A stretch of DNA of 64,000 nt from Microbotryomycetes sp. JL201 (Eukaryota > Basidiomycota > Microbotryomycetes). Where the stretch lies: positions 160,273-224,272 of the forward strand of contig JAQYUZ010000027.1 in the NCBI GenBank assembly GCA_033819885.1, in the 5' to 3' direction. Every line of letters begins with the position of its first letter. Position 1 is the first letter of the stretch. Of this stretch, positions 1 through 64,000 are shown piece by piece. Below the pieces are notes generated by a model. It saw nothing but the letters and a program-made list of their open reading frames with translations. It ran no database searches and was not told where the DNA came from. Made by a program: the position numbers and the translations under genes.

Positions 1-9
1 TTCCTACAC

Positions 10-1544
10 ATGGACGGCGCGACAAGGATGGAAGCTTTCAAGGCATACTGTGAGACGGATGCAGTCAGGCGTCGGTCCAGCTTTGGTGACAGCGGTTTCG
101 GCAGCGACATCGAGCCGATTAGCCCGAATGCGTACACGTCGAGAAGCCCTTCCAGCGGCGCAAAGAAGCATTTCAAGTCTACCACTTTCATTCCTACCAA
201 GCCCGCATTTGTGCTTGAGCTGCCCATAGCTTCGTCGTCCGACCTTCCTCCTGGGCCGCCTCCTCTTGAAGTTTGTCCCGAAAAAGAGACGCCAATCGTT
301 TTATCTCGCTCCTCAAGTCGAGCACGACTCGCATCAAGCTCCGTCGAGGACATAGCCAAGGCGTCATGCGACGCGTCGCCAGAATCACCGGCTCCGGACT
401 TGACGTCCGACATGTGCTCTCCCGAAGCGCTGAACTCGGCTCCGACTACGCCTTCGACGCCGTTCTACGATCCGTTTTACTCGTCGTTGCCGCCACCGAT
501 CCAGATCGTACTTAGTAATCCTGCAGACGAAACGATCGAACGTGCCACCAGTTTTATCAAATACGCTTTACGGTGCGCCGGTATATTGTATCACGTGCGG
601 GCTCGTGATCTCCGCTCGGCAAATGGTTCCCACGCGTCGTTGCCTTCGCTCGCTCGTGGGCCAGATTTCGAAAATTGCGTGACATACCTCGAATGCGTCC
701 TGACGCTTCCACACGAGCAAGACGAGTCGATGGCGTCAAGCGCGCTGAAGGCCGCGCTCCGGCCGCCTCTGCTGCGCGCGCACACCATGGGAAGTGTCAC
801 CCGTTCGAGCTCGACGCCACCGGAGCGGAACAAGGCGAGTGTCGAGACTGCAAGCAGCAAGGACGTTGGCGTGCGCGCCACGACTTTTTTCATGCGAGTA
901 TCCAAAGGGCAGTACGTCGCAGGTGCGCTTCAATCAAATCACGCTTCTCCCCATGCGGGCGGAAACACGAACCGTCGCTCGAAGCGCAGAAGCGAACGCG
1001 ACGTATTCATTACGCTGTCGGACGAGAGAGCCCTACAGACCGTGAAAAACGCGTTGTCTTTCGACTATGAGAGCTGTCGGCACTCGAACGACACAACAAC
1101 ACCGCATCCCGAAACGGATCAGCGTGGCAGACATGTCCGAACCATCGGCAACGGGAGGATTGGTCTTGAGCAGAGTCGTGACAGGTCTCAACCTCGAATC
1201 GCGAGACCGGCCTCGCTATCGCGACGCTCGACGCGCACGGGCCCCGGTGTCATTGGCGTTTCCGGCGAGAATTACTGGATCCCGTGAGGGGTCTCGCAAT
1301 GGCGATGGGCCCATTGCAAGCGGACGAGACTCGCTCTGCTGCCGAGGAAACAGCAGCTGGAGCTGTTTCCACCGCGAAAGGTCTTTTCGACTATTTCGGA
1401 GAATTGGGAAGTCGTCTTGGCAATCTAGTGAATCCGCAAGACAAGGCCAAGAATTCGCCCGGGCTGACGAGAGACGACGGGGACGATGATCATGCTCATC
1501 AAACCAATGAGGATTTTGTCGTTGGCAGTGTGACACCCATGTAA
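10..1544 (+). CDS. Unknown Ser/Pro-rich protein, two or more exons, C-terminal splice unresolved
   Basis: I do not recognise this protein. An open frame of 425 codons starts at ATG 10. Its first 150 residues are rich in Ser and Pro (probably disordered). A more ordered part follows around residues 165-260 (LPPPIQIVLSN, then a helical stretch with TYLECVLTLP), and then a basic Ser/Arg-rich tail. At 1284 a GTGAGG donor-like site coincides with the frame-1 stop. From about 1321 to 1544 another frame encodes a plausible acidic tail (GLFDYFGELGSRLGNLVN, then DDGDDDHAHQ) with stop at 1542. Joining the two frames needs an intron whose donor I could not fix: candidates at 1163, 1175, 1178 and 1247 all fit phase with an acceptor at 1320. 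The gene starts only 10 bases into the window, so upstream exons may exist. No domain or function is assigned. Confidence 0.5.
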
Positions 1545-2498
1545 CTAGTAAATGACCGCTTGTTGATTGTATATAGCTCGGGACAGTCGGGATTGCCGTT
1601 GTGTCAAAACAGTCATCAGTGCTTGATTGAGCCATGGACGCAAACGTTTCTCGGTCCTATGTGCATCTGCATACCTACGTTAAAGGCTATGTAATCGACG
1701 AACCTGAGGTACGAGATCGAAAGAATGGCTTCAGCGCGAAGGCTTCTTCAACTAGGACGCTGAAACAGATGTCACGGTGTCCAACCGTCCTCACCCGGGG
1801 ACTGCCCTTACTACTGCGTCTATGCTAGCAGAGACCAAATGGGTCTTTGCTTCCGAGTACTTTTCCGTTCCTTTCGCTTGGATCTGTGCTGGACACGCAC
1901 AAAACAAGCAGGATTTGCAAATGCCGGAGTAAGCAGATCGGCTGCTGCTATATCCGCGACTCAATCGATGTTCAACTGCACCGCCTTACGCCAATCTGAC
2001 GATTAGGCGTGTTTCTCTGGATATTACACCTATTTTGTGCCGGCGCCTGGACGATTAACGCGATCAGGCCGCTGGATAGTATCATACTCGCCGCGTAGAA
2101 AGGAAGCTGTTGGCCGTTCATATAATATAGATGACTTGAGCCCGTGTGGCGTATGCGCAACCTAACGAAAGAATACTTGGGTGCTCCTCGAAGGACGTAA
2201 GACGTCGGCAGCGAGAGACACGAGCACATGCTATTGCACGAATCCAATTGTAGATGTCTGCAGAGCTCCCAGGTAAGTTCAAAGGTATGTGCTGGTGGCT
2301 TTGCGCATGATTTGTGAAGACAACTGCTGACTACAAGACCAGGCAATGGACGTGCATTGACGTTTTGATCTATAATGCGTAGGGTACGCCTTAATTTAAG
2401 CTGTGTAACCATAGTCGCGCCGTGTTCCAACTTCCTGTCGGTTCCCGCGTGGTATCCATGGGCTCGTGAGCGAGCCGTCCACCTGTACGAGCGCACGA
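1545..2498. other. Intergenic, no gene supported
   Basis: About 950 bases between the unknown Ser-rich gene and the GT61 gene. Open frames here are short and low-complexity-free but show no family motif or splice support. The 213-codon minus-strand frame at 1972-2613 runs antisense into the first GT61 exon and looks like a shadow. Confidence 0.5.
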
Positions 2499-4079
2499 AT
2501 GGCCATTGGACGCCGAGGATGGACTCGAACGGCGTTGTGCTGTGTCCTTGGCGTTGTCGTGCTCGCATCTTGGCGTAAGCACAAGCAGATCGGACGAGTT
2601 TCCGTCGGCACACGAGCTAAACGACTTGTCTTCGCGCAGATGCTCTACTGCACGAGAACAGTTCTGTGCACATGCGCGGTTGGCTTCTACAGGCGTCGGA
2701 CAACCGGTGGTCCCGTTTCAGAGCCGGCGGCTCCGCAGTTGTGCCAGGAGAGGACCTGCAAGCTGTCATTCGCAAAGGCACAGGCAACGTGTATTCAAGC
2801 GTCGACTGCCATGGCACCGAAGGCACAGCAAACCCTCTCGAGACTAAATGTCGGTTCCGCAATGTTTGCCTTGAACTGCTCGACCTGCCGGAGCACAGAG
2901 CCATGCTCGATGCGGATGTCAAAAACAACCCAGAGTATGTGCGATTGTCCTATTACAGGCCGGACTGGCTTGCAGAAGCTCCACTGTACTGGTAAGCTCG
3001 CACGCAAGCACAGTGGCGTTGAGGGAACAGCCTGAACTGAAAAGTTCTCGCCCAACACAGGTTCAAGGGCTATGCGAAGGACGGACCTTGGTCACGCGTC
3101 GACTGGGCCGGAACTCTCAAGCCCACACTTGTGAGCGGCACTGTGCCTCCAGACAGCCTTTGGTCGCCGGCAGAGACGACAATCCTGACGGAAGCATGGT
3201 GGCCGGAAAATTTTGGTCATGCACTCGGAGACGATTACCTACCCGTGTACAGACTGGCGCAATATTTTGATCGTTTCGACTCCGCCCGTCTTAGCGTGAT
3301 TTTCCATCCGTCATGCCAAGATCGCGGTAGTCCAGGAGAGGAGCGCGATAGAGGATGCTCTCACCACCTAGAAATATCCAACCTGCTCCTCGATACCCCG
3401 ATCATCGATGCCAACTCGAGTGCGCTGTTCAGAAAAAAAGGGCCTGTGTGCTTCAAGGAGCTGTTAGTCGGCACCGGCGGCGTTCGAATGGGATTCCCCG
3501 CGGAAGGTCATGTTTGGGTCAGTACAGCATTTGCCAAGATCGTATGGTTTGCTCAGAAGCCTTGCCTTGTGCCAGTCCGACTTTGCGTCGACGATCAAGA
3601 AGAGGTCCGGAATTGATCCAAGCTATCTGCCGGGGAAGCAGCGGATCACAATCATGTATAAAGCGCGAAAACGGTATGTTCTATGTCCCGAGAGTTTTGC
3701 ACCACGCTCAAGATTTCGTTACAGCACCTTCACAAACTACGACGAGCTGGTTCAAAGTCTGCGCGACCGTTTCAACGTCGAAGTTGAGCTACTTGACCCG
3801 AACGAGCTCAGTTTGACGGATCAGCTGGCAGTGTTAAGTCGGACAACAGTGCTCGTGTCTCCGTGCGGAGGTATATCGTTCTCCGCCGCATTTCTTCCGC
3901 CAGGGGCCAGCGCAGTCTTTTCCGATTATTGGGATACGAGGGCCAATCGCAGTTTCTCGATGGAGAAATACATCTTTACTCAAATGAGTGACTTGACTTC
4001 GTTCTACTATACAGTCGACAAGAAGGACGTCTCGGTCGACATTGAGAACGTCAGTCTGTTAAGAAGCATATCATTTTGA
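2499..4079 (+). CDS. GT61/DUF563-type glycosyltransferase, type II membrane protein
   Basis: Predicted Golgi glycosyltransferase of the GT61 (DUF563) family, whose known members move xylose, arabinose or GlcNAc. Four exons fit in frame: 2499-2574, 2640-2991, 3061-3517 and 3576-4079, joined by GTAAGC/GTAAGC/GTCAGT donors and CAG acceptors, giving about 462 residues. The N-terminus is a signal anchor (MAIGRRGWTRTALCCVLGVV). A CRFRNVCLE motif follows, typical of the start of the DUF563 lumenal domain, then ENFGHALGDDYLPVYRL, and near the C-terminus VLVSPCGGISFSAAFLPPGA, which matches the family's SxxGxGxxxxxFxxPG signature. The usual HG before A is CG here, a family variation that may or may not affect activity. 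Donor and acceptor sugars cannot be predicted. It lies 25 kb from the glycan cluster and could serve the same pathway. Confidence 0.85.
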
Positions 4080-4235
4080 ATCTGACGAATGAAAGGCTCA
4101 GGTTTGGTCTGGTGATCGAGACAACGAATGGATTGTTTACAGGAACTAGTCAGTCGACCCCTGATGCGCTGCAAATAGCTTTGGGCTCCTCCTGAAATCC
4201 GCCACAGCGCCGACGTCACGATCGACCTTGAGAGG

Positions 4236-4744
4236 ATGGAACTCTATGTCCTAGCAGGTGAGTTGGAAGCGCCTGGTCGATCAAATTAGGCACTGATTCT
4301 ACTCTGGGCAAGCTCTATCGCATGCAGAAGTTGCATTCGAGTTCTCAGCTAGCTTTCAACGAGACTAGAAGGCACGAGTGACGTCCAATGATATCCTGTG
4401 ATGCAGCATAGACGCTCAGCGGGGGGACTATGTGTTTGTCAGTTGCCGAGGTAGGCCAGGATCGGTGGCGCGACCTCCTTGGCGCTCCACTCCGGAGCCA
4501 CAGGAGGAAAAAGGATCAACGAAACTCTGGTATTGAAAGAAGATGTTATGGCACAGGAGCAGAAAGCCATCAAAAATACAATGCTACGAAGTTCACGCCG
4601 ATCCGTGAACAGTAAGTTTCGGGCTCGCGAGCGACGAGGACAATACGCATGCGCTTGGCTTTCATAGCAAGCGCGCAAGCCTCAATGCTTCAGCTGCTGA
4701 GAGAAATGCGGACGGCGCGCAAAAAGAGGGACGAGGCTGAATGA
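4236..4744 (+). CDS. Possible small 68-residue protein, unrecognised
   Basis: A three-exon model gives a coherent 68-residue protein: 4236-4257 (MELYVLA, donor GTGAGT), 4504-4611 and 4668-4744. The last intron is strong (GTAAGT donor, ATAG acceptor, 56 nt) and restores an amphipathic, basic helix (MLQLLREMRTARKKRDEAE) up to TGA. The first join spans about 246 nt and is only one of several possibilities; a start within the second exon (ATG 4548) would also work. I recognise no family. The helical, charged composition suggests a small binding or assembly factor, but that is only an impression. Confidence 0.35.
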
Positions 4745-4891
4745 CTGTCCGAGTCTCGCCGTCCGAGACGGTGGCTATCGACCATCTTCTATGTAATTGT
4801 TAAAGGAGCGTTGATAATTGGATACATATGGCCGAGTCGGCGTCGAAAAGCAGAGTCCATGCGTGCGAAGTAGCGAACTGGGTGAAACCAA

Positions 4892-4918
4892 AACCACGAA
4901 GGAAAACCACGAAGGAAA
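4892..4918. repeat. Short 13-bp tandem repeat, two copies
   Basis: ACCACGAAGGAAA appears twice in a row just downstream of the minus-strand PriA-like gene 1, probably in its 3' untranslated region. No function is implied. Confidence 0.7.
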
Positions 4919-4943
4919 GGAGAATGAGGGCGCGGACTGTGAC

Positions 4944-5973
4944 TTATGCCAGCATGCAGTATTTTTGGCCGGTGGACAAAGTGCCGCGGCGATATCCACT
5001 TGGACAAGTGATGCCGCAGCGGTAGTCCCCTGATTGAAGAAGCCGCTCAGCTTTGCTGACTGGAAAAAGACGCCTGTGCAAGGCGAGCGACGTACAGCAG
5101 TAGTTCGTTCCGATGCCATTATACGGATCGGGGCAGGGCTTGCCGCCGCAGTAATTCGCGTCGAACTTCGTATCTCTGCACTGGCCATCGATAGCGGTTC
5201 GTCCGTACAGGCAGACTATTTTCAACCAATGTCAGCGACACGTCAGAGGTTCTCTTGACAATTGTACTTACACAGCGTGCACGGCTTGTTGTAGGGGCAA
5301 GTCCAAACGCCGTTTCGAGGTCTGGGTCCACACGTGGCGAGAACGTCCTTCGGGCAGTTGCCGACATTGCGAACGCAGACGCCGCGCGAGTAGGTAACTG
5401 TTAGGCGCAGAAGACGGTAAGTGTGTCAGCATGCATCGCTAGGCATCGCTAGGCTTGGTGAAGCCGCGAAAGGATAGGCTCAACCTGCTGATCGGGTCTC
5501 GCGCAGACTCACAGTAGTTGGGACATTTCAATCGACAGAAACCAGTGTTTTGATTGCAGTTGGGATAAGCGTTTTCCGGCAGCTGGACGTTGTTGTTGGC
5601 CACGTAATCACGGCAAATTTGGCTGCGCGCCCTTGGGCCCAGGCCGCAAGATTGAGATTCAAGTTGGCGTTTAGCAAGTCGTCGTGTCTCGATGTCACGC
5701 TTGGTGAGGCCTTCCGCACGCTGTGCCTCGGCGATCTGACGCTCGACGATTGCGAGCGACTCTTGGTAAGCCGGGTCGCGTTTGGCCATGAGCACGGCAT
5801 TTGGTTCACTGCCGCCTGCATCAGGAAGCATTGCAAGAAGATTAGCAGAATTCACTCGCGTCGGAGGAGGCAGGTTACAAATCTTGCGATCAGTGAGTGA
5901 CTGGCTCACCAGAACTGGCTGATACGACCGAAGCCGTCAAAAGCGCGATCGCAGTAAGAAGGAAAGACCGCAT
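4944..5973 (-). CDS. PriA/CPL1-like secreted cysteine-rich protein, copy 1
   Basis: Secreted Cys-rich protein of the basidiomycete PriA/CPL1-like type. The N-terminus is a clear signal peptide (MRSFLLTAIALLTASVVSAS). A Lys/Arg-rich pro-region follows with a LTKRDIETRRLAKRQ stretch carrying two KR sites that look like Kex2 cleavage points. The C-terminal domain has the family signature KFDANYCGG, then CPDPYNGIGTNYC, and ends with CGITCPSGYRRG. Several short introns are needed, for example one that splits the Cys-rich end between NYCC and DYRCG; exon edges in the middle are approximate. Two paralogues lie at 14744-15906 and 21483-22401, on the other strand. Known relatives are cell-surface or secreted proteins, one a host-interaction factor in Cryptococcus; the role here is unknown. 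Confidence 0.75.
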
Positions 5974-6863
5974 TGCTGTGCAGCTCGCGGCAAAAGGAAT
6001 GTGTTGATGGTCGCAAGGAAGACTCAAGAGAGAGAGGAGGGGGAAAGAGATCGTTGTGATTTCAATTGCTCGCTTCCCGAGTCTCGGCTCCAGAAAGATT
6101 TTGCTTGGGCGCACATGCGGCCCAACCGTAAACCCCAGATTGTGATCGCCTTCCCGTCTCCAGCCGCGAGGAGAGGCCTGGGTCGAATCACGGCGTAACT
6201 TCGTGATCACGCGGCAGCTTTGTCTCACTTATGTCTCAGAAGTGACTCAGGAGAAGTTTACTGTCACGATGAGGCACTCTCAGTTAACAGCAGTTTCTAC
6301 TATTCAGCACGGTGTTTGTCGGCAAAGAATAGGTAAAAATGTTGTTGTCATCGATTCGACTTTGCCTTTCCGAAGCTGTTCGAGTGGCCAGGGGTGGCGC
6401 GGGCCCAGGGGAAGTGTGCCCACGGGTTCTGATGAATCGAGTTCACGGGAGACCTCGACTGCTGCGTCCTTGGCGACGCGACACGAGGGGAAAAGACCGT
6501 TGATGACCCGCAGACAAAAGCAGCCATGGAAATCCGATACGGCCCCCGCTGAACAGCCGGCCGCGGGCTGACTGAAACTCGCTCAAATACATCAAGCCTA
6601 TGAGCGGTTCACCTAGACTCTGAGCGGGTCACAAAATCTTCAAAGTGCTAACTTTTTTTTGGCTCAGTTACACATATGGCGGGATTTCAAACGATCCTCA
6701 TTCAACGTTGTCACCAACTAAAACGTAGGAATGCTGCGGAATCATTGTCAGATAAAAGCTAGTGTCGCAAAATCTGCTGTGAAAACTGACTAATCGCTGC
6801 AAAGTGTGAGCGCGGTTAGACACTGCTCATCAGATCGTTTGACGGTGAAGACCGAAGACCGAC
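5974..6863. other. Intergenic, no gene supported
   Basis: About 890 bases between the PriA-like gene 1 start and the 3' end of the V-ATPase gene. It must hold the PriA promoter. A 122-codon plus-strand frame at 6203-6571 has no motif or splice support and is not called. Confidence 0.5.
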
Positions 6864-8204
6864 TTACTTGATCCTGTCCTTGGCGTTCTGAGCAATGCAC
6901 TCGGCAATCCACGTCAAACTCCGGATCTCTTGCTCCTTGAGCTTGAAAAAGGCATAGAAAACGCCATACTGAAACTGTTGAAGGAAAGCAAGCTTGTTTA
7001 AACCGACCTCGTACTGGAAGAAGTGGTCCTCGAGGCTCGCTGCGCCGCCGTTGGCTCCCGCACTGTCACCACCCGAGGGTGCGCTGCCTTGGCTCTCCAA
7101 GAAGCCGCGATACTCGACGACGTTGTCGACAACAGCCTTGACCTGGTCGATGTCGTCTGCTCGCGCCAAAGCAGAGTTGCCTTCGGGATACAGGCGACCA
7201 AGGGAGGGAAAAAGCTTTGCTCGTTGGTCTTTCGAGAGCGATGTTCCGAATGAATTGACAGTGATATTGAGCGACCGTCTATCAGCCTCGAAGCCCAGGA
7301 TCGGACCCATCACGTCTTTTGTTGGAGAACCCAGTGATTCGCAAAATCTATGGAAATCTTCGAGGTACGCTTTGTACAGCTGCTCGAAGGAGTGTGTCAG
7401 GGACTAAACGACGAGATCCGCTGCAAGTCTCACGGTGTTGCGGATGATCTCAATATTGAGTTCATCCAAGTCTTGCGCAGAGAGGCAGTCTCGGAAATAT
7501 GGGGCTGAACAGATGAATCGTGTGAGTGACAAGTCTCGCCGGTTTGCCCGTACTCACCCAGCGGCGTCTCGACGAGGACGGTCGAGTAGAGTTCTTCGAT
7601 GTTGGTGGCAACACACAAAGCTGGCATTGTCTCGAACCAGCCGAGCGGGTGACATCTGTCCAGCAATTCGTGCGTGTCGCGCTCGTGTAGTGTGCCCGAG
7701 ATCAACAAAACGACCTGGTAGACAACCGGGTTAGAGCAAATTCCACGCAGAACACCTCGGCATACGTTGTCAATCATGTACGCGTAGCTGCGGACGCAAG
7801 CCCTCAGCTCCTCATTGTCCTTGCAGCGAAGACGCTGTCTCGCTTACGTCATATAGTCCATGAATCTTGTCAGAGGCTGCACAGAGTTGCTCTTGATGTA
7901 GTTGAACTCGTCGACGAGCCTTTGCGTCGCCTTTTCGGCGATTGTGCTAGTCGAGACCGGTGGCGTCTCGTTGGCCAGAAAGTTGCCGTAGTCAGTTGCA
8001 GAAAGCTGCATCCGAAAGTCTGGAGAGTGACCTATCAGACTCGGGTCTTGACGGCTGGTTCATTGCCGACCGCCAGGACTGACCGTCGAGCGTTTCGCAC
8101 TGCGTCAAGTTCGAGTACTGAGCTTGCGAAATCAGGCCGGCTTTGAAACCGCGCAGGATGCCCTCCAAAAAACCGGAGTGGGCATTGAAGAATAAAGCCT
8201 CCAT
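6864..8204 (-). CDS. VMA6: V-type proton ATPase subunit d
   Basis: Subunit d of the V0 sector, which couples the central stalk to the proteolipid ring of the vacuolar proton pump. The first residues [15 protein letters not shown], then [21 protein letters not shown], match the family N-terminus, so ATG at 8204 (complement) is chosen over the longer upstream frame. Splicing restores the conserved run: [70 protein letters not shown] and [20 protein letters not shown]. Introns are 50-65 nt. The frame ends with DRIK and TAA at 6864, but that TAA overlaps a GTAAGT donor. A further tiny exon, ending at a TAG at 6790 and giving DRIND, is possible and closer to the usual tail length. Confidence 0.95.
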
Positions 8205-8878
8205 GGCGAGGTTGCAGGATCGAGGGTCCTGAGACCGAAAGTGACCAGGCGTCAGCGAGCAATCAAGACTGGTCAATATCAGCTCGGATAGCGTTAATGT
8301 CCACCTTTAGCAAAGGTGTGATCCGCGCCATTTAAAGCGGAGGGGATGCCGCGGGCCGTAGCAGCATGGCGCAGTGCCCGAGATCACACAGCACAGATGA
8401 TCAGAAGCGAGCAACTAATCACTCGCATGGGGATCATAGCGAGTGTGTGGCTTTGCAACTGGGCCTCGAGTGCGTCACACGTCGCCGAGAGACCCGACTG
8501 CCATGATGCACAGGCCAAGTACGGAATCAAGTGATGCTCACAATGTCTCGTGTTTATTGTGTTGCAGTTGACAGGCGCGCAATGCGGCTGTACGCGGGCG
8601 GAGGGTCGAGGTGCCTACTGCGCACGTGCCCCGTCTGTTCGAGGCAACGCTCTGGCAGTGCTTTGCAGCAGACCGGGTGCCCCTTGTCTACGAGATGGGA
8701 GTGCGGCCGGTGGGTGTAAGCGGAGTCGCCGCGCGCGTGAACGGAGCGAGAGGTGCGAGTGGCGCCAACGACCCAACATACAAACGAGACAATTCACAGG
8801 CAGAAGGAGGAACAACAAGCTATCTTCTGGAGAAACAACCATAACGAACAAGTCAAAGTATTGGAACTTGAAGCTGAT
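8205..8878. other. Intergenic between V-ATPase and PI31 genes
   Basis: About 670 bases. It must contain the V-ATPase promoter and the PI31 terminator, since both genes run on the minus strand. Several overlapping 60-110 codon frames occur at 8346-8968 on the plus strand but none has family motifs or splice support. Confidence 0.5.
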
Positions 8879-10382
8879 CTAGCCAAACATTGCATCGTAG
8901 TCGTTGCCACTCGAGCCAGGCATGCGCTGCAGGTACGTGCGTCAGCACGCGCCGAAGGATTCATTTGAACTGCCAGCTCACGTCTCCATCCCAATCTGGC
9001 TCTCCCGAATGTCCAGGACCTTGCGGACCTCGTTGCCCTTGTCCTCGGTTACCACCCAGATTGCCTCCCATGATCTGTCCAGAAGGAGGAGCATTCTGAA
9101 TTGCGGCTCAGTGAGGATCCGCCCGACATCCAAAACGAAGCGGACTCACGCCGGGCACAATAGGGTCGAAGCGAGCGCCCGGTGGAACTGCGTCAGCAGG
9201 CAGGTATCCGTCACCACCCCAGAGCCGGTTGCCGCCTCCAGCTCCACCTCCGACCGCCCCGTTACCGTCCGAAAATCTGTCCCTGAACAAAGGGTGGTCT
9301 CGTCCAACGTACATCCCGCCGCCTGATCCGCTGCCACCGCCGAGTGATCCTGGTGGGCCGAAAGTGCCGCCCATTCCGCCAAGAGGAAGCAAATCCGACC
9401 TTCCGACGTCGAATAAATGTCCTCTTCCTACACCATCTCTTCGTGGGTCACCTGGACCTTCACCGCCGCCATTGCCCCCGAGAGGGAAAGGTTGGCCCGC
9501 AGACGGACCGCGGCGACCCGGATCAGATGTAGGAGATCCAAGCAAAGGACCGCCAGAGTCAGGGTAATATGGGCCCTGGGGATTGCCGACGGGGCGCCCT
9601 GCGTTCGCTTCTTGACCTGCGTTGGACGACACTCGCCCCGTTTGCGCAAGCTCGGTGTACCCCTCTTTCCTCAAGCCTGGAACCATTGGCTGCAGGACGT
9701 TGATCCTATACAACACAATGAGATCTTGTAAGCGAGATGGGCTGGCAAACAAGGTCGCGAGTGCGTCAGGGTAGATGTTGCCACTCGCTTGGAGCGGGAA
9801 AGCCGAATTGGAGAAATAATCGCTCGTCACAAGGTCGAATGAGTGCGAGCGGTTGTTCTTATGAATGGCCCTAGGCATCAGTTTGATAGGTATGACTCGA
9901 TCGACTGAACTCGCCTGCACAGCCGTCGCCGCGACCATGAGGCGGTCACCCAGTTCGACGACAGACACAACAAACTCTAGGCTTGACTGGTCATGCTTGT
10001 ATTGGAATTTGATGCTGCCACGACTGGTGTTCCAGTGATCAGGCAGGTGGCCAGTGTCGTCATCGCTCGCCTGCACGTTCTCCGAGTCAATCTTGACCAG
10101 CCGAAACCCGAGAATGGAGTGAACAGAGTGAATGACGGCTGCGAGAGCATCGGTGGGGTTGTTGATTGCAGTGCGCGGCGAGCCGGCGTTGGATGTGGGG
10201 AGCACTTTGGCGGCTTCGGCTAAGACAGCGGAGCGGTCGAGCGACACTGTGCACGTTGGAACATGTCCCTTCAGTTGCAGCAAGACCGGCACGCCTCATT
10301 ATCTGCCGTGCTGACCGTGACTCACTGTGGCCCTCCGAGAGTGAAGGAGCGGGATCGACAACGCCAGCAAGCTGGTTTCCAT
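8879..10382 (-). CDS. PI31-like proteasome regulator
   Basis: Homologue of PI31 (PSMF1; Fub1 in yeast), which binds the 20S proteasome. Domain order fits: an N-terminal PI31 domain starting around TDALAAVIHSVHSILGFRLV, a Gly/Pro-rich linker, and the short C-terminal segment PPGARFDPIVPG. Splicing then gives a Gly-rich run and the tail PDWDGDRMPGSSGNDYDAMF, matching the family's terminal hydrophobic-Asp motif; stop TAG at 8879. The large central frame begins at a GTG, not an ATG. I therefore propose a first exon from ATG 10382 (METSLLALSIPLLHS) with a GTGAGT donor and CTGAAG acceptor; this start is tentative. The gene begins only 55 bp after the POB3 stop on the same strand. Confidence 0.85.
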
Positions 10383-10437
10383 AATTACAACAGAAATTCA
10401 AGCAATATCGATAGCGCAAACGCCGAAAAGCGCCAAA

Positions 10438-12825
10438 TCAGGCAGTCTTTTGCTTCTTCTTGGCCGGCTTGTCACTGTCTGCCTCGCTTGCATCGCCACC
10501 GTCTTCATCTTCAGAATCAGAGGTAGCACTACCGCCATCGCTCGAACTGGCCTGGAAGTCTTCGTCGACTGCGAGCTCTCGGGCGTTAGCGCGCCCAGAA
10601 CGGTGGCACACGAGAGACTCTTACCTTCCGAGTCCTCATCTTCGTCCATCAGGCCCGTCTTGGCCTTCGAGTCTTCATCGACACTCATGTCGTCGTCGTC
10701 GTCATCATCATCATCATCATCGCCAAGCACAGCGGCTTCTACTGCGGCAAGTTCCTCCATTTCGTTTTTGACCCGAAGCTTTTTGGCCGTCAAAAACCCT
10801 TCAATCGCTCGCAGCTCTTCCTTGTTGAGCGCCGAAAAGACGATTGAGCTCGAATCGGCCTTTGTGCGCACGGCCAAGTCGAAAGTGCGGGCTGAGGGAA
10901 GAGCGCCGCCAACACTACGCGAAAGCCGTCAGCATAAGCCTATCAGCCAAGCGAATTCAACGCACCGTGCAAAGATGACCGAGTGGATGTCTGAAAACGG
11001 CACCAACGTCGGTTGCTTTGATATGAAAAGCAGCTGTTTCTCCAACAGGTACAAGTGGCCTTCGTTCGCCTTGAGATTGCACTTGACCGCGCTCTGACCG
11101 TCATGCCTGTAAATGGAGCAAAGGTCAGGATGACCACGGATAGCAACACTGGCTAACACTGACGATTGGAAGCTGCCTGGCGTCACAATCTTCTTCTCTG
11201 TCAGCACGCGGAACAAGATTGACACGACTTCGAACGCCGGGTCGTCGTATCGAAGTTGCAGGTTGCCAGAGTATTTTTCGCGAATAGTTTCCCTGCGACC
11301 GGAGTGAGAATTGGAAGTGACGTGCGAGTTTCGTACTCACTCGTCAAGGTTCATGTCGAGCTCCATGATCTCGTCTTTGACAAATTGCATGACAAGGTAC
11401 GGATACCTCGTTTGACCTTGTCGAATCGGCGGATCGATGTTGACCTGCGAGGCCATGTCAGCATAATCGCGGAATGCGCTTGAGCGTGGGCCAGCACGCA
11501 CGATGAATTGACAGTGAATGTCGTCAGGCTTGGGCAAGAGGAAGAGCTTCTGAACTTGATTGTACGAGATGCGGTAGTCGTATGTTTTGCCTCGCAAACG
11601 CAGAAAATCGGCATGCAGGTCGATGTCTGCGAGTGATCTCGCCATTAGCCCTAGTCGCTCATCGATTCGCGCAGACTTACCAAATCGACCACGAGGCGTG
11701 AGGCAGAGAATGTCAGGTATCGTGCACATGCCTTCGCTCGTGATCTGGCCAATGTCTGCCTTCTCCTTGACTGCATCATGGAATACCTGAGCGGCAGTCT
11801 CTCCTTCGTCGTCTGCGCCGTCTTCTTCATCGCCATCTTCGCTCAGAGTCTCGCCGTTCTCGCCCTTGACTTGGTCTCCGCCGGCAGCATTGAGTTTGGC
11901 TTGGTCTCCCTTCTTCTTCATTCCCTTCGCCGAGCCCGGAATGTACAATCTCAACTCGGCAATCTCGTCAGGCAACGCCCTCAATCGCCTTTTGCGCGTT
12001 TGCGCGTCTTCGTTTAAGTCTTCTTGTGCCTGCACAGCTGGCGAAAACTCGAGCGCGACTTCTGACTTGGCGATGGTCGTGTTCAAGACGCGATCTAGTG
12101 GTATGGTGAACGCTGGCTTGCCAGCAACGAGGAAAGCCATGTCTTGCGCTGCAGTCGCTCGCTGTCAATTCCTGCTTTTTTTACGTTGAGCGATGATGCA
12201 TACCTTGGACTTCTGCGATACCCCAATTCCAGCCACGCACGCTGATGTCTTTGGACTCAATCGTCGTGTTGTAGTACTGTGACGGCGTAGATTTTGTTTC
12301 AGCGCGCGTCCAGGCTGAGTTTTCAGACGGCCGGTGAGGGGCACACCTGCTTGCACAAGTTTTGCAGTCGTTCGAAATCGTCTTTCAGAAAGCCGTCGAA
12401 TGTAATGCGTGACTTTGATGTACCAATGCGCAGCTGGTGATTGCGCGCGACGCTATGTGATAGAGCAAAGGTCGCGGCCAAGGGGGCAGTCAGAGTTCAG
12501 TGTACGCTATGACACGATAGCTAGGCTCGTCTTGCAGCCTCTACAACCAGGCCGCGCGTCGCAGCAGAAGAGATGGCGAAGCAAGGCGACCTACCGAGTC
12601 CATGAGATCCACTTGATGTCCGAGCTTGGCACTGTCGTCACGCTCTCTTTCTCATCTGAACTCTTCCAGCCAAGACCGCTCTGCGCGATTCGGAGCTCTA
12701 CAGGGCGTAACGAGGGCACGCGTCAGGACGCGTCGCCTCGCGCGATCCGGCAGCGCGCTGTAGGACTCACTGCCAGGAGTGGGATTGAGACCAAGATATA
12801 TGTTTTCGAACTGCGCGGTGCTCAT
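10438..12825 (-). CDS. POB3: FACT complex subunit POB3 (SSRP1-like)
   Basis: Histone chaperone subunit of FACT, acting on nucleosomes in transcription and replication. ATG at 12825 (complement) starts STAQFENIYLG, and splicing joins it to LRIAQSGLGWKSSDEKES, the conserved N-terminal dimerisation domain. The middle double PH-like region is clear: AFTIPLDRVLNTT, EVALEF, LRLYIPG, CLTPRGRFGKSARIDERLGL, LHADFLRLRGKTYDYRISYN and VQKLFLLPKPDD. The C-terminus has an 11-residue Asp run (encoded by GAT/GAC repeats) and, after a last intron (GTAAGA donor), an acidic tail ending in a Lys-rich AKKKQKTA. There is no HMG box, as expected for fungal POB3. About six introns of 50-80 nt. Confidence 0.95.
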
Positions 12826-13251
12826 TGTCGATGGAGGAGAGCGACGGTCGAGAACATCCGCTCCACTGCAAAGTTAGGGGATGTATGCGGATCTCGCAGA
12901 TTGACATGAGGGAAACATCGTCACGCGTCGCGCAACGAAAGCTGTTTCATTCCAAATGTATACAGATAACCGCTTCCAGCATTTCGTTTAGATTTGGTTC
13001 ACGAAATGACTGCGTCTGGTGCCGTTATCAAGAGAATCCGTCTACTGAGCGACGGTACAGCTTTCGAGCCCGCAATGATATCCTTTATCGGCGCAATGTT
13101 CTCGCCAGACTATGGCACGATATGATTGGTCGGCTTTATAGTTATCAGCGCACTTGCTGAGTGGCGCGACTGCACAGGAATGAGGGGTCTGCAGCAGGCC
13201 TGAGGCCACAGCATTCGAGGAAGGCAGAAGAAGGCAGAAAATGTTGCCGCG
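12826..13251. other. Intergenic, POB3 promoter region
   Basis: About 425 bases between the POB3 start and the IMPACT-family stop. I see no gene or RNA in it. Confidence 0.5.
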
Positions 13252-14129
13252 TTAGGGCTGATCGTCTCCCGGCGCCGCATGTTTTGCCTCCAGCACTCCG
13301 AGTCTCTTTGTCCTGGCCAGCACGAGTCTCCGAGCCCTCGCGAGGTCCAGATTGCTGTAGTCAGGAGCCAATGATGGAGCTTTATCTTTCAGGAGCGCGT
13401 GGATCTTGTCGTCAAGTGCTTCGATTTGTTTGACAAGCTCTTTGATCTCGATGGCCTGTTGCAGTCTTGTGATGGCTTGCTCGGCTACATTCTGGATGTG
13501 AGCAAACCGGTCTTGGCCGAGAAGAATGCCTGCTCGACTACGGGATGAGCCCTTTGGTGCATTGAAAGCGCGAGTGGCCTGAGCTTACCCCCGTAGTACC
13601 GCGAGACGACCACGCAGATGTCGACGGCTACAGTGCGCTCGAGCACTTTCTTGATCGCGTTGCTGCCACCTTTCTCGCCGTCGTCCTCCCCAGTGATCTT
13701 GACTGTCCAATCGTTCTGGTCTGTACCCTCTTTGCCCGGCCTCAGCGACAGGAATCTGGCGGCGTATATCTCGTGCTCGGCCTCGCGCGGGTGTGTACGG
13801 TCTGCCCTCAGGTGTCGAACATGGTTTTGGAACTGGATCGCGCCGACTGGTGTCGTCACAGGTGCCGCATGCGCCACAAACGTTGAGCGCCGGTCTGTTA
13901 TCGGATCGGACGCGCAAATCGGCGAGGGCACGCGCGGCACATGCGTAACAGGAAAGTGATCAAGCAAAGTTGGTGACGGTCCCAGCTTGGACGCAGCCTG
14001 ACGCTTGGCCGCAGGCGTCGCTTCCGCCGGTTCCGATCGCGCGTCCGCGGCGCGCTTCATCGCGTTCGTCCAAGAACGAGCTTGTTCAAATCCCCCGACC
14101 TCTGCCATGTGCAAAACTATCTCTGACAT
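13252..14129 (-). CDS. IMPACT/UPF0029-domain protein
   Basis: Small protein with the IMPACT N-terminal (UPF0029) fold found in the translation regulators IMPACT/YIH1 and in bacterial YigZ. After a ~50-residue basic N-terminus comes DRRSTFVAHAAPVT, then the signature DDGEKGGSNAIKKVLE and VVVSRYYGG. One intron (GTAAGC donor, CAG acceptor) joins YYGG to ILLGQDRFAHIQNVAEQA, which is exactly the family continuation. A coiled-coil-like tail (LQQAIEIKELVKQIEALDDK) follows and the frame ends at TAA 13252. No RWD domain precedes it, so it is not a plain YIH1. It may bind a translation factor or kinase, but the target is unknown. Confidence 0.85.
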
Positions 14130-14743
14130 CTACCTTTTCCAAGTCTCGCGATATTTGTAGTATAGAGTTTTAAGAAACTGCCACTTGCCCGATCGGTGAT
14201 AGTCGAGCTCTAACAAATAGTACCGGACGCAAACGGATTTCGAATGGCGGACGGATGACGTACGACATCGAACGTCGCAAATTGATGGCAAGGCATCCCA
14301 GAAACTGGTATCGGCCGCAGCTCTGGCTGCACGAGAAAGGAGCATGCGCAAAGGATATCGGTGCTCGATTGTCAGGTTCTCGATCAATGAATCTTGATGC
14401 AGTGAGGCAAGCGCCCACGACCCAGCCATCTGAACGACTTGGAGACCACTTAGCCTTTCAGAGGAGCCCTGAATGGACATTGTCGCCGCGTGTCCTGAGC
14501 GACTAGTTCCCAGAGTACACGGAGACCATGCTGGCAGCTCCTCAAATCAAGAAAAGGCAGCTTTTCATTGACCATCACAATCTCGCGGGCGTCACAGTCA
14601 AGAGCCTCGCTGGCCGCGTCATCACCCGTCAGGAGTGTTGAAGTAGACGCAACCAGGGTCTGTTTCTGCTTCTTCTCTCACCTTTTCCTGTTCCCTCGCT
14701 TGCCTCTCCTGTTCCCTCAGCTCAGCTTTGCCTGACCTCAGAA
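14130..14743. other. Bidirectional promoter region with unconvincing frames
   Basis: About 610 bases between divergent genes. A minus-strand frame at 14170-14480 and a 37-codon plus frame starting at ATG 14528 are open, but neither has splice or family support. Confidence 0.45.
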
Positions 14744-15906
14744 ATGCGATCGGTCCTTCTCTCCGCGGCTTTCCTAGCCGTTGCAGCGGTTGCTTCACCC
14801 CTCAAAGGTGCTTCTTCTTTTGGGTGGCAGGGCGGACAGAAACTCATCACATGCCTGTCCCTCAGCTTCGGTCTTGGAGAACGACAACGCTCTTCTTGGA
14901 CGTGACTATCCCTTGCTTCAGGACCGATCTGCTGTCAAGCCGGGTCGCATCATCTCGGCACGCTCAGACAAGGCAGAGCGCGACAGCCTTTATAACTCTC
15001 AGCTTGACCTTGTCGAGCGCGCCATTGCCGACATTCATCGCGCTGAAGGATTATCGAAGCGGGATGTCGAGAAGCGAGAGCTGTTCAGGCGCCAATTGAA
15101 CACTGTTCCTTGCGGTCTCGGACCTCGAGCAAACTGTGAGTGGTCAGATAACTCTCACCACTATGGAGCTCGCCCTCCTAATCTCAACTCTCATCAGCTT
15201 CGATCTGCCGTGAGGCCGTCACGACGCAGGGCTTCACGCTGCCACGCGACGGCTACGCAAACTGCAACCAGAACATTGGCTCGTGCCAGGTCAAGTGCCG
15301 CAATGGATGTAAGTATTGCAGTGCGGAGAACGAGGACAAGGCTTGCGGTGAGATTCTTCAGTAAGCTTGACGCATCCTTCCGGGCAGTCACCTTGCGCAA
15401 TGGCGTCTGCATTCAGAATGTTGGCAACTGTGCTCCTGGTGTAAGTCTCGTTTCAGTGAACGGAACTTCAGGGCCTAATTGCCCAATGTTGTCGCAGCTC
15501 TGCCCCCCAAATCCTCGCAACGGCATCTTCACGTGCCCATTCGGTCGCTCGTGCAACCTTGTCTGCTTGTACGGTCAGACACCTTCTGAGGATGGACTCT
15601 CCTGCATCAACACTAAATTTGATGCCAACAATTGCGGTGGCGTGAGCCTACTTTCTTTATCCGGTTGCGCCGTCATTGAGCTCATGAGTGTCATTGCCGC
15701 CTCTTATAGGAAGGAATCGTTTGCCCACCATCGTACAACAACGTCGGCACCGTCAGCTGTGAGTCGCTTGTGCCTTCTTCTTCTCCCCTTCAAGAATTGA
15801 ATAATGAGACCGCTGTGGTGCAGGCTTCAACAATCGCTGCTCTATCCGCTGCCCGGCCGGAACCCGAACTCGCTATTCATCCACGGGTGTGTACTTCTGC
15901 GCCTGA
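14744..15906 (+). CDS. PriA/CPL1-like secreted cysteine-rich protein, copy 2
   Basis: Secreted Cys-rich paralogue of the proteins at 4944-5973 and 21483-22401. Exon 1 encodes a signal peptide (MRSVLLSAAFLAVAAVASPL); a GTGCTT donor and CTCAG acceptor join it to VLENDNALLGRDYPLL. A KR-rich pro-region (HRAEGLSKRDVEKRELFRRQ) resembles that of copy 1. Short introns then separate small Cys-rich exons: CGLGPRA, NIGSCQVKCRNG, LRNGVCIQNVGNCAPG, LCPPNPRNGIFTCPFG, and the family core TKFDANNCGG, CPPSYNNVG and NNRCSIRCPAG, ending FCA and TGA at 15904. Several introns are needed and mid-gene edges are approximate. Likely a secreted or wall-bound protein; no enzymatic motif is visible. Confidence 0.8.
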
Positions 15907-16552
15907 AAGGATTGTCCTGGTGGGCTTAGGCACCGAGAAGGACTGTACCGCATACACGAGAGCATGTATCCATGGACCCTTATCTGGCAAACTTCGCCGC
16001 ACTCGTCACTCATTCTCGCCTGTAAATACGCTTCATACGCTTCTCGTACAACTGATCGTGCTCGCGCTCGCCATTCCTTTCCGAGTATGCTCGGTCATGA
16101 ATCGCTCGAACGCTGCGAGACGCAAATTCAAAAAGCAGTATCATCCTGTAGCTTGTCACTGGCATCCATGCAATACAGCAGACACTATATCCAAGCAAGC
16201 ACTTATCTCCTGTCGAGTGACTTCGAGCGCGAACTTCCTATTCAGTCTACGTTCACAGCGATCGTGGACAAGGCGTCATCAACAACAAGAAAGTCATCTA
16301 CCGGTTGTCTTCAAGACGCCTTTTCGGAAATCACGCTAGGAGGCTGATCAGCGTTCATCTGTTCAATAGCAGGGATCGTTGGAAGTGCTGCATCGTGAGA
16401 CGTATTCTCGCAGATCTACGAGAGCATGAATTGACCAAAGATAGTTGCCACGTGATCTTGAGAGCAGATATGTGATAAAACGCCGCTGTGTTTTGAGCTC
16501 CGCGCTGAGCGCCCAATTCATTTACCATCCACAACGACTCGTCGCCACCAAT
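15907..16552. other. Intergenic, no gene supported
   Basis: About 645 bases. Open plus-strand frames at 15770-16347 run out of the PriA-like gene in other frames and show no motifs. The stretch holds the promoter of the downstream transporter. Confidence 0.5.
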
Positions 16553-18276
16553 ATGGCTCCCGATCGAGTTGCGCTACAGGACTTGAGCGCCGAGCAAGAA
16601 GCTGACGCGCTGCTGGCCGAGGAGGACGCGCGGAGCAGTGCGCAACACAGCGGGGCAGTCAACACCAAGGCGGACGCGTTCAATGGTGATTTGGAGGATC
16701 TTGAGCGGAGCGAGAGCCTGCCAGCGCCGGTACAAGCAGTCACTCCTGTGCGTCACCCATCGCGATGACATGGCAAAGCTGCCGGCTCGTTGCTGCGCGC
16801 GTGCGGTACCGCACACGCCGCTCCCAGACATCCTTCGACAAAAAATGCTGATGCTCGGGACCTGTAGGTCAAGCGCATTCACCCTGCACCCATCATTGCA
16901 ATTTGGATTGCGCTCAGCTCGAGCGTCATCTTGATGAACGCCTGGATTCTGTAAGCCTATCCAGCTTGCTGTCTACGCAGAGTCCGGCTCACAGCTCAAC
17001 AAACACACAGAGGCAAAGATGAGGGTGATCTGAACTTTCCCTTGTGCGTGTCTCGGCATCGCGTGATCCTCGCCCAGTCTGAACCGATTTTTTTGCCAGC
17101 CCAATCTTTTTGACGACTGTCCACCTCGTCTATGCTACTATTGGAACTCGTTTCATGCGGCAATTCACACACCTGATCGACGGCGTCGACAAGATTGAAA
17201 TGAGCTGGGATAGGTGCGTGCAAACTCGAGAAAGAATAACCGATCGCGAAGGCTAAACGTATTGTTCTCGGCCAGATGGTACCGAAATGCACGTCTCAAG
17301 CTGTCTGCTTGACATTCTCGTCTGACCGTATCCGTTCCGCAGATTGTGCCGATTGGTGCTCTGTTCTCAGCCTCGCTCATCTTTTCCAACCTAGCCTACC
17401 TCACGCTCTCTGTATCATTCATTCAGATGCTCAAAGCATTCACGTCCGTCGCGGTCCTGACAATGTCGGTCTTGATGGGCCTTGACCAATTTAACAAACG
17501 AACCGCAACAACTGTTATTGGCATATCGCTCGGCGTCGCGATCGCTTCATATGGCGAAATCAATTTGTGCGGGGACTCTGACAGACTGAATTCGAATCAC
17601 TGATGAGTGTCATTTGCAGCGTGCTAGGCGGATTCCTTTTCCAGAGCTTCGGCATCCTGTTCGAAGCGACTCGACTGGTGCAGGTCGCTTCTCGTATTCA
17701 CGCACATGCTCCTACTAATGAGCTCCGTTCGCTGCAGTGCCATTCAGAAGTTGTTACAAGGCTTGCGCATGGATCCGCTCGTGTCGCTGTACTATTACGC
17801 GCCGGCGAGTACACCTTCTTGAACTCCAGTGGGAGACTTGGCTGACTCTTTGCATTGACAGGTGTGTGCTTGCCTCAACGCTTTGCTCGTACCCATATTC
17901 GAAGGATGGGCTCCTGTTGACCTCGTCCTCGAGCGCGTCGGCGCTTTCACTCTATTCATCAATTGCAATGTCGCTTTGCTTCTCAATATTTCGGTCGTAT
18001 TCCTGATTGGTTGCGCCAGCTCGCTCGTACTCACGCTGTCTGGCGTGCTCAAGGACATTTTGCTCGTCGTCGGCGCTGTTCTGCTGTTTGGAGCGACAGT
18101 GAGCGCGTGCGCCATCATATCTTCGACAAAGTCTTACCTGCGCTCTATCACAGGTCACATGGACGCAGATGGTCGGTTACGGCATTGCTTTGGCGGGTTT
18201 GGTCGTGTTCAAGACTCCCCCAGAGGTCATGGCTGGTTATGTTGCTTCATTCAAAGCAGCAGTGGGTCTCCGATAA
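16553..18276 (+). CDS. Triose-phosphate/nucleotide-sugar transporter family (TPT) membrane protein
   Basis: Multi-spanning Golgi/ER transporter of the TPT (SLC35E-like) family; substrate unknown. ATG 16553 opens a soluble acidic N-terminus; an intron then leads to HPAPIIAIWIALSSSVILMN, the conserved first membrane helix. Further exons give ILGKDEGDLNFP, FLTTVHLVYATIG, then PIGALFSASLIFSNLAYLTL, SVSFIQMLKAFTSVAVL, GGFLFQSFGILFEATRLV, VSLYYYAPVCACLNALL, the family motif CASSLVLTLSGVLKDILLVV, and GYGIALAGLVVFKT. About seven short introns. The stop at 18274 is only 52 bp before the next ATG on the same strand. It could feed sugar nucleotides to the glycosyltransferases in this window, but that is inference. 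Confidence 0.85.
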
Positions 18277-18328
18277 CTTTTGAGACAGCTCAGATTTATG
18301 GCGCAATCACAATCTTGACTTTTGGCCA

Positions 18329-20267
18329 ATGGTGCCTGCACCTGCGAGCGAAAATGCGACAGTATCCGTCCCGTTGCTCGCTCCTGATATGAATGCGACC
18401 GGTGTTCCCTCCTCTGGCAAGCAAAATAGCGACAGATGGTCATGCGCGACGGGTCCTCAGCGTCGAGCGTCACTGTATCATCGATGGAAGCTGGACTATG
18501 CGTCCACCGGCTTAGTGATGGCATTTACTGTTCTGTGGATGTCAGGAGTGGTCCGCTGCAGCTCGGCACGGACAGGACAGGGCGCATATCTTCGGTCCGG
18601 CGTTGAGGTTCAGCGCATTGGCTACGAAGGACCTACACCAAGTATGTATCGCGATGGATTTGGCTTGTGCCAACAACTTGATTCATGACGACTTTCCAGC
18701 CGGATCAGAAGCTCTGGCAGCCGCCACTGCATATCCGAGCTATCGCGATACTTCGCCCTTGCATCCGCCGCATACAGCTGAATCTGTACAATGGTGCACT
18801 TTGCTCTGTTCGATGGCACTGACACATCCCTTTGGCAGTTTGACGTTCTCAGTCATCTTGGCAATTTGAGTCCGTGGCGCTCAGTCAATCATGGCTTAGC
18901 TGCAACACCAGAGGTGCCCGCAGACTGTAAAATCGAGCAGGCGAGTGCACAAACCATCAAGTCCATCCTATGAACTCATATTGGCTTTGCAGGTTCAGCT
19001 ACTGCACCGGTGAGCGCCGAACAAGCGGGACGAGAATCTGAGAGGCTGACGCAATCGGTCAGTCACGGTGCGCGTTATCCGACAACTGGTTCAGGTCCCG
19101 CCGAGCTCGCCGTCAAGCTCAAATCTGCCGTGCAACCTTCTGGAAACCTGTCTTTCTTGGCAGATTGGACATACAAGCTCGGCTCCGAGATACTCACGCC
19201 GTTCGGTCGAGGACAACTGTTCAATCTCGGCACGTCGTTCAGAGTCAAGTACGGTGCACTGCTTGATGAGGAGATGCCGGGCGCCAGTGCTCGGCGCAAA
19301 CCCCTCTTCCGAACGGAAACCCAGGACCGCATGTACAAATCGGCATTGAACTTTGCCGCCGGGTTTTTCGGCATCCCGTACGAGGACCAATACGAGCAGC
19401 TCGTCACTATAGAGTGGCCTGACTTCAATAATACTCTGAGCCCGTACATGACGTGCCATAACGCTGACAGACGCGACCTGACACTCGGACCAGCGAAGAT
19501 GGCCGAGTGGATGTCAATTTACCTTACAGATGCGCGCAAACGTCTCAACACCCAGCTGCACGGCGTCGAGCTCACCTTAAGAGACGTGTTCAACATGCAG
19601 CTGATGTGCGCGTATGAGATGGTGGCTTTGGGAGGCTCCAGTTTTTGCAAGTTGTTCACGGAAGACGAGTGGCGCGGATTTGAATACGCCATTGACCTTC
19701 AATTCTACTACGAGTTCTCGTTCGGCCAGCCTGCACAAGCTGCTCTCGGAAAGGGATGGGTGCAAGAGTGGCTGGCTCGAGTGATGCATCAACCCATCTC
19801 CGAATTCAATTCGACGACCAACGCGACGTAACATACCAGTGACGCATTTCCTCTTGATCAAGCGCTATACGTCGATGCAACGCACGACACGATCATCTCG
19901 GCCGTCATTACAACGCTCCGGTTCTCGTCGTTCGGCGCGTCGGGACCACTGCCTTCGGATCACATTCCGGCTAATCTTTCCTTTATCACATCAAAGATAT
20001 CGCCTTTTGCCGCCAACCTCCATTCGCAGATCGTGTCGTGTCCGATTTCAAGGTCAGGTCAGACTCGAAGACGTGTCCGGTGGATCCTCAACGATGGTAT
20101 CGTGCCACTCGACCATTTAGAAGGTTGCGAATCGTCAGCGGAAGGTTGGTGTGACCTACATGCTTTCGTTTCCTCAACAAGCGATTTCTTGCAAGGAATC
20201 GACTGGGCTTACGACTGTCGTGAGTGTCAATCCCCTCGTGATAGTGTCCACTGCAGAGTCCCTTTAA
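18329..20267 (+). pseudogene. Histidine acid phosphatase (phytase type) interrupted by an in-frame TAA
   Basis: Phytase-like histidine acid phosphatase with an N-terminal membrane anchor (STGLVMAFTVLWMSGVV). The catalytic RHGARYPT motif is assembled from a 17-nt exon (18993-19009, VQLLH plus CG) spliced to the exon at 19063. The upstream intron 18941-18992 has a GC donor (CAG|GCGAGT) and is needed for frame. Family features follow: LFRTETQDRMYKSALNFAAG, then FNMQLMCAYEMVAL. A TAA at 19829-19831 then interrupts the frame just before DAFPLDQALYVDATHDT, which carries the second catalytic HD pair. The same frame continues with VRWILNDGIVPLDH and WCDLHAF to a final exon ending at 20267. Everything except this stop looks intact. 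It may be a recent null allele, a readthrough case, a sequencing error, or (unlikely) a 12-nt GT-AG intron. Confidence 0.75.
18941..18992 (+). other. GC-AG intron in the acid phosphatase gene
   Basis: The exon ending PADCKIEQ is followed by GCGAGT instead of a GT donor, and the acceptor is TTTGCAG. Only this join gives KIEQ-VQLLHRHGARYPT in frame. A nearby GTGCAC does not keep frame. Confidence 0.7.
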
Positions 20268-21482
20268 ACACTTTTCGCTCGCAGTACATCCGTACGAACT
20301 CGGTTCGGATCCCATCACCGATGGTCGTCCGTCGCGATCGCATCGATCGAGCTACTAAAAACAAGCTTCTTCAGCTTGGAGAGGCAAAGTGTGTAGCAGA
20401 CTATCATCGGGTCATATTGCCGAACATACTCAATCGGCGCGCGCCTGGTTGTGACTCGAAGTAGTTCCGTGTGCTCCTGTCCCTGCCGTATCAGAGCGGT
20501 CCTTGTGTTTCACCATTGTTCATAGTCTACAAATTGACGATTCTGCATTCTGCTGTCTTGTGCATGTGACGATTCTGCATTCTGCAATGAACGCGATGCA
20601 TACCGCACGGGAGCGCAATTAGGTCCAGACGTGCCTTGTTAGAGGCCTTGGACGGTATCTCAAAACGCCCTAAGGTCTATAGACGACAGTGAATTCGTGG
20701 AAAAACGCGTCCACATAGCGCGCCGCTCTGTTGCATCTAAGCTAAAGTGTGAGCTGCATCTCATGGCAATTCATTTTTCACTGTTGTTTCTCGTTTCTAA
20801 ATTGAACGTGGTTGGCTTTGACGCGACTGATGATCGGTCCGGACCCACAGTATGCTCAAACTACGCGTGTATGCCACATTTCCCACGAGCCAAGGCGCGC
20901 GCGCGCGCGCGGGTTTGAGGCCGCCGGCGCGCCCGATGAATACGTGCGGAGGCAACCAAGCCAATTTGCGGAATTACAACGCGTGGCACGCATGACAGAA
21001 ATGCTGAGGACAGTCTTCAGAATAAGAGCAATGTACAAGCCTGTATGAAACAAATTATTTTGAGATCCTGGGATGTCTGCTTGTGAATCAGACCAGCAAG
21101 ATCGAAGCACAGTAGCCAGGGCCATCCAGAATGGGCATACGAGTTATGTTGGAACATGCCAGGCGTGCACACGGGCTGGCCGGAAACTCGGCTGGATGTT
21201 GATTGATCGAGGCACGTGGCCACGAATCCGGAGCTGTTAGCCCACAAATGCATATCGACTGCGCGCGCCACGCGCCGGCTTTGCGATGTTTTTTTTTCTG
21301 AGTGATCCCGCTCCCAGCTCCACGAGAGATCGCTCGTTGCCCCTTGCTCTTTTTCCTCTCTGTGCCTCTGTCCGTCCTTGCTCGACCCAGTCCAACTCTA
21401 GTCCTCCGCACGAGACCCACACTCGTTTACAACTCCCGTCGACTTGCTCTCGTATTCCCTCTCACCCAACCAATACCAAAAC
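20268..21482. other. Intergenic region
   Basis: About 1.2 kb between the phosphatase and PriA-like gene 3. It contains a direct repeat (20535-20585) and a GC alternating run near 20897. Open frames are short and overlap on both strands; none is supported as a gene. The last ~200 bases are pyrimidine-rich, as expected for a fungal promoter. Confidence 0.5.
20535..20585. repeat. 19-bp direct repeat, two copies
   Basis: TGACGATTCTGCATTCTGC occurs at 20535-20553 and again at 20567-20585, 32 bp apart start to start, downstream of the phosphatase. No known function. Confidence 0.8.
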
Positions 21483-22401
21483 ATGCGCTCATTTGTCGCC
21501 TCGATCGCGCTCTTTGTCGCCGCCGGATTCGTCGCTGCTTCTGCTGAAGGTGAGTGGGCATCGACGAGTACGAGTGCCTACGAGATGGCAACAGCCTGTT
21601 GCTTTTCGCGCGCGCGTGGCTTGCCGTGGTCGCGGACTGGTTTTCCGCGCGCAGCAAAAAACAAACGCGTGACGGCCGCAGCAGGACGCGTCGGCGCGCA
21701 CGCGTTCAGTCTTCAGGCATTGTCGCTGACTTTGGCACGTTGTTCCTGATGCACTACAGTTGACGCCAGTGATGCGTTGATCGCCAAGCGTATGGCCGCA
21801 GAGGCCAGCCGCGTGTCTGAGCACAAGCGCCGAGAGGCTCGCTTCTCCGAGGCCGACTCGCTCATCACGGGCGAGCTCATGGCTCGCGACGAGACGGCGA
21901 TGCACACGTTCGAGAAACGTGCCACCTGCCCCAAAGGCCGTGAGTCTGAAATTGCTGATATTCATGCCTGTGCCCAGCTCACACGTTTCGAATACGCAGA
22001 GGTCTTCGTCTACTCGAAGCGCAAGTGCTACAAGTCAAAGTTCAACTGCGCAACCAAGAAGTGCCCCATCAACCCCAAGAACGGCTACTGGTACTGCCCA
22101 GCCGGTCCCAAGTGCGCTCTTGAATGCCAGTACGGTTTGACCCCTAGTCCGAGCCGCAACGTCTGCTACCACCCAAGTAATGACCGCAACAACTGCGGTG
22201 GTGCCGGAAAGAGCTGCCCGTTCTCATACAATGGCATCGGTACCCGCTCGTGCTACGGTGGCAAGTGCAAGATCACTTGCCCTGACGGTTACAAGCTCGT
22301 GTCAACTCCTGTGAGTATCGGTGCAGCGAGGTCAAGCACGTACGCTGATGTGCCGTTTGCTCGTGCAGTCGGGCAAGCGCCAATACTGCAAGCGCCGTTG
22401 A
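21483..22401 (+). CDS. PriA/CPL1-like secreted cysteine-rich protein, copy 3
   Basis: Third PriA/CPL1-like paralogue. A signal peptide (MRSFVASIALFVAAGFVAAS) ends exon 1; a long intron (GTGAGT donor, CTACAG acceptor near 21760) leads to a charged pro-region (LIAKRMAAEASRVSEHKRRE). A 60-nt intron at about 21940-21999 keeps frame and removes a stretch between CPKG and VFVYSKRKC. The Cys-rich domain is clear: KKCPINPKNGYWYCPAGPKC, LECQYGLTP, NDRNNCGG, KSCPFSYNGIGTRSC and KCKITCPDGYK. A last intron (GTGAGT, GTGCAG) gives the tail SGKRQYCKRR and TGA at 22399. The end QYC matches the QKYC end of copy 1. Role unknown; secretion is well supported. Confidence 0.8.
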
Positions 22402-23064
22402 AGCGCTGGCCATGGCCTACACTCTCTCTGCTGCGGCATCGACCGCCGATTGTGGTCTTTCGGCTGTCGGTTTCACGCAAAAGGGCTCGACTTGATTTTG
22501 GATATTGCTTGCGGCCCTGCTTGGTTGTGCTTCATATAGTCTCGTTCATCCCTTCTTCTCCTGCGCCGAATTCCTCGCTATATTCCCACTCACGGACACT
22601 GCCGGATCTGCTATGTATCTAGCAGATCTGCCCTGATCAGACTCTGTCTTATGTTGCTCTTATAGACGGATAATGGATTTCGTTTCAGCTTTTGCCGTCA
22701 CAGAGCATTTCGGGCCGCAGCGAGATAGCACTAGCACGTCTCCCCCCTTTAGGTGTTGCATGGCATATGCAGCCGCCGTTACGTAGAATGCAAGTGCTGC
22801 TCAGACATCGAAATTTGACATCATGCCAAATCAGTTCAAATGTCAGGTCGCGAACATGGCGAGATTGCGGTTCAAGCCGAGAGCCTCCGTAGACGCGAGT
22901 GTAGCAATGACAACATGTGCACAATCACTACAAATACATTTTAAGGCAGATTCGTCGCTTCTATCGCAAGATTCAAAAGATGGTTTGGGAAACGCCTGGA
23001 CGGCAGTAGCAAATCCACGCTGGGCGGTGCCCGACGCAGAACAGACAGCCATGCAGGCCACGTC
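22402..23064. other. Convergent intergenic region
   Basis: About 660 bases between the convergent PriA-like gene 3 and the mitochondrial carrier. It should hold both 3' untranslated regions. No gene is supported. Confidence 0.5.
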
Positions 23065-24678
23065 TTATGCCGCAGGCGGAGGTCTCGGCGCCCGTGACAT
23101 CGCGCACAGTTTGCGCATCAAAACTTCATATCTGTTTCGAGCGGACTCAATCAGATGCTGCGAGAATGTCTCCTTTGCTCAAAACGACTCACGTCAATAT
23201 CGTCATCGCGCTTGACGGCACAGTCCTCAGCAAATTCACGCCCATGCCTCTGTAGAAGCCGGTCCAGCCTTCTTCTGCGACAATCTTGCGAAACATGGAG
23301 ATTATGCCGTGCCGTCGTGCCGGGAAATCCAGCGGGTGAACACCTGTTACCGATCCACTTTGCTGTATCTGCAAGCGGGTGCGCAAGACCTCATGTGGAT
23401 AAGTAGCAACGGATGCTACCATTTTGGAGGCAGAAGAGCAAAACAAGATGGTCGTGGATGGGATATCCGAACCGTCCCTTGGTCCTGTGTCGATATCAAG
23501 TTCAGTCACAAAGGCAAACCATTACAGCTGCAACGTACTGTAGTACACCTTGAGCTGTTCATATAGCGGAAATTGGACGGCAATGTGTGACACGCCGACC
23601 AGCGAGGGCAGAAGGCCACGGTAAAAGGTCCCGATGCCTTCGAGCCTGTATATTCTGGCGATTGCATCGAACGTGTGTCTGTACTTGACGTCGTTCGGGC
23701 CTATCCGTTGAGTCTAAAGGAAATCGTCAGCACCGCCAAGAAGCCGAGTCGCAGACTAACTCACCATGAAACGTGTTTTGACGACCCAGAGTGGGTTTGT
23801 AACGATCGTGCCGGTCGCGCCCGCCGTCATGGCGGCCACCAGGTGGCTTACGGGATCATCATTGCCTGAGCGGTCGAGCAGAGTCGCTTGTCAGTCATTG
23901 TCTGTGCAAGCCAGCATTCTGAGCAGCCCATTGCACGACATGACAGGCCTGAGATCAGACACCCTTTCGGGATTTTGTCGAATTCATGGTAATCTACCGT
24001 CCAACTCGCCCCGAGGGGCAGCCGGAGCGATGGAAGGTTCGTCAGAGGTCTAAGGAGTAAATGAATGTGTATCATCATGTCCTCGACCTGTCATTTCGTA
24101 TGCGCTCGCTCGATGGCGAGAAAAGAAAAAAGAAGCTGAATGGCGGCGACAGTCTCACCTCTGATACTGCCCATGTGCGACTTGACGGCATCATAGACAG
24201 TAAAGTAGATGGCCCAAGTTGGCAGATAGCCGATGATGGTCGGTCCGAGGCCGCGATAGAGGCCGCGAAAACCGTCGTAGCGCCAGATGGACGAGAACGT
24301 ATCTAAACGTCACGGTTGCAGGCGGAGAGAGAGACCATCAGCGACCATTCCATGCTGCGCGGGCTCCGCGGCATGGTTGAAGACGGAAGGAAGAGCAGAA
24401 GAATCTCGGAACGAAATGCCGAGTAGAAAGGGGTAGTCCCTTGCCGCCAGGGGCGCTGAAGGGATCCGTGGACATTTGACGAGAAGAGTAAACTCACCAA
24501 CGAGTCCAGTAGGTCCGTTGTGCGCTCCTGAGGCTTGCAGCCTCGTCTTGATTACGTCGAGCGGACAGGTGACGACGGACGAGACGAGACCTGCGCCAGC
24601 GCCGGCCAGCATCGACTCTGCGCCGTGGAACCATGGTGTTGAACCTTGAGGGTTCCTATCGGTCAGCGTGATGCGCAT
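23065..24678 (-). CDS. Mitochondrial carrier, NAD+/pyrimidine nucleotide/folate type (YIA6/RIM2-like)
   Basis: Inner mitochondrial membrane solute carrier with three repeats. The proposed ATG at 24678 (complement) gives MRITLTDRN, then the first repeat with the signature CPLDVIKTRLQ. Spliced exons continue with DGFRGLYRGLGPTIIGYLPT, the second repeat (TNPLWVVKTRFM, then RLEGIGTFYRGLLPSLVGVS) and the third (TYPHEVLRTRLQIQQ, then EEGWTGFYRGMGVNLLRTVP). The final intron (GTGAGT to AAACAG) restores TILTYEVLMRKL and ends at TAA 23065. PLW in the second signature and the PHEVLRTR form are typical of the SLC25A32/33/36 group (NAD+, folate, pyrimidine nucleotides); I cannot pick the substrate. It is divergent from ALG6 with about 370 bp between the starts. 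Confidence 0.9.
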
Positions 24679-25047
24679 TGCGCCGGTGCTGAAGCGCTCA
24701 AACGCCGGGGCACGCTGCCACCGGGCCCGAGGACGTTGCGCTCGCGTGTAGCACTTGTTTAGGTCTCTGACTGTCGCAAGCTGATGGAGAGAACTCTGTT
24801 GTCTTCGCGAAGAGAGTCCGGGACAGGCACTGGAAGCGATCGAGGCAAACCGGATCGGTAGGGACACCTGCGTGGTGTGCCCTCTTACCTCATTGCTCTC
24901 CGTCACAGTCTTCCGAATGCAGTTCGACAAGCTGGTTTGATTTGATCGGAAAGGCCTGGCTGATCCAAGTTTGATCCGCACTTGGTCCGCATCACACCCT
25001 CAAAGGCGCAGTTGACTGAACGGTGGCACAAGACGGGCGCCGGAGCG

Positions 25048-27652
25048 ATGCACGCGCCGCACGACCGCGTAGTCAACATTTCGGCCCAATCAACCACGTC
25101 CAAACAGCACAGGCATGCCTCTCAGCTGGCACGAGGGCAGTCCGGCGGGAGTAATCCACCACCGCCGTACGCGTCGACAACTGGCAAAGTGAATGACTGG
25201 CAGCTGCAACAGCAAGCTGGGTGCCATACTACAGGCGACACAGCTCATACTATGCCGCGACAGCGCCTGAGCACAACCAAGTCGCGCAAGTCGGCCACCT
25301 CGACGGCAGCATCTCTCCGTGACTGGCGCGGCGACCACCTTCGGCCACATACAATCAATGCGCAAAGGACGTCGCCCTCAGATCGAAGACACGCGCATAC
25401 GACGGACGGAGGAGCCTCAGAAAGCGGAATGTCGCTCGTCAGCCATTTCAATCATGCTGCGGCGAGGAGCGCGGCGCACTCGAGCTCGTCGGCAGCACGC
25501 AAGCAAGCTCGTCAACAGACTGACTCCCCATTGCGAACTTGGGCAACTTGGCTAGAGCGTCTGCATCGGCATCGTCAAGACAACAATATACTTTCGACAA
25601 AGCGAGTCTTGCTTGCCACAGCAGTCGCTACCGCAGTCGTTGTCAAGTACGCGGCGGGCACGGGCAGCCACTCCGGTACGCAGTCTCCGAAGCTTGTAAC
25701 GCTCCCGTCATGACCCCGTTACTTCGTGATCTCATAGGCTTCTTGAACCCGCCGATGAGAGGCGACTTCGAAGCTCAAAGGCACTGGATAGCATTGACTT
25801 CATCAGGTTTCAACTCACGATTCCTACACGCGGGTGCCACGAATATCTCTGTGCCTGTCAGACACTGGTACTTCCACGACTTGCAGTACTGGGGCCTCGA
25901 CTATCCACCCTTGACGGCTTACCACTCGATGCTGCTCGGACTGTTTGCGCGCGTCTCTCGAGGAACAGCTGCCTTCACTACGCTGCGTCCGACGTTGAGC
26001 GTCTCTTCGTCAGACGAAGACGCACAATGGCACCAGCAGATGTCTTGGCTAGAATCACAAGGCGGCCTAAGACATTTCATGAAATCAAGCGTCATCGTCA
26101 GTGACCTCATCGTGTATGTTACCGCGGTTTTGTGGTACTGTTGGGTGAATCAGAGAGGAGAAAAGCCCTCAAAGTCAGGCTCGCGAATGCGGAGAAACGC
26201 GCATGCGGTCGGTTGTTCTTCCAGGAGCGCTATTCTCTGCGGCTTACACCTCGATTTTCAGCTTGTCGCGATCTTGACGATCCTGCTTCAACCGGCTCTA
26301 ATCCTCATCGACAATGGTCACTTTCAGTGCGTACTGGCGTCTGTGGCAACGCGCTCGCTCATGGTCTCCGGTTGCAGATTCAATTCTGTCATGCTTGGCT
26401 TGACGTTGTGGTCCGTGAATTTGCTTCAATCAGGGCATGATCTTCTCGGAAGCATTGCCTTCGTTTGCGCCATTTGTTACAAGCAAATGGCGCTTTATTA
26501 TAGCCCAGCAGTGTGCGCTTCATTCTTCGTTCGAGACGTCTTCAGGAAGCTGATCGCCTTCTTTCCAGATTTGCATATTTACTTGGAAAATGCCTGTACA
26601 GAGGCCGCCGAGACGGGTGGGTCTCCGGCAGCCGCTGCACCGCTCAGAAATGCCTTGACATACCACATCCACAGATTGACGCTGTTCGTCAAGCTCGGTG
26701 CAGTCACACTCAGCACATTCGCCGTTATCTTGTCGCCTTTCCTGGATTCCACCGCATCGTGGCTTCAAGTCGCCCGCCGCGTATTCCCTTTTTCACGCGG
26801 TCTGTTCGAGGACAAGGTCGCCAACGTGTGGTGCGCACTCAACGTCATCGTCAAATTAAAACAGATTGGCACGATCTCCAGTCTGGCAAGATTGGCATTG
26901 TGCGCAACGGCAATCGCAGTATTGCCAAGCGTCCTTGGCGTTCTCTGGATCAGCAATACCGCCGGGCAGCAGCAGAAGCATTCGGCTCAGATGCGAGATG
27001 CTCCAGTCGCCGGCGAGGAGCCAAATATACCTCCAACCTCAGTGCTACTCCCACACGCGCTGTTCTTATCTTCAATGGCATTTTTCCTCTTTTCGTTTCA
27101 AGTTCACGAGAAGAGCATTCTGTTGCCGTTGATGCCTTTGACGCTACTGATGGGTGGCAGAGAAGCCGGCATCGGCCGTTTGGATTGGGAGTGGGGGGCT
27201 CTCATCAACAACATTGGCGTTTTCAGGTCAGTCTTATTGCGTCTGCTGCAAATTGACACGTCAACTCACGCGCAGGTCCGCATCTAGCATGTGGCCGCTC
27301 CTCAAGCGCGACGGCCTCGCCGTGCAGTATGTCGCACTGCTGATTCTATGGAACTTTGCCATTGGATATAATCCTTTGCGACTACGTTCTTCGTTTGTGA
27401 AAGTGCTCAGTTTAGTAAGTGCTCAACCCTAGCTATTTTTTCGAGAAATTGCCGTTTGACCAAATCTGAATGCAGGTCGCTTACGCTTCCATGGCGATCA
27501 TTCACGCGATTGAATACATCTCGGACCCGCCGGCACACTTGCCTGATCTTTTCGTTGTAGCCAATGTCGGATTGAGTGTGTCCGTGTTTGGTCTGTCCTT
27601 CTTGTGGGCATCAAAGAGACTGGTGCAGGAAGGCTGGGTAGTTGCATTCTAG
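25048..27652 (+). CDS. ALG6: Dolichyl-P-Glc:Man9GlcNAc2-PP-Dol glucosyltransferase ALG6
   Basis: ER membrane enzyme adding the first glucose to the lipid-linked N-glycan precursor. Splicing at a GTACGC donor (about 25675) joins KYAAGTGSHSG to FLNPPMRGDFEAQRHW, and a second intron joins IALTS to HWYFHDLQYWGLDYPPLTAY, the ALG6 signature (ALG8 differs here). Multiple membrane helices follow, with an HEKSILLPLMP motif (around 27105), typical of ALG6/ALG8. The last exons encode FAIGYNPL and VAYASMAIIHAIEY and stop at 27652. The N-terminus is unusual: 130-200 Ser/Gln/His-rich residues before the first helix, depending on whether ATG 25048 or 25252 is used. The open frame reaching 24982 begins at TTG and is not taken as the start. 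Confidence 0.92.
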
Positions 27653-27848
27653 TGACTCTCTATCAAGCTGAAAGCATTCGTTCATGTTTTGCAATCATGA
27701 AGCTTACTCGTCCGGCTTGTTACCGGCAACGCCACCGTGAATTGCAAGGTGCCTGTGAATCCTGGAGCGACGTTTCTATACCAATGTACAGTATTACAAC
27801 GCGAAACTAGGTGTGCACTGAGGAGTCGTTGAACTGCACGAAGAACTT

Positions 27849-29235
27849 TTACTGAAACGACCGACCATCTATCTTGCCCTGACGGACCCAGGTTTGGTAT
27901 GCCTCTCGTACGGCAGTGTCCGTGTTCTCGGGCGGGATCAAGGTGCCCAGCGGGCAATCCTTTGTCCAGGTATTGTAATAGTCGCCGAGCTTGCCTATCT
28001 TGTTGTCAATCAGAGCATGAGGAAGGCCGAGCACGAGACTGAAGATGTGGCCTGAAAGTGCGCAAGGCTTGTTCAGCTACAGAATCATGTCAAACATAGT
28101 CGGAATTGCTCACCATGCAAACGATCCAGAATCAAGTATTCACCCTGAGCGAGCCATTCCGCGCCCGTCATGAATCGCTTCCAAGTGCGGTATTGGATGT
28201 GACTGATTGACCCTGGCTCTGTGCCCTTCTCTTCAGCCGAGATGTCAAAGTCGCCGCTCCAGTCGCCAGCTTTGAACGTCAAATCTGGCTGGTTAGGAAG
28301 AGCGAGCGACTTGACGAAAGGTTCAGGGAAATCGGCACTGTTAGCGCCGCCCGCCCAGTCCCAATTCGTTCGCTCGCCATCTGCCCGCCTGAATAACAAC
28401 ACGTCGTACTGCGGTTCGCCGAAATGGGCTCGCAGTTCCGGCCGAAATCCCATGTAAAAGACGATATCGGGCGTCATGTCGATCCGAAGGCCACCGTGCG
28501 CAAAATTCTTCATCGCGAAATCATAAGATTGCGTGTCTCGGACAGCGATGGACGCATGCTTGAGTTTCGATAGGACGGCTTTGGTTTGCTTCATTGTTTC
28601 GTCCGATCTGAATTTCAAACTTTGAGGAAACACGTGCATCCTTGTGTCTGGGTATGCAGACATGACGTCCAGCTTTAGAGTATGCTCGCGCGTGTACAGG
28701 TCGCCAAAGTTGCCGCCCCCGTGAAACGCGATCGCAAAGTGGCTGCCCCCGTGCTCTTCGACAACTGAAGCGAGCGTTTCCATGTCGCAGTCTTTGACAC
28801 CGCACGAGTAGACAATGTTGATGCCGAGAGCTGCCAGCAGCATCGACTCGGCGACCATGATCGCGCTGTCGCCCTGCAGAGTTCCGACGTGAGCGATAGC
28901 AAAGGCGTCACGCTCTTCGCTGCACTCACTTTGTTTTCGTGGTCTGGAATCGAGATGAGAGCAATGTTGCGCACGCCATCAAACACGTCCGAAAATGTCT
29001 TGAACAGCAGGTTTTTCTGGTCGTTCATGACGCGCGCGCAAGCGTCTCTTGTCGCGTTTGTCATGGCGAACACGTCATCAGATGTCACGAGCGAGGAGCT
29101 TGTCTTTGATGACGCGTAGTATGACCTTGACGTCGACGTTGACGACAGCAGGAGCACAAACGCGACGACGGCGGCGACGGCAATCACGACGCGCTTGCGC
29201 TGCTGCAGCGACTGATACATCGGATGCGAGTCCAT
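27849..29235 (-). CDS. Polysaccharide pyruvyltransferase family protein A, type II membrane
   Basis: Golgi-type enzyme of the polysaccharide pyruvyltransferase family (PF04230; S. pombe Pvg1 adds pyruvate ketals to galactose). ATG at 29235 (complement) starts a short cytoplasmic part and an anchor (VVIAVAAVVAFVLLL), then a stem. Conserved blocks: NIALISIPDHENK, then after an intron GDSAIMVAESMLLAALG, FHGGGNFGDLY, TRMHVFPQSLKF, SIAVRDTQSYDFA, FRRADGERTNWDWAG, ILDRLHG, and after the last intron HIFSLVLGLPHALIDN and GKLGDYYNTWTKDCPLGT. About 430 residues. The closest relative in this window is 39837-41273, with which it shares intron positions after ENK and after RLHG. Donor would be phosphoenolpyruvate. 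It is divergent from the HYRYGDL protein at 29664. Confidence 0.9.
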
Positions 29236-29663
29236 TGCGGCGACCAGCGCAGCTCGATGATTATTTTCTTGGATGCGTCGAGGCGGCGTCTGGAGAAAGA
29301 GCAGCAATTGCTCCGTTCTGTGCTTTGGCGCGAGAGGCCCGAGCGCAGTCCGGGATCGACAAGTGCTCTTTGAGAATGCTAGACGACCACGCAGAATCAA
29401 TTTTTGATAGTTTTTTCAAGTGCCGGACCAGACTGCCTCTCGCCAACATGAGGTTGAGACTGATCTGCTGCGCGAGCGCGTCCTATCGCGGCCAGAATTG
29501 CAAACGCGTTTTCGGTTGTAGCCCGATACGCGCCTGGAGCGCGTCAGGGCACACGCGTCAATCCGAAAACATCCCTGACAGTCGACACAGCTGTCTGTCG
29601 TTACTGTCCACGTCATATCGGTTCGCGTGACACCGTGTTGGCTGATCGCGGCGGCATCGCACC
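29236..29663. promoter_or_regulatory. Divergent promoter region between two glycan genes
   Basis: About 430 bases separate the starts of pyruvyltransferase A and the HYRYGDL protein, so both probably use this stretch. No specific site is identified. Confidence 0.5.
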
Positions 29664-30794
29664 ATGGCGTCAGCTTATCAGCCACTTGGAGGCCATGGAC
29701 AGCCGAATAGCACAGCAATACACATCCAGGCGCCGTCTGCGCTGCCTGGCGCGGCTAGCGGACGGCGGACGCCGCACGCGATCAAGCTTGCCTTGGCGCT
29801 CGTGCTCGTCGCCGCCGTCATCTTGACCACGCGCGAGTTGCACTACGCTCATGACGTCGCTGGGCGGATACAATCCTCACTCGCCGCGTCGGGATGGCGC
29901 ATGCCATCTTCGACGGCGCCCCATACGACGGCCAAGTGTGTGCTCATCCAAGAAGGCGGACTCAACAGCGGCGGGTACGGCGACCAGGTTCGGTTAACGC
30001 ATAGGGCAGAGTTCATGGCTCAGGTGCTCGGCTGTGACTTCCTGCGGACGTACGTCGAGTCTGGACACGGATACGCCAGCTCAAACTTGTTCGCTCGCGC
30101 GTCCTCCAAACTTTCACTTGCTGCTCATCGCACTTGCGATGTCAGACAGGTTCTCGACGTCGCGTCAATCGAGGCAGACAACCATGACTGCGCACCCAAA
30201 ATCACAGGCGACACGTCAGAATGCGACATTTATACGTACGCCCCCCGAGGCTTGTTCTACAACAGTAACAAGCTGGCATGCGTCGCCAATCGATTGCGTG
30301 AAAAGATGGTCGTGCCAATCACAAAGTCTCGACCGGGCTGCGAGTCTGGCTACGGCGCGCTTCACTATCGGTACGGCGACTTGGCAAGCGCAGCTGGAAA
30401 CGATTTCCGCACGACGAGCACGATCGAGCTGGACGACGCAATCGACATGATGAAGTCTAGATACGGATTCTCGGATGAATGTGTCGTTGTCTTTGCCGAA
30501 AAGTACCCACATCGGCGGATCGCAGGGACAAAGCAGGGCCACGTTATCGACAATGGCACGGATCCGATTCAGGCCATGAGCGACATGGCGGGCGCAACAG
30601 TCTTGTTTGGAGCAGCCAGTGGATTCATGTTGCCGATCGTCCTCATGTTTGACGGCAAGCAAATCATCGTGCCCCCAGGCGTCAAGCACAGGTTCGAGGG
30701 CTTGCCTCGGAACACCGTCGAGCTGACAGAGTCACGTGTCGAAATGACGAGGATCTGGCCCGTCCACCCGGAGGATCAGCCTCAGTCTCAGTGA
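29664..30794 (+). CDS. Type II membrane protein A with HYRYGDL motif, fucosyltransferase-like
   Basis: Single-exon 376-residue protein. After ~40 cytoplasmic residues there is one membrane anchor (IKLALALVLVAAVILTT), then a stem and a lumenal domain. The segment GALHYRYGDLASA resembles the HxRxGD nucleotide-sugar motif of GT11/GT23/POFUT fucosyltransferases. The C-terminal pattern AMSDMAGATVLFGAASGF followed by LPIVLMFDGKQII looks like the donor-side Rossmann part of such GT-B enzymes. The early segment EGGLNSGGYGDQVRL also fits a glycine-rich family start. A paralogue at 48082-49389 shares HYRWGDLA and the ASTSGF segment. Fucosyl transfer is inferred from motifs and from the nearby GDP-fucose-type transporter; other GT-B activities remain possible. 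Confidence 0.65.
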   Translation: MASAYQPLGGHGQPNSTAIHIQAPSALPGAASGRRTPHAIKLALALVLVAAVILTTRELHYAHDVAGRIQSSLAASGWRMPSSTAPHTTAKCVLIQEGGLNSGGYGDQVRLTHRAEFMAQVLGCDFLRTYVESGHGYASSNLFARASSKLSLAAHRTCDVRQVLDVASIEADNHDCAPKITGDTSECDIYTYAPRGLFYNSNKLACVANRLREKMVVPITKSRPGCESGYGALHYRYGDLASAAGNDFRTTSTIELDDAIDMMKSRYGFSDECVVVFAEKYPHRRIAGTKQGHVIDNGTDPIQAMSDMAGATVLFGAASGFMLPIVLMFDGKQIIVPPGVKHRFEGLPRNTVELTESRVEMTRIWPVHPEDQPQSQ

Positions 30795-31340
30795 TGTCTC
30801 CTCCGATCTCCTCGGTCGCATGCGCTTTCTGGTCGACTTCGCATTTCCACACTCAAACACGCGCGCGCATATGGTCGCCTTATACTGCATGCATTCTTTT
30901 CCGACGAATTCGGTTTCGTGGGCTGTCATTCCGGAACCTATTGTACAACAAGGTGTTTGAAAAAAATCGTTTTGAACGGCTTTAGCCGCGGCGCACACCA
31001 AGCTGAGCCTCGAGAACCATGCAAGTGCTAAAAAAATGGAATTTGTAGCGAGCTCAACTTTATGACACCGGGAGAGGCAATTGAAGCGCGCATTGCTCAT
31101 CTCTCTCGAGGATCTCAGGTTCACAGTCGAGCTGAAACGGTTCCACGTCAGACATGGTGTAATGATGCAAGCCGGGCACCTTGTCCGGTGGACGAGTCAT
31201 CGTCAGCCACGTCTGCTCTGATCTTCTGCATCCCCCGACATGCTCACCGTCCACTCATGCTGCACGGGGAACAAACTGGCGCCGCATGTCAGTCATGCTC
31301 GGAGATACAAAGTTGCGTGCATAAAAGCATGAAATTCTGC
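30795..31340. other. Convergent intergenic region
   Basis: About 545 bases between the convergent 3' ends of the HYRYGDL protein and the GT64 fusion. No gene is supported; short frames only. Confidence 0.5.
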
Positions 31341-34300
31341 TTACGAAGTCGTATATTTGAGCGGATTGTGACCAAAGATTTGATTAAAACGACGTATGCA
31401 GTTTGTTCGCGTTGCCATATGTCCTGGTCTCGACCAGAGTCCGGCATTGTTCTGGCTGACGATTGGTGCAGCCCACGCGTCTATGACTGCAGAGACAATA
31501 TGCAGAGACAATATGATCAAATTTGATAGTTTGTTATTGAGCAGATCACTTACCAATCGGGCCGCGTCTGGTCTCGTTAGCCACGACATAGTTCATGAGA
31601 ATATCTTCACAATTCATACGTTGATCGACTATGCCCAGTACGTCTGGCGGCAGGTCGAGTGAGTATTTTCGGAGGTATTTGCGGTGAAAGATGATGCCGG
31701 ATCTGCAGAAATGTACACATCAGCGCGCTGCTGCCAAAGCACTTGGGAGTGGCCAGTATACGTTAGAACAAGAGAATAGAACGGTCTCAATGTGCCCATG
31801 CGCTCAGGCGACAGGTAAGTCGCGGAATAGTAGGTGCGCTCTTCTCCATGGAACTCGCGAGTGATCTGTAGCAAGTAAGACATGATAATTACTCGGGTGG
31901 ATTGGTGTGACATGATGATTACTCGGGTGGATTGGTGTGAACTCACATGGTTCCGACCCTGATGCGAAAAGCCAACGAGGCTGTCCCAGAAATGGCCACG
32001 CCATGTGTCAATTCCGTATCGCAAGTGTTCGTGCGGCATATCCCAGTCTGGAGTGGTACAGCATAAGCAGTGAGTCAAAGCTTGAAAAGCAACGCGGCTT
32101 GCCGTCGTCCTGAGAATCGGGTAGTACCCAAGTAAGGTCAGCGAAATTCTGCCCGAGCAGGCTCCATGAAACTGACCATCTGAACCACACAATCATACTT
32201 GATTGCAGGCCAGGGAAAAAAGCGATTGTTCAAACTGTCTTTCGTCATCTTGACGATTTCGACAGGTACGGCCAAGTTCTGAAAGTTGGTCTGGGTGGGA
32301 AGGGGCTCGTCCAGCTTGCTCCACAAGATCAGTATCTGGCCAAGACGATCATCGAGTGCCTGGTAATAAGCCACTCGATCCATGTATGTTTGAGTCCGGC
32401 TAAAAACTGGCATGATAAGCGTGCATTTATCGAAAGTCTTCACGAGAGTAGTTCCGGACGGCAAGGCATCGATGTCTTCCACGACGGCGTCATGCAATGT
32501 AAGGACTCGTAGCGATGCTAGCGAGGGGTATTTCTGTAGTTTGGTAAAGTCGGCCGATCTTGGAAGCAAAGGCACAGTGAACTTTGCCTCAATGACCTTG
32601 CGGCCGGCAACGTTAGAGACTTTGTCGTTTGTACCGACTTCGACATGATTCGTTCTACCGGAATGCAGTCAGCGGGTGCAAGGGCACAGAGAAGACTTAT
32701 CGGACTCGCGAATAGGAGTAGCCGCTTGGCAGGTTAGGGTATATCAGGTAGCTTCCCGTCTCCACAAGCCACCGTAGATAGTATTCTGAGAAGGCACATT
32801 TGTTAGCCATTATTTTCAGAACCCTCTGGTAACTTGCTCTTCCAACTCTGCAGAGATGAATCAATGTAAGCCTTCTATATCAAAGCTCGACTGTATATGG
32901 TCTCTGGTAGCTCATCACTCACGTTGACGAAAGGCCAGCGATTTGTCATGCTGTGTGGTACAAGCGGGTCTACATCTGCCGGAAATGCATGGCACCATTC
33001 CAAGAAATGTGTCCAAGCTTTAGGCAGCAAAACTGCGCCCCAGCTCTGCGGGTGCTGATATGCAAACGGGACGGGTGGTCCCCGTGCTGCAAGATCGCTG
33101 AAATTTTCGAGGACCTCATTATATCGAGGATTGTACAGCGATATCCCAGCAAGACGTGCATCGGCGTGGTCTCGGTAAACGTAGCTGCGGACCATATTCT
33201 CTGCATACCGCAAAAAGTATGGCGAGACCTCGATGTCGTCCTCCTGCGATGGACCCCGATCAGTGTGTGCAGACTGACGATAATGCAACAATAACTCACC
33301 AATAGTATAGCAAACTCATGTGAACTCCGAGGTTCCCAGCTTGCTAGGACAGCCTGGCGCAAGCCAAGAGGCCGGTTGCGCCATTTGACGCTGACGCTCT
33401 TGAACGACTCAGAGTGATGTGCCCACTCGGAGATGTACTTTTCGTAAGCTTCAACGTCTCTCGAAGTCCTTTCTGGATCCGCATCAACCTGTATATCCAC
33501 TAGTACTGTAGAGGTGATGGGGCTCGCTGCCCTCACCGACTCGCACAGACGACGAAAGCTCCAGAACCGGTTCTTGGTGAGGATGGTGATTCTAAAAACG
33601 GCATTGTTAGGTGTCGTGTTATCGTTGTGAGAGTTGACGCGTCTTGCGAGACGAATAGGGGGCGCGTTCTTGATCAGCCGGGTTCGACTGAGAGATGAGT
33701 GGCGCAAGTCGTAAAACCGGTCGACACGATCAAGGATCCAATCGACGCTGTAGTCAGAACCCTTCCAGACCTTCGGTTCGGCAATGTCTGCTTTTGTGAG
33801 CTCTCTGCCCCACCGCTGCTGGGGATGGTGCATGCCCGATCTCAGGAATGCTTGGTACGCATCGTTGAGCGGGTACTCGTACGGATGGCGACTAGCGGGT
33901 ACATAGGCGAGACCATCCTTGATGACTGCTCCACCTTGTGCTACATTGTCCATGTTGATTGTATTGTTGTATCGGAGGGTATTAATTCGAATCGCATGTT
34001 CTCGAAAGACCATGGGGCCGAACATCTGCAGCGCTCGAACGAGTCAACATCAAAAGCCTCCCGACCGGAGAAAAATCTGGATCACTTGGAGAAAATGAGC
34101 ACCAAGTGTCCATTTGCCTGTAAAACCGCCTTCTCCTCGTGGAGACATGGGCTGCGCCAAATTATCGTCAGCGCAAAAGCTCAAGCCAGCGTGCTCAGGC
34201 CGTACGAAGAACAGGGGCAGCACACTGTGGTGATATAACACCATTCCATTATCAAACCCGGTTAAAGGAGCTACCTCTTTCGTCGCGAATGCGGCTTTGA

Positions 34301-34881
34301 GCTCTTTCATACCGTCAAATCGCACGTCTCCGACGTCCCAAGGAAAGCCCGCGATAGCAGGATAATAGCGCGAAATGATTCGGACAAGTTCTTTTGCGTG
34401 GTCGCGATGTTTCGCTTTAGAGCCTGTGTAAAAGCGAAGATCGTCGTCGTGTGCTGGATCGGCCTGTCAGTCAGTGCCCGGTCACTGAAAGCATTGTCCC
34501 GCTGAACTTACTGAAAATGTAATCGCATCGATGCGATCGAGTCACTGCCTGCACAGCTTCCCACAAGCCATCGGTAAATGGCAAAGCTTGCTCATGTGCT
34601 TGGGGCTCGAGCACAATGAATGGGGCTTCAACTGCACGAGTAGCCCGCGAATGCGGCCTGTCGTGCTCGCCCCACACGTAGAATGCCGACGGAAATCTGC
34701 CATGCCAGTGGGTATATACCTCGGCTGCCTTGGCGTACGTCTCTGCGTTCCCGACCAAACAGATCTCGACCGTGCGCGACAAATCCGACTGCAGCGGCGG
34801 CCACTTGTAAAAGAGTGTCAGGATAATAGCAAGAGTGGTTGCGATTGGCTTCCATCGCCGGCGCCTTGTCACACGAGGCAT
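31341..34881 (-). CDS. Multi-module glycosyltransferase ending in an exostosin-like GT64 domain
   Basis: A ~970-residue type II protein built from about 13 exons. ATG 34881 (complement) starts a basic tail and anchor (IATTLAIILTLFYKWP). Module 1 (first ~330 residues) has DYIFTHDDDLRFYTG, GFPWDVGDVRF and FGPMVFREHAIRINTLRYNN, and matches no family I can name. Module 2 begins RITILTKNRFWSFRRLCESV and carries FAILLEDDIEVSPYFLRYAE, like GNT-I/GT2 enzymes. Module 3 is GT64: TLIMPVFSRTQTYMDRV, VVQM-DDD-WDMP, FYSLVLTSGIIFHRKYL, NCEDILMNYVVANET, and after the last intron SRPGHMATRTNCIRRFNQIFG to TAA 31341. Modules 1 and 2 are linked within one open exon (32970-34025); modules 2 and 3 by in-frame splices. 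Known GT64 enzymes act in heparan sulfate or sphingolipid glycosylation; the substrate here is unknown. It may be regulated with the neighbouring GT43 gene, which is on the same strand upstream. Confidence 0.8.
31881..31940. repeat. 30-bp tandem duplication inside an intron
   Basis: Two copies of a 30-bp unit (31881-31910 and 31911-31940, one mismatch near the start) lie within the intron between GFSHQGRNH and ITREFHGEERT of the GT64 fusion. The intron's GTGAGT donor and CTACAG acceptor flank the copies. Confidence 0.85.
32103..32109 (-). other. Candidate 7-nt microexon encoding the GT64 acidic motif
   Basis: The upstream exon ends VVQM with a GTCAGT donor; the downstream exon starts at 32047 with AC TGG GAT ATG. 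Only by adding GACGACG from 32103-32109 (acceptor CTCAG, donor GC) does the frame become DDDWDMP, the expected GT64 aspartate triad. An alternative 16-nt exon using GTTGCT as donor also keeps frame but gives DDGKPHWD. Confidence 0.65.
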
Positions 34882-35418
34882 CTTAGCGACTTTAGGCGCG
34901 AGCTACGCGTTAGCAGGACCTGCAGTCTTGTCCGCCGCAGAGCGTCCCAATCGGCTCAGCAAGTGCTCGTCAAGGCATTTGGGGTTGTTGCGGGCTTTCT
35001 TGAATGGCTTGCGGGAAGCTTGAGGACAAGGGATGCGAGTTCGAGCACCTCCGGCAACAATGGCGTGCGAATTTGCTAGAATATCAGAAGTTACCTCAAC
35101 TGAACCTAGTTGAGGAGTCGCACAGTATCACAGCTCCGAAAGACGCTCCACCACAAATTGAAACTCGGCGCAAATCGCGTCACGATGTGAATTTCGACAA
35201 CAACAATGAAAGGGCTCATGCATTGTGGTGCTATCAACTAATACATGCCGAGTGCAAGTCAGCACTTGCCAGATTCGCAACAAGTACGTTTCCGCAATCG
35301 CACTGCCAACGCGGTCGATCAACGGTGACTTCCGATTGGAAGTCGCATATTCCCCGCTGTCAAACGTGACAGATGAGATGCGAATGACCATGTCAGGGGC
35401 GGGCTTTTGTGTTAGATC
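34882..35418. other. Intergenic, promoter of the GT64 fusion
   Basis: About 535 bases between the GT64 fusion start and the GT43 stop, both on the minus strand. No gene is supported. Confidence 0.5.
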
Positions 35419-36426
35419 TCATGCAATCCAAGTCGCGCTCGGCAAGTTGTCTTCGGCCGAAGCGAAGCCGCGAACGACCTGTAGACTGCTTGCCGGTTTT
35501 CTGGCGAGTATGGCGCTCGTCACCCAATCCGCGTCGTAGTATGCCGCAACGGCAGATTGCTTTGGGCTGTCGTGCCACACGTGGACCGTCTCCAGAAGGT
35601 GCTTTGACAAGACGAATCGAGCACCTGTGCGCTCTATCAGGCTCAACATGTCCGTCTCGAGAAAGCCGGTCTCTGACTGATGTGAAAATCGAATGTGTGG
35701 CGGAGGGGCGCCTTTGAGCACGCTCGAATGAAAGGCGAAGCCAGCCATGTCAATGTTCCAGCGTCTCCGGCACAGATCACAGCACCAGTGCGATATTCGC
35801 ACCCCCTCATCTTCGTCACCATCCACGTGATCGACAATCACGGGGCCTTCAAAACCGAAATAGCCCAGATTCCCAACAGGAAAGATTGTGAACGAGCTGG
35901 GCGGGATCGTTGCAAGTGTCTCGATCAAAGCACTTTGGATCGTATTGTCGTCGTCCGCAAAATAGATCACTCCTGCCTTGTTGTATTTCTGAATGAAGTC
36001 CAGGGCGAAGTTGCGCTGCTCTATGCCCCTGTGCTCGCCTTGCCGAGACGCCCTGCAAGCCATGTACTTGTGCGGGATTTGAAAGTCCGACAACAGTTGA
36101 GTCACAGCCGGATCAAGCTCATTCGCATCCTCGATGACAAGCCATAAGATGTTCGTGTGCGCTGCGGCAAACGCAAGGGTAAGGGCTTGTCCTAAGCTGA
36201 CTAGCGTCGCGAACCGCGTCAGACGGTCATATGTCTGCACAGATTGGCATGTTCAGCTAAGCAGTGATTTGACGCCGGAGCCAACCGCACGCACGGGAGT
36301 CACGACGAATACGGTTGCTCTTCCCGACGACGCAGTTGGCCGAGTCAGCCTCAAGAAGCCGAAGAAACAAATGGTGATGATCAGCGCTGCAGCGACCGTG
36401 ACCGCGCGCACGGTCACGCGAGCCAT
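35419..36426 (-). CDS. GT43-family glucuronosyltransferase-like enzyme
   Basis: Type II Golgi enzyme of family GT43, known for beta-1,3-glucuronosyl transfer in animal proteoglycan linkers and xylan synthesis in plants. Exon 1 has the anchor (VAAALIITICFFGFL) and ends FVVTP at a GTGCGT donor; a CAG acceptor at 36230 joins it to TYDRLTRFATL, completing the hallmark VTPTY. Then come NILWLVIEDA, RGIEQRNFALDFI (family RN pair), the metal-binding GVIYFADDDNT, FPVGNLGYFGFEGP, WNIDMAGFAFHSSVL and FLETDMLSLIE with the catalytic-type Glu, and VWHDSP. Length is about 315 residues, normal for the family. An upstream in-frame ATG at 36579 would add ~50 residues. GT43 is rarely reported in fungi as far as I know. 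It sits upstream of the GT64 fusion on the same strand, 537 bp apart. Confidence 0.9.
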
Positions 36427-36929
36427 GGTCGCGGCAAGCCTGGACGACAAGCCAAACAAGCGAGGCAGCTCGACGTTTGACGCGACCGTTGATTCCCTGC
36501 TTCGGACACGCGGCTCGAGCTTCCTTCTTTTCAGCCCATAAGTTGTGGATCCTGTCACACGACCCTGTCGCAATTGCACCGGTCAGAAACGTGGAAAGAT
36601 GGAGGCGTTTCCTTCGATTGCGGGCGCGGATAGTTTGTTTCGCAGGTGGCAGAGGGAGGAAACTATACAGGAAAAAAGACAGAAAAGGGTTATTTCAATC
36701 CTTCATAGAGGCGCAATCACGAAGGGCAAAGCCGCCCGCTGGCCCTTTTTAGGCCAGTCGCCGCGTTCACAAGTCTCTGCCAATTCACAAGTTGCTCTGG
36801 AGCAGGCACGCAACCAATGACATTTTGATCGCTCAACTCGAGACTTTCCGCATAAGACAAAGCTGCTATCATTCAACGGCGCCTACGTTACTAAGAAGAG
36901 ACCCTATGTTAGGGTATTTTATCGTTGTC

Positions 36930-37307
36930 ATTGTCTGGGTCCGACCTCGTCACACTGGGCTGAGACGTTGAGTGCAGTGTTCCTTGTTGCTCGCTTGTCT
37001 GGGTCCGACCTCGTCACACTGGGCTGAGACGTTGAGTGCAGTATTCCTTGTTTCGTATTGTCCGCCGGCGAGCATTCCGCCGAGTTGTTCTCGCTGCTGT
37101 TTTGCAGACTGTGTTCCCTGCGAAATCCACCGGTCGCTGACGATGCTGAGAGCACTTGCCGAGGAATCTTGGCCGAGCGCGCCGTAGACTAACATACTAC
37201 GGCTAAGGCGACGAACGGTACTCACCTGCCATTGGCTGCACAGGAACAGGCGCAGGTGCAGACGCAGCAGGCGAATCTGGAGGTCTCAGGTGTTTCACAC
37301 AGCGCAT
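36930..37307 (-). CDS. Possible small gene whose 3' end was tandemly duplicated
   Basis: A two-exon minus-strand model from ATG 37307 (MRCVKHLRPPDSPAAS) with a GTGAGT donor and TTAG acceptor continues as YGALGQDSSASALSIVSDRW and a Gln-rich part (GTQSAKQQREQLGGML), then ALNVSAQCDEVGPRQ. That last segment falls inside the 64-bp tandem duplication; since 64 is not a multiple of three, the second copy is read in another frame and the C-terminus is altered. No family recognised. Confidence 0.3.
36931..37053. repeat. 64-bp tandem duplication, two copies
   Basis: The unit starting TTGTCTGGGTCCGACCTCG occupies 36931-36994 and is repeated at 36995-37053 with a few differences at its far end. The near identity suggests a recent event. 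Confidence 0.9.
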
Positions 37308-38519
37308 CAAATGAACAGACGCAGCTTGCGACGCTCTGCTATAATGCTATGCCTTGAGGTTCGCAGAACATCGGCTGCTTGATGGCCTGGATGCAGGTCC
37401 GTCACTGCTGTCAAGACACTAAAGATAGCTCCCCTATCCGCGCAAATCTTAGGATGGCGGGTCGTAGGCGCTGGAGATCGAGCTGAGAAAGATTCACTGC
37501 CTTGATTGACATACGCCAAAGGCATCGCCGTGCACAAATCTCACATTTTCCAGGAGGGATCAACCTCCTTCTCCTCTCCTCTTTTCCAGACCAATCTACG
37601 CGAGCCTGCCACGAAATATGATTTCTAAGCTACGCCGGCAAGGCCGGCAAAAACGAAGCGAGCTTGTCCCGCGGAATACGGGTGGCTGCGAGGAGCCCAA
37701 CTAGGCTTTCGATAAGAAACGTTAAAGCTCGTGCAAGGCCTGTTTTCTTCGGGCGTATGGCTTCCTCTGCAGCTGGAATAGCTTTGAGTTTGGCCCGCAT
37801 CATACTTCGATGCTTAGTCCTCCCCGTAACCTGGTATTCCCCGTGACCGCCTGCTTTCAGGAGCGTCTACAATACCTGACGCCTCACGGATGGCGTCAAC
37901 TTGTCCGAATGAGGTGTAGACGCAGCAGGCGAAACCCTTGATCTGCATCTATATTCGCCATCCCTTTCTTGTGATTCTTGCATCACGCGACTTTCAGCTC
38001 GCTAAGTCAGCGTGCTATTGCAGACTTTCAGTCAGAGCCAAGACTGGGACTGACGACGACGGGCTGTTCCGATGCTGGGCCGTCGCTGGGCCCTCAAGAC
38101 AACGGCCAAAGCAAGCGCCATCGTACTGGTTGAAGCGGACCTGAGCCGTACTCGTGATCAAAGACGCGTCGCTGACGTCACCACTGCTTGCAAAAAGCTC
38201 GCAGCGAACACCGGCTGTCTATGCTGGTATGCAAGCAGACGATGTGGCTCGTCCAGCAGCAGTAGAGAATTTGCTGCTTGTTGAGCAGGATGAGAGTCAG
38301 GATGTGGGTGATCGCTGGTATTATTGCAAAAGCGGACGTGATCGCGTCTGGAAGAGTACCGCGGATCAGCTGGGTGCGGCTCAGTCCAGCATGGGACGCG
38401 TTACAATACTTCGCCGCTCCCAGCACTGAGACCTTCATCGATCAACAGTTACAATCCCATCTCACGATCCTCTTGATCGGAAGTTTCGTGTGCGGCAGAT
38501 GCGAATCAAACCATGCTGT

Positions 38520-39604
38520 TCAAACCTTTTCGTTGCTCTCCATGGATATTCCGGTCATTTGCATGCCACCGGCATCCTGTGAGCTCGTAGGCAGAGGTGC
38601 ATATGTGCCCTGCGCTTTCTCCTGTGCTTTGCTGTAAGAGTACACCCCGGTCCCGCCGATGATGAATATGGTTGATACCCAGCGATGGAATGGCATTGCT
38701 TCGTGAAAAGCAACCGACGCGAGCAATGATTGCACCACGCCGCGAGTAGCGGTAACGACCGTGTGTGTGACTGGCGACGTCATCTTGACCTGCATCCATG
38801 TAGCAAATGACAGGGCGAGAGCGACAAATGCACAAATGACGGCGTTTGTGATGAACAAGTGTTGCTTGTCGAGCGACGCGGCGTGCCACGATTCGGCTTC
38901 GAAGATGTAAACTAGTGGCGCGTACACAACGGCAGCCAGCGCGTTCGACATGTAGATCAATTGGAGCATATGTAAGTCGTTGCCTGCCGAGTATTGTTTG
39001 AGCACGACTGTTTCGACCGCTGTCGTGAACGAGGACCACACGCCCAGCGCGATTCCCCAATTGAGTGAAAGCGCCTTTTCTAGGTCGACCCAGATACCAA
39101 ACACGAAGCCAACAACGACAAGGGTGATACCGGCGATCGTCAATGGTGCGAAACGCGTGTTGGGTAGGAAATACAGCGACAAGATGACTGTGAACGGCAG
39201 CAAGAGGCCCCTCGCGGTCTGATAGAACGCGGCGTCGACGTTGGCCAGGCAAGCCGTTTTGCTTAGAGCGCCCAATATCCTTGTCAAGCCGAGCGGCAGA
39301 AAAGTCCGCCACACCTGCAGAGTGTGCGGGGGTGAGATTTGGTTGCAACGTCCCGAGAGCTGACACTAACCACGAGCGGCTTGCTGATCGAGATTGATGC
39401 GGCAGGATATGCTTTAGCCACAATGAGCAAGATAACCAGGCTGACAAGCGACTGGATCCACAGACTGGCAAGGCTGAGCTTGAGGACGCGTAGGACGGCC
39501 TTGGAAGCGAGCGTGAACCCGATTGCGAGCGTCGAGTGTGTCAGCACGATCGCCATAATGTGCGACGTTGCAGTTTGCGCCACAGGCGCCGGTGACGGTG
39601 CCAT
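38520..39604 (-). CDS. Nucleotide-sugar transporter, GDP-fucose type (SLC35C-like)
   Basis: Golgi nucleotide-sugar/TPT family transporter of about 340 residues. ATG 39604 (complement) leads to helices TLAIGFTLASKAVLRVL and LVSLVILLIVAKAYP; a GTTAGT donor and CTGCAG acceptor join PLV to VWRTFLPLGLTRILGALSKT. Then ANVDAAFYQTARGLLLPFTV matches the conserved segment of GDP-fucose transporters (V-x-FY-x-x-ARxLxxPF). Later helices: LTIAGITLVVVGFVFGIWVD, LHMLQLIYMSNALAAVVYAP, and SPVTHTVVTATRGVVQSLLA. The tail is polar and ends at TGA 38520. The substrate call (GDP-fucose) rests on that central segment and on two fucosyltransferase-like genes nearby. It is divergent from pyruvyltransferase B, whose ATG lies 233 bp away. 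Confidence 0.8.
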
Positions 39605-39836
39605 CTTGCGGCAGGAAAGCGCGCTCCCGCGTGCGGGAACCCGTTTTCGAGTGTCGATCGATAAAGCGCGCCCGTTCTAATTTATCGTGCACAAGTAATA
39701 ACCCACGCATTCTATGCCGAAAGTCTGTTATCCATCTTGTCGATTTACGAGTGCTGAATAAACCTACAATGGCCGAGCTCTGTCCAAAGCAAAGACTTGA
39801 ACGCGCTTGCATGCCCCGAGCTTTCCACTACTACTT

Positions 39837-41273
39837 ATGTTCGGACGGAGAGCCTGGTACGCGCTCCTAGGTCTCGTTGCGCTGCTGCTGATCGTCTGCA
39901 CGACACCGCGTTCACGGGCGAGGCTTCTGTCGTCGTCACCGGACTTCCTCGCGTCAAGTGCAGCTGTGCACGCTGCTGGTGCATCCTCGTTCACCGTCTC
40001 GAACGCGGCCAGAGACGCGTGCGCGCAGGTTATCGATCGACAACGAAGACATTTGTTCGGAGTATTCTCGCAAGTCTTTGACGGTGTACATAACATTGCT
40101 CTAATATCGATGCCAGACCATGAGAACAAGTGCGTCCGACTTTATTTCTTTCAACTCCGCGCTGAGGGGAACCTGGCAGGGGAGACTCTGTCATTTTCGT
40201 AGCAGAGCAACTCGTATTGGCCAGCCTCGGCATCAACATCCGATATGTGTGTGGAGTCAAGGACTATGACTTCGAGGCCTTGAGAGAAGTCGTTGAGGAG
40301 CACGGCAAAGACCGCTTCGCCATCGTCTTTCATGGCGGCGGCAACTTTGGCGACTTGTACGGAAGAGAACACGAGCTGAAACTGTCAGTAATGAACTCGT
40401 TCCCGCATGTGAGTTGGACACGCCTTCTTCCCAGCGTAGCGACACTAACGAGGTTCTTCAAAGGTCCGCATGCACGTCTTCCCTCAGTCCATCAAATTCA
40501 GAGAGGACGAGCAGGTACAGCACACGCGCAATGTCCTATCTGCATTGACACACCCTCGCAACTCGATCGCCGTCAGGGACGACCAGAGCTACGATTTTGC
40601 GCGGCGACACTTTGATTTGCCCAATTTGCGCATCGACAAGACGCCAGATATTGTGTTTTTTATGGGTGAGCGACCAGAGCTGAGAGACTCGTTGAGGCCT
40701 CCAACGCCAAAAGACATCCTGTTTTTCAGACGGCGGGACGTCGAAAAGTCTGATTGGGCTTGGGCCGGAGGCGCAGAGAAAGCCGATTTCCCGAAGACTT
40801 TCGTGCAGAGTCTTGTTCAGGCAGTCTCTCGCCACAAGAAGTCTACACTCTCTTTCGATGCAGGCGATTGGATTGATTGGGATTTGACGGACGAAGAGCG
40901 ACGAGGGGGCCACATTCAGTTCCGAGCATGGCAGCGCTTCATGACGGGCGCGCGGTGGCTCAGCTCGGCGGACTTCATTGTCCTCGATCGGCTGCATGGT
41001 GAGCTTGAGGCTGAAACAGAAGGCAGCATATGGCTGAGGGGCCACTCGATTTGTCTTGCAGGTCACATCGTCTCGCTTCTTCTCGGCATACCGCACGTGG
41101 CAATTGACAACTCTATCGGCAAATTGTCAGACTATTACTCGACCTGGACGAAAGACTGTCCACTCGCAACACTCGTGATCCCAGATCCGAATCGGCCTCA
41201 AGACACAGCGAAGAAAGTCACAGACGCATACAGGCACTGGGTCGAGCAGGGTCATCTTCAGAGGACGTCTTGA
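39837..41273 (+). CDS. Polysaccharide pyruvyltransferase family protein B, type II membrane
   Basis: Paralogue of the gene at 27849-29235. ATG 39837 starts MFGRRAWYALLGLVALLLI, a signal anchor; the longer upstream frame begins with TTG and is not used. Conserved blocks: NIALISMPDHENK, then after an intron GDSVIFVAEQLVLASLGINI, FHGGGNFGDLYGREHELK, MHVFPQSIKFREDE, SIAVRDDQSYDFA, FRRRDVEKSDWAWAGG, IVLDRLHG, HIVSLLLGIPHVAIDN and GKLSDYYSTWTKDCPLAT, ending at TGA 41273. It shares two intron positions with copy A and has one more, 40409-40463, before RMHVFPQS. Predicted to add a pyruvate ketal to a terminal sugar of a surface glycan in the Golgi. Confidence 0.9.
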
Positions 41274-41511
41274 GAAAGCTCATGCATATCTTTACTTCTT
41301 TGTCGAATATCCTACCTTGTGGCCTGTGCACCGCCTCTGCCAAGCTCGTAGCACAGGGAGATGAGAGCAGCGGACTTCTCGCACATCCTGGTATGGACTG
41401 ACTTGAAATCACACGCGCGCCTCTCGTCGAAGTAGAACACGTCGTGAGAAACCTCGTGGCTGGAGTGCTGCGCGCGCTCCCTCCGCTGTTCTGCCATTTG
41501 CCTCAATCACC

Positions 41512-45984
<4,473 letters not shown>

Positions 45985-46280
45985 TCCATTGTCTTTTCTC
46001 TCCTTCGGACGTGCCGGGTATGTGTTCGAGACGTTGATGCACATTGAAATGTAGCGATTTACATACGTGAATGTTGAACGACTCAAGAGCTTCGAGATCT
46101 TCAGCGCCGGCCTTCGGCTGGCGTCTCTGTCCGACGCTGTTACGATCACCTTTGTCGGCTCCTTCAGTGTTGAGAAGGATTTCGTCACTGCATCGTCGAA
46201 GCGTCTCCTATCGTGTGACTCGGCCCGTTTGCCGCGCACGTCAGTAGCGCAGTCGCCGTCTACTGACGCCATCGCCCACC
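45985..46280. other. Intergenic, PKC1 3' end and IGO1 promoter
   Basis: About 295 bases. No gene seen. Confidence 0.5.
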
Positions 46281-47045
46281 ATGTTGCCCCATCAACGACA
46301 AAAGGTTGACATCAGCGTACGTCTCTGCTCGGGATGCGTTTCTCTGTCCGTGAACCGCTGTGTGGCTGGCAAGGCGAGCGCGAGATGCGCCTACGGCCCC
46401 ACACGCTAGAGCCTGCCGGCTAGCGCACGATACATCAGCGAGCTTGGCCCCGCTTGCCAGAAATGGGCAATTTGGTCTCACTCAGAGCAGCCGCGCTGAC
46501 GCTGTTTTCGCCTGTGTGCCATTTCCCTTGGCGCCGTCTCTCCCCGTTTCGGTCGTCACTGCCAGTCGCTTAATGATCAAGAGCGCGAGCTGTTCCAGCG
46601 CTATGGAAAGGTGCCTTCGCACAAGGGACTGCTCGCCAACAAGCTCAAGGTGGGGGCCGACAGCTAGCTTGCAGTGATTGCCGCCATGGGCGCTTACTCG
46701 CTCGAACTTACGAGACTGCAGGAGCGCAAGTACTTTGATTCGGGAGACTATGCCATGTCGAAAGCTGGAGTTTCGCCGCAACATGTCGTAGGAACCGCCA
46801 TCCCGTCGCCTGCAGATATCCCTCACGCATCGCCACCGTCGAACCCAGTTCCGATTTCCGGCGCAGGCGGACAACCGGGAACAAACATATCGATGAGTCC
46901 GACTTCGAGTTTTGTGATCGGACAGCAGCAACAGCAGTCCGGCAGCCCCACGAATGTTGGCGTGGGTCATCCTATAGGATCAGCAGCTGCGTTCGGTAGC
47001 CCAAGCAAGGAGCCTATTGGCACATTCGGTGGCAGGTCACAGTAG
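46281..47045 (+). CDS. IGO1: Endosulfine family PP2A inhibitor (IGO1-like)
   Basis: Small phosphoprotein that, once phosphorylated by Greatwall/Rim15-type kinase, inhibits PP2A-B55. Exon 1 (46281-46316) encodes MLPHQRQKVDIS. A 249-nt intron, long for this window, leads to exon 2 (46566-46649), SLNDQERELFQRYGKVPSHK then GLLANKLK. A 72-nt intron then gives ERKYFDSGDYAMSKAG, with the invariant FDSGDY phosphosite. The rest is a disordered Pro/Ser/Gln-rich tail (with QQQQQ) to TAG at 47043. The open frame starting at 46674 lies partly in the intron; its first residues are not coding. Frames across both introns agree with the family, so this call is firm. Confidence 0.93.
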
Positions 47046-47382
47046 TGGACCGCTGTCAGAATCCACATTTGAAATCCCTCCTGTCCCGATCTTCGCGTCC
47101 ATACGTGTGCTTCGTTGGTTGTCACGGCACACCCTTTCGGTCTTCTTTCAGCGTGTGCCAACCTCGTTAGCATTCAAAGTGGCATGTGTGCCGTCTCTGG
47201 ACGAATTTCTCCCCTTTTAACTGCGGTTGGTCGACCTGTTCCCATGCTTTGCAGTACACATCGTCTTTCTCCTTTGTAACTTCAGTCAGTTCGCGTCCAG
47301 CTACTGCTCGTATGTGACCTCGAACTATGCATACATTACAACACTTGAACAAGTTCGCCAGCGTGTGCAACCCAGATATCCT
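47046..47382. other. Convergent 3' region
   Basis: About 335 bases between IGO1 and the bL35 gene, which converge. Pyrimidine-rich on the plus strand; no gene. Confidence 0.5.
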
Positions 47383-47948
47383 TTACTGCGAATATGGCAG
47401 CAGGCGCCTGAGCAGCTTCCTTTCATTTCCCAGCCTAGCGTACGCTGCTTGACCAAGCCTGTTGAGTCTCTCCGGCGACATGATTGACTAGCAAGGAAGG
47501 AGCAGTGAGCACGGGCAATACTAGCAGTCGTCTGCTGCTCGCGTAAACTCACATTGAGATGAACGCGTCCAGTTTTGCTCTGACGGTATCGTACAAAATG
47601 AGAGGAGAGGGTAAGCATACACACATGTGATGAAAAAGGAACTACGTCAGCCTTCATCGTTACAGCCGTGCTCAGCGGCTGGGATAGAAAAGGCTCGCGG
47701 TGACCGACCCGCTTGAACGCGCCGTTCGAGAGCGCTATCCAACGCTTCGCAGCTCCTTTGTGCGTTTTGAGTTTGGTTTTCGTCGGCTTGCGAGAAAGGG
47801 AGGCTGCAGGTGAAGTGCTGAACGAAGCCGATAGAGCAAGAGTCGTCGGCCGAGCTGCACCGCACACGCATTGCACAGGCGCAGCTGGACCACTGATCCT
47901 GAGCCCGAGTACTGGCATCCGAGCAACGACGCGCCGGAACAGTGACAT
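47383..47948 (-). CDS. Mitochondrial ribosomal protein bL35
   Basis: Large-subunit mitoribosome protein. ATG 47948 (complement) starts an Arg/Ser-rich targeting sequence (MSLFRRVVARMPVLGLRIS, then SASFSTSPAASLSRK). The bL35 core follows: TKLKTHKGAAKRWIALSNGA and FKR. Two introns are read from frame: the first ends at CGTCAG and continues SKTGRVHLN; the second (GTGAGT to GCTAG) leads to the C-terminal SPERLNRLGQAAYARLG and LLRRLLPYSQ, with TAA at 47383. KLKTHKGAAKR and the terminal LLPYS are diagnostic. Reading through the second intron without splicing would give an unrelated Cys-rich tail, so the spliced form is preferred. Confidence 0.9.
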
Positions 47949-48081
47949 GATGGCGGGCCAGGAAGGAGGGAGGAGCTGAACGCGTAGAAGCTGGATACAC
48001 TCATCATCTATTTACAACAGCGTGTATGCCTTACTTTTTTCCCTTCTTTCTACGGAATCGTTTGTGCAGCTACAACTACGA

Positions 48082-49389
48082 TCACGCAATGGCTAGACGA
48101 CTTTTCAGAGCGAAGTCGGCGCAGCGTAGGATGTCCGACGCATTCGAAAGCAGCGCAATGTTGGCGGTGAAGGGAGTCAAATACTTCTGGCCCGCTTCGT
48201 GCGTTATCACGACTCCGCTTCGTTTCACGCCCGCCAGAATTGCGGGCAAGACGGTGAATCCGCTCGTGGATGCGAGTATTACGTCTGCTGAAGCAATCTC
48301 GTTGACGAGGTCGACTATCCAGCCTCCATTCTGCAGCCTATACTCGTGGCCCAGGGCGGGTCGCGTGTCTGGGTCTAGCAGCTCGGCATACAGCGTGATC
48401 GAGAGGTTGAAGTGCGCACCGAGCAAGTCCAAAACAGTCCGTATCTGCTCCAGCGAGAGTCGTCTCCTGTCATTCTCGCTTTTGGCCAGGTCTCCCCAGC
48501 GGTAGTGCACGGCGACGCTTAACCGTTGATCCTGAGAAGGCAGCGGCATCGGGTGCAGCGAGATCCAATCGTCGACGAGGGACCTGGCCGCCACAGGGCA
48601 TGCAAGGTGTCTCCAAGGATGCCGATATGAGTTTTCTGTAACAAGCGTTATCGTACATCCGGGTTCGACGAGCACCTCGTCACAAGACACTTTTGGATCC
48701 CGCTTCGCTTGGCACAGCTTGCCACCGAGCGGGAGGGGAGGAACGTCCAGAAGGCCGAGCAGTTCTGGCACACTATAGCTGTGTACTGATGTGAATGGTC
48801 TGATCGCGTATGCACATCCGCTATTGTGAGCTAATAACCGGCTCCAGCCAGTCCGACGCAGGACATCGCCGAGCCCAGCCGAGTCGAAATGTCCGGAATC
48901 GGGAAGCTGAACACCGGCAGTGTAGTGTTCCGCGTGAAGCACTAGGCAAGAGGCATTGCGCACTTGCGTCTCTCGACTTGCTGTTGCCAAGTCCACTGTG
49001 TCCCGGCCGATTCCCAGGGAAATGAGCGCTGCGATTGTGATGACGAGCGCTACTGAGGCTGCGACGAGGGATGATATTCGCAGACGCGCCACCCGATTTG
49101 TGTGCGAGTGTGAATGACCGCCGGGATTGGACAACGGGTGAGCGTCGTCGCGTTGGACTGGGTAGCCGCTTGCAGAGTGCTTTGAGGATGATAGTAGGTG
49201 TATGCTCTGCTGTGAATCGTCGTGATCACTCTGCACCATCTGTGCAAGAGCTACATTCGCATGGCGCGAGGAGGCAGACTTGGGTTCGGGATCACGTCGC
49301 CCGCGTGCCAGCTCATTTCTCCTAGGGCGAACGTTAAGATGATACAAATCTTCAGAGTGAACTAACAAGCTTCCTCCGTGCTGCACCAT
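48082..49389 (-). CDS. Type II membrane protein B with HYRWGDL motif, fucosyltransferase-like
   Basis: Single-exon 435-residue paralogue of the gene at 29664-30794. A longer cytoplasmic tail (~100 residues, His/Ser-rich) precedes the anchor (ISSLVAASVALVITIAALIS). The lumenal domain has LSVAVHYRWGDLAKSEND, then SLEQIRTVLDLLGAHF, and the segment EIASADVILASTSGF followed by LPAILAGVKRSGVVI, matching the partner's layout. The start could be ATG 49389 or the internal Met at MVQSDHDD. The HxRxGD-type motif suggests a GT-B fucosyltransferase; sequence between the two copies is otherwise rather diverged, so they may use different acceptors. Confidence 0.65.
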   Translation of the reverse strand: MVQHGGSLLVHSEDLYHLNVRPRRNELARGRRDPEPKSASSRHANVALAQMVQSDHDDSQQSIHLLSSSKHSASGYPVQRDDAHPLSNPGGHSHSHTNRVARLRISSLVAASVALVITIAALISLGIGRDTVDLATASRETQVRNASCLVLHAEHYTAGVQLPDSGHFDSAGLGDVLRRTGWSRLLAHNSGCAYAIRPFTSVHSYSVPELLGLLDVPPLPLGGKLCQAKRDPKVSCDEVLVEPGCTITLVTENSYRHPWRHLACPVAARSLVDDWISLHPMPLPSQDQRLSVAVHYRWGDLAKSENDRRRLSLEQIRTVLDLLGAHFNLSITLYAELLDPDTRPALGHEYRLQNGGWIVDLVNEIASADVILASTSGFTVLPAILAGVKRSGVVITHEAGQKYLTPFTANIALLSNASDILRCADFALKSRLAIA

Positions 49390-49423
49390 TTGCTACAAGA
49401 ATTTACCCAGAGCCAACTGGAGC

Positions 49424-49450
49424 AAAAAAAAAGAGGGGGGGGGGGGGGGG
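49424..49450. repeat. A9 and G16 homopolymer block
   Basis: A run of nine A, then GAG-type bases, then sixteen G (about 49435-49450) lies between the divergent starts of the HYRWGDL protein and the SGNH remnant. Such a G run is unique in this window. Confidence 0.9.
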
Positions 49451-49545
49451 CTGTTTCAATCGCGCGGCCCAACGACAGATGTGAACAACTTTTAGCGTTT
49501 GTTTCACTTACCGATCATCCACGATTCGGTCGTCATTCAAGTTGG

Positions 49546-50309
49546 CCGCGAAGCTGCAATGGCATGCAACGCTCAAGTGATCTCGCCGACGTTTTCCGCA
49601 TCGTCGAGGTCGCCAAGTTCTCCGATGGCGACTTGCACACGGCCCCCACGAACCGCTTTTTCGTGTCAGCAGCGGCCGATCACGCATCACTGGCTCAGTA
49701 CTACGGTATACCAATTGTCGACTATGCTCAGGTGGTATATATTGGCCTGATCTCGCCACGCTGCCGGAATTGTTCAAGAATCAAACGCATCTGTCGCCTC
49801 GGGGACATGACCTCATTGCCGGGCTCATCACACGTGAGATCCTGTATCGTGTGGCACTCGCCACCGATGGTGATATTCTCAAGCTTTCTTCGACCAAAGG
49901 AAGCAGGCCAAGCTGGTCAGCTTTCAGCATTGCCACATCTCGACGGTTTCTTAACATCGGCGAATCCACTGTGATCCGGCCAACGCAGCTGAGTCCACTT
50001 TCGTCTCTTCCAAGTCCGAAAGGATACACTGGGTCCTATTCAGCCTGGACCTGTTTATCTGGTCAAATGCCACAGACGAGACAGCAATTGCTGGCATCTA
50101 CGATTCAAGCCGACGGTTGGGCAATCAGATTTGGCGCTCGCGAACCCAACATCGATGAGCCCAGCGTCAGATTCAAGCCAGGATTCCGTACGCTTTCTGC
50201 TGCAGCGCAACTGACGTACAAGCTGGGACCAGAAGCGGAAGGTCGAAGTCTCTTGCTCTACCGGATATCTTGGCAAAGCGCGCTTGATGTGTGGGCTTGG
50301 GTCGACTAG
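49546..50309 (+). pseudogene. SGNH/GDSL-type hydrolase remnant with a frameshift
   Basis: Two frames together spell an SGNH-hydrolase-like protein. Frame one ends SLAQYYGIPIVDYAQVVY. Within about a dozen bases, at a GGTATATATT stretch near 49735-49745, the match moves to a second frame: WPDLATLPELFKNQTHLSPR then GHDLIAGLI. HLSPRGH is the block with the catalytic His. No intron fits in the gap. The second frame runs on (KPGFRTLSAAAQLTYK) to a TAG at 50307. I find no clear N-terminal GDS motif. It is probably decayed, although a sequencing error in the TA run could explain the shift. SGNH proteins can be glycan esterases, so it may once have belonged to the glycan set. Confidence 0.45.
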
Positions 50310-50995
50310 AAGCCGTCAGCTTCGTTGCCAGCATCTATTGCATCTATAAATGGGGATGAGACTGCGCGAAATGTCAGTACAATCGAAAAATCACCACGGT
50401 GCCCTTCGCGGCTAATTCGCCTTAGGCGACACTGGGACGCTAGAACAACGCAAAGGGTGATTGACCAAGTGTGTGGAGGCTCGACAGAGTGGAGCTCTCC
50501 GGCTTCAAGAGCGTGGATACACTCAGGCAGTAGGAGAGGTGGCTTGTAGTGGGTTCACTGGGATAAGCCTTTGTCTCTTGTGCATGTGATCGCTGTCAGC
50601 CTGCGTCACTTGTTTCAAGTTTCATCTCGAATTTCAACTATCAGGTCTGGGTTTCGGCTTCGGACGTGGCTCCAGCTCGACTGCCCCGCAACAACTCGAT
50701 CACCAACGCAGCTCGTCGACGAGGATGAGCCAGACACTACTCTGAGACTGAGACAAAGACAAGGGCTGGCACGGCAGATTGCAATCTCGTTCGACCCTCT
50801 GGAAGGGCCCGTGTATTCGGCGAACATAGAATGCGAGGGCCGGAAGTACCGCGTCAGAGACTTCGCAGCGGCGACAATCGTCGAAACGGAGTTCAATTGT
50901 GTCCACAGCGAGCCGTCTCAGCGTGGCACAGACTGTGTTCTACCCCGTGTCTCCTTTGAAGGTAGTATCATGATTGCACGTGGGGCTATTCACAT
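50310..50995. other. Region of uncertain coding status
   Basis: About 685 bases. A 225-codon plus-strand frame (50571-51248) starts here and runs antisense into the last exon of the Zn2Cys6 gene. It has no recognisable domain. It could be more of the SGNH remnant or chance. Confidence 0.35.
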
Positions 50996-53223
50996 CTACC
51001 AAGTGGCCGATTGTTGTGGCATCGTTACGGTTGACAAGAGCCAGTCCCAGTCGAGGAATGGACGTGGACTAGGCTCCCTTGTAGGTGGACGGGGTCCATC
51101 GACTCCAGTCGTGGATGGCAAGGCGAATCCAGGTGTTGCAAGAATCGAGTCGATAAGCTGCAGTCCGCGAGCTCCACTCGAGAACGGCGTGGTTGAGCGA
51201 GCGACGAGCGAGCGGCTGTCATGCAAGCATTTCAGAATTTCGGCATAGTTGAGGGTAACGTTCGACCACGTGCAGCTGATCGTCATCAGAGTAGCGAGCG
51301 GCATGAACGAATTGAGAGCTGGGAGCGCGAGTTAGCCTGCAACTTCAGAACATGATCAATCTACTTACTGAAATACAAACGCCACCACGGGGCCGTGAAC
51401 ACATCCATCTCGAGCGTTCTCTGCAAAGTGCGCAACGTCGACAGGGCCGTCGAAGCGATGATCGCGATGCTGTCGCCAAGCGCTTCAGGTTGGGGCGTGG
51501 AAAACATGGACGCGTGGCGAATGACGAGGTGCAAGGCAGGTCTATGCACGAGCAGTCGGACCATGGCCTCGCGAAAGCTTAGTGTGATAGCGTCCAGCGT
51601 GGACACTTCGGGGGGCTCGAGCAGAGTGAGCGACGGCGGTAGGCGGCTCTTCCATTGGACAATCTTCGAATCGAGGTCGCGTACGATGGCTGCCACTGCT
51701 TCGACAGGCAAGATGGGGCTTTCGTGTAGGAAGGAGAACATGTCGACGCCTGGGGGTGCAGTGTACGAGCAGACAACCTGAACGAGTTCGAACCAGTGAC
51801 TGAAGAACAAGCAAGCACGTGGATCCTCGCCAATTTGCGGTTGCACGCGCGGATACACGTCCAGCTTGGTCGAGATACAGCTAGGTCGATCGAGCGCAAA
51901 CAGAATGTTGGCGTCAATCATGCACACGACTGCCCATGTGCGCTTGCGCTCTTCGAAGTCGAACGCGGTGGCATCCGGACGGTGTAGTCCGATAAAGTAT
52001 GCTGACCGAACTGCGTCTGTACGCAAATTGTCAATCCGTGCCCGTCCTTCTGTTGAAAAACTTACTGCCGATGATGTGCCAGCATTCTGTCGGGTCGTCT
52101 GTGCCTTGCATGAACAAACCGCGAAGGATCAAGGTCTGCACCTGAACCAAGGAGCGGTGATGCGGATGACTGGCCAGGATCTGTTCCGTGACATTCCAGT
52201 CTAGAACGATGGCCCTTGTCAGTCACTGTATCACACGCACAGTCTGCACGCACATCGGATCGACTTTTCGTTGATGGAGCGTCCCCCGATTCGCTCGGAC
52301 GCCATGAAGACCATCATGAGCAGCGCAGCGTCCATGGCATGACGCATAATTGGCTCGCGTCGCAAGTTTTCATACTTTTCGCGAACATCCGCCTCGACGA
52401 GGAACGGATAAATCCTGTGAGTATGCTGGAAGTAATAGTCGAACATGGCCGCAGCTTCAGGTGGCAACGGTAGCTCTGCCATGACGAATGCGGGTAGCGA
52501 CATTGTTTCGGTAGCATCTTTGATCGTAGAATCTTGTGCAACATGCTGTGCATTCGCCGGAGGAAACACGGTCGTGAGCAGGGTTTGAAACGATACGTCA
52601 GATGCCGAGTGTTCTCCGTTGGCGTTGCTATTGAGTCCAAAAATCCCTTGCCCGGGCTGAGCAGGCGTGATGACTGGGGTGGGACTGGTATTGAGTTGCG
52701 GCAGCGGTTGTGCGTGTCCCAATGGCGTCGCACTCGTTGTGATTGGTGCAGATGAAGCCGACGCGAGCAGTGGATGGGCTATCTCGTGCAGGTCTGCTCG
52801 CTGCTCGAGCTTTGCGATTCGTGCCTCGAGAGTGGCGAGGTATTCGCGCGTGATTGTCAATCCAGGCTGGGCGGTCTCGAGGGGCTGCGCTACGAGTCAA
52901 TAACGAGGGCAATGCAGACGAGGATTGATGCTTGCCTTTTGTGCTGCCCGAGATTCGAGATCGTACATGCACTCGTAGCCAAATTCGAGGCATGGCGCGC
53001 AAGGATGTGTTCCGTCGCAGCGCGTCTTGCGGGTCCTGCACGATTTGCACGCACGAGCTGTCCTCCTACGCTTATTCTGCATGGGTGCTGCCCAGCGCGT
53101 ATCATCATTGTTATTGCTGCCGTTCCCGTCCGCGCCGCGGTCGCTGGTGCTGTTGACGTAGGCAGACAGGCTCGCGCTCGGACCACTTGTTGAGCCTGAG
53201 TCGCCATGGACATTGGCGCTCAT
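50996..53223 (-). CDS. Zn2Cys6 fungal transcription factor
   Basis: Nuclear regulator. ATG 53223 (complement) opens a Ser/Asn-rich start, then RRRTARACKSCRTRKTRCDG followed by HPCAPCLEFGYECMY, the six-Cys binuclear cluster (C-x2-C-x6-C-x5-C-x2-C-x6-C). A coiled-coil-like segment (YLATLEARIAKLEQRADL) follows, then the fungal-specific middle domain: AAAMFDYYFQHTHRIYPFLV, and RSAYFIGLHRPDATAFDFEE followed by RKRTWAVVCMIDAN. After a GTAAGT intron at about 51359 the last exon (LNSFMPLATLMTISC onward) ends at 50996. About five introns. It lies next to a PRM10-like gene and the glycan region, but its targets cannot be told. Confidence 0.9.
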
Positions 53224-53761
53224 ATTCGGGAGCGTGAGGCCACCTTAGGAGGAGAACGAATACTGCACCTCGAACGCGAGTTTGGGGAGCCGCGGCCTAA
53301 TTGCCATCGGATCAAACCAATTATTCTTGCCTGTACTATGCGAGATGGTTCTTAATGCTGCTCTGTAACCAAAGCATATATCTGTACATTGTGCTGCAAT
53401 CAAGTCACGTGCTCCGTCGAACGGCGTCATCCGCACCTCAGGACTTGTCCGACGCCTTGCCACACGCTGATACCGGGCGCATGCGCCTGTGTCACACAAG
53501 ATTGAACAGCTGAGTGCAGAAGGCACTTATGTGCACGCCGTGTTCGCCTGGAACATAGGCTTTTCTCGACTGGGTATTCTGCGATGCTTCTAGCGTGCAG
53601 ACAACGTGCTGACACAAGTGCAAGACCCTCGCAGTGCGACCACGGTGTAGCTGCTGATTGTATTGTCGGTGTTGGCGCTGCAACGGCGACAAGCACACCG
53701 CCTCCAAACCGAGACACAATACGAACGCGCCCCATCGGTCTATAAAGTTCCCGGAACTACA
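53224..53761. promoter_or_regulatory. Divergent promoter region
   Basis: About 540 bases between the starts of the Zn2Cys6 gene and the PRM10-like gene. No coding frame is supported. Confidence 0.5.
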
Positions 53762-56700
53762 ATGTCGGGGCAAGACGAACTTCTCGCACCAAGAGAAGGC
53801 TCTCATTCCGGGCCAAAGAAAGAGCCGCCCCAGATGGCCGCATCAGGAGCCATAGCTTCAGGAGCGGAGTTCGAGCGCGGTGGTGCTTGCAACGACGATA
53901 TCCAGCCAGTGCACGATCGACTTGACGTCTTCGTTGACGGGCACGAAGTTGATGGATTGCCAAATCTCGTCTCGCTCGACAACGAGGCCAGGGCCAGAGA
54001 ATTGCTAAACGCCTACTCGAACACAGGCACGTTCGACTCTCAGCCGCCTGGTGCCAGGCAGATAACTAGCAGCAAACATGATGAAGAAAATTTGAACGAA
54101 GCCAGAGCGGATACGAGTGCGACTATGCCCGGTCTAAGCGTGCTCTCGGCGCTCATGGCGCTTCAGCAGCTCAACGAAACGACGGAAAGTTCGTCCACAG
54201 GGCCCTCGCCTGCCGTGTCAGGGTCAGCAACGCCCGTGTCAGTACGAGGTCTGTCGCCAGCTGGTTCTGGCGGAGAGGAAATCGACGAAGACGAGGCCCA
54301 ACAAAAGGCCAAGTTCATAGCGCGGTACAGAACTCGCAAGGCAGCCAAGCAAGCACTTTCAGCAGCCTCGACGGCGATCGCGGACGCCAGCCGCTTCATC
54401 GCCTCGTCAGCCACGCACTTGGCAACCGACAAACCTTTTCGCAAGTCGCATTCGTCAACAACCTTGTCGTCGCTGTCGCGCGAAAGGCTTACAGGCTCGC
54501 CGACATCGAGTCGCGCATTTTCAACCGTGCCTCGTTCACATTCGAGCGCCACTCTTTCCCGCGAGTACGCCGCTGTCTCGCCAGTCGCGAAATCATTCTC
54601 CTCATCATCTCTAGGTAAGCTCGTTCACAACGCTACCCGTGCCACCTCGCCTTCGCCGCCGCCATCGCCAGGCGTGTTCAGACCACGCTCGCCGAAGCCA
54701 GGCGAAGGCATCTCAAAGTCAGTCGGACGCTTGGCAGGCCAGCTCGGCTGGGAAGTGGGTACCAATGCGACAAGGTCGGATGCGGCACGCTCCTCAGCCG
54801 GTGTTTTGGGGGGCCTGGTCATGGCCACCAACAGCTTGGCCGGTGTGGCGACGTCGATTGCGAGCGAAATGGCACCTATCCCGTCGAAGGCAGGCTATCA
54901 CTTGTCGAGGTACAATAATCAGCCAGCGAGCGCGTCTCGCAAATCAATCGACAGCTACAAGACTCTACAGTCGGCCAATGGCAGCCCTGTCTTGAATCCG
55001 ACAGATGTCTCAATGGTCTCTCATTCACAGATTGAGGCGCAGATTGAGGCGGCAGAGGCAGATGAAGATCCTCAGCCCTTGATGATGCCAAGCAGGCGCA
55101 AAAAGGCGCAGGACTTGCGGCTACATCTCAACAGCCGAAGCGTGCGTACTTCACTTTCCCAAAATCGGCCGACACTTACATTTGCAGCCTGTAGGGCTCG
55201 CCTACGCTCAAGCCGTCTAGCTCGTCGGCATCCCCTTCAATGCGAACCTTGTCGCCTTTTCGTCTCGACTCGCCTCGCAAGGACTACTTCGGTCTCAAGA
55301 CGATCGAGTACACTGACGCCGAAAACGAAGCATGGACAAGAGAGAGACGCAGACGACTGAAAGCTCAAGAGCGCAAGAAGCGACGTCAAGTGTACATAAC
55401 GAAACACGTCGCCGCCATCCTGTCTCGGCAAGAATTTATCCTGAAGCTCGCTCGCAGCTTGATGATGTTTGGCGCACCGACTCACCGGCTCGAGGCTCAA
55501 ATACATACTACAGCCCAGGTTCTCGAGTTGCAGCTGCAGTGCATCTATCTGCCGTCGGTAATGCTGATTTCCTTCGGCGACGACGTGACGCACACCTCCG
55601 AGCTCAAGGTGCTCAAACAGCCGCAAGGACTCGATCTTGGCAAGATGCATGACACGTTCAAGATACTGAACAAAGTCGTCCGAGATAAGCTTGGTGTGGA
55701 CGATGCCTCGGCTAAGCTCGACAGCGTGCTCGTTGCACCGCCAAAGTATAGCTTGTGGCAGCAGCTGCTCATTGGCGGCATTGCCGGAGCTGCCATCATG
55801 CCTTCCGCTTTCTATGGCTCGTTCATCGACTGTGTCGCGGCAATACCTCTTGGAGCGCTGCTTGTCGCAGTCCAAGTTGTGGCGTCACGCAACGATATGT
55901 ACTCGAGCCTTTTTGAGTGAGGCGCGCGCGAGGCAGAAACCAACAGCTCTGAGCTGACAGTCTTGAAATAGGATTGTGATCGCGTGTCTGAATGCGATCC
56001 TGGCCGGAGCATTGGCTCGTTCCAAGCAGTTCTGTTTTGCCGCCGTTGCGTCTGGCTCTGTCGTGCTCATTCTTCCAGGCTACATCGTCCTGTCCGGCAG
56101 CTTGGGTGCGTCTGAGGGAAAGAAATGCTACTAAGAACAGAGCAAGAGAAGCTGACGGACCTTGTATTCTCAGAACTCGCGAACCGTTCCATCATTTCCG
56201 GCTCTGTCAGGCTGGTATACAGCGTTCTTTACAGCTTATTCCTCGGCTTCGGTCTCAGTCTTGGCGCTTCAATTTATCAGCATATTTCTGAAGATGTCAT
56301 CGAGGTGCGCCAGCGAGGCAGCAGCTCTTTTGGACGAAGGCTAAGCTCTTGTATTTTCGCTGCCACAGGGAGCGTACGACTTTACCTGCTCAGCGCTTCG
56401 ACAAGATGCGCCGTGGTATCGGGCTACGATCCCGCAATGGTGGTGTGCGTTCCCCGTTGGGAAAGTGGCTCACTATCTGACCTCTCTCTGCTCTTCTTTG
56501 CTCGCAGACTTCTTCACGGTCCCGTTGTTTCTGTTGATGCTAGCGCTGCGCAACGGTCAACCTTTGTATCGTCGCGAGACCGTTGCCATGCTGCTCGTCG
56601 GCTCCGCTGGTTGGTGCTGCAACTTTTTCTCGAGTCGAGCTTTTGTTGGCAGGCCAGACATCAACTCGGCCATCGGGGCCTGCGCGACAGGCTTTCTGGG

Positions 56701-57090
56701 TAACGTGTACGCCAAGTGGACGCATGATAGTGCTTTCGTGATCATGGTTGTTGGGTGAGTGCATCCAGAGCACATTCTCAGGAGCTCGTCTCTGAAACTC
56801 GCTTTTGCAGCATCTTTGCTCAACTCCCATCCGGTCTTGCTAATGGTGGATTGCTGCGCTTCGCGTCAGATTCGTCAGGCGGATCGTCAGAGGCATACAC
56901 AACCGCGTTTACTGCGGCACAATCGCTCGTGCAAGTCGCCATCGGCCTGACTGTCGGACTGTTTGTCGCCACGGCATGTGAGTGATTGCTCCCTGTTCAT
57001 CGCGCTCGCCAAGTTTGACATGGCTTCCCTGCAGTGGCGAATGTCATTGGCGGCGGTCGACGACGCGGCGGTCATCTCTCATCGCTCTAG
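53762..57090 (+). CDS. PRM10-like ThrE-family membrane protein
   Basis: Large membrane protein with a ~500-residue soluble, Ser-rich N-terminus and a C-terminal ThrE/DUF1212 transporter-like half, as in yeast PRM10. ATG 53762 is chosen because the open frame upstream begins at TTG. After one intron the ThrE part starts: RQEFILKLARSLMMFGAPTHR then LEAQIHTTAQVL, LPSVMLISFGD, then helices LIGGIAGAAIMPSAFYGSF, IPLGALLVAVQVV, and after introns AAVASGSVVLILPGYIVLSG, ELANRSIISGSVRLVYSV, LYSLFLGFGLSLGASI, INSAIGACATGFLGNVYAKW, and the last exon VANVIGGGRRRGGHLSSL with TAG at 57088. The HR in PTHRLE is the family's conserved pair. Substrate unknown; yeast PRM10 is pheromone-regulated. Confidence 0.9.
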
Positions 57091-57996
57091 ATTCTTCAGC
57101 ATAGAACTACCAATCTAGATGTATCCTACTATAGAATGTCACACTGTTGTTCCTTCTCTCTTTGTTGTATCTCAGAATGGGCTCATGGGCCATAGCTACA
57201 GTTCATGCTGGGCGGATCGCGCGGGTCGCGACTTGGGCGACTGGCAGAGCTCTCCGTGTATGACAGCATCATGGGTATCTGCACGCCGAGTGTCTCATCC
57301 ACCAGGCACATCAGTAAGTCCTATGGCTGAGAGCATTTGGATTCGATGCGAGTGGCGTTGGGGACCACTTGGGTCTAATTCTGTAGCCCTATGCTGCACT
57401 GTCTGCATGTTGCGGGTACCATGGCAGATGGACTGGTCTGGACACAGCACAGCTCGGGCACGTGGAATGTTGCATTGGTTGAGCCGTCACCGATGCATTC
57501 CCGTTGGCTTCCTCGAAATGGTGTGGCGCTGGGGCCACGCCGCCGTCCTTGGCTTGCCCACTCGGGTGGCGGCGGATCACCTCTGGAAGCGCATGACGGA
57601 TGCACTGCTGGCGGCGCAGCGAGGAAGAACAATTCTGGCTTCATGTTACAAATACATCGAAGAGGGGATGCAGATACCCTCTTCGATGTAATAACCTGAT
57701 ACAATGCTTGTTCGTCGAGTACTTGGCTGAAGCTCGTTTGTACACTTTATAATTCCTACGGGTTATTCGGTCTTAAGGTAATTGTCATGGATGTCATTAA
57801 CCATGGACGGGCCGCTTCCAGCGCGTACGATTGTGCCTTGGCTCGGCCTTCGTTCGAGATCGCCCAGACAAAAACCCCGCCGGGGCGGTGGGACCCCGCT
57901 CGGCATCAAACTGGAGCGAGGAGGAAGAGCAGCTTAAAAGAGGATCATCAGGAAGACACGCTTGTTTCCCTACTTACATCCCGTCGTACGGCGACC
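57091..57996. other. Intergenic with a perfect hairpin
   Basis: About 900 bases between the PRM10-like and MFS genes. Open frames at 57119-57699 on both strands overlap each other and lack motifs. A perfect 14-bp inverted repeat occurs at 57653-57690. Confidence 0.5.
57653..57690. repeat. Perfect 14-bp inverted repeat (hairpin)
   Basis: Arms TACATCGAAGAGGG (57653-57666) and CCCTCTTCGATGTA (57677-57690) pair perfectly around a 10-nt loop. There is no T run after it and it is not in a called gene. Confidence 0.9.
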
Positions 57997-59969
57997 ATGG
58001 AGCAGAACGCGTCCATGTCTTCAATCGAGAAGTCTGCAGAACAGCAGGTTGAAAGGCAGCACGACGAGATAGCCGAGGCCCAGCAGGTCACGGCGAGATC
58101 CTGGCTTTTTGCTCTGCTTGGCGCGATGGTGTACGTCGCTATCTCATTTCATCTGTCTGCCACAGCGATCATCAGGACGTCTTGGGCTACGACCTTCAAT
58201 CAAGCGGGTTTGAGCGTTTGGCTCGTAAGTCTTTCTGTGGAGACTCTTCGCCACGGCGCCTGACGATTACGGCCAACTGTTAGATCAACACGATTTCAGT
58301 CTTCCAAGCATGCCTGGGTCCGCCACTCATGTTCTCATCCGATCTCTTCGGCCGTCGAAACATCCTCGTGGTCGCCACCGCCATCGCGAGCGCTGGTTGT
58401 GCCGTTGGCAGCAGAAGCACCTCGTTCGGTATGGCCGTCGCAGGGCAAAGCATGGCAGGCGTGGGCATGGCTTGCGTCGGCGCTGCATATGCTATCCCAT
58501 CGGAAGTGTTTCCTCGCAAGTCTCGCGGTGCTGTTCAAGCCATACTTAGTGTTGCCGCCTCAGTGGCTGGAGCCGTTGGCGCGTTTGTGGCTGGAGCGCT
58601 GCTCAAAAATGATGCCGCGAACGGATGGCATAAAGTTCTCGTGAGTTTGTGTTTGAACCATGTATCCGAGTCTCCGTGGCCGACGATCCCTTCCCCCGCA
58701 GTACGTCTCCACTGCGCTCTTCGGCACAGCTTTCATCTTGCTGGCCATTTTCTATTTCCCGCCCGCACGCAAGAACCAATTTTCTCATCTCACGAGAGCT
58801 GAGAAATCCGCTATGCTCGACTATGTCGGCTACGTCTTGATCATCGCCGCGCTTTGCACGTTCTTGACCGGAACAACCTACGGCGGCATCGTCGGCTGGC
58901 GCGCTGGCAAGACTCTCGGCCCTCTTATCACCGGCATTGTCCTGATGATCGTGTTCGGTGTTTGGGAGTGGAAGGGCACACGTCAAGGCTTGCTTCACCA
59001 CGGCATGTTCAAAGGCGGTCGAAACTTTCCAGTCGCGCTCGCAGCCATGGCTCTCGAGGGCGTCATCTTCTTCAACATTCTGGCATTTGTTCCGGTCGCT
59101 GCTTCCGCCTTGTGGCAGCCGCAGGACAGCTTCCTGGCCTCTGCCTACATCGCGCCATTCTACCTCGCCTCCATCCCATTCTTCTTCCTCATCGGCTGGT
59201 ATACGTACAAGTTCAAGGATTTCCGTGGTCCCTTGATTGTTGGATATGCTATCTATGTGATCTCATGCGGTGAGTCTGCCATCCGAGCACCGTGTCGAGG
59301 GGTTGGATCCCATTGACTCGCTACGCCCGATCAGCTTGCCTTTCGACGGCAGGACGAGAAGACGGCAAACTCGCCTGGGTCTACGTCACATTGTCTGGAA
59401 TTGGCTTCTCTGCGCCAATCTCTCTACTGGTAGCCGTTGCTCAGCTGGCTGTGCCCGGTGAATTCATCGGCGCATGCTCGGCATTGATGGTGTCAGCTCG
59501 CGGCCTCGGCGGCTCGATCGGCACGGCGATTTATGGTGCAATCCTCGGCTCGAAGATCAGTGCAAACATTGCCAATAAAATTGCCGAGGGAGCCTTCAAG
59601 GGCGGCCTCAGTCCCGCCAACGCGCCACAGGTTCTGCCGCAGCTCATTCCGCTCGTCGCCAGTCAAAACCCCGGTTTGATTCAATCTGCGTTCCGACTGC
59701 CCGGAGTGACACCGCCCATGGTGCTTGGTGCCGTTCACGGAATGCAGGACGCCGTCGCTGAAGGTTTGAAGGTGAGTCCGAATCAACTTGCTCAGCGCCA
59801 GCGACAGCGGGACTGACTTTCTTGCTCTACGCAGTACGTGTTCATTGCTGGTGCAGCATTCGCAGCTGCTGGTGTTCTGTCCATTTTCGCTCTCGCATCG
59901 TCCAAAGAGAGCCTGACTGCAGTCGTCGATGCGCCAGCTCAGGAGACAGGAGACGCTAACAAGGCTTGA
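57997..59969 (+). CDS. MFS transporter, TRI12/siderophore efflux-like
   Basis: Plasma-membrane major facilitator with 12-14 helices. ATG 57997 follows an ACC Kozak context and gives MEQNASMSSIEKSAEQQ; the longer upstream frame is less likely. Membrane part: SWLFALLGAMVYVAISF, then after a short intron INTISVFQACLGPPLMFSSD-LFGRRN (the loop 2-3 motif with FGRR), GQSMAGVGMACVGAAYAIPS-E, RAVQ-like GAVQAILSVAASVAGAVGAF. The second half has YIAPFYLASIPFFFLIGWYT, then ISLLVAVAQLAVPGEFIGAC, SARGLGGSIGTAIYGAILG, and the last exon YVFIAGAAFAAAGVLSIFAL to TGA at 59967. The PxxVFPR and GxGGSIGTAIYGAI patterns fit the fungal TRI12/siderophore group. Substrate unknown. Confidence 0.85.
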
Positions 59970-60204
59970 TCATCAGTGTGGAGCAGTCAGCAATTATTGT
60001 ATCAATTGAGGTGTACTGGGTGATGTAAGATATATGCCACCGATTGTCATATTCCTTGTCTCAGCTGAGCCATGTAGAGGCGCCGGCTAGGCGAGGCTCG
60101 GCAAAAACGAAATGAGTGGAAAATATACAGCTCTTGTGCAACCACAACCAGAAAAAAAAGCGTAAGAGGGGATGCGATCCCGAATCCCCGGAAAAAAAAA
60201 GACT
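59970..60204. other. Intergenic with tRNA 3' flank
   Basis: About 235 bases. Two A runs on the plus strand (about 60150-60157 and 60192-60200) are T runs on the minus strand; the second lies just after the tRNA 3' end. Confidence 0.6.
60192..60200 (-). terminator. Pol III terminator of the tRNA gene
   Basis: Nine A on the plus strand, thus T9 on the minus strand, begins five bases after the discriminator base of the tRNA. This is the usual Pol III stop signal. Confidence 0.8.
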
Positions 60205-60291
60205 TGCCCAGTGGCGGGATCGAACCGCCGACATCAGACTAAGCATGCGAACATATTAGGTCTGCATCATAACCGACTAGATCAACCGGGC
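60205..60291 (-). tRNA. tRNA with a 13-nt intron, anticodon probably AAT (Ile)
   Basis: On the minus strand the sequence folds as a tRNA. The 7-bp acceptor stem is GCCCGGT with ACTGGGC (one G-T pair), discriminator A. The anticodon stem is CAGAC with GTCTG, the T arm is GGCGG, TTCGATC, CCGCC, and the D loop contains GTCGGTT. Between the anticodon stem strands are 20 nt, so about 13 nt form an intron after position 37. Counting C32 and T33 gives AAT at 34-36, that is isoleucine. Without the intron the tRNA is 74 nt. The D stem is weak (three pairs), so the isotype is less certain than the tRNA call. Confidence 0.75.
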
Positions 60292-60352
60292 TTGACAGGC
60301 CGACCTAGATTGACATTTATATTTATAGGATTTAAATTCTCACATGATTACA

Positions 60353-60454
60353 ATGCCCGCAACTCGTACATACGCGCAAGCAGCTCGAACAGCTGCAAAA
60401 CGACCTCCAGACAAAGACCCTCCTTCAAGCACCCCTCTGGCGACAATTTTTTAA
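60353..60454 (+). CDS. Short upstream open frame in the LINE leader
   Basis: A 33-codon frame starts at ATG 60353 (MPATRTYAQAARTAAKRPPD) and ends at TAA 60452, nine bases before the ORF1 start. Its beginning resembles that of ORF1 (MPHQSYANAV, then PPD), which suggests either a small upstream ORF or the original ORF1 start shifted by an indel. Confidence 0.35.
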   Translation: MPATRTYAQAARTAAKRPPDKDPPSSTPLATIF

Positions 60455-60462
60455 AGGCAACC

Positions 60463-61725
60463 ATGCCACATCAGAGCTACGCCAATGCCGTACAGCAACC
60501 AAAGCCACCCGACTTACAACATCCAACGCATTACACCTTGTTGACCTCGACGAGGGAGTACGCCTATCGAGTGACTGCCCCATCAAGCTGCACACCCCTT
60601 GACCTCCGAAAGGGATTTGCGGCAGCTTTCCCCGACCTTCTTACATCCTCTTTCTTCTACGAGCGAGGCCAATGCCTCCTGCACGTCCCTGACTCCGCGA
60701 CAGCCGAGGCGAGGACGCGCATGGAAGCGGAAGGCTTCGTAGTCAACCACTGCACAGTGTCTTTGACACCCTTGCACCATGTAACGGGTCCACTGACAAT
60801 CCTTGAAGGCCAGGTAACCGGCCTCATGCCCCAACAAGATGCCGTTGCCGAGCTTCGGCGCATGTTGAATGACTACGGCGTCGTCCTACAATTAGTCATC
60901 GACAAATGCAAGGAGACCAACATGTCTCTCGGCACTGCTCATTTTGCTTTGAGTATCACTGACAAAGACAAAGTCCCTCCCCGTCACATGAAGATTCTTT
61001 ATGCCAACTCAGAGCAACACGTCACCGTTTCCGTAACGGCGAGACTGGGCACCCAGTTTTGCCAATACTGCCGATCTACCGAACATCCTCGCTCCCAGTG
61101 CAAGAAAGCCCCTCAGTGCACCAACTGTGGCGAACGCACTCACCATGTCCTTCACTGCCGCGCTCGAAAGGTCGCTCCTCCCCCCCACCGAGTGGCGACA
61201 GGCCCCGCAACTACCGCCTCGCCTCCAGCCCCAACGTCCACCACTACCGCAGTTTTACCTGTGACAGCGTCCTCAGGTGCTCCTGCACCTACTCCTCTTG
61301 CTCTAGCTCCAACGTCCACCACCACCGCAGCCGCACCGACGCCATCGACCTCAGGCGCAAACAAGAAGCGCAAGCTCCCAGGAAGATCGCCTGCAAAACG
61401 ACACCAAGCCATCAACTCTGGCCATGGCTTTTCCTTCACACCCAACGCCTTCGCAACCCTGTCTCAGGCTGAAGCTCCCGCGCCTCGTACCTCCGAAGGA
61501 GGAGACAATGATAAGGGAACCGAAGCTGACCCCACACTTCCCCCTGATCAAAGCAGTCCGGGCCCTCCCGCGCCTGCTACCCTCGAGGAGAACGATGAAG
61601 TGCCACAGAGCGCTGCGCCACTTGCCCAGACCGGGCAAGCATCCGCGCCCCCAGCGCCCGCAATCCTTCCGCCCAAGGCACCGGGGATCGTTCCCGGCAA
61701 CCAAGCCATGGATCAGGATGCCTAG
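60463..61725 (+). CDS. LINE ORF1, gag-like zinc-knuckle protein
   Basis: About 420 residues from ATG 60463. The same frame is open upstream as far as 60172, but that part reads through the tRNA gene and is not part of the protein. The middle holds two CCHC-type knuckles, CQYCRSTEHPRSQC and CTNCGERTHHVLHC (C-x2-C-x4-H-x4-C), for nucleic-acid binding. A Pro/Ala/Thr-rich low-complexity part follows, including a Lys/Arg cluster (NKKRKLPGRSPAKR), a likely nuclear signal. It ends MDQDA with TAG at 61723, overlapping the ATG of ORF2 by eight bases. It should package the element RNA into an RNP. Confidence 0.88.
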   Translation: MPHQSYANAVQQPKPPDLQHPTHYTLLTSTREYAYRVTAPSSCTPLDLRKGFAAAFPDLLTSSFFYERGQCLLHVPDSATAEARTRMEAEGFVVNHCTVSLTPLHHVTGPLTILEGQVTGLMPQQDAVAELRRMLNDYGVVLQLVIDKCKETNMSLGTAHFALSITDKDKVPPRHMKILYANSEQHVTVSVTARLGTQFCQYCRSTEHPRSQCKKAPQCTNCGERTHHVLHCRARKVAPPPHRVATGPATTASPPAPTSTTTAVLPVTASSGAPAPTPLALAPTSTTTAAAPTPSTSGANKKRKLPGRSPAKRHQAINSGHGFSFTPNAFATLSQAEAPAPRTSEGGDNDKGTEADPTLPPDQSSPGPPAPATLEENDEVPQSAAPLAQTGQASAPPAPAILPPKAPGIVPGNQAMDQDA

Positions 61726-64000
61726 TCGCCCGAATTTCAAAGTTATGCTCATCAATGTGCAAAGCATTGCAGATGGGCGCAAACGCAATCAATTGTTTTC
61801 CCTGCTCTCTCGACAACATGCTCACCTTTTCATCCTCACAGAAACAGGCGGACCGCGAACTCAAGCCGAGGCAAACCTGTGGACTGATGATCTGCTCGCT
61901 TACGGTTTCTCCTCCCATTTTGTCACACCAGGGCAGGTGGCCCTCGCCTGGCAGACCGACTACCCGGGACTGTCGATTATCGAGAATTCACTCAACTCGG
62001 CGACCCGAGGCTCTCCCTTTTCCGACCGCGTCATTGACGCGACCTTTGCAATCGGCGACTCGCTCACCACGGTCGTCGGAGTTTATCCTCATTCCGGACT
62101 TGCGAACCGCGGACCGCGTGACGAGTTTATGGAAGACCTTACCCGAAGACTTCTCAACCGGCCGGACCGCGACAGCAATTTGCTCGTCGGCGGTGACTGG
62201 AACTGCGTCGAAGATTCGCGGATAGACTCCAGTAACGCTCAGGAGCCTGACGACGGGGAATCCATGCGTGATTTGGCAATTCACTTAGGGCTCACTGACG
62301 CCTTTCGCCACCTTTACCCACAGAAATACGCCGCAACAAATTTCCCCTACGCGCCCGGACATGCAGCACGGCGGCTTGACCGCTTGTACATCTCTGGGGG
62401 CTTACTCCGTCTCTTCAAGCGCCACCATATCTCGCCGCAGAATGCGCTGGTGACGTCAACCCACTGTCCTGTAGGCTTCCACTTTGATTTACCAGGCGCG
62501 GTTGAGATCGGACCCGGCAAGTTCAAGCTTGGTCTGTATCTGCTTGATGGCCATGGCCCTTTCCTCCGGGACCTGGTAAGACGTCTACACGCTGAGTCTC
62601 TTGCCTCTCATCCACACCACCCGTGGCGAGCTTGGCTGGCCACCAAGCTGGCTCTTCACCCTCATCTCACACAGCTTGCTCGCCACATGTCAGCCTTCAT
62701 TCGGCGACACGACCCGCGCCAGTTCGAACGGAACGGTCATGACAGTGCCGCCTTACGAGCTCGCTTACATCCGAGCCTCACGGGCCACAGCTCGCTCAAG
62801 ATCCGCCTCCGGCAAGTCCGGCAGGGGGCGCTGATACCATCCTTCACCGAAGGGGACCGTGAGCTCACCTCGCCGAGCGATATGCTCGACCATGCGAGAC
62901 GCTCTTTTCAGGACCTCTATCAGCACCGAGGCAGCGACCTCAACAGTCGAAGCGATGCTTTTCGCGAAATTCGCGATAAACAGCGTTTGCCTGACGAAGC
63001 AGCTGCTTCACTTGACCGAGATTACAGCATCAACGAGCTTCGTAAAGCCCTCAGTCAATGCAATAAGCTGTCGAGCCCAGGACCCGATGGCCTGCCTTTT
63101 CAGTTTTACGTGGAGACCTGGGAAGTCACCGGCCCAATTCTTCTAGCGGCGCTGAACTCCCTCCCGGAGCAGGACATCCACTCGATGCCGGTCACCGAGT
63201 CGCACATCCACCTGCTCCAGAAGGACGCGCCCGACCCAACCCTGTTGACCAACAAAAGACCGCTCTCGCTCATCAACACGGATGAGCGGTTCTTTAGTCA
63301 GGCTCACAACCGGCGCCTGGCGCCACAGCTGCTGTCGATCGTCCAGAAGACACAGACCGGTTTCATGCCTGGCCGCCACATTGACGAGAACATAGCGTCT
63401 ATGCAGTTGGCCATGGATGAACCAACAGGTCCCGAAGGATTCACTCAGTCGCTCGCTGATGACGCCCTCGTGGCCGTTCTTGACTTTCAGAAGGCTTATG
63501 ATCGCTTGTCCCACGAGTACCTCGACGCGGTCCTCGCCACCTTTGGCTTCGGACCCCGCGCCCGACAATGGTACCGCTGCACGTATGCAGGGCATGCTGC
63601 CCGCGTCTTCATTAATGGCTGGCTGTCCTCGCCTTTCGAACTCAACTCTGGCGTGCGACAAGGCGACCCCTTGGCGCCGAGCCTTTTCGCACTCGCCATC
63701 GAACCGCTCGCCGCACTGATTCGAAAACGGGTCTTCGGCCGACCATCGACTCACAAGGTAGCAGGACCATATCGAGGAGTGCCCATATACCCGAGGGGGG
63801 TTCGGGCCAATCCTGCTCGACGACTGCCAGACAACCGCGTCCCTGACCGGAACCTGCGATTGCGAGAGCTACTCTTTGCTGACGATGTCGCATGTGGGCT
63901 CAGGGATCACGATGACGCCGCACTTCTTCGACGCTGCATTGAGGAGTACTGTAGAGCCAGCGGCAGTGCCCTCAACGCAGCAAAGTCCTTCCTCTATGCC
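61718..64000 (+). CDS. LINE ORF2, endonuclease and reverse transcriptase, partial
   Basis: About 761 codons without a stop up to the window end. The N-terminal apurinic-type endonuclease (EEP) domain shows its catalytic blocks in order: LINVQSI (Asn), LTETGG (Glu), GGDWNCV (Asp/Asn), ARRLDRLYIS (Asp) and STHCPV (His). After a linker the reverse transcriptase shows LSSPGPDGLPFQFY, AVLDFQKAYDRLSHEYL, NSGVRQGDPLAPSLFALAIE and LLFADDVACGL with the catalytic ADD. The EEP-plus-RT layout places it in the L1/Tad/CRE-like APE clades. The ATG overlaps the ORF1 stop (ATGCCTAG), pointing to coupled translation. The remaining C-terminus is outside the window. Confidence 0.93.
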   Translation, partial: MPSRPNFKVMLINVQSIADGRKRNQLFSLLSRQHAHLFILTETGGPRTQAEANLWTDDLLAYGFSSHFVTPGQVALAWQTDYPGLSIIENSLNSATRGSPFSDRVIDATFAIGDSLTTVVGVYPHSGLANRGPRDEFMEDLTRRLLNRPDRDSNLLVGGDWNCVEDSRIDSSNAQEPDDGESMRDLAIHLGLTDAFRHLYPQKYAATNFPYAPGHAARRLDRLYISGGLLRLFKRHHISPQNALVTSTHCPVGFHFDLPGAVEIGPGKFKLGLYLLDGHGPFLRDLVRRLHAESLASHPHHPWRAWLATKLALHPHLTQLARHMSAFIRRHDPRQFERNGHDSAALRARLHPSLTGHSSLKIRLRQVRQGALIPSFTEGDRELTSPSDMLDHARRSFQDLYQHRGSDLNSRSDAFREIRDKQRLPDEAAASLDRDYSINELRKALSQCNKLSSPGPDGLPFQFYVETWEVTGPILLAALNSLPEQDIHSMPVTESHIHLLQKDAPDPTLLTNKRPLSLINTDERFFSQAHNRRLAPQLLSIVQKTQTGFMPGRHIDENIASMQLAMDEPTGPEGFTQSLADDALVAVLDFQKAYDRLSHEYLDAVLATFGFGPRARQWYRCTYAGHAARVFINGWLSSPFELNSGVRQGDPLAPSLFALAIEPLAALIRKRVFGRPSTHKVAGPYRGVPIYPRGVRANPARRLPDNRVPDRNLRLRELLFADDVACGLRDHDDAALLRRCIEEYCRASGSALNAAKSFLYA

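What the first reader, a model, noticed from the sequence alone, without database searches (positions are those of the whole stretch)
31341..34881. Single protein with three glycosyltransferase-like modules
One type II membrane anchor is followed by three modules, each with an acidic metal-site-like motif: THDDDL, LLEDDIE (GNT-I-like) and DDDWD (GT64). Modules 1 and 2 share an uninterrupted exon, so that fusion is solid; modules 2 and 3 are joined by in-frame splices. Such a protein could build a repeating or linker oligosaccharide by itself. I do not know this architecture from described GT64 proteins.
Basis: partly seen in the sequence, partly recalled or inferred. Interest (0 to 1): 0.85.

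Follow-up and report, generated by a model that had tools for sequence, protein, structure and literature searches.

The report
Fungal three-module sugar-transferase fusion protein
A fungal gene appears to encode one probably membrane-anchored protein with three successive sugar-adding-enzyme-like modules, only the last of which belongs to a well-known family, and it sits among other genes that look suited to building an acidic cell-surface sugar chain.

Summary
A 12-exon gene on the minus strand (34881 to 31341) encodes a 965-residue protein: a short N-terminal hydrophobic segment, module 1 (THDDDL), module 2 (LLEDDIE) and module 3 (DDDWD). Module 3 is a confident GT64 domain (Pfam 1.1e-52; EXTL3, EXT1, EXT2, EXTL2). 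Module 2 is only sub-threshold GNT-I/GT13-like (E 0.009-0.038). Module 1 has no credible match in Pfam, NCBIfam, PHROGs or PDB sequences; calling it a glycosyltransferase rests on motifs. Weak points: no cDNA, a 7-nt micro-exon, GC donors. Neighbours are a GT43, a nucleotide-sugar transporter-like gene and two paralogous pyruvyl transferases. Best reading: a Golgi protein adding up to three sugars to an acidic surface glycan. Three-GT proteins are known in giant viruses, GT64 fusions in animals; my searches found no described protein with this combination, but no eukaryotic sequence collection was available. New variant of a known kind.

The parts
31341..34881 (-). triple-module gene, 12 exons, 965 aa
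   Evidence: in-frame codon bias best of six in 12 of 12 exons; branch-point strings
34512..34881 (-). exon 1: N-terminal RRRRWK + short hydrophobic segment (about aa 12-28), start of module 1
34086..34453 (-). exon 2: module 1 core with HDDDL
33300..34025 (-). exon 3: end of module 1 and N-terminal half of module 2 in one open frame
32923..33243 (-). exon 4: module 2 EDDIEVSP...
   Evidence: sub-threshold GNT-I PF03071
32823..32874 (-). exon 5 (least certain; a one-intron route 32922-32826 skips it and keeps the frame); the following intron is only 37 nt
32710..32785 (-). exon 6, followed by GC-AG intron 32709-32655
32177..32654 (-). exon 7: end of module 2, linker and start of GT64 in one open frame
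32103..32109 (-). 7-nt micro-exon GACGACG, encodes first two Asp of DDDWD; GC-AG intron follows
   Evidence: ungapped GT64 alignment to EXTL3 across it
31341..32047 (-). exons 9-12 (32047-31947, 31865-31762, 31702-31554, 31486-31341): rest of GT64 with NCED motif
35419..36426 (-). neighbour: GT43 protein, 315 aa, 2 exons, N-terminal hydrophobic segment (by eye)
   Evidence: PF03360 3.6e-31; glucuronyltransferases of the B3GAT type in PDB; spliced
29646..30794 (+). neighbour: single-exon ORF with N-terminal hydrophobic segment (by eye) and HYRYGDL; putative transferase, family unknown
   Evidence: no credible Pfam or PDB match; fucosyltransferase-like by recalled motif only
28088..29415 (-). 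neighbour: pyruvyl transferase A (main ORF 28088-28978; exon ends not worked out)
   Evidence: PF04230 6.1e-14
38523..39676 (-). neighbour: nucleotide-sugar transporter-like gene (exon ends not worked out)
   Evidence: PF03151 TPT 9.3e-11 in ORF 38523-39365
39801..41270 (+). neighbour: pyruvyl transferase B (exon ends not worked out)
   Evidence: PF04230 6e-11 in ORF 40449-41270; 54% identical to A over 186 aa

Best explanation
The gene encodes one Golgi-type protein (short cytosolic tail, probable membrane anchor, long luminal part) with three GT-A-like modules in series. The C-terminal GT64 module most likely transfers an alpha-linked N-acetylhexosamine (or another sugar) by a metal-dependent retaining mechanism; module 2 most likely adds a beta-linked sugar in the GT13 manner; module 1 is a diverged GT-A-like module of unknown donor. 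The modules act one after another, releasing the chain between steps, on the same acidic surface glycan that the neighbouring GT43 (GlcA or Xyl transfer), transporter-like protein and pyruvyl transferases help to make. Shown: the open frames, the GT64 and GT43 families, the gene neighbourhood. Inferred: Golgi location, activity and donor of every module, order of action, the glycan.
For: Gene model and motifs; in-frame coding bias best of six in 12 of 12 exons; exon 3 open across the module 1/2 boundary (a given 242-codon frame is open in 0.00015 of Markov stretches); branch-point strings in 10 of 11 introns; no Met between aa 312-504 and 588-718, so no intact separate module 2 or GT64 start. 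GT64 PF09258 1.1e-52 over profile positions 2-236 of 245, with LNNRF, DDD and NCED matched to EXTL3, and, by eye on that alignment, counterparts of the acceptor residues R, Y, H, R that PMC7185993 lists for EXTL GT64. Weak GNT-I-like match ending just past LLEDDIEVSPYF. Module 1 shows, by eye, DDD, a glycine loop and ADD in the order DxD, G-loop, xED that one search gives for the GT-A core. Co-located GT43, TPT and two PF04230 genes. Bi-domain exostosins carry two transferases in one chain and are argued to be non-processive (PMC9178029, passages).
Against: No family or structure match for module 1; module 2 is below the Pfam cut-off (13.2-15.2 vs 25.4 bits). Single-sequence fold of exon 3 had mean pLDDT 39.1 and no significant fold match. 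No transcript data. Two of 11 introns need GC donors, one exon is 7 nt and one intron 37 nt; exon 5 is optional. In EXTL3 the partner GT47 site is apparently inactivated, so modules 1-2 here could be too. No glycan structure and no identified organism. The C-terminal VWHDS of the GT43 differs from the VWHTR that I recall for GlcA-transferring GT43s, so its donor is open.
Confidence: 0.5

Rival explanations
1. Only the GT64 module is catalytic; modules 1 and 2 are decayed or scaffolding GT-A-like domains that position the GT64 site or bind the acceptor, as discussed for the GT47 part of EXTL3.
For: Precedent in EXTL3 (PMC9178029, passages); modules 1 and 2 are strongly diverged from the families searched.
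Against: Both keep an acidic DDD/EDD motif in a plausible place.
Confidence: 0.25
2. A gene-model artefact: two or three adjacent genes (or alternatively spliced transcripts) that I joined.
For: No cDNA; GC donors, a 7-nt exon and a 37-nt intron are needed; 45 two-intron in-frame routes exist between exons 7 and 9 if GC donors are allowed; a 159-codon open frame like exon 7's occurs somewhere in 327 of 1000 Markov copies.
Against: Exons 3 and 7 cross both module boundaries in one open frame with no in-frame Met to start a complete module 2 or 3; branch-point strings in 10 of 11 introns; GT64 aligns without a gap across the micro-exon. (The routes keep the frame by construction and do not count here.)
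Confidence: 0.1
3. A fungal co-polymerase: two or three modules alternate to polymerise a repeating chain, like EXT1/EXT2.
For: GT64 is one of the two chain-building domains of exostosins; the locus looks like one for an acidic glycan.
Against: No GT47 match in the protein; [quoted passage not shown]
Confidence: 0.1

Closest known systems
EXT1, EXT2, EXTL3 (GT47 + GT64) and EXTL2 (GT64)
   Same: GT64 domain aligned nearly end to end, DDD and NCED motifs, GT64 fused to other module(s) behind an N-terminal membrane segment
   Different: No GT47 found by Pfam; two other modules upstream; fungal; DDDW where EXTL3 has DDDA
Chlorovirus PBCV-1 A111/114R (PMC7826918)
   Same: One 860-aa protein with three putative GT modules of about 300 aa, proposed to add three sugars of one glycan (abstract and passages)
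   Different: Modules resemble galactosyl-, xylosyl- and fucosyltransferases; viral; 'GT64' does not occur in its main text
Megavirus chilensis Mg539 (PMC10117803, PMC9614988)
   Same: Protein with three GT domains near a pyruvyl transferase gene (passages)
   Different: Viral; 'GT64' does not occur in either main text; resemblance of layout only
STELLO proteins (PMC4906169)
   Same: Golgi type II proteins with a diverged GT-related domain plus a second domain; distant relatives reported in fungi, with Mixia osmundae in the sequence set (passages)
   Different: Neither DUF288/STELLO nor the GT75 family was reported by Pfam for module 1 up to E 10
GT64 genes of Cyphobasidium/Tremella lichen yeasts, Rhizomucor miehei and Fusarium indicum
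   Same: Fungal GT64 annotations (PMC8355462, PMC4023604, PMC10712836; passages)
   Different: Domain architectures not given in the passages I saw

Membership tests
GT64 (Pfam PF09258) | profile match above cut-off over full length | tested here: met
   179.3 bits vs cut-off 21.3, profile 2-236 of 245
GT64 (Pfam PF09258) | LNNRF, DDD metal motif and NCED motif | tested here: met
   aligned to EXTL3 without gap at these places; DDD depends on the micro-exon
GT64 (Pfam PF09258) | retaining HexNAc-transferase activity | not testable with these tools
   needs enzyme assay
Exostosin (EXT/EXTL3) bi-domain family | GT47 domain N-terminal to GT64 | tested here: not met
   no GT47/Exostosin Pfam match in the 965 aa up to E 1; the 8 exostosin sequences in PDB match aa 711-963 only; the ninth hit was a chance ribosomal one at E 0.48
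GT13 / GNT-I (PF03071) | profile match above cut-off | tested here: not met
   13.2-15.2 bits vs cut-off 25.4, profile about 86-215 of 434
GT13 / GNT-I (PF03071) | EDD metal motif after a Rossmann-like first half | tested here: inconclusive
   LLEDDIEVSP present; single-sequence model gives a beta-alpha-beta-alpha-beta run at block-mean pLDDT 52-77 only
GT-A fold (module 1) | DxD, G-loop, xED, C-His in order (PMC7185993, passages) | tested here: inconclusive
   DDD at 126-128, glycine loop, ADD at 218-220 and a later His by eye; no profile support; fold not predicted
STELLO/DUF288 and GT75 (module 1) | Pfam match | tested here: not met
   not among matches up to E 10; HMMER filters may hide weak ones
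GT43 (neighbour) | profile match and ADDDN motif | tested here: met
   109 bits vs cut-off 27; alignment to glucuronyltransferase I

The most novel reading that the evidence does not exclude
A fungus carries an animal-linker-like pathway in compact form: a GT43 puts on glucuronic acid, and one three-module protein extends it, its GT64 module adding HexNAc to the GlcA-ended acceptor and modules 1 and 2 adding two further sugars, giving a pyruvylated acidic surface oligosaccharide built by a single-protein assembly line, with module 1 founding a new GT-A family.
Probability: 0.15. Interest if true: 0.85.

Novelty: new variant of a known kind. Interest (0 to 1): 0.55.

Why it matters
Proteins with three GT domains turned up in my phrase search only in papers on large viruses (4 of 4 papers); a fungal Golgi-type one would test whether fused modules channel a glycan or merely keep enzymes together. 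It also bears on what GT64 and GT43 enzymes do in fungi, where heparan sulfate is not known (PMC8355462), and offers a candidate locus for fungal glycan pyruvylation beside fission yeast Pvg1 (PMC6801904, passages).

Tried and rejected
Homologue searches gave nothing: viral contigs with modules 1, 2 and 3 (0, 2 and 5 pattern matches, none confirmed), genome contigs with module 2 (37 pattern matches, none confirmed), tblastn of the whole protein against plasmids and phages, EDDIEV and EDDVEV DNA patterns in viral contigs (1 and 14 stretches; no credible relative of any module, best E 0.055). None of these collections is of eukaryotic genomes, so absence says nothing about fungi. I left 3 of 8 viral scans and the second genome-contig scan unused for that reason; modules 1 and 3 were not scanned in genome contigs.

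Are the modules copies of one another? blastp best E between modules was 0.088 (m2/m3); hhalign scores of the single sequences did not exceed the top of 20 shuffles for any pair. No support at sequence level.

Structure: AlphaFold on exon 3 alone (aa 247-488) gave mean pLDDT 39.1; on the neighbour ORF 29664-30791, 36.7. Foldseek of the first: 495 matches at E<=10, none at E<=0.001; among the 50 shown I recognise one glycosyltransferase, 2wvk at rank 44, E 1.2. I draw nothing from it. The fold of complete module 1 or 2 was never predicted.

Splice alternatives (which lists only in-frame routes): with GT donors only, 7 one-intron and 8 two-intron routes link exons 7 and 9 and none gives DDD; the single GT-only route from exon 6 to exon 7 drops 21 residues; 8 one-intron and 10 two-intron routes link exons 4 and 6, so exon 5 could be skipped. 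I kept the model that fits the GT64 alignment and, for exon 5, a GNT-I resemblance that I recalled.

Searching 'Mixia osmundae' was a guess at the organism; it led to the STELLO paper but not to an identification. The organism remains unidentified (no genome held); 'fungus' rests on a Pfam match to the fungal efflux-pump family TRI12 and short introns. Papiliotrema EPS (PMC9728225, passages) carries sulphate and phosphate, and 'pyruv' does not occur in its main text, so it is no precedent for pyruvylation. (96,048 papers, 15 listed) and the Tremella paper PMC12289600 (passages) added nothing.

Full report
WHAT IS THERE. The minus strand between 34881 and 31341 carries a 12-exon gene with a 965-residue product. 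Introns are 37-81 nt; 9 of 11 are GT-AG and 2 are GC-AG (donors at 32709 and 32102). The frame used scores best of six by codon log-odds, trained on eight other stretches of the window (one of them the unclassified ORF 29646-30791), in 12 of 12 exons. Exon 12 is marginal and some introns overlap the exon range, so this supports the model without fixing each boundary. A YTRAY string, as at branch points, is present in 10 of 11 introns against a Markov mean of 4.1 (0 of 500 sets reach 10); the stricter CTRAY in 6 of 11 against 2.2 (5 of 500 reach 6). I had noticed one of these strings, in intron 5, while choosing the model.

IS IT ONE PROTEIN. Exon 3 (34025-33300) covers the end of module 1 and the first half of module 2 without a break. 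A given 242-codon frame is open in 0.00015 of Markov stretches, and an open frame that long occurs anywhere in 14 of 1000 Markov copies of the gene. Exon 7 (32654-32177) covers 78 residues before the Pfam GT64 match and about 80 of it; its length alone is weak evidence (0.00175 for a given frame; 327 of 1000 for any). There is no Met between residues 312 and 504 or between 588 and 718, so neither module 2 nor GT64 has a start of its own that would leave it whole. The routes enumerated at three doubtful joints were filtered to be in frame, so they show which residues may be lost, not that modules join. The fusion is firmer than the finding states, though cDNA is lacking.

THE THREE MODULES. Module 3 (aa about 711-963) is GT64: PF09258 at 1.1e-52 over nearly the whole profile, and PDB sequence matches to EXTL3, EXT2, EXT1 and EXTL2 with E 3e-28 to 5e-23. 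LNNRF, DDD and NCED align to EXTL3 without gaps. A GT-A survey names R181, Y193, H289 and R293 of the EXTL GT64 domain as residues of the acceptor pocket for the glycosaminoglycan linker (PMC7185993, passages); by eye on the EXTL3 alignment counterparts appear kept (GRNH/GRYH, a Tyr, and H-x3-R), not tested on a structure. Module 2 (aa about 385-650) gives only a sub-threshold GNT-I match, E 0.0093 to 0.038 depending on how the piece is cut, ending just past LLEDDIEVSPYF; PDB sequences gave one chance ribosomal hit. Module 1 (aa about 36-345) had no match in NCBIfam, PHROGs or PDB sequences, and in Pfam only a chance-level YqcI_YcgG at 0.07-0.11. It shows THDDDL, a glycine loop (TGFDNG) and CADDN in the order DxD, G-loop, xED. 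That is a motif argument, not a demonstration.

MEMBRANE ANCHOR. The most hydrophobic 17-residue stretch is IATTLAIILTLFYKWPP after RRRRWK, mean 1.17, hardly above a stretch inside GT64 at 1.12. Its position and flanking charge favour a type II anchor; its strength does not prove one.

SURROUNDINGS. Between about 28.1 and 41.3 kb lie, in order: pyruvyl transferase A (PF04230), a single-exon ORF with HYRYGDL and no family, the triple gene, a GT43 (PF03360 3.6e-31; B3GAT-type glucuronyltransferases in PDB; 315 aa), a TPT-type transporter and pyruvyl transferase B, 54% identical to A over 186 residues. A and B face opposite ways and frame the set. I gave Pfam ten sequences from this stretch; shorter ORFs were not scanned. 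A GT61 lies at about 3.5-4.1 kb; ALG6/8 at 25.5 kb is ordinary ER glycosylation. This is what a locus for an acidic surface glycan would look like; I infer that, since no product is known.

HOW IT MOST LIKELY WORKS. GT64 enzymes are retaining and bind UDP with Mn. In exostosins the two sites of one chain lie 45 to over 60 angstrom apart, from which the authors argue for a dissociative mechanism (PMC9178029, passages). I take the same here: three luminal modules each add one residue to a shared glycan, without channelling, alongside GT43 and pyruvylation. Shown: sequence, families of module 3 and GT43, neighbourhood. Inferred: everything about activity. The main rival is that modules 1 and 2 are non-catalytic.

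WHAT IS KNOWN. GT64 is said to be reported from fungi only a few times (PMC8355462, on Cyphobasidium and Tremella, passages); it is listed for Rhizomucor (PMC4023604, passage) and, with GT43, for Fusarium indicum (PMC10712836, passage). A 103-fungus survey lists GT43 in 3 basidiomycetes and in no other phylum (PMC3652786, passage), which the Fusarium listing contradicts. Three-GT proteins are described from giant viruses (PBCV-1 A111/114R, PMC7826918, abstract and passages; Mg539, passages). Searches (5 of 5 papers listed; 25 of 72; 25 of 100; 20 of 24; 4 of 4; 11 of 11) listed no paper whose title or abstract start describes a GT64 protein with two further non-GT47 modules; they cover open-licence papers only, and no eukaryotic sequence collection was on hand. 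So the architecture is new to me, not proven new.

AN ODD DETAIL. In all three modules an intron lies at most 5 nt upstream of the first acidic codon of the metal-type motif (5, 0 and 0 nt). Eleven introns placed at random do this for all three in a fraction 5e-06 of 200,000 trials (one trial) and for modules 1 and 2 alone in 4.8e-04. This was noticed after the fact, the phases differ (1, 0, 0), and the third case was partly chosen to make DDD, so I list it as unexplained. One consequence is testable: leaving out the 7-nt micro-exon would shift the frame, so its splicing could switch the GT64 module off.

Noticed in passing
28088-29415 (-) and 39801-41270 (+): Two paralogous polysaccharide pyruvyl transferases (54% identity over 186 aa) in opposite orientation frame the glycosyltransferase genes.
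   Followed up: partly
32109-32103: 7-nt micro-exon encoding two Asp of the GT64 DDD motif, followed by a GC-AG intron; skipping it would shift the frame inside GT64.
   Followed up: partly
introns ending at 34454, 33244 and 32110: An intron sits within 5 nt upstream of the acidic motif in each of the three modules; unexplained, noticed post hoc.
   Followed up: partly
29646-30794 (+): Intronless ORF with N-terminal hydrophobic segment and HYRYGDL, no credible Pfam or PDB match; perhaps a diverged fucosyltransferase-like enzyme (motif recalled).
   Followed up: partly
3468-4076 (+): GT61 domain (PF04577 3.3e-10), another glycan gene outside the core cluster.
   Followed up: no
36931-37052; 31879-31940: Pair of 58-bp direct repeats, 98% identical, between GT43 and the transporter; a 32-bp direct repeat inside intron 9 of the triple gene.
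   Followed up: no
61307-64000 (+): Retrotransposon-like ORF with endonuclease and reverse transcriptase domains, running off the window.
   Followed up: no
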